From an uncultured Pelagibacteraceae bacterium (lineage in GTDB: Bacteria > Pseudomonadota > Alphaproteobacteria > Pelagibacterales > Pelagibacteraceae): DNA of 53,806 nucleotides. The notes below the pieces were generated by a model, which saw only the letters and a list, made by a program, of their open reading frames with translations, made no database searches and was not told the origin of the DNA. The stretch's first letter is position 1, and every line of letters starts with the position of its first letter. Below, piece after piece: positions 1 through 53,806 of this stretch. The stretch is taken from positions 145,548 through 199,353 of the forward strand of contig CACJNE010000001.1 in assembly GCA_902594675.1 (NCBI GenBank), given 5' to 3'. Position numbers and translations under genes: made by a program.

Positions 1-399
1 AGGGTAATGATTGGTACCTATGTTTTATCTTCTGGATATTATGATGCTTACTATCTTAAAGCTCAAAAAGTTAGACAATTAATTAAACAAGATTTTGACC
101 AAGCTTATAATAAAGTAGATGCTATTTTGACACCTTCAACACCTAGTTCTGCATTTAAAATAGGAGAAAAATCTAATGATCCAGTTTCAATGTATTTAAA
201 TGATATATTTACTGTTCCAGTAAACCTTGCAGGTTTACCTGGAATTTCAATACCTGCAGGTGTAGATAAAAATAATTATCCATTGGGTTTGCAAATAATA
301 GGTAAACCGTTTGATGAACAAACAGTTTTAAATATTGCTTATTCAATGGAGGAAAAAATCAATTATAAAAATAATATAACTGATTGGTGGATGAAATAA
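1..399 (+). CDS. gatA: Asp-tRNA(Asn)/Glu-tRNA(Gln) amidotransferase subunit A, 3' part
   Basis: Only the last 132 codons are present; the frame is open to the left edge, so the gene starts outside the window. GatA is the amidase subunit of GatCAB, which releases ammonia from glutamine and amidates mischarged Glu-tRNA(Gln) or Asp-tRNA(Asn). The visible part matches the amidase-signature C-terminus: a substrate-side segment with ILTPSTP (about 40 codons into the window) and the conserved [13 protein letters not shown] stretch, then [12 protein letters not shown]. The catalytic Ser-Ser-Lys part would lie upstream. Its stop codon overlaps the gatB start by one base (TAATG), so the two are translationally coupled. 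Confidence 0.95.
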
Positions 400-1874
400 T
401 GTCTAAAAATAATTCGGAATATTTAATTGAAAGAAATGATAATGTTTATGAAGTTGTTATAGGACTTGAAGTTCATGCTCAAGTAACATCTAATTCAAAA
501 CTTTTTTCATCTTCTTCTACAAAATTTGGTGCTGAACCTAATACTCAAGTAAGCTTAGTTGATGCAGCTTTTCCAGGCATGCTTCCAGTAATTAATGAAT
601 TTTGTGTTAAACAAGCTATAAAAACTGGCATTGGTTTAAGAGCTAAGATCAATAATAAGTCTGTTTTTGATAGAAAGAATTATTTTTATGCAGATTTACC
701 TCAGGGTTATCAAATTTCACAATATAAATACCCAATCGTGGGTGAGGGTAATGTTATTTTGGATATGCCAGAAGGTCAAAAACAAGTTGGAATAGAAAGA
801 TTACATTTAGAGCAGGATGCAGGTAAAAGTATTCATGATATTGATCCTAGTAATACACTAGTTGATCTTAATAGATCAGGTGTAGCTTTAATGGAGATTG
901 TTAGTAAGCCTGATTTAAGATCACCAGATGAAGTGAATGCTTATATAAAAAAACTTAGATCTATTATGAGATATTTAGGAACTTGTGATGGGAACATGCA
1001 AGAGGGATCCTTAAGAGCTGATGTTAATGTGTCTGTAAGAATAAAAGGCTCAACAGATTTAGGAACAAGATGTGAAATAAAAAATGTTAATTCTATCAAA
1101 TTCATGCAAATGGCAATTATTTATGAAGCAAATAGACAAGTCGATTTAATAGAAGAAGGTCAAGAAATAGATCAAGAAACAAGGCTTTTTGATACAAAAA
1201 AAAATGAAACAAGATCAATGAGGTCGAAAGAAGATGCTCATGATTATAGATACTTTCCAGATCCAGATTTACTTCCATTAGAAGTTACGGATGAATTTAT
1301 TAATAAACTAAAATCTGAAATCCCTGAATTACCAGATGATAAAAAGAAAAGATTTATTGATGAATTTAAAGTGTCACCTTATGATGCAACAATACTGGTC
1401 TCTGATATCGATACAGCTAAATATTTTGAAGAAGTTGTTGCCAAAATGGGTAAAAACCGTGACATGAAACTAGCCGTAAATTGGATTACAGGAGAATTAT
1501 TTGCAGTTTTAAATGAAAAAAATATTGAAATTGCTCAAAGTCCAATAAGTGCAAAAAATTTGGCAAAATTGATTAATTTAATTAAAAATGGAACAATCTC
1601 AGGAAAAATTGCTAAGACAATATTTGAGTTAATGTTAGATGGTGACATAGACCCTCAAATAATTGTTGAGGAAAAAGGGTTAAAGCAAGAAAGTGATCCA
1701 AAAGCATTAGAGGCATTAATTGATAAAATAATCAATGATAACAGAGAAAAAGCTATTGAGTATAAACAAGGAAAAGAAAAGCTATTTGGCTACTTTGTTG
1801 GACAGGCAATGAAAGCTTCTGGTGGAAAAGCTAACCCTCAATTAATTAATGAAATATTAAAGAAGAAACTTTAA
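399..1874 (+). CDS. gatB: Asp-tRNA(Asn)/Glu-tRNA(Gln) amidotransferase subunit B
   Basis: 491 aa, normal length for GatB, the subunit that binds the mischarged tRNA and activates the acyl group with ATP. The N-terminus carries the family signature [11 protein letters not shown], followed by [14 protein letters not shown] and [16 protein letters not shown] in the catalytic cradle. A C-terminal YqeY/tail domain ends with [17 protein letters not shown] chose the ATG at 399 that overlaps the gatA stop; an in-frame ATG at 384 would only add five residues inside gatA. The product works with GatA and an unseen GatC. SAR11-like genomes are expected to need this route if they lack GlnRS or AsnRS, which cannot be judged here. 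Confidence 0.97.
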
Positions 1875-1911
1875 TTTAACTAAACCTATAGTCATTATAT
1901 AATTAAGATAG

Positions 1912-2562
1912 ATGGGAAAGAATATTGAAATTTCTGAAAAAATCGAAAAATATATTAATAATTTTAGTTTTAAACTAAACTCAGTTCAAAAAGAAATCAT
2001 AGATTATAATAATACCCTTGGAAATGAAAAAAGAATGCAAGTAGCAATATCTCAATGTCATTTTCTCCATTTAATAATAAAAATATCTAATATAAAAAAT
2101 GTGCTCGAGATCGGAACTTTTACTGGTTTAAGTGCACTTTCTATTGCCCTTGCACTTCCTGATGATGGAAAACTTACAGCACTTGATAAAGACAAAGAGA
2201 CAAACAAGATCGCAGTAAGTTTTTTTAAGAAAGCTAATCAAGATAAAAAAATTCAAACGATTGTAAAACCTGCGCTAGATAGTTTAGATGAATTAAAAAA
2301 ACAAAAATATGATATGGTTTTTATTGATGCTGATAAGCTTAACTATAAAGAATATTATGAAAAATCATTAAAAATAATAAAAAAAGGTGGTTTGATCATT
2401 ATTGATAATGTTTTATGGCATGGTGAAGTTGCAGATGAAGATAATATGGATAAATTTACATTAAATATTAGAGAATTAAATGAGCATGTATCAACTGATA
2501 AAAGAGTAGAACAAATAATTATCCCATTAGGAGATGGAATGACTGTTTGTAGGGTCTTATAA
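1912..2562 (+). CDS. SAM-dependent O-methyltransferase (catechol/caffeoyl-CoA OMT-like)
   Basis: 216 aa class I methyltransferase of the O-methyltransferase family 3 (COMT/CCoAOMT-like). The SAM-binding motif I is VLEIGTFTGLSALSIA (about residues 63-78). The acidic motif after strand 4 is MVFIDADKLNYKEYY, and GGLIIIDNVLWHGEV follows; the Asp and Asn residues there are the usual divalent-metal ligands of this family. The C-terminal IPLGDGMTVC also fits. The substrate cannot be read from sequence; bacterial relatives methylate small catechols, and some family members modify tRNA. The stop shares its last base with the next start (TAATG), so it is probably coupled to trhO. Confidence 0.85.
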   Translation: MGKNIEISEKIEKYINNFSFKLNSVQKEIIDYNNTLGNEKRMQVAISQCHFLHLIIKISNIKNVLEIGTFTGLSALSIALALPDDGKLTALDKDKETNKIAVSFFKKANQDKKIQTIVKPALDSLDELKKQKYDMVFIDADKLNYKEYYEKSLKIIKKGGLIIIDNVLWHGEVADEDNMDKFTLNIRELNEHVSTDKRVEQIIIPLGDGMTVCRVL

Positions 2563-3464
2563 TGTTCAATATTTTTGGTTTTTATAAATTTAAAAAACTT
2601 AACAATCTTAAAAAATTGAAAAATAGATTAGAAAATAATCTTAAAGATTATGAAATTAGAGGAACAATAATAATTTCACCCGAAGGTGTTAATGGAACAA
2701 TTTCAGATAAAAAAAATAACCTTTTAAAATTCAATAAACTTCTAAAAAAAATATTATCTATAAAAAAATTTAATTCAGAAAATAATTCTAATAGTAAATT
2801 TAATCCATTTCATAAACTTAAAATTAAAATCAAAAAAGAAGTTGTTCCAATGGGTTTTAAAGTTACAAACTATAATTTTCCTAAGAACAACCTAAATCCA
2901 AGGGAATGGAATAAAATAATTAAAAAAAAGGATACAGTTTTGATAGATGCACGGAAATCTTTTGAGTATGATGTAGGTACTTTTAAAAAATCTTTAAATC
3001 CAAATATAGAAAACTTTCGTGAATTTCCTAAATATTTAAATCAATTTAAAAATAGCGAAAATATAGCAATGTTTTGTACAGGTGGTATCAGGTGCGAAAA
3101 AGCAAATATTTATTTGAAAAAAAAAGGATTTAAAAATGTATATGTTTTAAAAGGCGGAATTATTAACTATCTGAATAATATTAATAAAAAAAATAGTCAA
3201 TGGAACGGCGAATGTTTTGTTTTTGATAATAGAGTATCAATAAAACATGGCTTGAGGCAGGGCACTTATTCAATTTGTAGTGGTTGCAGAAAACCTGTTT
3301 CTATCAAAGAAAAAAAATCTTCTAAATATTTAGAAGGCATTCATTGTCCAAAATGTCACGATTCTTTAACAGATGATCAAAAATCAAGATTTGCTATGAG
3401 GCAAAAACAGATATTACTTGCAAAAAAATTAGGTAAGAGACATATCTTTAAAAAAGAATATTAA
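2562..3464 (+). CDS. trhO: tRNA uridine(34) hydroxylase, rhodanese family (TrhO/YceA)
   Basis: 300 aa. TrhO hydroxylates U34 of certain tRNAs to 5-hydroxyuridine, the first step toward mo5U/cmo5U. An N-terminal ferredoxin-like domain (about residues 1-100, with SPEGVNGTIS) is followed by a rhodanese domain with the active-site loop CTGGIRCEKA; the catalytic cysteine is C178 and C172 precedes it. The C-terminus has two CxxC-type pairs (CSGCRKP and CPKCHD) that probably bind zinc, as in longer YceA proteins. The neighbouring methyltransferase makes a joint wobble-modification role tempting, but that is inference. Confidence 0.93.
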   Translation: MFNIFGFYKFKKLNNLKKLKNRLENNLKDYEIRGTIIISPEGVNGTISDKKNNLLKFNKLLKKILSIKKFNSENNSNSKFNPFHKLKIKIKKEVVPMGFKVTNYNFPKNNLNPREWNKIIKKKDTVLIDARKSFEYDVGTFKKSLNPNIENFREFPKYLNQFKNSENIAMFCTGGIRCEKANIYLKKKGFKNVYVLKGGIINYLNNINKKNSQWNGECFVFDNRVSIKHGLRQGTYSICSGCRKPVSIKEKKSSKYLEGIHCPKCHDSLTDDQKSRFAMRQKQILLAKKLGKRHIFKKEY

Positions 3465-3481
3465 AAAAATAATTAACTTAT

Positions 3482-4843
3482 ATGGACTTGCTTAAAGAAA
3501 ATATTCCTGTTCTTGTGAGAAAACTTGCAATACCAGCAAGTGTAGGAACGCTGTTTCAAACTTTATATAATATTGTAGATACATTTTATTCTGGACTAAT
3601 TTCACCAGAGGCATTGTCAGCTTTGAGCAAATCTTTTCCAATATACTTTATAATTGTTGCAACATCTATTGGTGTTACTGTAGGTGGAACTTCATTGATA
3701 GGAAATAGTATTGGAGAAAAAAATGAAAGAAATGCTTCGTACTATTTTACTCATATTATAATTTACGGTTTACTAATTTCAGTTTTTATCACATTCATAG
3801 GACTCTATTTTTCGGAAAAAGTATTTAATCTGATGGGATCAACTGAAGAAATTACAAATTTGGGTCTCCAATATACAAATATTATGTTTTATGGATCATT
3901 CCTTTTTTTCCTTGTTGTTTCATTAAATTCGCTTTTACATGCTGAAGGAGATACAAAAACATACAGAAATGTTTTAATTCTAAGTTTTCTCTTAAATATA
4001 ATTTTAAATCCCATTTTAATATTTGGGTTTTTATTTATACCTGCAATGGGAATGATGGGAATAGGTTTATCAACAATTATTGCTCAATTAATAGCATTTC
4101 TTATTATTCTTTTTAAAGTTTTACAAAATCCACGTGTTAAGAAAATTACAATTGAATATTTTAATGTAAAATTTATTTTTTTAAAAAATATTTTCTTTCA
4201 ATCAATGCCAATATCAGTTGCAATATGTGGATATGCTGTAGCAGCTACATTTATTTTTACTTATGTTGGCCAGACAAGTGAGCTAGCAGTTGCTGGTTAT
4301 GGTGCAGCTACGAGAATAGAACAGGTTGTTTTACTACCAATATTGGGAATAAATACTGCAATAATCTCAATTATAGCTCAAAACTTTGGTGCAAATAACT
4401 TTGAAAGAGTTAAAGAGACTTACTTCGTTTCAATTAAATACGGGCTTATCTTGATGTTTTTTTCAGGGATATTAGTTTATTTAACAGCTGATATAGTTCC
4501 GAGGTTTTTTTCTAGCAACGAAGTGGTATTAGAATATGGAAGAAGGTATTTAAAAATTGCAGCTTTTATATTACCGGCTTACCCAATTTTCTTTTTATCT
4601 AATGGATTTTTTATGGGTTTAAAGAAGTCAAATTATGCAATGATCAATAATATGATGAGAAATGTACTAGTGCCAATATGTGTTTTCTATTTAGCTAAAT
4701 ATTTATCAGCAGACTTTGATACTTTTTTTTGGCTATGGTTTGTTTTCCAGTGGACTCTATCTATACTTTTATTTACGTATGTTAGCTATTATATAAAAAA
4801 AAAATTAGATAAATCTAGCACTGTCCTTAATCCACAACCATAA
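3482..4843 (+). CDS. MATE family efflux transporter
   Basis: 453 aa integral membrane protein with about twelve hydrophobic segments arranged as two six-helix halves, the MatE layout. The start is typical (LVRKLAIPASVGTLFQTLYNIVDTF), with GTSLIGNSIGEKN after helix 2 and the second-half counterpart IISIIAQNFGANN. MATE proteins export drugs or metabolites using Na+ or H+ gradients; the substrate is unknown here. The last 39 bases overlap the 3' end of soxG on the opposite strand, so there is no room for a separate terminator. Confidence 0.92.
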   Translation: MDLLKENIPVLVRKLAIPASVGTLFQTLYNIVDTFYSGLISPEALSALSKSFPIYFIIVATSIGVTVGGTSLIGNSIGEKNERNASYYFTHIIIYGLLISVFITFIGLYFSEKVFNLMGSTEEITNLGLQYTNIMFYGSFLFFLVVSLNSLLHAEGDTKTYRNVLILSFLLNIILNPILIFGFLFIPAMGMMGIGLSTIIAQLIAFLIILFKVLQNPRVKKITIEYFNVKFIFLKNIFFQSMPISVAICGYAVAATFIFTYVGQTSELAVAGYGAATRIEQVVLLPILGINTAIISIIAQNFGANNFERVKETYFVSIKYGLILMFFSGILVYLTADIVPRFFSSNEVVLEYGRRYLKIAAFILPAYPIFFLSNGFFMGLKKSNYAMINNMMRNVLVPICVFYLAKYLSADFDTFFWLWFVFQWTLSILLFTYVSYYIKKKLDKSSTVLNPQP

Positions 4844-5350
4844 ATCTTCAGAAAAGGATCTTCTTACAAAAAGATTAATTTCATTGATTTCTTTATGGTG
4901 GATAATCACATCTGTATGATTGAACAGCGTTTGTGTAACTGAGTTTTTAGTTTTTTTGAAACTTTCAAAATTAAATGGTGATCCAGAGGAAAGAAGATCA
5001 AAAGTCTTATTGCCTTTTATATTAATACAAATCCATTGATTTGAGACATCAACTACTGAACCAAAATTAAGTTTTGAAATTTCATTAAAAAGGTTATTGA
5101 ATAATTGAGGATCTTCACCGTTAAAATATACTAACCATTCGTCTGGACTTAGCCACAGTGTATTGTATTGTTGATTTGATGAACTTGTATTCGGTTCAAT
5201 AGGCAAAATTATAGATAAGATTTTTCCTATTTTGGTAAAAAATTCTTTCTTTTTTCCTCTTAAATTTATTTTTACAATTGGTTCAGATAATGAAATTTCT
5301 AGACCTTCAAATGAACCTTTTTCAAATTTAGGGTATTCTTGATTAAGCAT
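4805..5350 (-). CDS. soxG: Sarcosine oxidase gamma subunit
   Basis: 181 aa, last gene of the sox operon. SoxG is the smallest GcvT-like subunit of heterotetrameric sarcosine oxidase and packs on the alpha/beta core. Visible features are the GcvT-like fold residues: LWLSPDEWLVYF in the middle, VDVSNQWICINIKG, and the ending RRSFSEDLWLWI. The start overlaps the end of soxA by 8 bases. Sequence conservation in this subunit is low in general, so the identification leans on position as well as on these motifs. Confidence 0.9.
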   Translation of the reverse strand: MLNQEYPKFEKGSFEGLEISLSEPIVKINLRGKKKEFFTKIGKILSIILPIEPNTSSSNQQYNTLWLSPDEWLVYFNGEDPQLFNNLFNEISKLNFGSVVDVSNQWICINIKGNKTFDLLSSGSPFNFESFKKTKNSVTQTLFNHTDVIIHHKEINEINLFVRRSFSEDLWLWIKDSARFI

Positions 5351-8345
5351 TTATCCTCTTATTTTCTTTATCTAGAAAAACAGAGTCAGAAACTGTTACA
5401 TTTATGTTTTTATTTTCCATTGGTACAATAAGTTTTTGGCCTTTCATTTTTTTTCCACTTTTTACGACAGCAAGTGCAATTGATTTATTTAAATTTGGGC
5501 TAAAGTAACTCGATGTTACATGCCCAATCATTTCTATAGGTTTTTTGCTCATATCAGAAACAATCTGAGCTCCTTCTTCTAATATTTCATATGGATCATC
5601 GGTAAGTAATCCCACAAGTTGTTTTCTATCATCTCTAATAGTATCACTTCTATAAAGTGATCTTTTTCCAATAAAATCGTATTTTTTTTTGCTAACTATC
5701 CAATCCATTTGAAGGTCAATAGGCGTCATAGTTCCATCTGTATCTTGACCAACAATAATAAAACCTTTTTCAGCTCTTAATAAATGCATGGTTTCTGTTC
5801 CGTAAGGTGTAATCTTAAATTCTTTTCCTGCTTCAATGCATTTTTCCCATAACGATTTTCCATATTTTGACTCTATATTAATTTCATAGCTTAGTTCGCC
5901 AGTAAAACTTATTCTCATTATTCTACAATTTATCTCATCAATTTTGCCATTTTGATAAGACATATGTGGAAAGGCATCATCACTAAAATCTTTATCTGGA
6001 AATAATTTTTTTAATATTTTTTTAGAGTTTGGACCACATATACTTGCTGTCGAGTAGTGGTCTGTGACTGAAGTTAAGTAAACATCTAACTCAGGCCACT
6101 CTGTTTGTAAATAATCTTCAAGTTTTGAAAGAACATTAGCTGCTCCTCCTGTTGTTGTAGTCATTAAATAATGATTTTCACCTAATCTTGTCGTAACACC
6201 ATCATCATAAACCATGCCATCTTCATTTAACATCAATCCATATCTGCATTTTCCAATTCCTAATTTTGACCAAGCATTTGTGTAAACTCTATTTAAAAAT
6301 TCAGATGCGTCAGTTCCTTGAATATCTATTTTTCCAAGTGTAGAAGCATCTAAAATTCCTGCACTGTCTCTAGCTGCCTTACTTTCTCTTTGAACAGCAT
6401 CATGAAGACCTTCGTCATTAATAGGGTAGTACCAAGGCCTTTTCCATTGTCCAACATTTTCGAATTTAGCATTATTTTGAGTATGGCATTCATGAATTGA
6501 CGTTTTTCTTGTTATATCAAAAAAATTATCTACACTTCTTCCAACTATTGATCCAAAAGTTAATGGTGTGAACGGAGGTCTAAATGTTGTTGTTCCTAAC
6601 GTACCCATTTTAACTCCAGCCGTATCGGCAATAATTCCCAATGCATGCATGTTGGATAATTTCCCTTGATCAGTTGCCATACCAGTTGTTGTGTATCTTT
6701 TTACATGTTCAATAGACTTAAAACCCTCTCTAAGTGCAAGTTTTATGTCTTTTGCAGTAGAGTCATTTTGAAAATCAATAAATGATTTACATTTACCCTC
6801 TGATATATAATTTGGTAGTAGCCATATATTTTTTTTATCTAATTCTTTCGAGTTTAGTACAGAAGTGTTGTCAAATTCAGTTTTGCTGACCTTCAAAAAA
6901 TTCTTTACCTTTTTATTTGTATTATTAATTATTTCTTCAAGTTCAAAGTCACCATTACATGAACCAACATTAATGTGATTTTTTTCGATTTCATTTGGTA
7001 TAAAAGTTTGATCAATTTCTCTAAAATCTAACTTTCCACCAGATTGCGTATGCATGTGGACCATTGGTGTCCAACCACCACTTATAGCCAAACAATCACA
7101 GTTAATTCTAATTTTATTTCCAACAACATTTGATCCATCCTCTGATAAATTCATTATCTCAATAGAATTTATTTTTTTATGACCAAAAGTGTTAACTACT
7201 GTTGAGTTCCAATAGATTTTAATTCCAAGCTGTTCAGCATTTTTTACAATTTTTGAATTAGATTTTTTTCTTATATCTATCATTTCGACAGATATTCCTT
7301 TTTCTTTCAAGGAAACAGCTGTTTCATAAGCGCTATCATTATTAGTAAATATCACATTATTCAATCCACAAGACACACCATAAAAGTCTAAATATTTTTT
7401 TACGGAGTTAGAAAGCATTATTCCTGGTCTATCGTTATTATTAAATACAAGGGGTCTTTCTATGGCACCAGTTGCTACTATTACTTTATCAGCTCTTATT
7501 TTCCATAATCTCTGTCTGATGCTACCATTTCTTTTATCCAATGGTAGATGGTCTGAAATATTTTCTTTTGCTAAGAGGTAATTGTAACTATGATAAGCTG
7601 CTAAGCTTGTTCTAGTTTTGATTGTTAAATTATCTAATTTTTTAAGTTCTGCTATCTCCGCATCTATCCATTCACCTGAATATTTATCATTAATTTTATA
7701 ATTTTCATTCTTTTGAAATATTGTTGATCCGCCAAGAATATTTTTATCTTCAATCAATATTGTTTTTAAATTATTTTTAGCAGCAATTTTTGATGCTATA
7801 ATTCCAGAAATACCACCACCTATAATTAATATATCACAATGAACATGCTTATGGTCATACAATTCAGGATCGGGTTTTGTTGGTGATTTCCCTAGTCCTG
7901 CAGACCATCTTATCAACGGTTCATATATTTTTTTCCAGAAATTTTTAGGCCACATAAAAGTCTTATAATAAAAACCTGCAGGTATAAATGGAGATATAAA
8001 ATTGTTAATTCCTCCTATATCAAAATTAACACTGGGCCAACAATTTTGACTTGAGGCTTTCAAACCTTCATACAATTCAATCTCTGTAGCTCTAACATTA
8101 GGTTCTGTTAAATCTGTATCTTCGTTTATTTGGCATATCGCATTAGGCTCCTCTGATCCACAAGACATTATTCCTCTTGGTCTGTGATATTTAAAGCTTC
8201 TACCAACTAAATGAACTCCATTTGAAAGTAGGGCAGATGCCAAAGTATCACCTTCAAAACCGTGATAAGACTTTCCATCAAAATCGAATGAAACTGTTTT
8301 AGTTTGATCTACGTGTTTCGTCTTATTAACTCTATATTTTTTCAT
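5343..8345 (-). CDS. soxA: Sarcosine oxidase alpha subunit
   Basis: 1000 aa, full length. SoxA has an N-terminal 2Fe-2S-ferredoxin-like domain (SYHGFEGDTLASALLSNG, about residues 27-44), a pyridine-nucleotide/FAD Rossmann region starting at ILIIGGGISGIIASKIAA (about residue 172), and a C-terminal GcvT-like aminomethyltransferase half (about residues 620-1000) with RDSAGILDASTLGKIDIQG and LRAEKGFIIVGQDTDGT. The enzyme oxidises sarcosine at the beta subunit; the imine is channelled to the alpha GcvT domain, where tetrahydrofolate takes the carbon as 5,10-methylene-THF. SAR11 uses this to gain glycine and one-carbon units from glycine betaine. It lies directly against soxD with no gap. Confidence 0.97.
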   Translation of the reverse strand: MKKYRVNKTKHVDQTKTVSFDFDGKSYHGFEGDTLASALLSNGVHLVGRSFKYHRPRGIMSCGSEEPNAICQINEDTDLTEPNVRATEIELYEGLKASSQNCWPSVNFDIGGINNFISPFIPAGFYYKTFMWPKNFWKKIYEPLIRWSAGLGKSPTKPDPELYDHKHVHCDILIIGGGISGIIASKIAAKNNLKTILIEDKNILGGSTIFQKNENYKINDKYSGEWIDAEIAELKKLDNLTIKTRTSLAAYHSYNYLLAKENISDHLPLDKRNGSIRQRLWKIRADKVIVATGAIERPLVFNNNDRPGIMLSNSVKKYLDFYGVSCGLNNVIFTNNDSAYETAVSLKEKGISVEMIDIRKKSNSKIVKNAEQLGIKIYWNSTVVNTFGHKKINSIEIMNLSEDGSNVVGNKIRINCDCLAISGGWTPMVHMHTQSGGKLDFREIDQTFIPNEIEKNHINVGSCNGDFELEEIINNTNKKVKNFLKVSKTEFDNTSVLNSKELDKKNIWLLPNYISEGKCKSFIDFQNDSTAKDIKLALREGFKSIEHVKRYTTTGMATDQGKLSNMHALGIIADTAGVKMGTLGTTTFRPPFTPLTFGSIVGRSVDNFFDITRKTSIHECHTQNNAKFENVGQWKRPWYYPINDEGLHDAVQRESKAARDSAGILDASTLGKIDIQGTDASEFLNRVYTNAWSKLGIGKCRYGLMLNEDGMVYDDGVTTRLGENHYLMTTTTGGAANVLSKLEDYLQTEWPELDVYLTSVTDHYSTASICGPNSKKILKKLFPDKDFSDDAFPHMSYQNGKIDEINCRIMRISFTGELSYEINIESKYGKSLWEKCIEAGKEFKITPYGTETMHLLRAEKGFIIVGQDTDGTMTPIDLQMDWIVSKKKYDFIGKRSLYRSDTIRDDRKQLVGLLTDDPYEILEEGAQIVSDMSKKPIEMIGHVTSSYFSPNLNKSIALAVVKSGKKMKGQKLIVPMENKNINVTVSDSVFLDKENKRINA

Positions 8346-8621
8346 TTAAACTACTGGTGGTTTTTCGCCCATTTTATAAACTGCATGTATCTTGTCATTT
8401 GATGTGTCTCTAACCATATTAAACCATTTCCTACATCCATGAGCATGATTCCATCTTTCGAACTGAACTCCTTTAATATTCTTTCTCATAAATAGATATT
8501 CTGCCCATTGATCATCACTTAGCTCAGTTGGTTGTTTTGGTCTAACTATGTGAGCTTCACCTCCACATGTAAATTCACTTTGGTCTCTTTCACCACAATA
8601 TGGACAATTTATTAAAAACAT
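8346..8621 (-). CDS. soxD: Sarcosine oxidase delta subunit, zinc protein
   Basis: 91 aa. The four known zinc ligands of SoxD are all in place: C6 and C9 (CPYCG), H59 and C63 (HAHGC). C19 in EFTCGGEAH is also family-typical. The subunit stabilises the tetramer between alpha and beta. Its ATG overlaps the stop of soxB by one base, and its stop abuts the start of soxA, so the four genes form a single tightly packed transcript in the order soxB-soxD-soxA-soxG. Confidence 0.95.
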   Translation of the reverse strand: MFLINCPYCGERDQSEFTCGGEAHIVRPKQPTELSDDQWAEYLFMRKNIKGVQFERWNHAHGCRKWFNMVRDTSNDKIHAVYKMGEKPPVV

Positions 8622-9874
8622 TAGTGTGCTACAGCGGCTGCACCATGTTCATCAACTAGATCTCCACTCACAAATCGATTAAGATTAAATGCAGCATTTA
8701 ATTTATGTGGTTCATCATTAGCAATAGTGTGTGCAAATAAATCACCAGATCCAGGTGTTGCTTTAAAACCTCCAGTGCCCCAACCACAGTTAAAATAGAG
8801 TCCTTTTATATTTGTTTTACTAATTATTGGACTTGCATCAGGACAGATATCAACAATTCCTCCCCATTGTCTCAACATTTTCATTCGGCTAAAAATAGGA
8901 TACAGCTCCAATATTGCTTTTAATGTTCCTTCGACAACATCGTGACTACCTCTTTGGGTGTAAGAAACATAAGCATCCGTACCAGCACCAATTACAAGTT
9001 CACCTTTGTCAGACTGACTAACATATGCATGTACAGCGTTCGACATTACTACAGTATCAATTATTGGTTTAACTGGTTCTGAAACTAACGCTTGTAAAGG
9101 TTTACTTTCCAATGGTAATTTCAATCCTGCCATGTTAGCAATCACACTTGAGTGTCCTGCTGCAACCACACCAATTTTTTTTGTTTTAATAAATCCTTTT
9201 GATGTTTCAACACCTTCAACTTGATCTCCATTTCTTTTAATACCTTTAACTTCACAATTTTGAATTATATCAACTCCCATTTCATTTGCACCTCTTGCAT
9301 AACCCCATGCAACAGCATCATGTCTAGCAGTTCCCGCTCTTCTTTGTAATGTTCCGCCAAGAACAGGGTATCTTATATCTGGAGAAGTATTTATTATTGG
9401 ACAAAATTCTTTTACTTGATCTGTATTTAACCACACTGCATCGATACCATTTAGTCTGTTTGAGTGAGTTCTCCTTTTTAAATCCCTTACATCTTGAAGG
9501 TTATGGGCTAAATTCATAACTCCTCTTTGACTGAACATTATATTGTAATTTAATTCTTGAGATAAATTTTCCCAAATTTTTAATGCATGGTCGTATAATC
9601 CTGCACTTGCATCCCACAAATAATTTGATCTTATAATTGTAGTATTTCTCCCTGTATTTCCTCCACCAATCCAGCCTTTTTCTAATACAGCAATATTTCT
9701 AATGTTATGCTTTTTAGCTAGGTAGTAAGCTGTTGCTAAACCGTGGCCACCACCACCAATTATAATAGCTTCATATTCTTTTTTTGGCTCAGGATCTCCC
9801 CAAGCTTGCTTCCAGTTTTCATGCTGTGAAAAAGCATTTTTAATTAGTGAGAATATCGAATATTTGTTTTTCAT
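8621..9874 (-). CDS. soxB: Sarcosine oxidase beta subunit
   Basis: 417 aa, first gene of the sox operon. It carries the FAD-binding motif [18 protein letters not shown] (about residues 36-53), the DAO-family continuation [19 protein letters not shown], and the RHDAVAW segment whose His (H185) fits the histidine that holds FMN covalently in characterised SoxB. The catalytic site for sarcosine oxidation is in this subunit. The C-terminus has [16 protein letters not shown], the usual DAO motif. Upstream lie only about 64 bases before the divergent tRNA-Ser; that gap holds a perfect 14-base palindrome (listed separately). Confidence 0.97.
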
Positions 9875-9899
9875 AATTGCCAGAAATTACTTGATTAAT

Positions 9900-9913
9900 A
9901 TTGAATATTCAAT
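9900..9913. promoter_or_regulatory. Perfect 14-bp palindrome between soxB and tRNA-Ser
   Basis: ATTGAATATTCAAT reads the same on both strands. It sits in the only gap that can hold the promoters of the sox operon (minus) and tRNA-Ser (plus). Its TTGAAT half (9901-9906) could also be the -35 of the tRNA promoter, 17 bases from a weak -10 at 9924-9929. A dimeric regulator could bind here, but in such AT-rich DNA short palindromes also arise by chance. Confidence 0.3.
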
Positions 9914-9938
9914 GATTTCAAGTTACACATCTAGGTAC

Positions 9939-10033
9939 GGAAGGATGGGTGAGCTGGTTGAAACCAGCGGTTTGCTAAACCGCCGTACGCTTGAAAAGGT
10001 GTACCGAGGGTTCGAATCCCTCTCCTTCCGCCA
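9939..10033 (+). tRNA. tRNA-Ser (anticodon GCU)
   Basis: A 95-nt class II tRNA with encoded CCA. The acceptor stem GGAAGGA (9939-9945) pairs perfectly with TCCTTCC (10023-10029); the discriminator is G10030 and CCA is 10031-10033. The anticodon arm has stem GCGGT/ACCGC (9967-9971 with 9979-9983) and loop TTGCTAA, giving anticodon GCT at 9974-9976, which reads AGC/AGU serine codons. A long variable arm follows, as serine tRNAs require, then a GGGTTCGAATCCC T arm. The 3' A is immediately followed by the stop codon of the convergent transglycosylase gene. Confidence 0.97.
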
Positions 10034-12229
10034 TTAATATAGTGGCTTATTTTTAAAAAAATCGCTTAGATAAATCGGTTTTTGAGACAATATGTACCTA
10101 TAAACATTATAATTTTCCAAAACTCTTTGAACGTAATTTCTGGTTTCTTTAAATTTTATTAGTTCAACCCAATCTACATAATCTATTTGTTTTTTTTGGG
10201 GATCCTTGTTTAATTTCTTCCAGTACTTAACTCTTTTAGGTCCTGCATTATAAGCAGCTGTAGCAAAAGGGTAGGATCCTTTATAATTACTGATCAATCC
10301 AGCAATGTAATGAGATCCTAAATTTATATTATATTCAGGGTCGGTTGTTAATTTTGATTTAGAGTAACCAAGTTTAGCTTGCTTTGAAACTGTTTTAGCG
10401 GTGTATGGCATAAGCTGCATTAATCCTTGAGCACCAACTCTGCTTCTAGCCGAGGTATCAAATTCACTTTCCTGTCTTATAATAGATAATATTAAAGCTG
10501 GATCAGGAATTTTCCTACCACCAACAAATTTTGGTACACTCATGATTGGGTAATTAAATTGGTTATGAAATCTTTTTTGATATGATGCTATTTTAGAAAC
10601 TTGTATTGCAAAATCAAACCGTGAAATATCGGACGCTAGTTTTGCAGCTAAAACCTCGCTTCCTTTTTCTATATTATCATTGGCCAAATGTCTTAATATA
10701 TGTTTGGTATATTTATCTTTATTTAAATAATCAAGTAGATCTACAATCGCGACAAGTTTTTTTAAATAAAATTCTTTCTCATAATTATCGTCAACAAACA
10801 TTAATTTATCTAGTTCAAATTTTTCTTGAGGTTTAATTTTCATATGTGAAAGTTGACCATAATAAGTCGTTAAATATTTTGATCCTTCAAAATACCATTT
10901 TCTTGAATTTTCTTTATCACCAATTTTTTCATAAGTTCTCCCTAACCAGTAAGAGCCCCTTGAAAGACTTATTGGGTAGTTAACGCTGTAATAAAAATTT
11001 TTAAAATGATTTTCTGCCAGCTCAGGTTTTTTTAAAAAACTTAATGCTATCCAGCCACTCATCCATTCGGCCTCTGCATATTCTGGGCCATCTGACATTG
11101 CATGTTTTGAAACTATTTTATAAGCAGTGTTATATTTTTTTTTATATAATAGAGATCTTCCAATTATTGATCTTTCTTTCCACCATTTATCAGGTCTAAC
11201 TAAATATTTCTTTGTATTTTGAATATCATTTAATATTTCTAATGAACTTTCTACACGACCTTTTTTTCTTCTCCATTTTAATCTGTCATATTTTAAGCCA
11301 GTGTCATTTTTTAATTTTTGAGGTACTTTCTTAATTGCTTCGTCAACACCATAACCTCTACTTATCAATATTTGTCTTGCTGTGTAAAGCAATTGATAAT
11401 CTTTTGGTAAATATCGAATAATTCTTTTAAGATCCCAGTGTTTACCTTCCCACGCATAATAATCTGCTCGTTTTATATAATCTGATGAATCTAAAATATT
11501 TTTAAATTTCTTTCTAAAATATTTTAGAGTATTTGTATTTAAGTCAGCATTTACAAAACCTTCTTTGACTAGTTTAATGCCTTCTTCTGATCTACCAATC
11601 TTTATCAAACTTTCACCTAACATCATTTTTCCATATCCACTTAAGGGCTCATTTTTTGTAAACCAATTAATTACTTCTGAAGGTGATTGATTTTGTAAAT
11701 TGATCTTGTGTTCAGCAAGATATTTAATTCTATCAAATCTTGGATAATCTTTGACCCTCTCAATAAACCTCTTATATTCTGAAAATGATACTTTATTTCC
11801 TGATGTTAACAAATGTCTCCATTCAATAAAATCGTAAATTGATTGGGCTCTTGCCTTTTTTGCAACTATTTTAGCATCTTTCCAATTAGACTTTTCCATA
11901 AATCTAATTGCTTGTTTTGCATATTCAAAATCTCTTTCACTATAGTATTTAGTTTTTTTTACAGTTCTTAATAACTGTTTTTTAACAACAAGTGGTTTTT
12001 TTGGTGGTAATAAAATTCCAAATATCTCTTTAGGTAGATCCTTGTCATTTTTTAGGCTTTGTTTTTCAATAACAGTGCCTGGTTTAAAAGGAGGAATTAT
12101 AAACTTGCTTTTAAAAGAAGGTTTTTTTTTTGGTATTATTAATTCATCCGAATATGATGATTGAAAAAAGCTTAAAAAAAATATAATTGTAAATAGGAAT
12201 TTAGATTTTCTAAAAATCATTTCTAACAA
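10034..12229 (-). CDS. slt: Soluble lytic murein transglycosylase (Slt family), secreted
   Basis: 731 aa with an N-terminal signal peptide (hydrophobic LFTIIFFLSFFQSSYS at about residues 11-26), so it acts in the periplasm. The middle 400 residues are helical repeat-rich, like the U-ring of Slt70. The C-terminal catalytic domain has IRQESEFDTSARSRVGAQGL, with catalytic Glu near residue 587, then MQLMPYTA and AAYNAGPKRVKYW. It cleaves the MurNAc-GlcNAc bond to make 1,6-anhydro ends. A start three codons later (12220) is equally possible. It is divergent from dapA with only 18-27 bases between the starts, so the promoters must overlap coding DNA. Confidence 0.93.
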   Translation of the reverse strand: MLEMIFRKSKFLFTIIFFLSFFQSSYSDELIIPKKKPSFKSKFIIPPFKPGTVIEKQSLKNDKDLPKEIFGILLPPKKPLVVKKQLLRTVKKTKYYSERDFEYAKQAIRFMEKSNWKDAKIVAKKARAQSIYDFIEWRHLLTSGNKVSFSEYKRFIERVKDYPRFDRIKYLAEHKINLQNQSPSEVINWFTKNEPLSGYGKMMLGESLIKIGRSEEGIKLVKEGFVNADLNTNTLKYFRKKFKNILDSSDYIKRADYYAWEGKHWDLKRIIRYLPKDYQLLYTARQILISRGYGVDEAIKKVPQKLKNDTGLKYDRLKWRRKKGRVESSLEILNDIQNTKKYLVRPDKWWKERSIIGRSLLYKKKYNTAYKIVSKHAMSDGPEYAEAEWMSGWIALSFLKKPELAENHFKNFYYSVNYPISLSRGSYWLGRTYEKIGDKENSRKWYFEGSKYLTTYYGQLSHMKIKPQEKFELDKLMFVDDNYEKEFYLKKLVAIVDLLDYLNKDKYTKHILRHLANDNIEKGSEVLAAKLASDISRFDFAIQVSKIASYQKRFHNQFNYPIMSVPKFVGGRKIPDPALILSIIRQESEFDTSARSRVGAQGLMQLMPYTAKTVSKQAKLGYSKSKLTTDPEYNINLGSHYIAGLISNYKGSYPFATAAYNAGPKRVKYWKKLNKDPQKKQIDYVDWVELIKFKETRNYVQRVLENYNVYRYILSQKPIYLSDFFKNKPLY

Positions 12230-12247
12230 TTTATGATATAAATATTT

Positions 12248-13135
12248 ATGTTTAAAGGTTCAAATGTGGCTTTAGTAACACCTTTTAAGGGCGATAGTCT
12301 TGATGAGGAAACTTATATTAAAATTATTAATTTTCATTTAGAGAATGGTACTAATGGACTTGTGCCAGCAGGTACAACAGGCGAATCTCCAACTTTAACG
12401 CATGGTGAACATGAGAAAGTAATTGAACTTTGTATAAAAGAAGCAAAAGGAAAAATACCTGTCATAGCTGGTACAGGATCAAATTCAACTGTTGAAGCAA
12501 TTTCTCTAACAAAACATGCTGAAAAAGCAGGAGCCGATGGTGCATTGATTGTTACCCCATATTACAACAAACCTACTCAGGAAGGTTTATATGCTCATTA
12601 TAAAGCTATAAATGACAGCTGTGGGATACCTATAATTATTTATAATATTCCCGGAAGATCAGTGATAGATATGTCAGTTGATACAATGGCAAGGTTATTT
12701 GAGCTTAAGAACATTGTTGGTGTTAAAGATGCTACTGGAGATCTAAATAGAGTTGATGAGACTTTTAAAAAAATTGGAAATGAATTTATTCAATTAACTG
12801 GTGAGGATGGACTCGCTTTTGAATATAACAAAAGAGGTGGAGTAGGATGTATTTCAGTCACTGCTAATATTGCTCCAAAGTTGTGTTCAGATATGCAAAA
12901 ATTTTCTAAATCTAATAATAAAGATGAATTAAAAAAAGCAGAGGAAATTGACAAAAAACTTCAACCAGTTCATAAATCATTGTTTATCGAAAGCAACCCA
13001 TCTCCAGTAAAATATGCAGCCAAACTCATTGGTCTTTGTGATGATAAAGTAAGATTACCCTTAGTAACAGTTTTAGATACAACTAAAAATGAAGTCAAAA
13101 AAGCTCTTTTATCAGCCGAATTAATTAATGAGTAA
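12248..13135 (+). CDS. dapA: 4-hydroxy-tetrahydrodipicolinate synthase
   Basis: 295 aa, full length. DapA condenses pyruvate with aspartate semialdehyde in the lysine and meso-diaminopimelate pathway. Visible catalytic features are the Thr pair in [11 protein letters not shown], Tyr in IIYNIPGRS, and the Schiff-base lysine K160 in VGVKDATGD. The stop overlaps the start of smpB by 8 bases, beginning a small operon dapA-smpB-folK. Confidence 0.97.
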
Positions 13136-13598
13136 CAAAACCAATACTGGTTTTAAAATTATTACAATTAACAGAAAAGCATCTTTTAATTTTTTTTTTA
13201 AAGAAGTATTTGAGGCAGGAATTGTATTAAAAGGATCTGAAATAAAGTCGGTACGGGCTGGAAAAATAAATATAGCTGAATCTTATGCTGTTGATAAAGA
13301 GGGAGAAATATTTCTGATAAACTCACATATACCTATCTACAAGCAAGCAAGTTATTCAAACCACAATCCTTACTCTGAAAGAAAACTTTTACTTAATAAA
13401 AGAGAAATAAATAAGATAATTGGCAGAATTCATGAAGATGGATTAACTGTCGTACCAACTAAAATGTATTTTAAAAAAGGGAAAGCTAAGCTTGAAATAG
13501 CAGTTGCAAAAGGAAAAAAACAATTTGATAAAAGACTTACAAAAAAAACTAGAGATTGGAACCGTGAAAAGGCAAGATACATTAGAAAATCAAGTTAA
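13128..13598 (+). CDS. smpB: SsrA (tmRNA)-binding protein
   Basis: 156 aa beta-barrel protein that binds the tRNA-like part of tmRNA and places it in the A site of stalled ribosomes. Motifs are [29 protein letters not shown], the [13 protein letters not shown] loop, and the basic C-terminal tail [16 protein letters not shown] that becomes helical in the mRNA channel. The tmRNA gene itself was not found in this window. The end of the gene overlaps the start of folK. Confidence 0.97.
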
Positions 13599-14094
13599 TT
13601 CTGCTTATCTTGCTTTTGGTTCTAATTTAGGAGATAGAAAAAAAAACTTAAATAAAGCTCTAAAATTATTAAATAAAGAAAATATTGTAATAAAAAAGAA
13701 ATCAAAATTATATAGATCAAAATCATGGCCAAATAATAATTTTCCAGAATTTATAAATTTTGTTATATTTATTGAAACAAACCTTAATTTAAAAAAATTA
13801 TTCTTAAAAATTAAAAATATTGAAAGTAAGGTTGGAAGAGTTAAATCAAAAAGAAATTTTCCAAGAGTTTGTGATATTGACATTATTGATTTCAATGGTC
13901 GAATAATCCAAGAAAAAATTGGAAATAACAAAATCAATGTACCCCATGAAAAAATGCATTGCAGGAATTTTGTATTACTTCCTTTATTTGAAATAAATAA
14001 AGATTGGTTTCACCCCAAACTTTGCAAAAATATAGTATTTTTGTTGTCAAATTTAACTTCTGAACAGTTATTGGGTATTAAAATTATTCAATAA
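13564..14094 (+). CDS. folK: 2-amino-4-hydroxy-6-hydroxymethyldihydropteridine pyrophosphokinase
   Basis: FolK transfers pyrophosphate from ATP to 6-hydroxymethyl-dihydropterin in folate synthesis. The N-terminal [16 protein letters not shown] signature, the [10 protein letters not shown] strand, and [16 protein letters not shown] (the Asp pair binds Mg-ATP) are clear; it ends in the expected [16 protein letters not shown]. The start is uncertain. GTG at 13564 gives a normal short N-terminus and has AGAGA about 9 bases upstream; an ATG at 13504 would add 20 residues that only duplicate smpB in another frame. There is no ATG closer to the conserved domain. Confidence 0.88.
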
Positions 14095-14110
14095 AATGAT
14101 ATAAATAATT

Positions 14111-15853
14111 ATGCTTAAGTCTGAAGAATTAATAAACAAAGTAAAAAATTATAATAAATTTTTAAATCCTGAAACTTTATCCAAGGCTTATGATTTTGCT
14201 TTAAAAGCTCATGAAAAACAAAAAAGAGATGAGGGTTCACCTTATATCATTCACCCAATTGCAGTTGCAGATATCTTAACTGAGTTAAAGCTTGATAGTG
14301 CAACAATAGCAACAGGATTACTTCATGATACAATAGAAGATACTCACGCAACGTATAACACAATTGAGTCTGAGTTTGGAAAAGAGGTTGCTGATTTGGT
14401 CGATGGAGTTACAAAAATATCAGTCTTTGAAAACCAAGCAATTTCAAATTCTAAAGCAGAAAACTTTAGAAAGTTAATTTTAGCAACATCTAAAGATATC
14501 AGAGTCTTGCTTGTAAAATTAGCAGACAGATTACACAATATGCGAACAATAAAAGTTGTTGAAAAAGAAAAACAAATAAGAAAAGCGAAAGAAACAATGG
14601 AAATATATGCACCCTTAGCTGATAGAATGGGTATGCACCGTATTAGAGATGAATTAGAAGATCTATCATTTGAGGTTTTAAATGAAGATGCTCGAAAATT
14701 AATTAAAGATAGATTAGATAAAATAAAAGAAAATAATCTTATAAATTTTAACAATATCTCTGACCAATTTTCAGAAATATTAAAGGATAAAAATATTAAT
14801 CCCCAAATCGTTGGAAGGGAAAAAACCCCTTTTTCAATATGGAGGAAAATTCAAAAGAAAAGAACCTCATTAGAGCAAATAACAGATATTATTGGTTTCA
14901 GGATTATTCTGGAAAATATTGAAGATTGTTACAAGGCATTAGGAGTTTTTCATAGTAAATGGAATTGTATTCCTGGAAAATTCAAAGATTATATATCATC
15001 GCCTAAAATTAATAAGTATCAATCGCTACATACAGCAATTATTGGTCCTAACAAAAGACCAATAGAAATTCAATTAAGGACTAAGCAAATGCATGAGTTT
15101 GCTGAAAGAGGTATCGCCTCACATTGGAAATATAAATCATCTGAAAAATTTAATTCCTTAACGTGGAAAGAATATGATTGGTTAGCAGATTTAGTGGAAA
15201 TTATAGATAAAAATGAAAATCCTGATGACTCTTACGAATACACTAAACTTCAAATGTTTCAAGAAAATGCTTTTTGTTTCACACCTAAAGGATCAATTAT
15301 AAAGCTTCCAAAAAATGCTACACCAATAGATTTTGCTTATGCAGTTCATACACAAATAGGTGACGCTGCAATTGGATGTGAGATAAATGGCAAAGATAGT
15401 GCTTTACAATCAGTTTTAAGAAATGGTGATGTTGTTAAGATCATTACTTCAAAAAAAGCATCTCCTTCTCTTCATTGGTTGACTAGTACCAAAACTGGTA
15501 AAGCTAGGGCTGCCATAAGACGCTATTGGCAATATCGTGAAAATAAAAAACCAATTAAAGAAAAAAAATATAATACCACTCTTTGGATATCTCTACCAGA
15601 TGAACCTGGAAAAATGGGTGATGTTACAACCATGATAGGTGAAAACTTTGTAAATATTTCTAGCGTAGAAATGGTAGAAAAACTTAACGGTAGAATTAAC
15701 TTTAAATTTAACTTGATTATTCATGATCTTAAAAACTTTACAAAATTGATAAGTGAACTAAAACAAAAGGAATATAAATTTAAAATTATTAGACATAAAA
15801 ACAAAAAATATGCTTTCTTTAAAAAACTCTTTAGCAGTTTTAAGAAAAACTAA
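14111..15853 (+). CDS. rsh: Bifunctional (p)ppGpp synthetase/hydrolase (RSH)
   Basis: 580 aa, compact for a RelA/SpoT homologue (about 700 or more is usual). The HD hydrolase domain has HEKQKRDEGSPYIIHPIAVA and the HDTIEDT catalytic pair, so it should hydrolyse ppGpp. The synthetase domain follows with DIIGFRIIL, KFKDYISSPK, YQSLHTAI and EIQLRT. A TGS domain (about residues 382-445, CFTPKGSIIKLPKNATPIDFAYAVH) and a C-terminal ACT domain (SLPDEPGKMGDVTTMI) are present; the helical and zinc-finger regions between appear shortened. It probably serves as the only stringent-response enzyme, but that would need the whole genome. It overlaps pyrE by 44 bases. Confidence 0.93.
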   Translation: MLKSEELINKVKNYNKFLNPETLSKAYDFALKAHEKQKRDEGSPYIIHPIAVADILTELKLDSATIATGLLHDTIEDTHATYNTIESEFGKEVADLVDGVTKISVFENQAISNSKAENFRKLILATSKDIRVLLVKLADRLHNMRTIKVVEKEKQIRKAKETMEIYAPLADRMGMHRIRDELEDLSFEVLNEDARKLIKDRLDKIKENNLINFNNISDQFSEILKDKNINPQIVGREKTPFSIWRKIQKKRTSLEQITDIIGFRIILENIEDCYKALGVFHSKWNCIPGKFKDYISSPKINKYQSLHTAIIGPNKRPIEIQLRTKQMHEFAERGIASHWKYKSSEKFNSLTWKEYDWLADLVEIIDKNENPDDSYEYTKLQMFQENAFCFTPKGSIIKLPKNATPIDFAYAVHTQIGDAAIGCEINGKDSALQSVLRNGDVVKIITSKKASPSLHWLTSTKTGKARAAIRRYWQYRENKKPIKEKKYNTTLWISLPDEPGKMGDVTTMIGENFVNISSVEMVEKLNGRINFKFNLIIHDLKNFTKLISELKQKEYKFKIIRHKNKKYAFFKKLFSSFKKN

Positions 15854-16400
15854 TGCTTTGTTAGACGGTCATTTTGTATTGTCTTCTGGACTGCATTCAC
15901 CTTCATATGTACAGTGCGCAAAATTACTAAGTTTTCCAAATAAATCTGAAAAATTTACAAAATCTTTAGCGATTAAAATTAAAAAAACATTTAAAAATAT
16001 TGATTTAATACTTTCACCAGCAATTGGCGGAATAGTTATTGGTTACGAGATTGGTAGAGTTTTAAAAAAAGAAACAATCTTTTGCGAGAGAGTTGATGGA
16101 AAATTTAAACTAAGAAGAGGTTTTAATATAAAAAAAAATTCAAGAGTTTTAATTATTGAAGATGTTATTACTACTGGAAAATCAAGTTTAGAATGTGCTA
16201 AATTAATAAAAAAATCTGGTGCGATTTTATTAGGTTTTGCATGTTTAATTGATAGATCAAATAAGCAATCTTTAAAAATAAAAGGAAAAAGAATTGTCTC
16301 TCAAGTAAAATTAATAATTCCAACTTTTAAGAAAAAAAATGTTCCTTTAAGTTTAAAAAAAATACGAATTACCAAGCCAGGAAGTCGATTTTTAAAATGA
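15810..16400 (+). CDS. pyrE: Orotate phosphoribosyltransferase
   Basis: 196 aa type I phosphoribosyltransferase that makes OMP from orotate and PRPP. The PRPP-binding motif is VLIIEDVITTGKSS (about residues 114-127), preceded by the LSSGLHSPSYVQCAKLL region and the AIGGIVIGYEIG loop. The ATG at 15810 lies 44 bases inside rsh, but no later ATG precedes the conserved GHFVLSSGLHSP, so the overlap is accepted. The gene ends overlapping pdxJ by 4 bases. Confidence 0.95.
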   Translation: MLSLKNSLAVLRKTNALLDGHFVLSSGLHSPSYVQCAKLLSFPNKSEKFTKSLAIKIKKTFKNIDLILSPAIGGIVIGYEIGRVLKKETIFCERVDGKFKLRRGFNIKKNSRVLIIEDVITTGKSSLECAKLIKKSGAILLGFACLIDRSNKQSLKIKGKRIVSQVKLIIPTFKKKNVPLSLKKIRITKPGSRFLK

Positions 16401-17116
16401 GAAAGAGACTGGGTGTTAATATAGATCATATTGCAACTTTAAGAAATGCTAGAGGAGAAAATCATCCTGACCCTTATACTGTAGCCTTAAAGGTTTTAAA
16501 GGCTGGCGCAAATTCTATTACTGTTCATTTAAGAGAAGATAGAAGACACATTAAAGATAAAGATTTAAAAATCCTCTCATCTAATAAATCAATTCCAATT
16601 AATTTAGAAATAGCCTCTGACCCACAAATGGTGAATATTGCATTAAAAAATAAACCGTCTTTTATTTGTCTTGTGCCAGAAAAAAGAAATGAAATTACCA
16701 CTGAAGGTGGATTAAATTTAAAAAAGAATAAAAATAAAATTAAAAATATATTGGAAATCTTTAATAAACATAATATTAGAACCAGCTTATTTATAAATCC
16801 ATCACTACAAGACATAAAATTATCAAAAGTCTTAGGGAGTAAATGTATAGAAATACACACTGGTAAGATTTCTAATCAAATAAAACAGCAAAAAAATTAT
16901 TCCAAAGAACTTAAGAAAATCAAAAAATGTGCTACTTATGCAAAAAATATAGGTTTAGAAGTTCACGCTGGTCATGGAATGGATTATAAAACAACAAAAA
17001 TACTTAATAAGATTGAGCAAATAGAGGAATTTAATATAGGACATTTTATTATTGGAGAGTCTGTTTCTCATGGTATTTCAAAAGTAATTAAACAATTTAT
17101 TAAAATATTAAAATAA
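16397..17116 (+). CDS. pdxJ: Pyridoxine 5'-phosphate synthase
   Basis: 239 aa TIM barrel that condenses 1-deoxyxylulose 5-phosphate with 3-amino-2-oxopropyl phosphate to pyridoxine 5'-phosphate. The signature LGVNIDHIATLRNARG is at the N-terminus, followed by HLREDRRHIKDKD, the phosphate-binding SLFINPS, EIHTGK, and VHAGHGMDYKT. Coupled to acpS through a one-base stop/start overlap (TAATG), the same pdxJ-acpS pairing seen in many proteobacteria. Confidence 0.97.
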   Translation: MRKRLGVNIDHIATLRNARGENHPDPYTVALKVLKAGANSITVHLREDRRHIKDKDLKILSSNKSIPINLEIASDPQMVNIALKNKPSFICLVPEKRNEITTEGGLNLKKNKNKIKNILEIFNKHNIRTSLFINPSLQDIKLSKVLGSKCIEIHTGKISNQIKQQKNYSKELKKIKKCATYAKNIGLEVHAGHGMDYKTTKILNKIEQIEEFNIGHFIIGESVSHGISKVIKQFIKILK

Positions 17117-17505
17117 TGGATATTATAGGTAATGGTGTTGATATTATCAAAAACAGTAGAATTAATAGTTCGTTAAAAATTAAGGGTTTTTTGAATAGAA
17201 TTTTTACAAAAAATGAAATTGAACAAGGAAAAAAATTAAAGAATAAAATTAATTTTTATGCGAAAAGATTTGCCGCGAAAGAAGCATTTGTTAAAGCAAT
17301 TGGGACTGGCTTTAGATCTGACATAAATTTCAATGATATTGAAATCAATAATCATAAAAATGGAAAACCTTATATTTTATTATCAAAAAAATTAAGAAAT
17401 TTTTTAAAAAAAAAATTTAAAATACAAAAATACAAAGTCCACTTATCACTTTCGGATGAAAAAGATTATTCAGTCGCTTTTGTAATTATAGATAAAATAA
17501 TATGA
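17116..17505 (+). CDS. acpS: Holo-[acyl-carrier-protein] synthase
   Basis: 129 aa. AcpS moves 4'-phosphopantetheine from CoA to a serine of ACP. The Mg-binding Asp lies in IIGNGVDIIKNSRI and the second acidic ligand in FAAKEAFVKAIGTG; HLSLSDEKDYSVAFVI is the usual C-terminal strand pair. Overlaps lepB by 4 bases. Confidence 0.95.
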   Translation: MDIIGNGVDIIKNSRINSSLKIKGFLNRIFTKNEIEQGKKLKNKINFYAKRFAAKEAFVKAIGTGFRSDINFNDIEINNHKNGKPYILLSKKLRNFLKKKFKIQKYKVHLSLSDEKDYSVAFVIIDKII

Positions 17506-18230
17506 AAAAAATAATAATCGAAAATCTTAAAACTATAATTTATGCAATTATTATTGCTGTTTTAATAAGGTCAATTTTACTACAACCTTTTTATATTCCA
17601 TCATCTTCTATGGAGCCAAATTTATTAGTTGGAGACAGACTTTTTGTTACAAAATACACATATGGTTACAGCAAGCATTCCTTTCCATTTAGTCCACCAA
17701 TCTTTAAAAATCGTATTTTAACAAAAGATCCTAAAAGAGGTGATGTAGCCGTATTTAAAACACCTGCAGACAACAGAACTGATTATATAAAGCGTGTTAT
17801 TGGATTACCAGGTGATACAATTCAATTTATTAATGGAGATCTATATTTAAACGGAAATCAAATATTAAAAACAATTAAAGCAAAAAATATTACAAATTAT
17901 TGTGGCAAATCAAAATTAAACGTTAACACATTTGAGGAAAAACTTCCAAATGGTAAAGTTTATTTGGCTTCATATAGAACGGATATAAGCTTTGCAAATA
18001 CTGACAAATATTTAGTACCAAAAGATCATTTTTTTTTTCTAGGTGACAACAGGGATTGCTCAAAAGATAGTAGATTTTTATCTGAAGTGGGCTACGTACA
18101 TAAAAATAACCTTGTTGGTAAAGCTCAAATATTATTTTTTTCATCTGATCCATTTATTGGGAGTATCGTTAAATTTTGGAAATGGAATGAGATATTAAGA
18201 CTAAATAGATTTTTCAAAATAATCAAATAG
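17502..18230 (+). CDS. lepB: Signal peptidase I
   Basis: 242 aa. One N-terminal transmembrane segment (about residues 8-25) anchors it to the inner membrane with the active site outside. The Ser-Lys dyad is S36 (PSSSMEPNLLVGD) and K97 (YIKRVIGLPGD). The box E motif is FFLGDNRDCSKDSR. It cleaves signal peptides such as that of the transglycosylase at 10,034-12,229. Confidence 0.97.
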   Translation: MKKIIIENLKTIIYAIIIAVLIRSILLQPFYIPSSSMEPNLLVGDRLFVTKYTYGYSKHSFPFSPPIFKNRILTKDPKRGDVAVFKTPADNRTDYIKRVIGLPGDTIQFINGDLYLNGNQILKTIKAKNITNYCGKSKLNVNTFEEKLPNGKVYLASYRTDISFANTDKYLVPKDHFFFLGDNRDCSKDSRFLSEVGYVHKNNLVGKAQILFFSSDPFIGSIVKFWKWNEILRLNRFFKIIK

Positions 18231-18232
18231 AT

Positions 18233-18898
18233 ATGGATAAAATAAAAATTCTTCAAAGAAAAATAAAAATAGATTTTAAAAATGAAAAAATTCTTTTGCA
18301 AGCTATTACTCATAAAAGCTTTGATCCAAATAACAATTATGAAAATCTCGAATTTTTAGGAGATAGAGTTCTTGGCCTTGTTGTTTCTAAAAAACTATTT
18401 GAACTATTTCCAAACGAAAAAGTAGGATCATTAGATAAAAAATTAGCTTCTTTGGTAAATAAAAATAAATGCTTAGAAGTTGGTAATTTACTAAATCTTA
18501 AAGATTTTATTATTACAGGTAATTCTAAATCGAGTAAAAATATAATAGAAAATAAAATTATTTCAGATTGTTGTGAAGCAATAATCGGGGCAATTTATTT
18601 AGACAGAGGATTTGAATTTTCTAAAATTTTTATTCTTAAACAATGGAAAAATTTAATTAACAATGCTGAAACCACTTTTGTTGATGCCAAAACAAGACTT
18701 CAGGAATACTCCTTAAAAAATTTTAAAATATTGCCTATCTATAAATTAGTCTCTAATACTGGTCCTAGACATAAACCTAAATTTAAAGTTGGAGTAAAAC
18801 TTAAAAATAGTACATATATTTATGCAATTGGATCTTCAAAGAAAATTGCAGAACAATCTGCCGCTTCTGAACTTCTACAAAAACTTAACCAAAAATGA
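18233..18898 (+). CDS. rnc: Ribonuclease III
   Basis: 221 aa. The RNase III signature NYENLEFLGDRVLGLVV is at about residues 36-52 and the second acidic cluster is at DCCEAIIGAIYLD. A C-terminal dsRNA-binding domain is present (DAKTRLQEYSL through IAEQSAASELLQKL). The start is 2 bases after the lepB stop and the end overlaps recO by 4 bases. In many proteobacteria era sits between rnc and recO; here it does not. Confidence 0.97.
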   Translation: MDKIKILQRKIKIDFKNEKILLQAITHKSFDPNNNYENLEFLGDRVLGLVVSKKLFELFPNEKVGSLDKKLASLVNKNKCLEVGNLLNLKDFIITGNSKSSKNIIENKIISDCCEAIIGAIYLDRGFEFSKIFILKQWKNLINNAETTFVDAKTRLQEYSLKNFKILPIYKLVSNTGPRHKPKFKVGVKLKNSTYIYAIGSSKKIAEQSAASELLQKLNQK

Positions 18899-19569
18899 AT
18901 TGGCAAGATAAAGGATATTTATTGTCTTTAAATAAATACAATGAAAATTCGTCTATAGCTGAATTTTTTACGGAAAATAATGGAAAAGTAGTAGGTGTAA
19001 TTTTTGGATCAACATCAAAAAAAATTAAGAGTTATTTATTAATAGGTAATAAGTTTCACATAAATTCAAAACTTCGAGAAGATGGTAGATTGGGTTATCT
19101 TAAAGTTGAAATTGACGAAATTAAAACACCATTCTATTTAGAAAATAAAAAAAAATTATTTTGTATTATCTATTGTATGAATTTAATTAAAATTCTTACA
19201 GTCGAAAATGAGAGTAATATCGAAATTTACTCTCTTTTACGAAAATTGTTTAAAATTATTAATCTTGATAATTGGTTGGTTGAATTTTTATATTTAGAGT
19301 TAAATATACTTAAATCTATTGGATATGACATTAATTTTAAAGATTATGTGGTGAATAAAAATATTAATGGTCAAAATAAATATGTTGTGGAATCAAGTCA
19401 AAAAATTATACCCAATTTTTTAATAGATAAAAAAAATATTCCTGAAAATACTAAAGATATTTATAGCGGCTATTCAATAGTTGGAGATTTTCTTGATAAA
19501 ACGATTATTAAACCTAATAACAAAATTTTTCCTCCTTCGAGGAATGATTTTATTAATTTGTTTAAATAA
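18895..19569 (+). CDS. recO: DNA repair protein RecO
   Basis: 224 aa. RecO helps load RecA with RecR in the RecFOR pathway. The OB-fold N-terminus is recognisable (DKGYLLSLNKYNENSSIAEFFTENNGKVVGVIFGSTSK, given here only as landmarks at residues 5-42), followed by a helical region; the family zinc-finger cysteines are not obvious, as in several short alphaproteobacterial RecO. Identification rests on this domain plus position after rnc. It ends one base before the hemB stop on the other strand. Confidence 0.85.
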   Translation: MNWQDKGYLLSLNKYNENSSIAEFFTENNGKVVGVIFGSTSKKIKSYLLIGNKFHINSKLREDGRLGYLKVEIDEIKTPFYLENKKKLFCIIYCMNLIKILTVENESNIEIYSLLRKLFKIINLDNWLVEFLYLELNILKSIGYDINFKDYVVNKNINGQNKYVVESSQKIIPNFLIDKKNIPENTKDIYSGYSIVGDFLDKTIIKPNNKIFPPSRNDFINLFK

Positions 19570-20550
19570 TCAAAGATCAATCTGGTCTGCAAAGTAAGTT
19601 ACAATGCTACTTGCTCCAGCTCTTTTAAAAGAAATAAGAGACTCTTTTATAGACTCTTTGTCTATTAGTTTCTTGTTTATTCCATTCATTATTAAACTGT
19701 ACTCACCGGATACTTGATATGCAAATACTGGTATTTTGAAATTATCTTTTACCTTTTTAATTATATCAAGATAGGGCATGCCAGGTTTAACCATAACCAT
19801 ATCTGCACCTTCTCTTATATCTAATGAAACTTCTCTTAAAGACTCATCTGAATTTCTAAAATCCATTTGATATGATTTTTTATTACCTTTTAACAATTTT
19901 TTTGAACCAACAGCATCTCTAAATGGTCCATAAAAGCTAGAAGAAAATTTGACTGCATATGACAATATCTGAACATCATTAAAATTATTTTTATCCAATG
20001 CCTTTCTTATCTTACCAATTCTCCCATCCATCATATCTGATGGAGCAATTACATCGCATCCCATTTTAGCTTGGAGCACAGCTTGTTTAGTGAGTATTTC
20101 TAAGGTTTCGTCATTCAAAATAATTCTTTTCTTTAGTAATCCATCATGACCATGAGAAGTATAAGGATCAAGTGCTACATCACACATGATTCCAATTTTA
20201 TTTTTAAATTTTTTTTTAATAAATTTTATTCCTCTACAAACTAAATTATTTGGATTTAATGCCTCTGAACCATATTCATCTTTTTTTTTTGTGTTTGTAT
20301 GAGGAAATAAAGCAACCATTGGAATTCCTTTTTTTACGGCTTTGCCAACTACAGAATTTAATTTGTCTACACTATATCTAAAAATATTTGGCATAGTTTT
20401 TATTGATTCTTTTTTATTTTTTCCTTCAATCAAAAAAATAGGCAATATTAAATCGCTATATGACAATGAGTTTTCTTGAACAAGACTTCTAGACCATGCA
20501 TATTTTCTTGATCTTCTAAGCCTTAAACTTGGATATTTTCCTGTAATCAT
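19570..20550 (-). CDS. hemB: Delta-aminolevulinic acid dehydratase (porphobilinogen synthase)
   Basis: 326 aa. HemB joins two ALA molecules to porphobilinogen. The two Schiff-base lysines are in ILSYAVKFSSSFYGPFRDA and MVMVKPGMPYLDI. The metal site reads CDVALDPYTSHGHDG, the Asp-rich form of Mg-dependent enzymes rather than the Cys-rich zinc form. I start at the Met at 20550 (MITGKYPSLRLRR), the usual N-terminus; a longer frame to 20613 would run through a TATAAT box. No clear ribosome binding site precedes the ATG. Confidence 0.95.
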   Translation of the reverse strand: MITGKYPSLRLRRSRKYAWSRSLVQENSLSYSDLILPIFLIEGKNKKESIKTMPNIFRYSVDKLNSVVGKAVKKGIPMVALFPHTNTKKKDEYGSEALNPNNLVCRGIKFIKKKFKNKIGIMCDVALDPYTSHGHDGLLKKRIILNDETLEILTKQAVLQAKMGCDVIAPSDMMDGRIGKIRKALDKNNFNDVQILSYAVKFSSSFYGPFRDAVGSKKLLKGNKKSYQMDFRNSDESLREVSLDIREGADMVMVKPGMPYLDIIKKVKDNFKIPVFAYQVSGEYSLIMNGINKKLIDKESIKESLISFKRAGASSIVTYFADQIDL

Positions 20551-20577
20551 ATTGTATTTTTTTAATGCGACAAATGT

Positions 20578-20583
20578 ATTATA
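20578..20583 (-). promoter_or_regulatory. Candidate -10 box for hemB
   Basis: TATAAT on the minus strand, 27 bases before the hemB ATG, in the 68-base gap shared with the divergent oxygenase-like gene. No good -35 stands 16-18 bases further up. It supports the shorter hemB start but is weak evidence in AT-rich DNA. Confidence 0.3.
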
Positions 20584-20618
20584 CAAATATATATAGAAAT
20601 GAGTAGAAAACAATCTTC

Positions 20619-21260
20619 ATGTCAGCATATAAAGATAAAATTGTAAATTTAAACCTTCATAACGATAATGATAGAGTATTAGATTTTAGTGATTTTCAAA
20701 AGCAAACTATACAATTTGATATCGATAAACTTCAAGATGCATACAATCAAATTGTAAAAATAAAAAAATTTGAAGATGCAGGAGTAACAAATTTTGGCGC
20801 AATATCTTTAACTCAGATACCAGGAGATCCAGACTCTATAAAAGGAAACAAGGCAAGAGGTGTTTACTGGACAAAGCCAGATAAATCTGGAAAAGAAGTT
20901 TCAAGAGATGTTAGCATTGATGAGTCGAGTTATTCAGAATTTATTAAGGATTATGAGAATACTTACTTTAAAGAAGTCTATGATGTTCTATCGTCAAAAT
21001 ATAAATTAGGAAGAATAAGAATATTATTGAAAGAACCTAGATCAACTTTGAGCTGGCATAGAGATCCAGAACCAAGATTGCACATACCTATAATAACTAA
21101 CCCTGGTTGTTTAATGGTAATAGATAATGTTGCAATGCATATGCCAGCAGATGGTTCTGTTTGGGTAACTAATAATACAAAATATCACAATGCTTTTAAC
21201 GGAGGTGAAGAAAATAGAATTCACCTCGTAGCATGCGTGTTAGATTATAAGTTTAACTAA
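20619..21260 (+). CDS. 2-oxoglutarate/Fe(II) oxygenase-like protein (Asp/Asn hydroxylase fold)
   Basis: 213 aa. The C-terminal half looks like the aspartyl/asparaginyl beta-hydroxylase cupin: an HxD motif in LSWHRDPEPRLHIPI (about residues 145-159), GCLMVIDN, then a distal His in TKYHNAFNGGEENRIHLVAC with a following Arg that could hold 2-oxoglutarate. The N-terminal ~100 residues match nothing I recognise. The substrate is unknown; members act on proteins or free amino acids. It is one base from rpiB, suggesting co-transcription, but the pairing does not point to a function. Confidence 0.65.
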   Translation: MSAYKDKIVNLNLHNDNDRVLDFSDFQKQTIQFDIDKLQDAYNQIVKIKKFEDAGVTNFGAISLTQIPGDPDSIKGNKARGVYWTKPDKSGKEVSRDVSIDESSYSEFIKDYENTYFKEVYDVLSSKYKLGRIRILLKEPRSTLSWHRDPEPRLHIPIITNPGCLMVIDNVAMHMPADGSVWVTNNTKYHNAFNGGEENRIHLVACVLDYKFN

Positions 21261-21261
21261 T

Positions 21262-21684
21262 TTGAAAAATATATATATAGCATCTGACCACGCAGGATTT
21301 AATCTTAAAGAAAGTATTAAAAAAAAATATTCAAAAAAATATAAATTATTTGATCTCGGACCAGAGAAATCATCCAAATCTGTAAATTATCCTGATTATG
21401 CTCATAAATTATCAAAAAAAATAAATAAAAAACAAAATATTGGTATTTTAGTGTGTGGATCAGGAATGGGCATGTCGATGTCTGCTAATAAGCATAAAAA
21501 TATTAGAGCTGCATTATGTTATTCAGTAAAAAACGCCAAATTATCTAGATTGCATAATGATGCAAATGTTATTACATTAGGAGAAAGGTTGATTAGTAAA
21601 AATTTAGCCTTTAAATGTATAAATGCATTCTTAAATACTAAATTTGAAAGAGGCAGACATTTAAAACGAGTAAAGAAAATATAA
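21262..21684 (+). CDS. rpiB: Ribose-5-phosphate isomerase B
   Basis: 140 aa RpiB/LacA-B family enzyme of the pentose phosphate pathway. The N-terminal [12 protein letters not shown] binds substrate; the catalytic Cys lies in [25 protein letters not shown] follows. The start is a TTG one base after the previous stop (the nearest usable start; no ATG lies before the conserved IASDHAGF). Four bases separate its stop from glyA, so the sugar-phosphate and one-carbon genes are likely on one transcript. Confidence 0.95.
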
Positions 21685-21688
21685 ATTT

Positions 21689-22999
21689 ATGTCAAGTGAA
21701 ACAAAATATTTAAACAGCGAGTATAAAGACTTTTTTGAAAAAAGTTTGTTAGAAAGTGACCCAGAAATTTATAAAGCTATAAACGATGAGTTAGTTAGAC
21801 AACAAAATCATATAGAATTAATAGCATCTGAAAATATAGTATCCCAAGCAGTACTAGAAGCTCAAGGATCAGTTTTAACCAACAAATATGCTGAAGGTTA
21901 CCCAGGAAAGAGATATTACAATGGCTGCGAACATGTTGATGTAGCTGAACAACTTGCAATAGATAGACTTAAAGAATTATTTAATTGTAAATTTGCTAAT
22001 GCTCAACCTCATTCAGGAGCACAAGCAAATGGAGCAGTATTTTTAGCTTTGTTAAAGCCAGGTGATACTTTCATGGGAATGAGCTTAAATTCAGGAGGTC
22101 ACATTACTCATGGTTTAAAAATTTCTATGTCAGGAAAATGGTTTAATGCAATTGGATATGAAGTTGACAAAGAGTCTGAACTTATAGATTATGATATGGT
22201 TGAAAAACTTGCTCTCGAACACAAACCTAAACTTATAATTGCTGGGGGAAGCGCTTATTCTAGAGTAATTGATTTTAAAAAATTCAGAGAAATCGCAGAT
22301 AAAGTAGGAGCGTATCTAATGGTTGATATGGCACATTTTTCTGGTCTTGTTGCAGGAAAGGGGTATCCTAATCCATGTGACCATGCACATGTTGTTACAT
22401 CAACTACTCACAAAGTGTTTAGAAGTGCGCGAGGTGGAATAATATTAACCAATCACGAAGATCTATCTAAAAAATTTAACACTGCTGTTTTTCCAGGGTA
22501 TCAAGGAGGACCTTTGATGCATATTATAGCCGCAAAAGCTGTAGGTTTCAAAGAAGCTTTAAAACCTGAGTTTAAAGAATATATTAAAACTGTTTTAGCT
22601 AACGCAAAAATTTTAGCTGAAACTTTAAAAAATAATGGTTTTAAAATTTATTCAGGAGGTACTGACACACACTTAATGTTAGTCGATTTAAGACCTTTTA
22701 AAGTAAAAGGAAATGCAGCTGCAGAAAGCCTATCAAGAGCAAACATTACATGTAATAAAAATGGTATTCCATTTGATACTGAAAGCCCAATGGTAACATC
22801 TGGAATTAGACTAGGCTCTCAAGCTGCTACAACTAGAGGGTTTGGTTTGAAAGAATTTCAAAAAGTAGGAGATTTAATAACAAAAACTATTCAAGGTCTC
22901 TCAGAAAATCCTGAAGATAACTCTAAAATTGAGGATGAGGTAAGAAAAGAAGTTGTTAGCCTATGTTCGAATTTTCCTATATATAAGCACTTAGGTTAA
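21689..22999 (+). CDS. glyA: Serine hydroxymethyltransferase
   Basis: 436 aa. GlyA interconverts serine and glycine with tetrahydrofolate. The N-terminal [28 protein letters not shown], and [11 protein letters not shown] motifs are intact; the PLP lysine is K242 in [14 protein letters not shown]. It connects with the sarcosine oxidase operon through 5,10-methylene-THF and glycine. The first ~15 residues ([14 protein letters not shown]) are a small extension. No riboswitch is visible upstream; only 4 bases separate it from rpiB. Confidence 0.98.
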
Positions 23000-23008
23000 T
23001 TTAATCGT

Positions 23009-23467
23009 ATGATTTGTCCATGCAGCAAGAAAGGTGATACCTCGGTAGTTGACTCAAGACCTACTGAAGATGGTACGGCAATTAGAAGAAGAAGACTTTG
23101 TAGTTGTGGTGAAAGATTTACTACATTTGAAAGAGTTCAATTTAGAGAACTTATAGTAGTTAAGAAAAATGGAAGAAAATCATCATTTGATAGAGAAAAA
23201 CTTTCAAAATCAATATATGTTGCTTTGAAAAAAAGACCGATTGATACAGAAACAGCTGAAAAATTTATTTCAAAAATAAGCAGATCTCTTGAGGAATTAG
23301 GTCAAAGTGAAATTTCATCTAACACGATCGGGACCATGGTCATGGAAGGTCTTAAAGAACTTGATCCTGTAGCATATGTTCGTTTTGCATCTGTTTATAG
23401 AAATTTTAGAGAAGAAAAAGACTTTGTTCAATTTGTGGATAGAATAGATGTCTTTAAAAAAAGATAA
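23009..23467 (+). CDS. nrdR: Ribonucleotide reductase transcriptional repressor NrdR
   Basis: 152 aa. NrdR is a zinc-ribbon plus ATP-cone repressor that binds NrdR boxes upstream of nrd genes. The ATP-cone ([17 protein letters not shown], about residues 49-65) and the [15 protein letters not shown] signature are standard. The zinc ribbon is not: the usual two CxxC knuckles are C3-P-C5 and C31-S-C33, both CxC; the second is one residue short compared with E. coli NrdR (C3, C6, C31, C34). The codons TGT CCA TGC and TGT AGT TGT are clear, and the frame is unbroken. Overlaps ribD by 20 bases. Confidence 0.93.
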
Positions 23468-24545
23468 TTATAAACCCTTAGATAAAAAAATTATGAACTT
23501 TGCTATTAACATAGCTGATAATAATAAATATTTGACAGGGACTAATCCATCAGTTGGTTGTGTAATAGTAAAAAAAAAAAAGATATTGTCATTTGCTACT
23601 ACTTATAATGGAGGTAGGCCACACGCTGAGAGTATTGCTTTAAGCAAAAATAAATATAACAATGGATCAACATTATATTCAACTCTTGAACCGTGCTCCC
23701 ATCATGGAAAAACACCACCATGTACAAATGCGATAATTAAAAATAAAATTAAAAAGGTTTATTACTCAATAGAGGATAAAGATTCTAGAACTTTTAATAA
23801 AACAAAAAAAATATTAAAATCAAAAAACATAAAAGCAAAATCAGGTCTTCAAAAAAATAAAGTTTATAACCTCTACAAAGAATATAATTATATTAGATCA
23901 AAAAAAGCACCCTATATTATAGGAAAAATTGCAAGCTCATCAAATTTAAATATTTTAAGAAACAATTCTCCAATTACAAATGAGCATTCAAGAAATGTTT
24001 CGCATCTTTTAAGATTCCAAAACCATGCAATATTAACATCTTACAAAACTGTTAATACAGACAACCCAAAACTTAATTGTAGATTAAATGGATTAGAAAA
24101 ATTTTCACCTAAAGTAATTGTAATTGATAAAAACCTTAAAATAAAAGTAAACTCTTTTTTAATTAAAAATTCAAAAAAGAACAAATTAATTATATTTCAC
24201 TGTTCTAAAAATATCTCAAAAATTAAACTTTTAAAAAAAAATGGAGTAAAACTTATATTTCAAAAATGTGAAAATAACTCATATTTAAATCTTAAAAAAA
24301 TTTCACAAAAAATTTATAAGCTAGGACTACATAGGTTATTGATAGAGTCTGGTAAGGATTTAATGACAAATTTTCTTAATGAAAATTTATTAAATGAATT
24401 TTATTTTTTTAAAAGCGACAAAATTATCTCAAATAGAAATAAAATTAATGTATCATCACTAATTAAAATGATTAACAAATACTACAAAAATAAGAAAAAA
24501 ATAAATACTTATCTAGGTAACGATACACTTACTCATTATTATTAA
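23448..24545 (+). CDS. ribD: Bifunctional riboflavin deaminase/reductase
   Basis: 365 aa. An N-terminal cytidine-deaminase-like domain has the zinc site HAES and [13 protein letters not shown]; the C-terminal reductase domain (about residues 150-365) is lysine-rich and weakly conserved but keeps [11 protein letters not shown] and LLIESGKDL. It converts the GTP cyclohydrolase II product to the ribityl-pyrimidine. The start lies 20 bases within nrdR; a later in-frame ATG at residue 17 ([11 protein letters not shown]) would still keep the domain. Confidence 0.94.
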
Positions 24546-24546
24546 A

Positions 24547-25140
24547 ATGTTTAATGGAATTATATTTAACACAGGAAAAATAAGCGGTATCAAAAAAAGA
24601 TCTAAAGGGATTAATTTATTCGTTAGGTCTTCTTTGAAAGTTTCAAACAAAAATCTAGGTATTTCAATTTCCTGTGATGGCGTTTGTCTTACTTTAATCT
24701 CATATAAAAATAAGATTTTAGAATTTTATTTATCTAATGAAACATTGGCTAAATCAAAATATAAAAATATAAAAATTGGTGATGAAATTAATTTAGAAAA
24801 ACCATTAAAATTTGGTGATAATATTTCAGGTCATATCTGTCAGGGTCATGTAGATACAGTCTGTTCTTTAAAAAGTATAAAAAAAGTAGATAAGTCAAAC
24901 ATATTAGAGTTTAAAATTAGTAATTTACTAAAAAAACAATTGGTAGAAAAAGCTTCTATTCTTATAAATGGAGTATCTCTAACTATTTCTAAAATTAAAA
25001 AAAATTCATTTGAAATATGGGTTATACCTCACACATTAAAATTGACAAATTTAATTAATTTAAAGAAAGATGATTTAGTAAACGTTGAAATAGATATTAT
25101 GTCTAAATATGTAAAGAAGTTTGTAAATGAAAAAAAGTAA
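24547..25140 (+). CDS. ribE: Riboflavin synthase alpha subunit
   Basis: 197 aa with the two lumazine-binding repeats of riboflavin synthase. Repeat one starts at MFNGIIFNTGKISG and contains SISCDGVCLTLIS; repeat two starts near GDNISGHICQGHVDTVC and contains SILINGVSLTIS. The first residues (MFNGII, normally MFTGII) bind lumazine. Overlaps ribBX by 14 bases. Confidence 0.96.
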   Translation: MFNGIIFNTGKISGIKKRSKGINLFVRSSLKVSNKNLGISISCDGVCLTLISYKNKILEFYLSNETLAKSKYKNIKIGDEINLEKPLKFGDNISGHICQGHVDTVCSLKSIKKVDKSNILEFKISNLLKKQLVEKASILINGVSLTISKIKKNSFEIWVIPHTLKLTNLINLKKDDLVNVEIDIMSKYVKKFVNEKK

Positions 25141-26242
25141 TTTTAGTTCAATAGAGAGTATCATTAAGACTGTTAAAAAAAACGGGATGTATATTCTTGT
25201 AGATGATGAAAGCAAACATGAAGAAATGGAAAATGAGGGTGATTTAGTTATTTCAACATCTGCAGTCAGCCCTAAACACATAAATTTTATGGCAAAACAT
25301 GCAAGAGGATTAATTTGTTTAGCAATGGATAGTGTGCAATCAAAAAAAATTGGGCTAACTTTAGCCTCACCAATTAATCAATCTAGAAGCAAAACTGCTT
25401 TCACATATTCTATAGAGGCCAAAAAAGGTGTTACTACAGGTATATCAGCTTATGATCGCGCAAAAACAATTAAAGCTGCATCTTACAAAAATGCAAAAAA
25501 AAATGATATTGTATCACCTGGACATATATTTCCTGTCATAGCAAGAGACGGGGGTGTTCTTGTACGAGCAGGACACACTGAAGCTTCAGTTGATATATCA
25601 AAACTTGCCAAAAAGAATAATTCTGCGGTCATTTGTGAAATTATGGCAGATGATGGAAAAATGGCTACTGGAAAAACATTATTTAATTTTGCAAAAAGAC
25701 ATAAACTTAAAATAGGAAAGATTGAGGATCTAATTGCCTATAGATTGAAAAGAGAGAAATTAATCAAATTAAAAAAAACCTCTTCAATCATTGTTCAAAA
25801 ACAAAAATTTAAAATTAAAGTATTTGAAAATGTTCTTGATGGGTCTGAAAACTTTGCATTAATTAAAGGCACTTTAAAAAAAGGAGTAGTGCCTCGATTA
25901 AGAGTAATATCATCTAATGTAGTTCAAAATTATCTTATTAACCAAAAACTGCCAAATTCATTTGATAAAACAATTACTTATTTTAAAAAATACAATAATT
26001 GTGTTCTTGTATTTATTAGAGATCCTAATTTAAAATCAGTTACACAAACACTCAAACAGTATAATAGTAAAACTTTCTACAAAAAAGGTCATGATAAATT
26101 GATTAGAAATTATGGCATTGGAGCCCAAATTATTAAATCTTTAAACATAAAAAATATGATACTTGTTACTAGATCAAAAAAAAAAGTGATTGGACTAGAC
26201 GGGTATGGAATTAAAATTAAAAAACAGGAAATTATAAAATGA
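25127..26242 (+). CDS. ribB: 3,4-dihydroxy-2-butanone 4-phosphate synthase with degenerate GTP cyclohydrolase II domain (RibBX)
   Basis: 371 aa. The N-terminal DHBP synthase domain (about residues 1-205) is intact: DDESKHEEMENEGDLVIS, RGLICLAMD, RAGHTEASVDI and CEIMADDGKMATG. The C-terminal domain has GTP cyclohydrolase II shape (YGIGAQIIKSLNIKNMILVT) but has lost the zinc cysteines: where active RibA reads SEC and CDC there is ISSNVVQ and no Cys pair, and the catalytic EGRG-type loop is missing. Such RibBX fusions are known; their first domain works and the second is thought inactive. A separate RibA should exist elsewhere. Confidence 0.92.
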   Translation: MKKSNFSSIESIIKTVKKNGMYILVDDESKHEEMENEGDLVISTSAVSPKHINFMAKHARGLICLAMDSVQSKKIGLTLASPINQSRSKTAFTYSIEAKKGVTTGISAYDRAKTIKAASYKNAKKNDIVSPGHIFPVIARDGGVLVRAGHTEASVDISKLAKKNNSAVICEIMADDGKMATGKTLFNFAKRHKLKIGKIEDLIAYRLKREKLIKLKKTSSIIVQKQKFKIKVFENVLDGSENFALIKGTLKKGVVPRLRVISSNVVQNYLINQKLPNSFDKTITYFKKYNNCVLVFIRDPNLKSVTQTLKQYNSKTFYKKGHDKLIRNYGIGAQIIKSLNIKNMILVTRSKKKVIGLDGYGIKIKKQEIIK

Positions 26243-26625
26243 AAAAAAAAATTCTAATTGTTGTTGCAAGTTATTATGAAAGCATTGCCAATTCTTTATT
26301 AAAAAGTGCAAAAAATAAAATTAATAATAAGTGTAATATTGATGTAATTAGGGTTCCAGGCGCATTTGAAATTCCTGTTACGATCGCCAAGAATTTAAAA
26401 AAATTTAATGGATTTATAGCCTTAGGATGTGTGATTAAAGGACAAACACCACATTTTGATTTTATATCTAAATCTACAACGGACGCATTAATGACATTAT
26501 CGATTACATCTAAGAAACCTGTCGGAAACGGAGTGATCACATGCTTAAGCAAAAAACAAGCTGTAGAACGTGGCATGAAAGGATCTGAAGCAGCAGAAGC
26601 TGTATTATCAGTTCTTTTTCAATAA
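26239..26625 (+). CDS. ribH: 6,7-dimethyl-8-ribityllumazine synthase
   Basis: 128 aa, short for the family (about 150) because the N-terminus is trimmed. Motifs are VRVPGAFEIPVTIAKN-like (here IRVPGAFEIP), FIALGCVIKGQTPHFDFIS with its catalytic His, and PVGNGVITCLSKKQAVER. It joins the RibD and RibB products to make lumazine for RibE. Overlaps ribBX by 4 bases. Confidence 0.96.
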   Translation: MKKKILIVVASYYESIANSLLKSAKNKINNKCNIDVIRVPGAFEIPVTIAKNLKKFNGFIALGCVIKGQTPHFDFISKSTTDALMTLSITSKKPVGNGVITCLSKKQAVERGMKGSEAAEAVLSVLFQ

Positions 26626-26628
26626 ATT

Positions 26629-27033
26629 ATGACTGTTCAATTTTCTCCACAAAGAAATCCTAGAGTGATAATTATTCAAAAACTTTATGGAAAACTTTAT
26701 AACAACGAAGAAAATATCAGTTTTCCAAAACACAGATTTAAAAAATTTATTAAAGATATTGTCAACGGCACTATAGAAAGAGAAGAATTAATAAATGCAG
26801 AGATCGATAACCATTTAAATCAGGATTTGAAAATAAAAAATATGGATAAAGTTTTTCAAATTATTATCAAAAGTGCAATTTTCGAATTTTTATATAAACC
26901 AAATACCTCCATCAAAATCATCATAAATGAGTATTTAAAGGCATCCAATTTTTTTATCGATGACTCACAAACTAAATACTTAAATGCTTTATTGGATAAA
27001 ATTTCAAAAAAAATTAGAATTAGCAATGAATGA
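26629..27033 (+). CDS. nusB: Transcription antitermination factor NusB
   Basis: 134 aa all-helical NusB. It partners NusE (S10) on boxA RNA during rRNA transcription. Family landmarks are the N-terminal RNPRVIIIQKLYGKLYN and the C-terminal IIINEYLKASNFFIDDSQTKYLNALLDKI pattern (residues 101-129), where NEYL...AKKF is normal. It sits after ribH, as in most proteobacteria. Overlaps thiL by 8 bases. Confidence 0.9.
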   Translation: MTVQFSPQRNPRVIIIQKLYGKLYNNEENISFPKHRFKKFIKDIVNGTIEREELINAEIDNHLNQDLKIKNMDKVFQIIIKSAIFEFLYKPNTSIKIIINEYLKASNFFIDDSQTKYLNALLDKISKKIRISNE

Positions 27034-27988
27034 ATTTGCTTTAATTCAAAAGTATTTTAAAAAATTAACTTATAATAATCCATCTGCATTAAATCTAAAT
27101 GATGACGTTTTTTTTGATAAAAAAAATAACGTTGTTGTTTCTTCTGACACTTATGTTGAAGGTGTTCATTTTCTGGATTTTAGAAAGCCTGATTTAGTAA
27201 TTAAAAAAATATTAAGATCTTCAATATCAGATTTGTATTGCAAGGGTGTAAAACCAAAGTTTATTTTTATTGGCGCTAGTGGAAATAAAAAATCTTTTTC
27301 AAAAAAAAATTTAAATCTTGTATACAAAAGTTTAAATCAAGAGCAAAAAAAATATAAAATTAAATTATCTGGTGGTGATACAACTAAATCAAATAAAACA
27401 ACATTCACAATTACTAGTTTAGGTTATTCAAAAAAAATAGTCCAAAGAAATAAATGTAAAAACAATGATGATATTTATGTTACTGGTAACCTTGGAGATA
27501 GTTATTTGGGTTTATTAATTTTGAAAAAAAAGCTATTTTTAAAAAAAACTCTTCCAAGAAAATATTTTATTCAAAAATATTATATGCCAGATTTACCTAC
27601 AAAAATTAGCACAAAATTAATAAAATTTGCCAATTCATCAATTGATATATCTGACGGTTTATTTGCTGATTTAACTAAATTAATTAATAGAAGAAATTTA
27701 TATTTTAGATTAGATGTTGAAAAGATACCTATTTCATCAAAACTTAAAACTTATCTTATCAAAACTAACAAAAAAAAAATAAGTGTTATTTCTAAAGGTG
27801 ATGATTATCAAATTCTTTTTACCTCATCAAAATCAAATAGAAAATATATCAAATCTTTATTTAAACGAATGAATCAAAAAGTGACTTTAATAGGAAATTT
27901 ATCTAATGAAATCAAAAGTAACCAAATTATATGTAATAAAAACCTTATAAAACACAGCTATAATGAGGGATATTCGCATGATTTCTAA
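27026..27988 (+). CDS. thiL: Thiamine-monophosphate kinase
   Basis: 320 aa. ThiL phosphorylates TMP to thiamine diphosphate. Motifs are LNDDVFFDKKNNVVVSSDT with the metal-binding Asp residues, YVEGVHFLDF, LSGGDTTKSN, SSIDISDGLFADL and ISKGDDYQILFT. I start at the ATG at 27026 (MNEFALIQKYF); a further 14 in-frame codons upstream lie within nusB and match nothing. Confidence 0.95.
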   Translation: MNEFALIQKYFKKLTYNNPSALNLNDDVFFDKKNNVVVSSDTYVEGVHFLDFRKPDLVIKKILRSSISDLYCKGVKPKFIFIGASGNKKSFSKKNLNLVYKSLNQEQKKYKIKLSGGDTTKSNKTTFTITSLGYSKKIVQRNKCKNNDDIYVTGNLGDSYLGLLILKKKLFLKKTLPRKYFIQKYYMPDLPTKISTKLIKFANSSIDISDGLFADLTKLINRRNLYFRLDVEKIPISSKLKTYLIKTNKKKISVISKGDDYQILFTSSKSNRKYIKSLFKRMNQKVTLIGNLSNEIKSNQIICNKNLIKHSYNEGYSHDF

Positions 27989-28008
27989 TGAAGTTAAACA
28001 TTGCGTTT

Positions 28009-28014
28009 TATAAT
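28009..28014 (+). promoter_or_regulatory. TATAAT box upstream of hppA
   Basis: A consensus TATAAT in the 74-base gap between thiL and hppA. Transcription would start near 28,021 and give a leader of about 42 bases with AAAGGA ahead of the ATG. No convincing -35 is seen, so this is only a candidate. Confidence 0.3.
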
Positions 28015-28062
28015 TTTTTTTGTATTACATTGACCCCATAAATATATTTAACAAAGGAACTA

Positions 28063-30168
28063 ATGAACTCATCAACAGAAACAATACTTTTATACATTAT
28101 AGCAGCTGGAATTATATCAATCATTTACGGTTTTTTTACGGGTCGAAATATTTTAAACTCAAGTTCTGGTAATGCTAAGATGATTGAAATAGCTTCAGCT
28201 ATTCAAGTCGGTGCTCGTGCATATTTAAACAGACAATATAAAACTATAGCAATAGTTGGGGTAGTTGTTTTGATTATTATTTCTGTTGCATTTAGTCCTT
28301 TAGTAGGTCTAGGTTATTTAATTGGAGCTGCATTATCTGGAATTGCTGGCTATGTTGGAATGCTTGTTTCAGTCCAAGCCAATGTGAGGACTGCCGAAGC
28401 TTCAAGAAAAAGCCTAGCAAACGGTCTCTCAATTGCCTTTAAATCAGGAGCTGTAACTGGAATGTTAGTCGCTGGATTAGCTCTGTTGTCAATTGCAGTT
28501 TATTATTATTTTCTTGTTAAGATTGGTATAGATGAAAGAGAAATAGTTAATGCTTTAGTCGCGCTTGGTTTTGGGGCTTCTCTAATTTCTATTTTCGCAA
28601 GATTAGGTGGAGGAATTTTTACAAAAGGTGCAGATGTTGGTGCCGATTTAGTTGGAAAAGTAGAAGCAGGTATACCTGAGGATGATCCTAGAAACCCAGC
28701 TGTAATTGCTGATAATGTTGGCGATAATGTTGGAGATTGTGCAGGTATGGCAGCAGATTTATTTGAAACTTATGCTGTAACAATTGTTGCTACAATGGTT
28801 CTGTCGTCAATATTTTTTATTGGTGATTTTAGCATGATGATTTATCCCTTAGCAATTGGTGGCGCTTGCATACTTACATCTATTTTAGGAACTTTTTTCG
28901 TAACACTTGGTAGTGATAAAAATATAATGAAGGCAATGTATAAAGGATTTGTCATAACTGCTATAAGTTCACTCATCGTATTGTATCCTATTACTAAATA
29001 TGTAATTGGCTTTACCACTGAGTATATTGTTAACGAAAAATCATTTACTGGATTAAGCTTATATTTTTGTGGAATAATAGGTCTTGTTATCACAGGATTA
29101 ATTATATGGATAACTGAATACTATACAGGTACAGACTATAGACCGGTTAAAAGTGTAGCTCAATCATCAACAACCGGTCATGGAACGAATGTAATTCAAG
29201 GATTGGCGGTTTCGATGGAAGCAACTGCTATCCCAGCATTAATTATTGTTGGAGGAATATTATTAACTAATCATATTGCGGGTTTGTATGGTATTGCAAT
29301 TGCAGTCACCACAATGCTTGCACTTGCTGGTATGGTTGTAGCTTTAGATGCATACGGTCCAGTTACTGATAATGCTGGAGGGATTGCGGAAATGTCTAAT
29401 CTTCCCAAAAATGTTAGAAAAACTACTGATGCATTAGATGCTGTTGGAAATACAACAAAGGCAGTCACAAAAGGTTATGCAATCGGTTCAGCTGGACTTG
29501 GAGCTTTAGTTTTATTTGCTGCTTACACAGAGGATATTAAACATTTTTCTAAAGTTGCAGGTTCTAATTTAGAGGGAATTATAGTTACATTCGATTTATC
29601 TAATCCATTTGTTGTTGTTGGTTTATTAATAGGTGGAATGCTTCCATATTTGTTTGGATCTATGGGTATGCAAGCTGTTGGTAGAGCAGGAGGTGCTGTA
29701 GTTATTGAGGTAAGAAGACAATTCAAAAAAATACCAGGTATAATGAAAGGTAAGGCTAAACCAGATTATGGTAAACTTGTCGATTTATTGACTAGAGCAG
29801 CAATAAAAGAAATGATAATTCCATCATTATTACCTGTGTTATCGCCTATAGTATTATATATAATTATATATTTTATTGGTGGTCAGGTAGCAGCGTTGTC
29901 ATCAGTTGGGGCTATGCTTTTGGGAGTTATCATTACAGGTTTATTTGTAGCTGTATCGATGACAGCAGGTGGTGGAGCTTGGGACAATGCAAAAAAATAT
30001 ATTGAAGACGGAAAATTTGGCGGAAAAGGTTCCGAAGCTCACAAAGCAGCAGTCACAGGTGATACTGTAGGTGATCCATACAAAGATACTGCTGGACCTG
30101 CTGTAAATCCAATGATTAAAATAACTAATATTGTAGCTTTACTTTTATTAGCTGTAATTGCTGGATAG
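28063..30168 (+). CDS. hppA: Membrane H+-pumping pyrophosphatase, K+-independent type
   Basis: 701 aa with about sixteen membrane helices. It couples PPi hydrolysis to proton export. The PPi-binding acidic motifs are [20 protein letters not shown] and [19 protein letters not shown]; a C-terminal [18 protein letters not shown] is also complete. Residue K466 in [15 protein letters not shown] marks the K+-independent class (K+-dependent forms have Ala there). Its own leader has an AAAGGA Shine-Dalgarno. The last 21 bases overlap the convergent glycosyltransferase gene. Alphaproteobacterial marine oligotrophs commonly carry this pump. Confidence 0.98.
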
Positions 30169-31134
30169 ATCAAACTTGAGATATTCTTTATAAGTTTTAT
30201 CCCATAAATTTTTCCAATTATCGTTTATATCGGGCACGTGTCTTGAAATATGATAAGCTAAAGATCCTACTGGAGCCAAACAGTAATTTTTTTGATATAA
30301 CTCATGTAGCGGTTTCTCGAATGGGTCATTGATTTGTTCACCTACCATTCTAATATTTTTTTTATTTTTCTCAAAAATGATTTTAGATAACATTATAGTT
30401 AATAAAGTTTCTCCAACATTTCTCCACTTATAATTTTTACCAATAAGTAGCGAAGTAGAATATAGTGCATCATAATAAAAAGGATAGTCTGAAGGACACA
30501 TTATAATATCTTTTTTTAAAATTGATGAAATTCTTGAGTAGCTAATTAGCATTTCTTCAATACAATGTTTCTCAAAAAGATAATCATCTTCAACAAATAA
30601 AATTAAATCCTCAGCTTTTTCAGCTTGGTCACAACATTCTAGATATGAACCTCTGTTTCCAGGAATTTTCGTTTTAAATTTTTTTATTAAAATTTTATCA
30701 TGTTGTAAAATTTTAAATATATCTTGATCGAATATATCATCAGAATTATCACTAATTAAATTTAAACATACCTCCAAATCCAAACTTTGTAACATTATAT
30801 CAATAGACTTTTTTAAGCTAAGCAAACTAACACAAATCAAAGTTTTTTTACTGATGTTCTTAATAATCCGCTCTGTATTTTTGGATGCATTCCAAAGTTT
30901 GTTATTGGGAGAATATCTGAAATAAATATCAAGTTTTTTTATCTTTCTTGTCAGTTCAAGATAACCTCTTGAGAATATAAATGATTTATCATTGAATTTA
31001 ACAAAGTTTTTTTGATAATTTTCATAATCAGGATTTATATTATTTAATGTCTCTTTATCATAAGCATAAATATTAAGTAATTTGAGTATAATTCTTTTTA
31101 ATTTTGATTGTTTTAATAACTTTCTTTTAAACAT
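30148..31134 (-). CDS. Putative glycosyltransferase (GT-A-like), first gene of the polysaccharide island
   Basis: 328 aa, soluble. It looks like a GT-A glycosyltransferase: an EDDYLF acidic motif (about residue 178) after a hydrophobic strand ([20 protein letters not shown] spans 173-192) resembles the DxD metal site, preceded by [19 protein letters not shown] and followed by PSDYPFYYD. It is on the minus strand and convergent with hppA. The sugar and acceptor are unknown. The low-GC, lysine-rich composition matches the genes that follow. Family placement rests on this one motif and context, so the call is moderate. Confidence 0.6.
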
Positions 31135-31161
31135 GAAAATTAATATATAAAATAATTATTT

Positions 31162-31419
31162 ATGAAGTTTTATGTATATTTAATTTGTACAAAAAACAAT
31201 AATAATCGGCTAATAACATACGTAGGTTATACTAATAATTTAAAAAAAAGAATTTGCCTTCACAACACTTCAAAAGGAGCCAAATTCACAAAAGGTAGGA
31301 AATGGAAATTACTTTTTAAAAAAACATTTTCATCTAAAAAAGATGCAATGAAGTATGAATATAAACTTAAGAAAGATAGATTAACTCGTTCACAAATTAA
31401 GAAAAGATTTTTTATATGA
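31162..31419 (+). CDS. GIY-YIG nuclease domain protein, UPF0213/SLX1-like
   Basis: 85 aa, just one GIY-YIG domain: YVYLICTK (in place of GIY) and TYVGYTNNLKKRI (the YIG part), then a central Arg in the KKRI helix and Glu in KYEYKLKKD. Small stand-alone proteins of this type are widespread and their role is mostly unproven. It sits at the left border of the sugar island and overlaps the next gene by 4 bases. Confidence 0.88.
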   Translation: MKFYVYLICTKNNNNRLITYVGYTNNLKKRICLHNTSKGAKFTKGRKWKLLFKKTFSSKKDAMKYEYKLKKDRLTRSQIKKRFFI

Positions 31420-32456
31420 AAAAAATTAAAATATTACATATAACTGACTTACATTTTAGACACAATGGTCGATTATTTTACTCCACAGGAAAAAAACTTA
31501 ATAATGGTCTTATTTTAAATGGCCACAATGTATTAAATATATCTGATAGAGATGTTACATCTCAGAAAAAAAATATTTTTGATATTGGATCAAAAAGATA
31601 TTTGTTAGATAGAATTAAAATTAATATAGAAAATTTTAAACCTGATTTAATTTTATTGGGCCATGTTGATAGACTGGACTATGAAGGATTTATAAAATTA
31701 AAAGAAAAATATAATTCTATAAGGTTTTCACAATGGTTTTTAGACCCGTTAAATATTGATGGTCCAGATTATGAAAAGAATAAAAATAGGTTTTTTCTAA
31801 AATATCAATTTTGTGATGCTAACTTTGTAACCACTAGTGTTGATAAATTAGATTTTGCAAGTCCTGATAGAACTTTTTTTATTCCAAATCCTATTGATCC
31901 ATCTATTGATGTTTATAAAAATTTTTTAAGTGATAAAGAAATTGATATGTTTATTGCCATTAGTCATGGACAACACCGAGGAATATTAAAGCGAGATTTT
32001 GTTGACGATAGAGTTAAATTGATAGACAAACTTACAAATAAAATTAGTTATAATATTTTTGGTTATAAGAATAATCCAGTATGGGGACAATCCTTTTTTG
32101 ATGAATTAAAAAAATGTACAATGGCAGTAAATTTGAGTAGAGGTAAACCTATTAAATACTATTCAAGTGATAGAATTTCCTCTCTATTGGGTAATGGGCT
32201 TCTTACTTATATTCATGAGAAATATTATTACCAAGATTTTTTTAATAATGATGAAATTATAACTTATAAAAATATCAGAGATCTAAATAATAAAATTATT
32301 TTTTTCAAAAAACATAAAAAACTGGCTAAAAAAATCTCAAAAAAAGGATACATCAAAAGCCATAGAATCTTTAATAATAAATTAATAAGTAATTACATAG
32401 TCAATCGTTCAATGAATATTAAAATCAATAATAAAGAAAAATGGATGAATGACTAA
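31416..32456 (+). CDS. Glycosyltransferase, group 1/CgeB-like
   Basis: 346 aa. The N-terminus ILHITDLHFRHNGRLFYSTG looks like a GT-B enzyme that begins with a small Rossmann strand; the middle has FIPNPIDPSID and the C-terminal half KIKYYSSDRISSLLGNGLLTY, close to the SSRxFEiLacG pattern of CgeB-like glycosyltransferases. Donor and acceptor are not predictable. It overlaps the next gene by 8 bases. Confidence 0.72.
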   Translation: MKKIKILHITDLHFRHNGRLFYSTGKKLNNGLILNGHNVLNISDRDVTSQKKNIFDIGSKRYLLDRIKINIENFKPDLILLGHVDRLDYEGFIKLKEKYNSIRFSQWFLDPLNIDGPDYEKNKNRFFLKYQFCDANFVTTSVDKLDFASPDRTFFIPNPIDPSIDVYKNFLSDKEIDMFIAISHGQHRGILKRDFVDDRVKLIDKLTNKISYNIFGYKNNPVWGQSFFDELKKCTMAVNLSRGKPIKYYSSDRISSLLGNGLLTYIHEKYYYQDFFNNDEIITYKNIRDLNNKIIFFKKHKKLAKKISKKGYIKSHRIFNNKLISNYIVNRSMNIKINNKEKWMND

Positions 32457-33441
32457 GTTTTTAATTTTTCGAACAGATAGGATAGGTGACTTTATTTTTT
32501 CTAGAATGTTAACAGAATCGATAAAATTAAAATACCCAAATAGCAGAATAGACATTGTTTGTTCTAAATATAACTCAACATATATTAGAAATTTCAAAGA
32601 TATTAAAAAAATTTTTATACTTGATAAATATAATCTTAAAATGCTTTTTAAAAATTTATTAATAATAAATAATTTAAATTATGATTATTTAATAATCTTA
32701 GATGGAAAAAGAAGATCTATTTTTTATTCAGTTTTATTAAAAGCAAAAAAAAAATATGTTATTTTAAAAGATTTTAGACCTTCATTATTGTTAAAAATTT
32801 TTTTTAATAAATATTTTGTTAATTCTGAGTCAAATTCACAATACAATAATTTTACAGCAATTATAAATTATTTAAATTTAAAAGTTCCAAATCAAATAAA
32901 TTATTATAATGATTATAAATTTAAAAATCTAAGAAAAAAGCCGAATTCAAATTTTACATTGTTACATCTTGACGAAAAATGGTTCGAAGGTTTTTATCAT
33001 AACGACTACAAATATATGAGCTTAAATTATAAGAATTTTGACTTATTGATAAAATCCATATTTAAAAAATTTAATAAAAAAATTATTTTAACTTCTGGTA
33101 ATATTAAAATAAATAATTTCGATACAATTATTGAGAAAAACTTTTTTAAAAACAAAGAAAATATTTTTATCTCAAAAAAATATAAAAATAGGTTGATATA
33201 TTTTCAAAATACCTCATTTAGAGATTTAGAGAAAATTGTTAAGAGTAGTTCATCAATAGTTTGTTGTGAAGGTGCAATAAGCCATGTATCAAATGCTTTT
33301 AATATTAAGACTATTGCCTTAATAAATAAATTGAGTTTAAAAACAGCGATATATTGGACAAAACATATGAAAAATATACGACTAGTATATCGTGATAATA
33401 TTAAATCAGTTTGCAAACAAATTAATAATGTTAAATTTTGA
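32449..33441 (+). CDS. Glycosyltransferase family 9 (heptosyltransferase-like)
   Basis: 330 aa. The N-terminus FLIFRTDRIGDFIFSRML is the classic GT9 opening (RxDRIGDxVxs), followed by YDYLIILDG. The C-terminal half has the family's donor-site region SSSIVCCEGAISHVSNAFNI, where GxxSHxAxAxxxP is typical. Likely adds a sugar to lipopolysaccharide; real ADP-heptose use is not assured. A second GT9-like gene lies at 37,520. Confidence 0.8.
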   Translation: MTKFLIFRTDRIGDFIFSRMLTESIKLKYPNSRIDIVCSKYNSTYIRNFKDIKKIFILDKYNLKMLFKNLLIINNLNYDYLIILDGKRRSIFYSVLLKAKKKYVILKDFRPSLLLKIFFNKYFVNSESNSQYNNFTAIINYLNLKVPNQINYYNDYKFKNLRKKPNSNFTLLHLDEKWFEGFYHNDYKYMSLNYKNFDLLIKSIFKKFNKKIILTSGNIKINNFDTIIEKNFFKNKENIFISKKYKNRLIYFQNTSFRDLEKIVKSSSSIVCCEGAISHVSNAFNIKTIALINKLSLKTAIYWTKHMKNIRLVYRDNIKSVCKQINNVKF

Positions 33442-33468
33442 CTATTGTTATATTATTTTATTACTTAA

Positions 33469-34509
33469 ATGAAATCAAAAAAAGCACTTATATTTGGAAT
33501 AACAGGTCAAGATGGATCTTATTTAGCAGAATTTTTACTAAAAAAAAATTATGTTATTCATGGTGTTAAGAGACGGTCGTCTAGTGCAAATACAGAAAGA
33601 ATAGACCATATATTTGATAGTATAAATTTTAAAAGTAAAAATTTTTTCATACATTATGGAGATATAACAGATAGCTCTAGTACATTAGGATTAATTAATA
33701 AAATAAAACCAGATGAAATTTATAATTTAGCTGCACAAAGCCACGTGAGAGTATCTTTTGACATACCTGAATATACAGCGAATTCAACTGCACTTGGATC
33801 TTTAAGAATTCTTGAAGCAATTAAAAATCTAAACTTATCGGATACTAAATATTATCAGGCATCAAGTTCTGAAATGTTTGGAAAACAAACAAAAGGTAAA
33901 TCTCAAAATGAAAAAACACCTTTTCATCCTATGTCAATCTATGGTGTTTCTAAAGTTTTTTCTTATCATACTACAATATACTATCGAGAAGCCTTTGGTA
34001 TTTTTGCTTGTAATGGAATATTATTTAATCACGAGTCACCCAGAAGAGGACCAACTTTTGTTACAAAAAAGATTGTACAAGCTCTAGTTAGGATTAAACT
34101 TAAAAAACAACTAACACTTTCTTTAGGCAATTTGTATGCAGTTCGTGATTGGGGGCATGCTAAAGATTATGTAGAGAGCATGTGGAAAATACTACAATAT
34201 AAAAAACCTGATGACTGGGTTATAGCTACAAATGAGGAAATGACAGTAAAGGAGTTTATTAATATATGTGCTAAAAAACTAGATATTAAATTAATTTGGA
34301 AGAATAAAGGAATTAAAGAAATTGGAATAGATAAAAATACTAATAAAATAATCATAAAAATAGATAAAAAATATTTTAGACCTGGTGAAGTAGATTATTT
34401 AAAAGGGAATTATTATAAAGCAAAAAAACTTTTAAAATGGAGCCCTAAATATAAATCTAATGATTTAATTAACGATATGATTAAATACGAACTAGATTTA
34501 CATGAGTAA
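33469..34509 (+). CDS. gmd: GDP-mannose 4,6-dehydratase
   Basis: 346 aa SDR. It makes GDP-4-keto-6-deoxy-D-mannose from GDP-mannose. The NADP motif is ALIFGITGQDGSYLAEFLL, the family loop VKRRSSSANTERIDHI, the catalytic Thr/Glu region QASSSEMFGK, and the YxxxK in YGVSKVFSY. The sequence LFNHESPRRGPTFVTKK is diagnostic for Gmd rather than other SDRs. It opens a three-gene sugar-nucleotide set and overlaps the next by 8 bases. Confidence 0.97.
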   Translation: MKSKKALIFGITGQDGSYLAEFLLKKNYVIHGVKRRSSSANTERIDHIFDSINFKSKNFFIHYGDITDSSSTLGLINKIKPDEIYNLAAQSHVRVSFDIPEYTANSTALGSLRILEAIKNLNLSDTKYYQASSSEMFGKQTKGKSQNEKTPFHPMSIYGVSKVFSYHTTIYYREAFGIFACNGILFNHESPRRGPTFVTKKIVQALVRIKLKKQLTLSLGNLYAVRDWGHAKDYVESMWKILQYKKPDDWVIATNEEMTVKEFINICAKKLDIKLIWKNKGIKEIGIDKNTNKIIIKIDKKYFRPGEVDYLKGNYYKAKKLLKWSPKYKSNDLINDMIKYELDLHE

Positions 34510-35701
34510 ATATTTTTATCCATTAATAGAAAATCCTTTTTCTGATGACGATATTAGAAAAGGTATAAAAGTATTAAAATCTAAGCAACTTACATTAGGT
34601 AATACAACAAGAAATTTTGAAAAAACATTTACATCGAAAATTAATTCTAAATATTCATTGATGGTAAATTCTGGATCTTCAGCAAATTTGTTAGCTTTAC
34701 AATGTCTTATTAATCCTTATAGAAAAGAAAGGTTAAAAAAAGGTGATGAAATAATAATACCGACCCTATGCTGGTCAACATCACTGTGGCCTATAATTCA
34801 GTCCGGCTTAACCCCTGTCTTTATAGATATAAACCCCATTACTTTGAACATAGATGAAACGCAAATTAAAAAAAAAATTAATAAACGAACCAAAGCAATA
34901 ATGTTAATTCATGTTTTGGGAAATTCCTGCAATATGGATCAATTAATGAAAATTAAAAAAAAATATAATTTATTATTAATAGAAGATACGTGTGAATCTT
35001 TAGGCAGCAAATATAAAAATAAATATTTAGGCACTTTTGGAGAATTTTCGTCTTTTTCATTTTACTCTTCTCACCAAATTTCATCTGGTGAAGGTGGAAT
35101 GATATGCTGTAAAGACAAAATGGATTACAATATTATTAAATCATTAAGATCACATGGTTGGTCAAGAGATACTTCGTTTGAAAATAAAATTTCTAAAAAA
35201 AATAAACACTTGGATAAAAGATTCATATTTTTTAACTCAGGCTTTAACCTCAGACCAACTGAAATAACAGCTGCAATTGGACACAATCAATTTAAAAGAA
35301 TTAATTCATTAATTAGAATTAGAAATATTAATAGAAAAAAAATCATTAATATTCTGACAAATAATAGATTTTTAAAAGATAAAATTTATATTTATGAGAA
35401 GAATAAATTCGTTACGCCGTCCTGGTTTGGTCTTTCTATTAAAATAGTCAATACAAAAATGAATACTAAAAAAAGAATAATTCAAAACTTAGAGAAAAAT
35501 GGTATTGAAACAAGACCGATAATAAGTGGAAATTTTGCCAAACAACCTGCTGCTATTAAATATGGATTGACCAAAAATAATAAATATCCAAACACAGACA
35601 ACATATATAATAACAGTTTTTTTATAGGTCTACCAACCAAAAAAATTTATAATCATTATTTAACAAGAATTGCTAAAGCTTTTGAAAAATCGTTTAAATA
35701 A
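34502..35701 (+). CDS. PLP-dependent sugar 3-dehydratase, ColD-like (DegT/DnrJ/EryC1/StrS fold)
   Basis: 399 aa. The fold is that of sugar aminotransferases: NSGSSANLLALQ (phosphate site), CWSTSLWPIIQSGLTPVFID, and IEDTCESLG with the PLP-binding Asp. The residue that should be the PLP lysine is H191 in SFYSSHQISSGEGGM. The same Lys-to-His change marks ColD (His188) and the CDP-sugar 3-dehydrase E1, which remove the C3 hydroxyl instead of transaminating. The cysteine cluster of the iron-sulfur E1 enzymes is absent after the GWSRDTS loop, so ColD is the better match. With gmd beside it the expected product is a GDP-3,6-dideoxy-4-ketohexose. Confidence 0.85.
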   Translation: MSKYFYPLIENPFSDDDIRKGIKVLKSKQLTLGNTTRNFEKTFTSKINSKYSLMVNSGSSANLLALQCLINPYRKERLKKGDEIIIPTLCWSTSLWPIIQSGLTPVFIDINPITLNIDETQIKKKINKRTKAIMLIHVLGNSCNMDQLMKIKKKYNLLLIEDTCESLGSKYKNKYLGTFGEFSSFSFYSSHQISSGEGGMICCKDKMDYNIIKSLRSHGWSRDTSFENKISKKNKHLDKRFIFFNSGFNLRPTEITAAIGHNQFKRINSLIRIRNINRKKIINILTNNRFLKDKIYIYEKNKFVTPSWFGLSIKIVNTKMNTKKRIIQNLEKNGIETRPIISGNFAKQPAAIKYGLTKNNKYPNTDNIYNNSFFIGLPTKKIYNHYLTRIAKAFEKSFK

Positions 35702-36524
35702 TAAATTAGTAGTAGGATGTATAGGCTCTAATAGTACTTTGGCTAAGGAATTAATTAAGCAGTACAACAATAGAATTATCTTTAAAATTTATAAAGGAAA
35801 AATTGAAAATATAAAATTAATTGAAAACTGGCTATTGAATAATAAAAATATTAATATTTTAATAAATTTTGCTGCTATTACATCAGTGTATAACTGTGAA
35901 AAAAACAAAAAAAAAGCTCTCAAAGTTAATTGTTTTTCTGTCATAAAATTATTGGAAACACTTAACAAAATAAAAATGACAAATTTTGAATATTTTTTAG
36001 CAATATCAACCAGCCACGTTTTTAAAAAATCTTTATTTAAATTAAAAGAGAGCTCTGAAAAAAAACCATACAATTATTATGGTTTTTCAAAGCTATTACT
36101 AGAAAAATATATTTTAAGAAATTATAAAAAATTTTATTTCAAAATAGGTATAGCAAGAATTTTTAATTATTATAACAAAAACTCAAAAAAAAGTTTTTTT
36201 ATTAATGACACAATTAATAAATTTAAGAAAAAAACAAAAACTATTAAGTTTAAAAATATTAATACCTACAGAGACTATGTTTCTATAAAAGATATAAGCA
36301 AAGCTATTTATAGAATGATAAATTGTAAAATGATATTAGATTTTAATATTTGTTCAGGAAAAAAAATATTTTTACCAAATATAATTAAAAAAATACAAAA
36401 AAAATACAAAAACAAAATAGTTATATTTAATAAAAAGAGAGTAAAAGATTTAGTTGGTTCAAATATTAAATTTAAACGTGCAGGATGGAAGGTATCAAAA
36501 TATAATGTGTTAAATGATTTATAA
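35670..36524 (+). CDS. NAD(P)-dependent sugar-nucleotide reductase/epimerase (extended SDR)
   Basis: 284 aa from a TTG at 35670, or 280 from a TTG at 35682; no ATG precedes the Rossmann motif VVGCIGSNSTLAKELI. Other features are INFAAITSVYNCEKN (NAA site), AISTSHVF with the catalytic Ser/Thr, and YYGFSKLLLEK giving YxxxK. RmlD-like or ColC-like reductases have this layout. After Gmd and a ColD-type enzyme, a 4-keto reduction (perhaps with C5 epimerisation to GDP-L-colitose) is the natural role, but sequence alone does not fix it. It overlaps the dehydratase by 20-32 bases. Confidence 0.72.
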   Translation: MLKLLKNRLNNKLVVGCIGSNSTLAKELIKQYNNRIIFKIYKGKIENIKLIENWLLNNKNINILINFAAITSVYNCEKNKKKALKVNCFSVIKLLETLNKIKMTNFEYFLAISTSHVFKKSLFKLKESSEKKPYNYYGFSKLLLEKYILRNYKKFYFKIGIARIFNYYNKNSKKSFFINDTINKFKKKTKTIKFKNINTYRDYVSIKDISKAIYRMINCKMILDFNICSGKKIFLPNIIKKIQKKYKNKIVIFNKKRVKDLVGSNIKFKRAGWKVSKYNVLNDL

Positions 36525-37527
36525 TCAAAAAAAAATTATAATAATAGATAATTCAAAATTAGCTTATACGGGCGATGATATTAATGGTAAAATTGTTCGC
36601 GGTACAGAGACATCCTTAATATTACTGTCAGAACAATTTGCACAAATGGGGATGGAAGTAGATTATTGTAATTCAATTGATATTAAAAAAAACGTTAATG
36701 GTGTTAATTATTTCAATAAAAATGATATAAGTAAAAAAAAAATCTATGATCTTGCTATTGTAATATCAGATGCAAATGAATTTAAACGTGTAAATTCAAT
36801 CAAAAAAGCAGTTTTTTCAAATAGCAATCAATCATTTGAAAAATTTTTAAGAAAAAAACAATTAATTCCTTTTATAAAATATAAACCCAAATTAATTACC
36901 TTATGTGAATATCAATATCAAAAAAGATCATTTCTGACATCCTTTTATGGAAAAAAAATAATTCCTATTACTGTAGATCCAAAATTTTTAAATATTGAAA
37001 TTGATGAAAACTTTATCCCAGAAAGAAAAGTTATTTATAATATTAGATCAAATAGAAATTTAGATAAACTTATAAAAATTTGGTGTGAAAAAATTTTTCC
37101 AATTAGCAATGAATTTAAACTTTATATTACACCAGATTTAATTGATTATAATGATTACCATAGAAACAATAATATTTTTTTAAGAACGATTGGAACAAGA
37201 GATGAAATGATTGATGAATTAAAAAATTATCGTGCATTAACATACCTTGGTCATAAGTCAGATATATTCACTCTTACCGCGGAAGAGGCTATAAAATTAT
37301 GTTTACCTGTAATTACTTTTGGTATTGGTTCATTAAAAGAAAGGGTAACTCATATGGAAACAGGATTTATTGCAAAAAATGATCAAGAATTTGCTAATTA
37401 TACAATTAATTTACTTAGTAATGATAATTTCTACTTAGACATAAAAAAAAAAATGAAAATGAAACGTAAAGAAAATAATTGGTTTTCTATCGCTCAATCT
37501 TGGATAAATTATTTCTTTGATGAGTAA
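36514..37527 (+). CDS. Glycosyltransferase family 4-like
   Basis: 337 aa. The opening IIIIDNSKLAYTGDDINGKIVRG has the shape of a GT-B N-domain, and GTETSLILLSEQFAQMGMEVDY fits the helix after strand one. The C-domain has TYLGHKSDIFTLTAEEAIKLCLPVITFGIGSLKERVTHMETGFIA (residues 245-289), the ExxxxGxPVI-type donor site of GT4 enzymes. Acceptor unknown. Overlaps the previous gene by 11 bases and the next by 8. Confidence 0.8.
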   Translation: MIYNQKKIIIIDNSKLAYTGDDINGKIVRGTETSLILLSEQFAQMGMEVDYCNSIDIKKNVNGVNYFNKNDISKKKIYDLAIVISDANEFKRVNSIKKAVFSNSNQSFEKFLRKKQLIPFIKYKPKLITLCEYQYQKRSFLTSFYGKKIIPITVDPKFLNIEIDENFIPERKVIYNIRSNRNLDKLIKIWCEKIFPISNEFKLYITPDLIDYNDYHRNNNIFLRTIGTRDEMIDELKNYRALTYLGHKSDIFTLTAEEAIKLCLPVITFGIGSLKERVTHMETGFIAKNDQEFANYTINLLSNDNFYLDIKKKMKMKRKENNWFSIAQSWINYFFDE

Positions 37528-38563
37528 AATACTGATATTAAAAAACGATAGGGTAGGTGATCTTTTTCATTCATTAAAAGGTATTTATTCAATTATTGAG
37601 TCCAATTTAAATAACAATAAATGTGACATTGAAATTGTTTTGTCTAATTATTCAAAAAATATGAGTTTTTTATTTAAAACCAAAAATGTAAAAACTAGTG
37701 TATTAAATTATAATCTAAGCATATTTGATAAATTTTATTTAATTAAAAAATTACTATTAAATAATTATGATAAAATTTATATTCTATCACCAAAGAATAT
37801 TTATTTTTATTTACCCTTTTTTACCAAATCAAAATTTTATGCAATTACAGTCAAAGATTTTAAAACAGAAAGACCCTATAATTTTTTAAAAAATAAACTA
37901 TATAAATATTATGTCAATGATAGAACTAATAAAAAACTTGGTGATAGTATCTCAAATTTAATAGAAAAACTTTGTAATGAACAATCTTTATCAATTTCAA
38001 AATTTCCAAATTATATAAACAAACATGTTTCTAATTCATTAAGAAAATATATTGATAATTTTAAATGTGATTTTATTTATGTTCATTATAAGCATTCCCT
38101 ATTTTCTAAAAACGGTTGGTCTTTAGACTCTTTTACTGATTTATTAAATAAAATTTCTCAAACCAAAATACACGATAATGGTAACAAATATTTATATCCA
38201 AAAATATTTCTAAGTTCTGATTTTGGAAATAATGATTATAATAATTATTTTCTTAAAAGATTTTCTTATATTAATTTTGATACTGATGAGTCTAAATTCA
38301 TTAATTCGAATATAACTTATCTACATAATATTAAAATCAATGATTTATTTGAAATAATAGCGAATGCAAGACATACAATTTCACCCCATGGAACCATGAC
38401 AGTTATGGCTAGTTATTTAAATGTAAAAGTTATAGATATTTTTGATGTTACAATTTCTAAAAATTCATTTCGAGAATTCAAACCAAAAAATAAAAATTAT
38501 AATTTTCTTATATTGAAAAATTGTAGTCATAAAATTAAAAAAAAAATTATTAATTTTTTATAA
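37520..38563 (+). CDS. Glycosyltransferase family 9-like (second heptosyltransferase homologue)
   Basis: 347 aa from the ATG at 37520 (a TTG one codon earlier is not needed). ILILKNDRVGDLFHSLKGI is the GT9 opening and ANARHTISPHGTMTVMASYLNVKVIDIF is the C-domain donor site (residues 282-309). It is as AT-rich and lysine/asparagine-rich as its neighbours. The gene ends 6 bases inside the convergent integrase gene. Confidence 0.75.
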   Translation: MSKILILKNDRVGDLFHSLKGIYSIIESNLNNNKCDIEIVLSNYSKNMSFLFKTKNVKTSVLNYNLSIFDKFYLIKKLLLNNYDKIYILSPKNIYFYLPFFTKSKFYAITVKDFKTERPYNFLKNKLYKYYVNDRTNKKLGDSISNLIEKLCNEQSLSISKFPNYINKHVSNSLRKYIDNFKCDFIYVHYKHSLFSKNGWSLDSFTDLLNKISQTKIHDNGNKYLYPKIFLSSDFGNNDYNNYFLKRFSYINFDTDESKFINSNITYLHNIKINDLFEIIANARHTISPHGTMTVMASYLNVKVIDIFDVTISKNSFREFKPKNKNYNFLILKNCSHKIKKKIINFL

Positions 38564-39475
38564 TTTAATATTATTTAAAGCATTATTTTTAAACAAATTT
38601 GCTTCTTGAATATATCTTCTCACCATTTGTGTTGTTTTATGACCTGTCATAGCCATGATATTACGCTCTTCAGCCCCAGAATCAGCAGCTGATGTAGCAA
38701 ATCCGGACCTTAGACTATGGCCTGAATATTTATTAGGATTTAATCCTGCTAATGTTGCATATTTTTTTATAATTAAAGAAACCAATTTGTCAGAGATATC
38801 AAAAACTTTACCGCCTGTAATATTTCTGTATTTAATCCAATCTTTGAGCTTTGTTACAGGACAGTATTCTAAATTGTTAAAGTAGGGGATTGCCTTAATG
38901 CTCCCTTCACCCATTTGATCGGTTTTTGAGCTTTTAATGAATATTTTAAGCCCTTCTGAAACAAATTCAACATCGTCAAATTCTATATTAACAAGTTCAG
39001 ATCTTCTAAAACCTCCAGCAAATCCAAGTAATATCAATGATTTATTTCTTTTTTTTTTTAATTCATTCTCTTCATACTCATTTATCACTTTAATTAATAA
39101 TTTTAAATCATTGATTAATATGGGTTTTTTTGCAGTTTGCTTAGATCCCTTTAATCTTTTTATACCTAATAAATTTTCCATTATTATAGGATGTTTCGAG
39201 TCCAAATAATGTCCCTTTATTTTATGAATAACTTTAATTGAGGCAATTCTCCTTTTTAAAGTGCTAAATTTAGAGTATTTAGATAAATGAGTTATATATA
39301 TGGATAAAATTTTTGGTTCAGTAGGTAAATATTCAAGCCCGTTTTTAATACAAAACAGTGAAAAATCTTTAAAGTCTGACTCATAAGCTTTTATAGTATT
39401 AATTGCTTTTGAATTCTTTAAGTTTTTAACTGTTTCTAATTCCAGTTTTTTTATGTCAGTAATTAAATCACTCAT
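38558..39475 (-). CDS. Tyrosine recombinase / site-specific integrase
   Basis: 305 aa. An N-terminal SAM-like core-binding domain (about residues 1-105) is followed by a catalytic domain with the full set: Arg in GFRRSELVNIEFDDV, Lys in FIKSSKTDQMGEG, HxxR in HSLRSGFATSA, His in GHKTTQMVRRYIQ with the nucleophile Tyr. No truncation is seen, so it may be active. Composition is a little less AT-rich than the sugar genes. It closes the island, and its own promoter and inverted repeat lie just upstream. It is closer to phage/island integrases than to XerC/D because of its short arm and stand-alone position, though a XerC-like housekeeping role cannot be excluded. Confidence 0.92.
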   Translation of the reverse strand: MSDLITDIKKLELETVKNLKNSKAINTIKAYESDFKDFSLFCIKNGLEYLPTEPKILSIYITHLSKYSKFSTLKRRIASIKVIHKIKGHYLDSKHPIIMENLLGIKRLKGSKQTAKKPILINDLKLLIKVINEYEENELKKKRNKSLILLGFAGGFRRSELVNIEFDDVEFVSEGLKIFIKSSKTDQMGEGSIKAIPYFNNLEYCPVTKLKDWIKYRNITGGKVFDISDKLVSLIIKKYATLAGLNPNKYSGHSLRSGFATSAADSGAEERNIMAMTGHKTTQMVRRYIQEANLFKNNALNNIKL

Positions 39476-39481
39476 AATTTA

Positions 39482-39506
39482 TTCCGATAACCATTAATTA
39501 TCGGAA
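39482..39506. repeat. 9-bp inverted repeat upstream of the integrase
   Basis: TTCCGATAA (39482-39490) and TTATCGGAA (39498-39506) are perfect inverted copies with a 7-base spacer. The element lies 6 bases before the integrase ATG, touches the inner edge of the predicted -10, and covers the predicted start of transcription. It could be an operator for a dimeric repressor or a hairpin at the 5' end of the mRNA. Confidence 0.6.
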
Positions 39507-39534
39507 ATATAATATAACACATTTTATAAGTCAA
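39506..39534 (-). promoter_or_regulatory. Sigma-70-type promoter of the integrase
   Basis: On the minus strand TTGACT (39529-39534) and TATATT (39506-39511) are 17 bases apart, a near-consensus match on both boxes with ideal spacing. Transcription would start near 39,499, about 24 bases before the integrase ATG and within the inverted repeat. Confidence 0.6.
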
Positions 39535-39557
39535 GCATTTAATGTAAAAGAATCTTA

Positions 39558-39722
39558 ATGCCTAAATATGTCTTAATTGGATTAATTGTCGTTATTGGAA
39601 CATTCCTTATCATGAATTATTGGCCAAAATTAAAAGAACAAACAAAAAATCGAATATTAATGGTAATTTTCGGCATTTTTTTTATAAGCATATTTGTTTT
39701 GTTATTTTTATTAATGTTTTGA
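39558..39722 (+). CDS. Small two-helix membrane protein
   Basis: 54 aa, ATG to TGA, unbroken. The layout is TM (YVLIGLIVVIGTFLI, residues 4-18), a charged loop (NYWPKLKEQTKNR), then TM (ILMVIFGIFFISIFVLLFLLMF, last 22 residues), a shape common in conserved small alphaproteobacterial membrane proteins. I recognise no named family. The stop is 6 bases before the next gene's TTG start, so the two are probably co-transcribed. Confidence 0.6.
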   Translation: MPKYVLIGLIVVIGTFLIMNYWPKLKEQTKNRILMVIFGIFFISIFVLLFLLMF

Positions 39723-39728
39723 GGTTAT

Positions 39729-40202
39729 TTGGTAGATATAATTAGTATTTTAGTTGCTGGAATATTTTCATGCATAATTCTTGATATTCTGGGTTATTTA
39801 CTCAAATTGATGGGTATTCCAGAGCCTTCTTGGGGGATTGTAGGTAGATGGACTTATTATATGCTTAAAAATGCTACTTTTTATAACCCAAATATCGCAC
39901 AAATGCCCAATTTTAGGTATGAGGTCTTGCTTGGTTGGATTTTTCATTATTATGTATCGATTTGTTGGGCTGTAATCTATTATTTTTGTTTTTTAATGGT
40001 AGGTCTAAAAATGACATATTTTTCAGGCTTTATATTTGGAGCTCTTACAACACTAGCTCCATTACTGATATTTCTACCATTTACAGGACAGGGCGTGTTT
40101 GCAAATAAGACTAGAATACCCATTAAAACATCAATTATGTTTTTAATCAGACACTCAATTTACGGAATTGCAATGTATGAGGGTTTTAGATGGTTTACTT
40201 AA
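39729..40202 (+). CDS. DUF2938-like membrane protein
   Basis: 157 aa with four hydrophobic segments. IISILVAGIFSCIILDILGY is the first helix; GIPEPSWGIVGRWTYYM follows, then two further helices (VSICWAVIYYFCFLMVG and GFIFGALTTLAPLLIFLPF) and GQGVFANKTRIP before the last. This fits the DUF2938 family of unknown function as I remember it. The start is TTG with GAGG about 4 bases upstream, the first codon after the small membrane gene; no ATG lies early enough. Confidence 0.68.
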   Translation: MVDIISILVAGIFSCIILDILGYLLKLMGIPEPSWGIVGRWTYYMLKNATFYNPNIAQMPNFRYEVLLGWIFHYYVSICWAVIYYFCFLMVGLKMTYFSGFIFGALTTLAPLLIFLPFTGQGVFANKTRIPIKTSIMFLIRHSIYGIAMYEGFRWFT

Positions 40203-40309
40203 AGCTTTAGATTAAGTTATCCCCGATATTCGTCCCTGTTAAAAACTCAGTAAATTCAACGATAAAGTGATACATACAACCTACTCTATCTGATATTGTT
40301 TAAAATGAA

Positions 40310-40493
40310 TTAAGAGGCAACTCTTAACTGACCAGCTGGGGAAAAACCGAGAGGTTCAAGCCCAGAGGGCAGAAAGCTCTGCAGAGTAGCGCTAAAATTG
40401 CAGGGTGGAAGGCATGGCGGTAGCGCATACAACGACGTGCCAAAAACTACTGTTCTTTGTACCTGAAAAGGTGCAAGGAAACAGGGTTTTTTT
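40310..40493 (+). ncRNA. Unassigned structured RNA of about 185 nt with an intrinsic terminator
   Basis: The 40328-40441 stretch is 57% G+C (65 of 114 by hand count) inside DNA near 25-30%, a sign of selected RNA structure. Helices I can draw: TTAAGAG/CTCTTAA around GCAA (40310-40327); CTGGG/CCCAG (40336-40340 with 40361-40365) holding ACC-GAGA-GGT; GCAGA/TCTGC (40369-40382); GGCATG/CGTGCC (40411-40416 with 40436-40441) holding GCG-GTAG-CGC; and the terminator hairpin at 40450-40484. Two loops are GNRA type and TAGCGC occurs twice. I compared it with tmRNA, RNase P RNA, SRP RNA, 6S RNA and the common riboswitch cores I know and found no match. It could be a free small RNA or a leader controlling the MGMT-type gene. 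Confidence 0.7.
40450..40493 (+). terminator. Rho-independent terminator abutting the MGMT-type gene start
   Basis: A 15-bp stem (40450-40464 with 40469-40484, one bulged A at 40481) closes on a GAAA tetraloop and is followed by GG and seven T (40487-40493). The ATG at 40494 follows the last T directly. The stem also contains AAGGA and CAGGG, the only purine-rich stretches that could serve as a ribosome binding site, so folding would stop both transcription and translation of the next gene. Confidence 0.8.
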
Positions 40494-40769
40494 ATGGTTC
40501 TAAAAGGCACTAAATTTCAGATAAAAGTTTGGAAATATTTGATTACTATCCCTAAAGGTGAATTAAGGACCTATTCCCAAGTAGCAAAGGCTATAAATAA
40601 ACCAAAATCAGTGAGAGCTGTGGCAAATGCAGTAGGAAAGAACCCATATGCCCCAAAAATACCTTGTCACCGGGTAATCAGGTCGGACGGTTCATTGGGC
40701 GGCTATTCAGGTAAAGGTGGGATAAATACTAAGAGAAAATTACTCAAATCTGAGGGTATTTTGCTCTAA
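40494..40769 (+). CDS. MGMT-type protein: 6-O-alkylguanine-DNA alkyltransferase DNA-binding domain
   Basis: 91 aa, only the DNA-binding/active-site domain of Ogt/Ada-C. It has the helix FQIKVWKYLITIPKGELRTYSQVA, SVRAVANAVGKNPYAPKI, the catalytic site PCHRV with C58, then DGSLGGYSGKG. The Cys is kept, so it is not an alkyltransferase-like (ATL) protein, which has Trp there. The N-terminal domain of full-length MGMT is missing, as in other small members. Full repair activity is plausible but not assured. The start touches the U-tract of the terminator, so expression probably needs read-through or an internal promoter. Confidence 0.88.
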   Translation: MVLKGTKFQIKVWKYLITIPKGELRTYSQVAKAINKPKSVRAVANAVGKNPYAPKIPCHRVIRSDGSLGGYSGKGGINTKRKLLKSEGILL

Positions 40770-41282
40770 AAATGTTGAAAAACAAAGTCTTTTGTTTGTT
40801 TTACTATATTTAGTAATTTTTTTTTAATATCATCTATAAGTTGCACCACAAAATCGAAAATACTTAAATTAGAGGGTATTTTGGCCTTTTAAATGCTATA
40901 TTCTATTTTTGCAGAGCTAATTAAAAATACCTTTTGTTTTATAAAAAATATTGATTTTAATATTTAAAATAATAGCAAAGAAATATTCTTTAAATGTTAG
41001 ATATTAATAAATTAGCATATTTACTTACTTTTTAAGGTTCTAAATTATTAAATTTAAGGTTTTACAATTTTAGTAAATAAATAAAATAAATTCCCTTCCC
41101 TATTTAATTAAAACTTAAGAAACATAAAAAATACTAATAAATTTAATTATTATACATAAATTCAATTAATGTGTTATTAATTATTAAGATAAATACTTTT
41201 AAAATATATAAATTAAAATATTTAATAATAACAATTGTTTATGATGGTTTTTTTAAGTATTTGATTCATATATTGGTAAGTT
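40770..41282. other. Non-coding AT-rich spacer, probably decayed DNA
   Basis: 513 bases without a believable gene, unusual here where most gaps are under 70. It is almost all A and T. A weak hairpin AAACAAA/TTTGTTT (40780-40797) could end the MGMT-type transcript. It also holds a degenerate copy of the MGMT-type gene tail (next entry). A small frame at 41,171-41,356 is lysine/isoleucine/leucine filler and runs into the next gene on the other strand; I do not call it. Confidence 0.7.
40845..40892 (+). pseudogene. Remnant copy of the MGMT-type gene 3' end
   Basis: Read in one frame this gives TTKSKILKLEGILAF followed by TAA, against NTKRKLLKSEGILL-stop at the true end of the gene (40728-40769). 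Twelve bases, GAGGGTATTTTG, are identical (40752-40763 and 40872-40883), 120 bases apart. No similarity extends further upstream. It is either a leftover of a tandem copy or an old integration scar at a gene 3' end. Confidence 0.5.
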
Positions 41283-42143
41283 TTACTTACCTAAATAAAG
41301 CTTGGATAAATAATACTCTCTTCTTGATATATATAAGCCACAAAGAACAATTATAAAAAGGCCCAAATAAGTCCAATTATCCGGTAATACGTTAAATATA
41401 TAATAACTAAGCAAAATATTGGTAATGATTTCAGTATATCCAAGAGGAGCCAATTTAGAGGCATCTGCTAACTTTAAAGATAAAATTATAAAAAGATGTG
41501 CAATTGCAGCTATAAAGCCAATTAAAGCCATCATAATCCATTGGATATTAGATGGTTGTATCCAAACACCTGGCATAAAGAAAGTCATTACTATAGTACC
41601 TACTATTCCAGCAAATAATAAAGTCAAAAGAGAGTTGTCAGAAGAGCTTAATTTTCTAGTAATAATTAAATAAAAACCATAACAAATACCATTACCTAAA
41701 GCAGCCAAAGTTGCTAAATTAATCTCTATAAATCCTGGTCTGATTACGATTAAGGTACCTATAAAACCCATTGATACTGCAGTCCATCTTCTTAAACCCA
41801 CCTTTTCATTAAGAAAAAAAGGTGACATTGCAGTTACACATAGAGGAGCAACAAATGCTAGTGTAAGTGCTTTTGGTAATGAAATTTCAGAAATTGCATA
41901 AAAGAATAAATAAGTGGAAAAGACAAAAATCAACCCTCTTATCAATTGAAGTAAAGGTTTTTTACTCCAAACTAAAGATTTTCTATCAAAAATAAGCATT
42001 ATTAAAAGAGCAAAAACAACTGTAAAAAAATATCTAGCCCAAGTAATTTGCAAAACATCCATAGAAGAGCTTAAATATTTAGCAAAAGCATCCATAAAAG
42101 GAACAATCATCCAAGCGGATGCATTGAGTATCACAGCCTTCAT
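41283..42143 (-). CDS. EamA (DMT) family transporter
   Basis: 286 aa with ten hydrophobic segments in two EamA repeats. The first repeat has the ILNASAWMIVPFMDAFAKYLS start and ARYFFTVVFALLIML; the second starts near TLAALGNGICYGFYLIITR and contains PLGYTEIITNILLSYYIFN. DMT proteins such as RhtA export threonine and homoserine, and others move nucleotide sugars or metabolites. It lies 16 bases behind an AEC transporter and hom, so a role in amino-acid export is possible. This last step is inference. Confidence 0.88.
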   Translation of the reverse strand: MKAVILNASAWMIVPFMDAFAKYLSSSMDVLQITWARYFFTVVFALLIMLIFDRKSLVWSKKPLLQLIRGLIFVFSTYLFFYAISEISLPKALTLAFVAPLCVTAMSPFFLNEKVGLRRWTAVSMGFIGTLIVIRPGFIEINLATLAALGNGICYGFYLIITRKLSSSDNSLLTLLFAGIVGTIVMTFFMPGVWIQPSNIQWIMMALIGFIAAIAHLFIILSLKLADASKLAPLGYTEIITNILLSYYIFNVLPDNWTYLGLFIIVLCGLYISRREYYLSKLYLGK

Positions 42144-42159
42144 GAGTGAAACATAGCTC

Positions 42160-43059
42160 TTAATTAAAGTATTTTAAAGCAAAGAATACAGTTATAGGGA
42201 CTGTTATTAAAGACATCAAAGTTGAAACAACAATTGTACTAGAAATATTATCTACAATTTCTTTTGGAGAATACATAGAAGCAACTAAATAACAAAGAAT
42301 GGCACTAGGCATCGATGATTGTATTAATAAAACTCCTGCTGCGAAGCCAGATAAGTTAAAAAAAGATATCAGAGCAAAACCAATTAAAGGACCTATAATA
42401 ACTCTTCCAGTGGATGTAATTAAAGCGTCCTTAAATGAAAAAACTTTCATTTGTGTTAGAGAGACACCTAGAGACATTAAAATCATTACGATCATTCCGT
42501 ATGCTAAAAGCATAACAGTATTCAAAACAAATATTGGTAAAGGTATTTCGAAATATAGAAATAGGATTGTTGCAATTATTGCATAAAATGAGGGACTTTT
42601 AACTATTACATTTAAATCAAATTCTCTTTTTGCAAGAAATATATTTAAAGTGAAATGCAATAAAACAACTAAAGATGATATAGCTGCAGCTATTCCCATA
42701 CCAAGTTTTCCGTAAGCAAATAAACAAATTGGGATACCCATATTGCCAGTATTAGGTAAAAAGAATGTTGGTAATTCTCTTAGATAATCTTTTTTCATTA
42801 ATAATAGGAAAATTAATCCGACAATCAAAAAAGAAGTCAAAAGTATAAGAGCGTATAAAAAATACTCAGAGAACATTGCAAAAGTTACACCGCTAGCTGA
42901 TATAGAAAATATTACTATTGAGGGTGTGCCAAAATTAGCTGAATAAGTTGTTATAAAAGATGTATCAAAATTTGGATTTTTTTTACCGAGAAAGTAACCA
43001 ATAGCTACAATAAAAAAAACTGGAAATAGAACTTCAAAAAGTTTGATATAAAGTTCCAT
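42160..43059 (-). CDS. AEC family transporter (auxin efflux carrier-like permease)
   Basis: 299 aa with ten hydrophobic segments. Family features are the first-helix VLFPVFFIVAIGYFLGKKN, TFFLPNTGNMGIPICLFAYG near residue 100, and the C-terminal LLIQSSMPSAILCYLVASMY. Bacterial AEC proteins export organic acids (MleP, MdcF) or amino acids. Its ATG overlaps the stop of hom by one base, so the two are translationally coupled. Confidence 0.9.
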   Translation of the reverse strand: MELYIKLFEVLFPVFFIVAIGYFLGKKNPNFDTSFITTYSANFGTPSIVIFSISASGVTFAMFSEYFLYALILLTSFLIVGLIFLLLMKKDYLRELPTFFLPNTGNMGIPICLFAYGKLGMGIAAAISSLVVLLHFTLNIFLAKREFDLNVIVKSPSFYAIIATILFLYFEIPLPIFVLNTVMLLAYGMIVMILMSLGVSLTQMKVFSFKDALITSTGRVIIGPLIGFALISFFNLSGFAAGVLLIQSSMPSAILCYLVASMYSPKEIVDNISSTIVVSTLMSLITVPITVFFALKYFN

Positions 43060-44348
43060 TAAAATAATCTTATTAATACTGGATTTTTAATTATATTTTG
43101 ATTTAATTTAAATAATTTAATACATTTTTGAGAACTTAATTCATTTGCATCATGAGTAATAATTACAATTGATGCAGTTTTCTTTTTACTATCTGGAATC
43201 TGTATAATCCTTTGAATTGATATCTTATGATTTGCAAAAATTTTTGTAATAGATGACAAAACTCCTGGTTTATCTTTAACTTCCAGTCTCACATAAAGTG
43301 AATTAGATGAAATATCTTTATTAAAAATTTTTGGTTTTTGTCTTTTTGTTCTAGTAATTCCAAAGGGAAATTTTATATTTCCTCTTAAAATAGACAACAG
43401 GTCTGACATTATCGCAGATGATGTTGGTCCAGGCCCCGCTCCTTCTCCTTGTAAAACACTTTCTCCTATAGGCGATCCATTTAAAATTACAGCATTCATC
43501 ACACCACTAACATTTCCAATATATGAGTCTTTGTTAACCAAGCAGGGATGAACTCTCTCAAAAATACTATTTTTAATAATCTCTGTAACACCAAGTAATT
43601 TAATTCTAAAATTTAACTGATTGGCTATTTCAATATCTTTAAATTCTATATTTTCAATACCTTCCATCAAACATTTTGATTTTGAAATTTTTTTATTAAA
43701 TGATAATGATGAAAGTATTCTTATTTTTGCCAAAGCATCATATCCATTTAAGTCTAATTTAGGATTTCCAGGTTCAGCATAACCAAGGTTTTGAGCTTTT
43801 TTTAAAACACTAACAAAACTATCTTTAGTTTTTTCCATCTCGGACAAAATATAATTACATGTGCCATTAAGAATTCCATAAACTTTTGTTATTTTATTAG
43901 TTGCAAGACCTTCTTTTATAGTTCTAATTATTGGTATACCTCCAGCCACAGATGCTTCGAATTCTAAATTTACTTTATTTTTTTCAGCTAATTCACCAAG
44001 TTTATCTCCATGTTTAGATATGAGTGCTTTATTTGGAGTAATAACATGAATTTTATTTTTTAATGCGGTTTCAATAACTTTCTTTGATATTCCATCTGAT
44101 AAACCGATTGCTTCGATTATTATATGAAGATTTTTTATTTTTAAAATATCTAAAGGATTTGAGTAAAATATTTTTTTGTTTATTTTAAATTTTCTTTTTT
44201 TGTTTTTATTTTTAGCTGAGATCCCAACAACTTTTATTTTCTTTCCTGTCTTAATTTCAATATCTTTTTTTTTAATATTTAACTCATTGTATACATATGA
44301 TCCTATTTGACCAAGACCGATTACAGCAATATTTATATTTTTACTCAT
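43059..44348 (-). CDS. hom: Homoserine dehydrogenase
   Basis: 429 aa. Hom reduces aspartate semialdehyde to homoserine, the branch point to threonine and methionine. The NAD motif is IAVIGLGQIGSYVYNEL, then VITPNKALIS, FEASVAGGIPIIRTI, the substrate loop GILNGTCNYILSEM, and YAEPGNPKLDLNGYDALAKI. A C-terminal ACT domain (KDKPGVLSSITKIFANHKIS) gives threonine feedback in relatives. It supplies the acceptor that the metY-type genes at 46,650 and 48,858 use after O-acylation. Confidence 0.97.
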   Translation of the reverse strand: MSKNINIAVIGLGQIGSYVYNELNIKKKDIEIKTGKKIKVVGISAKNKNKKRKFKINKKIFYSNPLDILKIKNLHIIIEAIGLSDGISKKVIETALKNKIHVITPNKALISKHGDKLGELAEKNKVNLEFEASVAGGIPIIRTIKEGLATNKITKVYGILNGTCNYILSEMEKTKDSFVSVLKKAQNLGYAEPGNPKLDLNGYDALAKIRILSSLSFNKKISKSKCLMEGIENIEFKDIEIANQLNFRIKLLGVTEIIKNSIFERVHPCLVNKDSYIGNVSGVMNAVILNGSPIGESVLQGEGAGPGPTSSAIMSDLLSILRGNIKFPFGITRTKRQKPKIFNKDISSNSLYVRLEVKDKPGVLSSITKIFANHKISIQRIIQIPDSKKKTASIVIITHDANELSSQKCIKLFKLNQNIIKNPVLIRLF

Positions 44349-44354
44349 TTTTCA

Positions 44355-44561
44355 TTAATCTAATTTAGGAAAACCACTTAGTTCTCCATATTTGATTACA
44401 TTACTTTTAAACTCATCAAAAGAGGTTTCGTTTTCAAAATTTAGTTTTGTAATATCTGAATTTGCATTTTCCTCTTCAACCTTCCACATTGAAACAGGAT
44501 GATTTAGAGAACAATGTGATAAAATAATTAAAAATAATATCATTAGTATTTTTTTAAACAT
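44355..44561 (-). CDS. Small putative lipoprotein
   Basis: 68 aa. A hydrophobic signal (ILMILFLIILSHC) ends with Cys at residue 17; the lipobox reads L-S-H-C, and the His before Cys is unusual (Gly, Ala or Ser is normal), so lipidation is likely but not certain. The rest is a short acidic tail, VSMWKVEEENANSDI to FPKLD. No family recognised. It overlaps the end of argC by 8 bases and is 6 bases ahead of hom, so it is part of the same run. Confidence 0.72.
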   Translation of the reverse strand: MFKKILMILFLIILSHCSLNHPVSMWKVEEENANSDITKLNFENETSFDEFKSNVIKYGELSGFPKLD

Positions 44562-45579
44562 TTAGGCCTTCACCTTCATTAAATTTAAAATAATAATTCA
44601 TATTTTGCACAGCTTGTCCCCCACCACCTTTAATCAAATTATCAATTGCAGATAATATTATTATTTTATCTTTATATTTGCTATTACATACTGAAATTAA
44701 ACAATTATTAGAATTAATTACATCGTTAGTGCTTAAAAATGTATTTATTTTAGAAATTTTCACAAACTTATGACTTTTGTAATGATTGGTTAAAACATTT
44801 TGAATCTTTCTTAGTGTAGCACCCTTTTTTATATCAACATATATGGTACTTAAAATTCCTCTAAACATTGGTGTTAAGTGTGGAGTAAAATGAAATTTAT
44901 TTTTTTTTCCAGTTTTTAAATCTAATTCTTGTTGAATTTCAGAATTATGTCTGTGATTTGCTAGGCCATAAACACTAAGGGACTCGTATAGATTTTTATT
45001 TTTATATTTTTTATGCACCCCTCTGCCAGCTCCTGAATAACCAGATTTAGAATCTATGATTATTGTTTTATTATTAATCAGGTTTTTTTTGATCAATGGA
45101 ATCAATGGTATTAATACCGTAGTTGGATAACATCCAGGACAAGATATAATTTTAAATTTTTTTATATATTTTCCACTTATTTCAGGAATAGAATAAATAC
45201 TATCTTTAATTAGATTTGAGGCGTTATGTTTAATTTTATACCATTTTTCATATTCATTTTTAGTATTTAGCCTAAAATCTGCAGCAAGATCTATTAGTAG
45301 ATTATTTTTATTTAGATATTTTGATATAGATTGAGCTTCACCATTTGGAAGTGCTGTAAATATAATATCTACATCTGATAAGTATTTTTTGTTAAACTTA
45401 GAAATCTTTGGTAGTTTAAACTTCTTTAAATCCTTATCATATAAATCAATTTTTCTTCCAACTGATGAACTGCCACATAAATATTTTATATTTATATGTT
45501 TATGTTTACAAAGGAGCTTTGTTAACTGCAATCCTATATATCCAGTTGCACCACAAATAAGAACATTTTTCTTAAGCAT
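44554..45579 (-). CDS. argC: N-acetyl-gamma-glutamyl-phosphate reductase
   Basis: 341 aa. ArgC makes N-acetylglutamate semialdehyde in arginine synthesis. The NADP motif is VLICGATGYIGLQLTKLL; the catalytic Cys is in SCPGCYPTTVLIPL; SKSGYSGAGRG and HFTPHLTPMFRGIL follow. rplM-rpsI-argC is a common alphaproteobacterial gene order. A gap of 33 bases separates it from rpsI. Confidence 0.97.
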   Translation of the reverse strand: MLKKNVLICGATGYIGLQLTKLLCKHKHINIKYLCGSSSVGRKIDLYDKDLKKFKLPKISKFNKKYLSDVDIIFTALPNGEAQSISKYLNKNNLLIDLAADFRLNTKNEYEKWYKIKHNASNLIKDSIYSIPEISGKYIKKFKIISCPGCYPTTVLIPLIPLIKKNLINNKTIIIDSKSGYSGAGRGVHKKYKNKNLYESLSVYGLANHRHNSEIQQELDLKTGKKNKFHFTPHLTPMFRGILSTIYVDIKKGATLRKIQNVLTNHYKSHKFVKISKINTFLSTNDVINSNNCLISVCNSKYKDKIIILSAIDNLIKGGGGQAVQNMNYYFKFNEGEGLNV

Positions 45580-45612
45580 AAATTAATATAACAGTTGAGA
45601 ATTAAAATGAAA

Positions 45613-46044
45613 TTATCTTTTAGAAAACTGATAACTTTTTCTAGCTTTTGCTCTACCTGGTTTTTTTCTCTCAACAGATCTAGAATCTCTTGTTGTAAGT
45701 TTTTCTTTACGTAAGGTTGATTTAAGTGTTTCATCAAATTTTAACAAAGCTCTAGATATACCATGAACTAATGCTCCAGCCTGTCCTGTTTGGCCGCCGC
45801 CAATTACTTTTGATCTAACATCATAATCAGTAGATTGATTTACTATTTCAAACGGTCTCAAGATTTGCATTTTATGGTTTGCTCTGGGAAAATAGTCATC
45901 CAAAGATTTGCCATTAACATAAAATTTACCAGTTCCCTTTTTTAACCAGACTTTTGCAATTGATTTTTTTCTTCTACCAGTGGCATACTTACTATCTTTG
46001 AAATCTAATTTTATTTTTGTTGATGATGTTTGATTATTTTCCAT
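45613..46044 (-). CDS. rpsI: 30S ribosomal protein S9
   Basis: 143 aa. The N-terminal ATGRRKKSIAKVWLKKGTG, the central GGGQTGQAGALVHGISRAL, and the extended basic C-terminal tail ending KSYQFSKR, whose final Arg contacts P-site tRNA, are all as expected. The first ~18 residues are an extra tail of the alphaproteobacterial type. One base separates it from rplM. Confidence 0.98.
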   Translation of the reverse strand: MENNQTSSTKIKLDFKDSKYATGRRKKSIAKVWLKKGTGKFYVNGKSLDDYFPRANHKMQILRPFEIVNQSTDYDVRSKVIGGGQTGQAGALVHGISRALLKFDETLKSTLRKEKLTTRDSRSVERKKPGRAKARKSYQFSKR

Positions 46045-46045
46045 A

Positions 46046-46504
46046 TTAATTTCTAACTATATTTTTTTGATTGAGTTTACTGATTTCAATTATTTTTGGG
46101 TTTTGTGCGCTATGAGGATGATTTTCTCCTGAGTAAATCTTAAGTTTGGACAATTGTTTTTTTGCTAAAGCTCCAGATGGTAACATTCTTTTTACTGCTA
46201 ATTTTAAAACTTCACTAGGCTTTTTCTCACTCAATTTTTCTGGCGTTATTTCCTTTATTCCACCAGGGTAACCAGTATGTCTATAATACTTTTTGTTTTG
46301 AAATTTATTTCCAGTAAATTTTATCTGGTCTACATTTTTTACAACAACAAAATCGCCATGGTCCATGTGAGGAGTAAATTTTGTTTTATTTTTGCCTCTT
46401 ATAATTTTTGATACAACTGTTGCAAGTCTACCAACTATGGCGCCTGCAGCGTCAATTTCAAACCACTCGCTATTTATCTCATCTTTTTTAACAAATTTTG
46501 TCAT
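46046..46504 (-). CDS. rplM: 50S ribosomal protein L13
   Basis: 152 aa. EWFEIDAAGAIVGRLATVVS, HMDHGDFVVVKNVDQIKFTG, YYRHTGYPGGIKE and VKRMLPSGALAKKQLSKLKIYSGENHPH (residues 108-135) are typical. I start at the Met at 46504; an upstream Met at 46543 adds 13 residues that match no L13 and would cover the -35 box. No Shine-Dalgarno is seen before the ATG. Confidence 0.97.
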   Translation of the reverse strand: MTKFVKKDEINSEWFEIDAAGAIVGRLATVVSKIIRGKNKTKFTPHMDHGDFVVVKNVDQIKFTGNKFQNKKYYRHTGYPGGIKEITPEKLSEKKPSEVLKLAVKRMLPSGALAKKQLSKLKIYSGENHPHSAQNPKIIEISKLNQKNIVRN

Positions 46505-46514
46505 GAATGCGGGA

Positions 46515-46543
46515 TTAATACTTATAATTACATATATTGTCAA
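46515..46543 (-). promoter_or_regulatory. Promoter of the rplM-rpsI operon
   Basis: A consensus -35 TTGACA (46538-46543, minus strand) and TATTAA (46515-46520) are 17 bases apart. The expected start of transcription is about 4 bases before the rplM ATG, so the mRNA could be almost leaderless. An alternative -10 further up would give a longer leader. Confidence 0.55.
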
Positions 46544-46548
46544 TTTAT

Positions 46549-46554
46549 TATATT
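46549..46554 (+). promoter_or_regulatory. Candidate -10 for the metY-type gene
   Basis: TATATT here, with ATTACA about 16 bases upstream as a weak -35, would start transcription near 46,562 and give a leader of about 88 bases that contains the whole SAM-V-like element. Confidence 0.3.
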
Positions 46555-46582
46555 TTTTTAGGACTTAATGGTTGATTGAATT

Positions 46583-46649
46583 ATGGGCATTTATTAGTAA
46601 TAATAACCTCTTTAAAAAGGAATTCTCTAAGCTAATAAAGGAGCCCCAA
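46583..46649 (+). promoter_or_regulatory. SAM-V-like riboswitch upstream of the metY-type gene
   Basis: A 5' GGGCATTTATTAG (46585-46597) and a 3' CTAAGCTAATAAAGGAGCCC (46627-46646) fit the SAM-V core as I recall it: P1 pairs GGGC (46585-46588) with GCCC (46643-46646), and TTAG (46594-46597) can pair with a CTAA to form the pseudoknot. A small CTTTAAAAAGG hairpin lies between. The AGGAG ribosome site (46639-46643) is inside the pseudoknot/P1 region, 6 bases before the ATG, so SAM binding would block translation. SAM-V elements are known from SAR11 metY-type leaders. Confidence 0.75.
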
Positions 46650-47981
46650 ATGAGTGATAAAAAAAAAGAATTAAAACCAAATACTTATAAATTCGATACG
46701 TTAAGCCTTCATGCTGGTTATCAGCCACATAAAAATGCTGGTTCAAGACAGGTGCCAATTTACCAAACTACATCATACCTGTTTGATGATGTTGACCATG
46801 CTGCTGCTCTGTTTAATTTAGAAAGAGGTGGACATATATATAGCAGAATTTCAAATCCAACAGTTGGTGTATTGGAAGAAAGAGTTGCCTCACTTGAAGG
46901 TGGTACAGCTGCATTAGCTACATCTTCAGGAATGAGTGCAATATTTTTAGCTGTAATGACATTGTGTGAAGCAGGTGATCACTTAGTTGTATCATCACAA
47001 TTATATGGAGGTACTGTAAATTTATTTAGGTTAACGTTACCTAAATTTGGTATTAAATGTACTTTTGTTAAGCCTAGAGACACAGAAGGTTTTAAAAAAG
47101 CAATTCAAAAAAATACGAAAGGAATTTTTGGAGAACTAGTTGGGAACCCAGGTAATGAGATAATGAACATGCCTGAAATCGCTAAAATCGCACATGAAGC
47201 GGGAATACCATTGATGGTTGATGCAACTTATCAAACTCCATATTTATGCAAACCCTTTGAACATGGCGCTGATATAGTAATTCATTCATTGACTAAATGG
47301 ATGGCTGGACATGGATCCTCAATGGCAGGAATATTAGTTGAAGGTGGAAAATTTGACTGGATGCAGAATGATAAATTTCCAACTATGACAAAACCTTATG
47401 AAGGTTATCATGGTTTATCTTTTGCTGAAGAATTTGGCCCAACAGCTTTTACAATGAAAGCTAGAGCTGAAGGTATGAGAGATTTTGGTCCTTGTTTAAG
47501 CCCCCAAAATGCGTGGAACGTATTACAAGGTATTGAGACTTTATCTGTAAGAATGAAAAAGCATTGTTCTAACGCAGAAGAGATGGTCAAATATTTAATG
47601 AGTCATGAAAGTGTTGCATGGGTATCGCATCCAAGTGTTCCTGATCACCCAGATCATGAGTTAGCAAAAAAACTTTTACCTAATGGAAGAGGTTCAATGA
47701 TAGCATTTGGTATTAAGGGAGGCAAAGAGGCAGGTGTGGCATTTATCAATAATGTAAAACTAGCATCTCACCTAGCAAATGTTGGAGATACTAGAACTTT
47801 GGTCATACATCCTGCATCAGGAACTCATTCACAAATGGATGAAGCAACTTTAAAATTTGCTGGACTTTCACATGATATGATAAGATTGTCAGTTGGTATT
47901 GAAGATATTGAAGATATCAAAAATGATTTCGAGGTTGGTTTTAGAGCTGCAAGAAAACCAAGACTTGTATCTAATCAATGA
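46650..47981 (+). CDS. metY: Cys/Met PLP-dependent enzyme, O-acetylhomoserine sulfhydrylase-like
   Basis: 443 aa. The fold is that of cystathionine gamma-synthase relatives: IYQTTSYLFDD, ERGGHIYSRISNPTVGVLEERVASLEGG (residues 62-89), then SSGMSAIFLAV, and K216 in VIHSLTKWMAGHGSSMAG as the PLP lysine. O-acetylhomoserine sulfhydrylases are 425-440 aa and share the start. The ATG at 46650 has a proper AGGAG; a Met at 46572 would run through the riboswitch. It most likely makes homocysteine from O-acyl-homoserine and sulfide. Overlaps the next gene by 4 bases (ATGA). Confidence 0.88.
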   Translation: MSDKKKELKPNTYKFDTLSLHAGYQPHKNAGSRQVPIYQTTSYLFDDVDHAAALFNLERGGHIYSRISNPTVGVLEERVASLEGGTAALATSSGMSAIFLAVMTLCEAGDHLVVSSQLYGGTVNLFRLTLPKFGIKCTFVKPRDTEGFKKAIQKNTKGIFGELVGNPGNEIMNMPEIAKIAHEAGIPLMVDATYQTPYLCKPFEHGADIVIHSLTKWMAGHGSSMAGILVEGGKFDWMQNDKFPTMTKPYEGYHGLSFAEEFGPTAFTMKARAEGMRDFGPCLSPQNAWNVLQGIETLSVRMKKHCSNAEEMVKYLMSHESVAWVSHPSVPDHPDHELAKKLLPNGRGSMIAFGIKGGKEAGVAFINNVKLASHLANVGDTRTLVIHPASGTHSQMDEATLKFAGLSHDMIRLSVGIEDIEDIKNDFEVGFRAARKPRLVSNQ

Positions 47982-48796
47982 AATTTAGAGTAAATAATAG
48001 CGAAGTTTATGCTTCTACAGGTGGAAGACCGTTTGACAAAAAAAAACCTTTAATAATATTTGTTCATGGAAGTGGGTTAACTCATATGACATGGGTTCTA
48101 CAAACTCGATATTTTGCATTCCACGGATATAATGCGCTAGCAGTAGATTTACCTGGTCACGGTCTTTCGGGAGGTGAGAGTTTAAAATCAATTGAAGAAA
48201 TGGCTGATTGGGTAAGTGCGGTAATTGATGCCGTTGGTCATAAAGAGGCCTCTTTAGTTGGTCACTCTCAGGGATGTTTAGTTACAGTGGAATGTACTTC
48301 AAGATACCCTGATAAGATTAAAACATTAAGTTTAATGGGAGGAGCTGGTGCAATACCAATGAACCCTCAATTACTTTCTTTAGCAGAAAATAACGATCCA
48401 AAAGCAGTAGATTTGATGATGGACTGGGCTCACGGCCCAGCAGGACATTTCGGTGGGCATCCAGTTCCTGGATTGTATCATATAAATACAGGAACAATGT
48501 TAGCAAAATCACGAACTATACAGAATACTCTTGGTGTTGATTTCAGAGCTTGTGACAATTATAAAAATGGTTTCGAAGCTGCAAAAAAAATTAAATGTCC
48601 TACATTATCGATTTTAGCAACTGATGATAAAATGTGTCCTGTTAAAGAAGGGAAGAAGTTAGCATCATTAATTGAGGGTAGTCAAGTTGATATTATTGAT
48701 AATTGTGGACATATGATGTTATTAGAAGAAGCAGATAGGGTTTTAACTGTACTCAAAAAATTCATAACTACTAATTATCCCCCATTATCAAGTTAA
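47978..48796 (+). CDS. Alpha/beta hydrolase
   Basis: 272 aa. The nucleophile S97 is in VGHSQGCL, the HG oxyanion region in FVHGSGLTHMTW, the Asp in LATDDKMCP, and the His in DNCGHMMLLEEA, so the triad is complete. It is coupled to the metY-type gene by ATGA and so shares its SAM control. It is too short and lacks the motif set of MetX, so it is probably not homoserine acetyltransferase. A role in splitting a thioester, ester or C-S compound that supplies sulfur or methyl groups is only inference. Confidence 0.85.
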   Translation: MKFRVNNSEVYASTGGRPFDKKKPLIIFVHGSGLTHMTWVLQTRYFAFHGYNALAVDLPGHGLSGGESLKSIEEMADWVSAVIDAVGHKEASLVGHSQGCLVTVECTSRYPDKIKTLSLMGGAGAIPMNPQLLSLAENNDPKAVDLMMDWAHGPAGHFGGHPVPGLYHINTGTMLAKSRTIQNTLGVDFRACDNYKNGFEAAKKIKCPTLSILATDDKMCPVKEGKKLASLIEGSQVDIIDNCGHMMLLEEADRVLTVLKKFITTNYPPLSS

Positions 48797-48804
48797 ATTT
48801 TAGC

Positions 48805-48833
48805 TTGATTGTATATTTTCATTAAAGTTAAAT
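48805..48833 (+). promoter_or_regulatory. Promoter of the second Cys/Met PLP gene
   Basis: TTGATT (48805-48810) and TTAAAT (48828-48833) are 17 bases apart. Transcription would begin near 48,840, leaving an 18-base leader with AAGGGG 5 bases ahead of the ATG at 48858. There is no space for a second riboswitch in such a leader. Confidence 0.45.
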
Positions 48834-48857
48834 ACCATTTTAAACAGAAGGGGAAAA

Positions 48858-50183
48858 ATGAGTAAAAATAAAAATCCAGAAACTATCGCTTTACATGGTG
48901 GCGATTACAGAAGTGATCCAGCTACTACAGCTGTAGCAGTACCACTTTATAGAACAACTTCTTATCAATTTAATGATACAGATCATGCAGCAAATTTATT
49001 TGCTCTCAAAGAATTTGGAAACATATACACAAGAATTATGAATCCAACAAACGATGTTTTAGAAAAAAGAGTTGCAGCTTTAGAAGGTGGATTAGCTGCC
49101 GTAACTGTAGGATCAGGACAAGCAGCTTCAACATTTGCAATTATGAATGTTTGTCAATCGGGTGACAATTTTATTAGTTCTACTGACTTATATGGAGGAA
49201 CCGTAAACTTATTCACGCATACCCTTAAAAAATTGGGTATAGAATGTAGGTATGCTGACCCATCAGATCCTAGTAACTTTGAAAAATTAATTGATGATAA
49301 AACAAGATGTTTTTATGCAGAAACTTTACCTAATCCTTATTTGAGAGTATTTCCAATTAAAGAAGTTTCTGACATAGGTAGAAAACATAACATACCATTA
49401 ATTATGGATAACACTGCATCGCCTGTAATATGCAAACCAATTGAACATGGAGCTGCAGTGGTCGTACATTCGTTAACTAAATTTATAGGTGGACATGGAA
49501 CTGTAATTGGGGGGTGTCTTGTAGATGGTGGTAATTTTGACTGGACAAAAGATCCAAAAAGACAACCTTTATTTAATGAGCCTGATGCTAGTTATGGTGG
49601 AGCTAAATGGGGTGAAGTAGTACCACAATTAACAGGAGCGAACGTTTCATTTGCTGTAAGAGCAAGAGTTTGTCTTTTGAGAGATTTGGGGGCTCCTTTA
49701 GCACCAGATAATGCATGGGGTATAATCCAAGGATTAGAAACTGCACCTTTAAGAATGAAGCAACATTGCTCAAACGCAGAAAAAGCTGTTGCATTCTTAC
49801 AAAAACACAAAAATGTAGCTAGAGTAATATATCCTACACTACATGAAGGTGAAATTGCAGCAAGATCTAAGAAATATCTTAAAGGTGGAAATGGTGCGTT
49901 AGTTGGTATTGAAGTAAAAGGAGGTGTTGAGGCTGGTAAAAAATTTATTGAGGCTCTAAAAATGTTTTACCATGTTGCAAATATTGGCGACGCAAGAAGT
50001 TTAGCTATTCATCCTGCAACAACAACACACAGTCAATTAACAGAGGAAGAATTATTAGCAGCAGGTGTCACACCAGGTTATGTTAGACTCTCTATTGGTA
50101 TAGAACATCCTGATGATATAATAGCTGATCTAGATCAAGCTCTAGGTGCTTCTGGAAAACCTAGTTTGAAGGCTGTAAGTTAG
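48858..50183 (+). CDS. Cys/Met PLP-dependent enzyme (second paralogue, methionine gamma-lyase/OAH sulfhydrylase type)
   Basis: 441 aa, clearly related to the gene at 46,650. IALHGGDYRSDP, YRTTSYQFNDTDHAANLFAL, IYTRIMNPTNDVLEKRVAAL and VGSGQAASTFAI are intact; the PLP lysine is K208 in VVHSLTKFIGGHGTVIGG, and SIGIEHPDDIIADLDQAL ends the fold. OAH sulfhydrylase is the closest fit by length; methionine gamma-lyase or cystathionine gamma-synthase are alternatives. It has its own promoter without riboswitch. The last 23 bases overlap ctaA on the other strand. Confidence 0.85.
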   Translation: MSKNKNPETIALHGGDYRSDPATTAVAVPLYRTTSYQFNDTDHAANLFALKEFGNIYTRIMNPTNDVLEKRVAALEGGLAAVTVGSGQAASTFAIMNVCQSGDNFISSTDLYGGTVNLFTHTLKKLGIECRYADPSDPSNFEKLIDDKTRCFYAETLPNPYLRVFPIKEVSDIGRKHNIPLIMDNTASPVICKPIEHGAAVVVHSLTKFIGGHGTVIGGCLVDGGNFDWTKDPKRQPLFNEPDASYGGAKWGEVVPQLTGANVSFAVRARVCLLRDLGAPLAPDNAWGIIQGLETAPLRMKQHCSNAEKAVAFLQKHKNVARVIYPTLHEGEIAARSKKYLKGGNGALVGIEVKGGVEAGKKFIEALKMFYHVANIGDARSLAIHPATTTHSQLTEEELLAAGVTPGYVRLSIGIEHPDDIIADLDQALGASGKPSLKAVS

Positions 50184-51192
50184 ACCTAGTATTTATAAAT
50201 AAAAAATAGATACAAGAGCTTACTAAAAAAATTGAACTTATTTGGTGCATAGACGCAATTGTGATCTGTGCACCATATAATAGAGTTAATATACCTAGTA
50301 TAATTTGTAAAATAATAAAAAAACCCAAAACATTTACAGATTTGTACAAACCCTTGACCTTGTTTATTTTAACATTAAAAAAAATGTAAAGATAAAATAA
50401 TCCAATTAAGTATGCTAAATTTCTATGAATAAATTGAACAAGAGAAGGATCACTGAAAGCAGAAATTTGAAATAAATTTGTAAGATTATTATCATCAGGA
50501 AAAAAAGAATTCCCCATTAAAGGCCAAGAGTTATAAATTTTACCAGCATCCATGCCTGAAACAAATGCGCCTATGGCAATTTGAAAAAATATTAATAAAA
50601 GAAATGTAAATGGCAAAAAAGGGTTGATTGTTTTTTGATTTAATGTTGTGACTTTGATATTCAGATAGTTCCAGAAAATCAATGATAAAATGATAAATGC
50701 AATTAATAGGTGTACAGATAATCTAAAATGACTTACATCTACTCTGTCAACTAGACCACTACTTACCATATACCAACCAATAAAACCTTGAAAACAAATT
50801 AATAAAAATATGAAATACAGGGTTAATAATTTTCTAAATTTAACTATGAAAGTAAAATAAATTAATGGAATTAAGAAAGAAATACCAATTAATCTTCCTA
50901 GAAATCTGTGAGCCCACTCCCACCAAAAAATTACTTTAAATTCATCCATACTCATATCGTAATTTTGTAGTTTAAATTCAGGAATTTCTTTATATAAATC
51001 GAAATACATAACCCATTGTGAACTATTTAATGGAGGTAAAAAACCAGAGAATAACTGCCATTGAGTAATTGATAATCCAGAATCAGTTAATCTTGTAAGT
51101 CCACCAACAATTATCATTACTGAAATAATCAAAAACATAAACATTAACCATGAAGATATTTGATTATTAACTTTAAGATTTTCGCTATACAT
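50161..51192 (-). CDS. ctaA: Heme A synthase (CtaA/COX15)
   Basis: 343 aa with about eight membrane helices. It oxidises heme O to heme A for cytochrome c oxidase. The four conserved helix histidines are visible: EWAHRFLGR, FRLSVHLLIAF, QFIHRNLAYL and ASMHQISS. The N-terminus MIIVGGLTRLTDSGLSITQW is the COX15 signature. The divergent chorismate-mutase gene starts 43 bases upstream. Confidence 0.97.
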   Translation of the reverse strand: MYSENLKVNNQISSWLMFMFLIISVMIIVGGLTRLTDSGLSITQWQLFSGFLPPLNSSQWVMYFDLYKEIPEFKLQNYDMSMDEFKVIFWWEWAHRFLGRLIGISFLIPLIYFTFIVKFRKLLTLYFIFLLICFQGFIGWYMVSSGLVDRVDVSHFRLSVHLLIAFIILSLIFWNYLNIKVTTLNQKTINPFLPFTFLLLIFFQIAIGAFVSGMDAGKIYNSWPLMGNSFFPDDNNLTNLFQISAFSDPSLVQFIHRNLAYLIGLFYLYIFFNVKINKVKGLYKSVNVLGFFIILQIILGILTLLYGAQITIASMHQISSIFLVSSCIYFLFINTRSNLQPSN

Positions 51193-51235
51193 AAGCGGAT
51201 AAATATAATATTTTTTGAATTATCCAATTATATAA

Positions 51236-51529
51236 ATGTCGCCATTAAAAAAAAAAAAACTCAATAAAATAAGATCTGATTTGGATAAACTTGATAACTC
51301 ATTAATTAAAATTATAAAAAAAAGGACTAGCTTAGTCAAAAAAGTATTATCTCTAAAAGAAAAAAAAAATCAAATCGTAGATCAAGAGCGAATAAATTTA
51401 ATACTAAAAAATATTAAAAAAAAATCGATTAAAAATAAAATTGACCCAAAGATTACAAATAAAATTTGGAAGAATATGATATATGCATATATAGATTTTG
51501 AACGTAGAAATTTTAAAAGAAGAAAGTAA
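51236..51529 (+). CDS. Chorismate mutase, AroQ-type domain
   Basis: 97 aa helical protein. LNKIRSDLDKLDNSLIKIIKKR matches the AroQ helix 1 (residues 8-29, with Arg and the Asp-Asn turn), VLSLKEKKNQIVDQERINLIL the second, and NKIWKNMIYAYIDFE the third. It converts chorismate to prephenate for Phe and Tyr. It is a stand-alone enzyme, not fused to PheA or DAHP synthase. Very lysine-rich. It ends one base before rpmG. Confidence 0.82.
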   Translation: MSPLKKKKLNKIRSDLDKLDNSLIKIIKKRTSLVKKVLSLKEKKNQIVDQERINLILKNIKKKSIKNKIDPKITNKIWKNMIYAYIDFERRNFKRRK

Positions 51530-51530
51530 T

Positions 51531-51722
51531 TTATTTACTGTGTGGAGGTAGTTTCTTCTCTACAAAGACCTCATGTTTTCTTGTAGCTGGATTATATTTT
51601 TTTGCTTTTAATTTAATCTTGGCTTTTTCACCACCTGCAGGTTTTTTTACATAATAAAAAAAAGGACTATCTGGTTTTGTCTCAGGGACTAACCTTACTT
51701 TAATATGTGTTTTTTTTGCCAT
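51531..51722 (-). CDS. rpmG: 50S ribosomal protein L33
   Basis: 63 aa, short ribosomal protein. THIKVRLVPETKPDSPFFYYVKK at residues 5-27 and KLKAKKYNPATRKHEVFVEKKLP at 37-59 match L33 (KKYDPxxRKH). Zinc cysteines are missing, as in the zinc-free type of Gram-negatives. The 5' end overlaps the MerR gene by 23 bases. Confidence 0.93.
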   Translation of the reverse strand: MAKKTHIKVRLVPETKPDSPFFYYVKKPAGGEKAKIKLKAKKYNPATRKHEVFVEKKLPPHSK

Positions 51723-52095
51723 CTGTTTTTTTAAATTCTGTTATAATTTTTTTTATTCTTATAATTTTTGATTTAATTATGTTTTTCTGGTTTATAGAGG
51801 TATTGTAAAATTCGTCAATATCTGAATTTTCAGAATTTAGAACCTTTTTAACACCATTTAATGTCATACCTTTATCTTTTAGCAAGTATTTAATTTTTTT
51901 TAAAATATTAATCGAATTTTCATCATAGTATCTTCTGTTACCAGTAAAAATTTTTGGTTTAATTTGTTTAAATTCTTTTTCCCAAAAACGAATAGTATGA
52001 GTAGATAATGATCCTTTTTTTTTATTTATGAGATTTAATATTTTAGCCACTTCTCCAATAGTTTTATATTTACTATTATCCTTAAATCTAATCAT
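51700..52095 (-). CDS. MerR family transcriptional regulator
   Basis: 131 aa. An N-terminal winged helix reads YKTIGEVAKILNL, TIRFWEKEFKQIKPKIF and GNRRYYDENSINILKKI (about residues 10-70); the helix that follows has LLKDKGMTLNGVKKVL. There is no C-terminal sensor domain or metal cysteines, only a 40-residue basic helix. The gene is often found behind ihfA in alphaproteobacteria. Overlaps ihfA by 8 bases and rpmG by 23. Confidence 0.92.
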   Translation of the reverse strand: MIRFKDNSKYKTIGEVAKILNLINKKKGSLSTHTIRFWEKEFKQIKPKIFTGNRRYYDENSINILKKIKYLLKDKGMTLNGVKKVLNSENSDIDEFYNTSINQKNIIKSKIIRIKKIITEFKKTDGKKNTY

Positions 52096-52381
52096 TATTG
52101 TTAATATATTTCTTAAATTCTTTAGAAGCTTTAAATAAAATTACATTTCGTTCAGAAATAATTTTTTCTTCCTTTGTTTTTGGATTTCTGCCAATTCTTT
52201 GTTTTTTTTTTCTCAAAATAAAAGTACCAAATTTAGCTATTTTTACTTTTTTATGTTTTAAAATGTTTTTTAGTATTATTTCAAAAATATCTTCTAACAA
52301 ATTTTCACTTATATTTTTTGAGAAACCTATCTGCATATATATTGAATTGATTATTTCTTTTTTTGTTAAATTTATTCTCAT
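52088..52381 (-). CDS. ihfA: Integration host factor alpha subunit
   Basis: 97 aa HU/IHF fold. LTKKEIINSIYMQIGFS starts the first helix, ILKHKKVKIAKFGTFILRKKK is the saddle, and GRNPKTKEEKIISERNVILFKASKEFKKYI the DNA arm (residues 64-93) with the GRNP tip. IHF bends DNA at promoters and integration sites; it could act with the tyrosine recombinase at 38,558 but that is only inference. It follows plsX directly with no fabH between. Confidence 0.95.
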   Translation of the reverse strand: MRINLTKKEIINSIYMQIGFSKNISENLLEDIFEIILKNILKHKKVKIAKFGTFILRKKKQRIGRNPKTKEEKIISERNVILFKASKEFKKYINNND

Positions 52382-53389
52382 TTAATTTATATTTTCTTTT
52401 ATTTGTTCAATTAATTTTCCTCGAATAGTTTTTTCACAAACTTTTAAAGAATTAGCAAATCCAATTGAGTCAGTAGAACCATGACTTTTAATTACAGGTT
52501 TATCTAAACCAAGTAATATCGCACCATTATACATCCTTGGATCTAATTTATTTTTAAAATCTTTCAAGTTCTTAAAATTTAATAATGATGATAACTTTCC
52601 AATCATTGAAGAAGAGAGGGCTTTTTTTAATTCACTTATTATAAAATTCGAGGTACCTTCTGCGGTTTTTAGAGCTATATTTCCTGTAAATCCATCAGCA
52701 ACTATAACATTTACATCTCCTTCCATTATATTGTTGCCTTCAATATAACCCATGAAATCGAATAGAGTATATTTATTTTCATTTAGATATTGATATGTAT
52801 CTTTTATTGTAGCGTTACCTTTCATTTCTTCAGAGCCAATATTAAGTAAAGCGACTTGAGGTTTATCTTTATCATACAATGCTTTATGTAATGCAGACCC
52901 CATTATTGAGAAATCTACTAAATTTTTAGAATTACATTCTATATTTGCACCTAGATCTAATACAACATTCATACCCTTTTTGCTTGGCCAAAGTGCTGAT
53001 AAGGCTGGCTTGTCTATATTCTCTATCATTTTTAAATTTAATTTTGATATTAAAAAAAGTGCCCCGGTGTTTCCTGCGGAAACTATGGCATGCGCATCAT
53101 CTTTCTTTAAAGATTCAATGGCCATCCATAAGCTTGTGCCCTTACCTCTTTTTGCAGCAGATAAAGCTGTATCTTCTCCTTGAACGGTTTGATTTGTGTG
53201 AATAAGACTATATCTATTTTTAGATAAATTATTTTTTTTAATAATCGGCTCAATTAATTCTTTGTTGCCAAAAATCTTATAATTTACATCTTTGCTTTCC
53301 TCAGAATGCAAAGATATTCCATCAATTACTTTATTAGGTGAATCATCACCACCCATTGCGTCAATGGCAATAATTATTGGGTTAATCAT
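52382..53389 (-). CDS. plsX: Phosphate acyltransferase PlsX
   Basis: 335 aa. PlsX makes acyl-phosphate from acyl-ACP for phospholipid synthesis. IAIDAMGGDDSPNKVIDG at the N-terminus, SAGNTGALFLISKL, VLDLGANIECNSKNLVDFS and VADGFTGNIALKTAEG fit. It lies five bases after rpmF and abuts ihfA. In most alphaproteobacteria fabH is the next gene; here it is not. Confidence 0.97.
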   Translation of the reverse strand: MINPIIIAIDAMGGDDSPNKVIDGISLHSEESKDVNYKIFGNKELIEPIIKKNNLSKNRYSLIHTNQTVQGEDTALSAAKRGKGTSLWMAIESLKKDDAHAIVSAGNTGALFLISKLNLKMIENIDKPALSALWPSKKGMNVVLDLGANIECNSKNLVDFSIMGSALHKALYDKDKPQVALLNIGSEEMKGNATIKDTYQYLNENKYTLFDFMGYIEGNNIMEGDVNVIVADGFTGNIALKTAEGTSNFIISELKKALSSSMIGKLSSLLNFKNLKDFKNKLDPRMYNGAILLGLDKPVIKSHGSTDSIGFANSLKVCEKTIRGKLIEQIKENIN

Positions 53390-53394
53390 ATTAA

Positions 53395-53574
53395 CTATTC
53401 TTTAGGATCTATTACTTGTCGTCCTTTGTAAAAGCCAGTTTTTAGATCAAGGTGGTGAGATAATCTGTACTCACCAGATTTTTTGTCTTCAATTATATTT
53501 TTAGACGATACTTTTAAATGTGATCTTCTCTTGCCAGATCTTGATCTTGTAGTTTTTCGTTTAGGTACAGCCAT
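53395..53574 (-). CDS. rpmF: 50S ribosomal protein L32
   Basis: 59 aa, start ATG at 53574. It begins [19 protein letters not shown], the L32 signature, and continues with a variable middle that ends QVIDPKE. The zinc cysteines of some L32 proteins are absent. Two bases separate it from the unknown upstream gene, and it precedes plsX as in most bacteria. Confidence 0.95.
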
Positions 53575-53576
53575 AA

Positions 53577-53804
53577 TTAAAATTTATTTTCTAATATATC
53601 TTTTGTGAAGATTTTTAAAGAGTTTTTTGATAGAAAATCACTATATTTATCGAAATATTTTACAAATAAATCATTATCTTCTTTAATATTCATAAAACTA
53701 GCCATTAAGGCTATTTTTTCAAATTCTTTTAAACTATTCCATTTTTCTATTTTTTCTAATATTGAATAGAAAAGATTGACATAGTCTTTCATTTTTTTGT
53801 TCAC
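53577..53804 (-). CDS. Hypothetical protein, possibly cut by the window edge
   Basis: 75 residues visible from a GTG at 53804; ATG at 53792 is another start. The frame stays open to the window end, so the true start could be outside. The sequence is helical and charged ([20 protein letters not shown], then [18 protein letters not shown]) with no motif I recognise. It is two bases from rpmF and could be the tail of a gene often found there (a YceD/DUF177 homologue is usual), but the residues seen do not match DUF177. Confidence 0.45.
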
Positions 53805-53806
53805 TG

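Follow-up and report, generated by a model that had tools for sequence, protein, structure and literature searches.

SAR11 bacteria live in the ocean in very large numbers. The described RNA closest to the one reported here is IMES-2 (RF02035), a catalogued SAR11 family whose Rfam model spans 141 positions. Terminator-type riboswitches place a structured RNA, a terminator hairpin and a start codon in series; 6S RNA (RF00013) is a free RNA shaped as a single long rod with a central bubble; and bacterial SRP RNA and alpha tmRNA are free structured RNAs found in the same genomes as IMES-2. The literature searched, with most subscription papers outside it, gave no function for IMES-2 and no mention of RF02035; the one paper there that names IMES-2, on a squid genome, describes it in the available part as possible environmental contamination, and the available part of PMC2864571 contains no occurrence of IMES. 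Here, we describe an RNA locus in a 53,806-nucleotide stretch of DNA from an uncultured Pelagibacteraceae bacterium (the window, meaning the whole stretch analysed). We find that the RNA is a copy of IMES-2, with all 141 model positions matched and the same four hairpins. Relative to the RF02035 model, we add a terminator, upstream blocks and a covarying loop–loop helix. In contrast to terminator-type riboswitches, IMES-2 lacks a conserved antiterminator, is followed by variable or convergent genes and has a promoter-like block of its own. It would share with 6S RNA the state of a free RNA of similar length, but its fold differs, it shows no match to the 6S model and its presence is facultative.

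Identity and extent of the RNA

A scan with cmscan against Rfam 15 matched window positions 40303–40443 (+) to RF02035 with 162.9 bits, against a gathering score of 54.7 (E 4.9e-43, model positions 1–141 of 141). No further Rfam family exceeded its own cut-off at this locus, and RF00013 gave no match there even at E 10. An earlier note on this DNA, made from the letters, had called the RNA unassigned and had tied that description in advance to there being no strong Rfam match; the search returned one. The note had picked out the right stretch, but its start at 40310 falls seven bases after the first position of the Rfam model. The complete unit measures roughly 190 nt and comprises the IMES-2 core and a terminator (40450–40493) that lies beyond the model (Table 1).

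The segment 40300–40493 folds with a minimum free energy of −73.5 kcal/mol (z = −6.38), and none of 200 shuffles was equally stable, which bears out the description of the stretch as strongly structured. The GNRA loops noted earlier are likewise present, as GCAA in hairpin 1 and GAGA in hairpin 2. The G+C content of 40310–40493 had been overestimated, at 57%; we measured 48.4%, which still places this stretch first among the 5,363 stretches of 184 nt sampled in the window.

Table 1 Features of the IMES-2 locus in the window
Feature	Position	Strand	Basis
Tyrosine-recombinase gene, about 0.8 kb upstream of IMES-2	38558–39475	−	PF00589
DUF2938 gene directly upstream of the cassette	39729–40202	+	PF11158
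Whole IMES-2 cassette, DUF2938 stop codon to MGMT ATG	40203–40493	+	Comparison with G078 (L199)
Tandem of DnaA-box-like 9-mers TTATCCCCG, ATATTCGTC; second box degraded here	40217–40234	+	Homologue comparison
Conserved promoter-like block TTCAACGATAAAGTGATAC	40255–40273	+	AGTGAT conservation; putative promoter role
IMES-2 RNA core, four hairpins	40303–40443	+	RF02035 covariance-model match
Hairpin 3 loop strand of the loop–loop (kissing) helix, GCGCUA	40389–40394	+	Covariation with 40421–40426
Hairpin 4 loop strand of the loop–loop helix, UAGCGC	40421–40426	+	Covariation with 40389–40394
Predicted intrinsic terminator: hairpin of 15 bp and a single bulged A, followed by GG and U7	40450–40493	+	Fold and homologue covariation
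MGMT-domain gene, 91 aa, PCHR motif; neighbour, outside the RNA	40494–40769	+	PF01035, E 2.1e-33

Terminator, upstream blocks and loop–loop helix

The predicted terminator has arms at 40450–40464 and 40469–40484 and its U7 tract at 40487–40493. The earlier note had read it as a 15-bp hairpin followed by U7, with the ATG of the MGMT-domain gene immediately past the last T, and both points hold, the hairpin carrying one bulged A and GG preceding the U7. Across 79 MGMT-type homologues, 90.0% of the cells of this helix are paired and seven pairs have changed on both sides, and 0/500 shuffles reach either measure; the two innermost pairs are open in 51 and 48 of the 79 rows. Because a consensus scan listed neither a terminator nor a sigma-70 promoter at the window locus, the terminator and the promoter rest on folding and comparison.

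Upstream of the RNA, a block around AAAGTGATAC is conserved, with AGTGAT occurring in 117 of the 128 distinct regions compared (a count taken without a shuffle control), and a −10-like TGATAT lies at about 40291–40296. A search of 18 genomes for the promoter block TCAACNANAAAGTGATA with up to one mismatch found two exact copies, both at IMES-2; these lie in two of the four IMES-2 genomes searched, and none was present in the 14 genomes without IMES-2. Behind the seven one-mismatch copies found elsewhere we saw, by eye, no IMES-2-like RNA, and the backward control of the search gave 12 hits.

Further upstream lies a tandem of 9-mers that we liken to DnaA boxes. Two adjacent TTATNCACA elements within four mismatches occur in 103 of 118 homologue regions, compared with a mean of 1.3 and a maximum of 4 in shuffles that ignore common descent. 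The window copy is poor, with six mismatches. A strict tandem pattern occurred three times in 12 genomes, each time at IMES-2; ten of these genomes carry IMES-2, so that only 3/10 have the strict tandem, and the backward control pattern gave five hits. The tandem prompted us to consider an origin of replication (oriC) at IMES-2, a candidate that we rejected: in cumulative skew computed for two complete genomes, each sampled in 20 stretches of 20 kb, IMES-2 lies near the maximum in one (G015) and at neither extreme in the other (G001), which gives no support. As far as sequence comparison goes, the upstream and terminator features look like those of a separate transcription unit.

Within the RNA, all helices taken together have 94.3% of cells paired in 86 distinct rows, and 32 of 45 pairs carry changes on both sides, values that 0/500 shuffles reach, with the qualifications that the shuffles ignore the relatedness of the rows and that the alignment had been fitted to the nested part of the tested structure. 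When the partners are slid, 33–42% of cells pair. Covariation among homologues, which the earlier note had proposed to look for, is thus present.

Six positions in the loop of hairpin 3 are complementary to six in the loop of hairpin 4; the resulting helix is an addition relative to the nested Rfam model, which cannot show such a contact. In this loop–loop helix, 96.0% of cells are paired, and three of the six pairs, or 11 cells, have changed on both sides; none of the 500 shuffles matches the paired cells, the changed cells or the covariation score. Less favourably, the number of changed pairs is matched by 11/500 shuffles and the number of pair types by 111/500. Sliding the partners by one to three columns leaves only 4–56% of cells paired; at +1, 14 cells have changed on both sides, compared with 11 in the proposed register, yet only 27.0% are paired. 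On a tree of 116 rows built without these columns, and with three partial copies left out, pairs 1–3 show at least 5, 2 and 3 state changes, the count of 5 at the first pair taking in one-sided and unpaired states. Two rows (L035 and L036) were left out of model R1 and included again in R2.

Each loop is also palindromic, and the rows that lose the palindrome are informative: where GCAC faces GUGC (three rows) or UCGC faces GCGA (two rows), the within-loop palindrome is gone and the complementarity between the loops is kept, which disfavours self-pairing of each loop as the cause of conservation. These rows do not speak against pairing of the loops between two molecules. The outer pair is open in 14 of the 84 rows with letters, and it is lost in the variant AUCGCU facing UAGCGC, which counts against a strict six-pair helix. 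Comparative evidence thus supports pairing of the hairpin 3 loop with the hairpin 4 loop, a contact that would lock the folded RNA into a compact core.

Distribution and genomic setting

Within the window's order, we found IMES-2 in 107 of 247 genomes, once in each; it is facultative there, with a match in 75 of the 149 genomes that are at least 90% complete. A class-wide sample gave 3 positive genomes among 385, all three of the window's family; in both searches the filters were stricter, and weak matches were lost. A pattern scan of GTDB contigs, checked by covariance model, yielded at least 120 loci. Among the pattern matches listed, 113 of 120 were confirmed as IMES-2, three of them partial (L058, L088 and L101), and all 113 are SAR11 (Pelagibacter-type) records by title. 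The seven misses among those listed have other titles, two from SAR116 and one each from Smithellaceae, Negativicutes, Leptolyngbyaceae, Burkholderiales and Nitrospinaceae, none of them confirmed. IMES-2 was unmatched in 50,697 phage records, and five pattern matches in viral contigs gave no confirmation by the covariance model. Hidden copies in IMES-2-negative genomes were considered and rejected: a second model gave weak hits of at most 18.6 bits in 10 of 20 genomes; those inspected were coding or other unrelated sequence, several of them at one recurrent gene boundary that we take to be rpoA–rplQ.

The MGMT-domain gene lies directly downstream in 83 of 134 IMES-2 places, 43–62 nt past the model end, or in 79 of 129 once genomes present twice are counted once (L038/L133, L045/L122, L049/L071, L051/L166 and L052/L163). 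Some flanks are short, and the gene that lies upstream in the window was detected at only 12 of the 134 places. The frequent MGMT gene, despite so rare an upstream gene, could reflect a functional link in cis in the MGMT clade. For 33 of the 51 places without MGMT just downstream, we inspected the first ORF of 70 aa or more on the downstream side: it runs on the opposite strand in 28 and on the same strand in three (L088, L110 and L143; in L110 a small ORF is followed by MGMT), and none was seen in two. By sequence, IMES-2 sits in three different gene neighbourhoods. The upstream gene in the opposite-strand loci is, we assume, mostly tRNA-thiolase-like (mnmA), and that in G001 and G007 presumably nuclease-like.

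MGMT is also present in 18 of 20 genomes without an IMES-2 match, and in 17 of these 18 loci, read by eye with L197 left out, no IMES-2-like insert lies directly before it. One genome, G078 (L199), provides a natural empty site: its DUF2938 and MGMT genes abut with no RNA between them, so the 0.29-kb cassette at 40203–40493 is absent there as a unit.

The window has a tyrosine-recombinase gene about 0.8 kb before IMES-2 (Table 1), and L087 and L113 have lookalikes of it (by eye) 0.3–0.35 kb upstream of their IMES-2 copies. In the partial copy L088 (263–394), IMES-2 breaks off at about position 90, where the sequence passes into an integrase-like gene. We considered an att (integration) site at this junction and rejected it; a chimera of single-cell amplification is likelier, because the join enters the inside of the recombinase frame (by eye), a gene that in the window is nearby but opposite.

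Genomes were also searched for other RNAs and for Hfq. Profile searches, from which divergent genes may escape, found the Hfq family PF17209 in 0/20 genomes, with 5 of 14 controls positive, including E. coli, B. subtilis and Caulobacter; Rfam 6S RNA was found in 0/30 genomes, again with the proviso that divergent ones may escape (controls positive in 5/14). SRP RNA lies at other loci in 16 of 20 genomes at E ≤0.001, nine of them above the cut-off, and tmRNA at other loci in all 20.

Models of IMES-2 function

We put a probability of about 85% on the reading that the window RNA is a member of IMES-2 with a predicted promoter and terminator of its own, that it would be released as a free transcript about 190 nt long, and that it likely acts in trans instead of switching the repair gene. 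According to this model, IMES-2 would be transcribed from its own promoter and end at its own terminator. With Hfq undetected and its two most conserved loops occupied by one another, the RNA is probably a folded, protein-binding (RNP-type) regulator rather than an Hfq-assisted antisense RNA.

A base-pairing antisense RNA whose open loops or linkers bind mRNAs without Hfq is rather unlikely. The terminator, the promoter-like block and a conserved purine-rich linker, GCAGAAAG, retained in the divergent copies of G001 and G007, favour it; the most conserved loops, however, covary with each other, and Hfq went undetected in the 20 genomes searched.

The second rival, which we judge improbable, is a cis-acting riboswitch or attenuator, in which IMES-2 would sense a signal and control termination before the MGMT start codon. 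The geometry of the MGMT-type loci argues for it: from the U-tract to the MGMT start there are 0–10 nt in 80 of the 81 loci measured, only 1/81 has a Shine–Dalgarno-like 4-mer in between, and MGMT comes next at 83 of the 134 places. After the IMES-2 terminator, the MGMT gene is essentially leaderless. Such a switch would use an alternative pairing, and the earlier note had proposed one between TACAA (40428) and TTGTA (40457) and between AGTAG (40385) and CTACT (40447). All four motifs lie where it placed them, but the pairing finds no compensation in the 79 homologues, whereas the terminator shows seven compensated pairs. In the proposed antiterminator, 79.1% of cells are paired, a value equalled by 354/500 shuffles, no cell has changed on both sides, and five of the ten pairs break in at least 20 homologues without a single compensatory change. 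The genomic setting also speaks against control of the repair gene, with a convergent downstream gene in two other neighbourhoods (the next ORF being on the opposite strand at 28 of the 33 non-MGMT loci inspected) and MGMT without IMES-2 in relatives (17 loci read). Of the two options left by the earlier note, the evidence therefore supports a free small RNA and gives no support to riboswitch-like control of the repair gene.

A diverged 6S RNA binding RNA polymerase is the least probable candidate, very improbable in our estimate: its similar length, the lack of an Rfam 6S hit in the 30 genomes searched and the abundance in seawater that the original papers reportedly describe for IMES-type RNAs would suit it, but four separate hairpins with a loop–loop contact are unlike the 6S rod, RF00013 is unmatched even at E 10, only 75/149 genomes at least 90% complete have IMES-2, and the IMES-2-negative genomes tested are likewise without a 6S hit.

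Two further features of the locus may bear on regulation. Its promoter may be activated from the upstream DnaA-box-like tandem, in which case the level of IMES-2 would follow growth or replication. Where MGMT abuts the terminator, the gene may be expressed through partial read-through, which would be the simplest route to its expression. Combining these steps, we offer as a long shot a DnaA-gated, loop-locked regulatory RNA, belonging to SAR11 lineages in which neither Hfq nor 6S RNA is detectable, that reports replication or growth state via a protein partner and whose leaky terminator sets, in one large clade, the level of the O6-methylguanine repair protein. Were this to hold, alkylation repair would be coupled to the replication cycle.

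With a loop–loop helix, a defined transcription unit and a natural empty site, the IMES-2 motif becomes open to probing, deletion and comparison. The results for Hfq (0/20 genomes) and 6S RNA (0/30) further imply that a free regulatory RNA in SAR11 probably works in an unfamiliar way.
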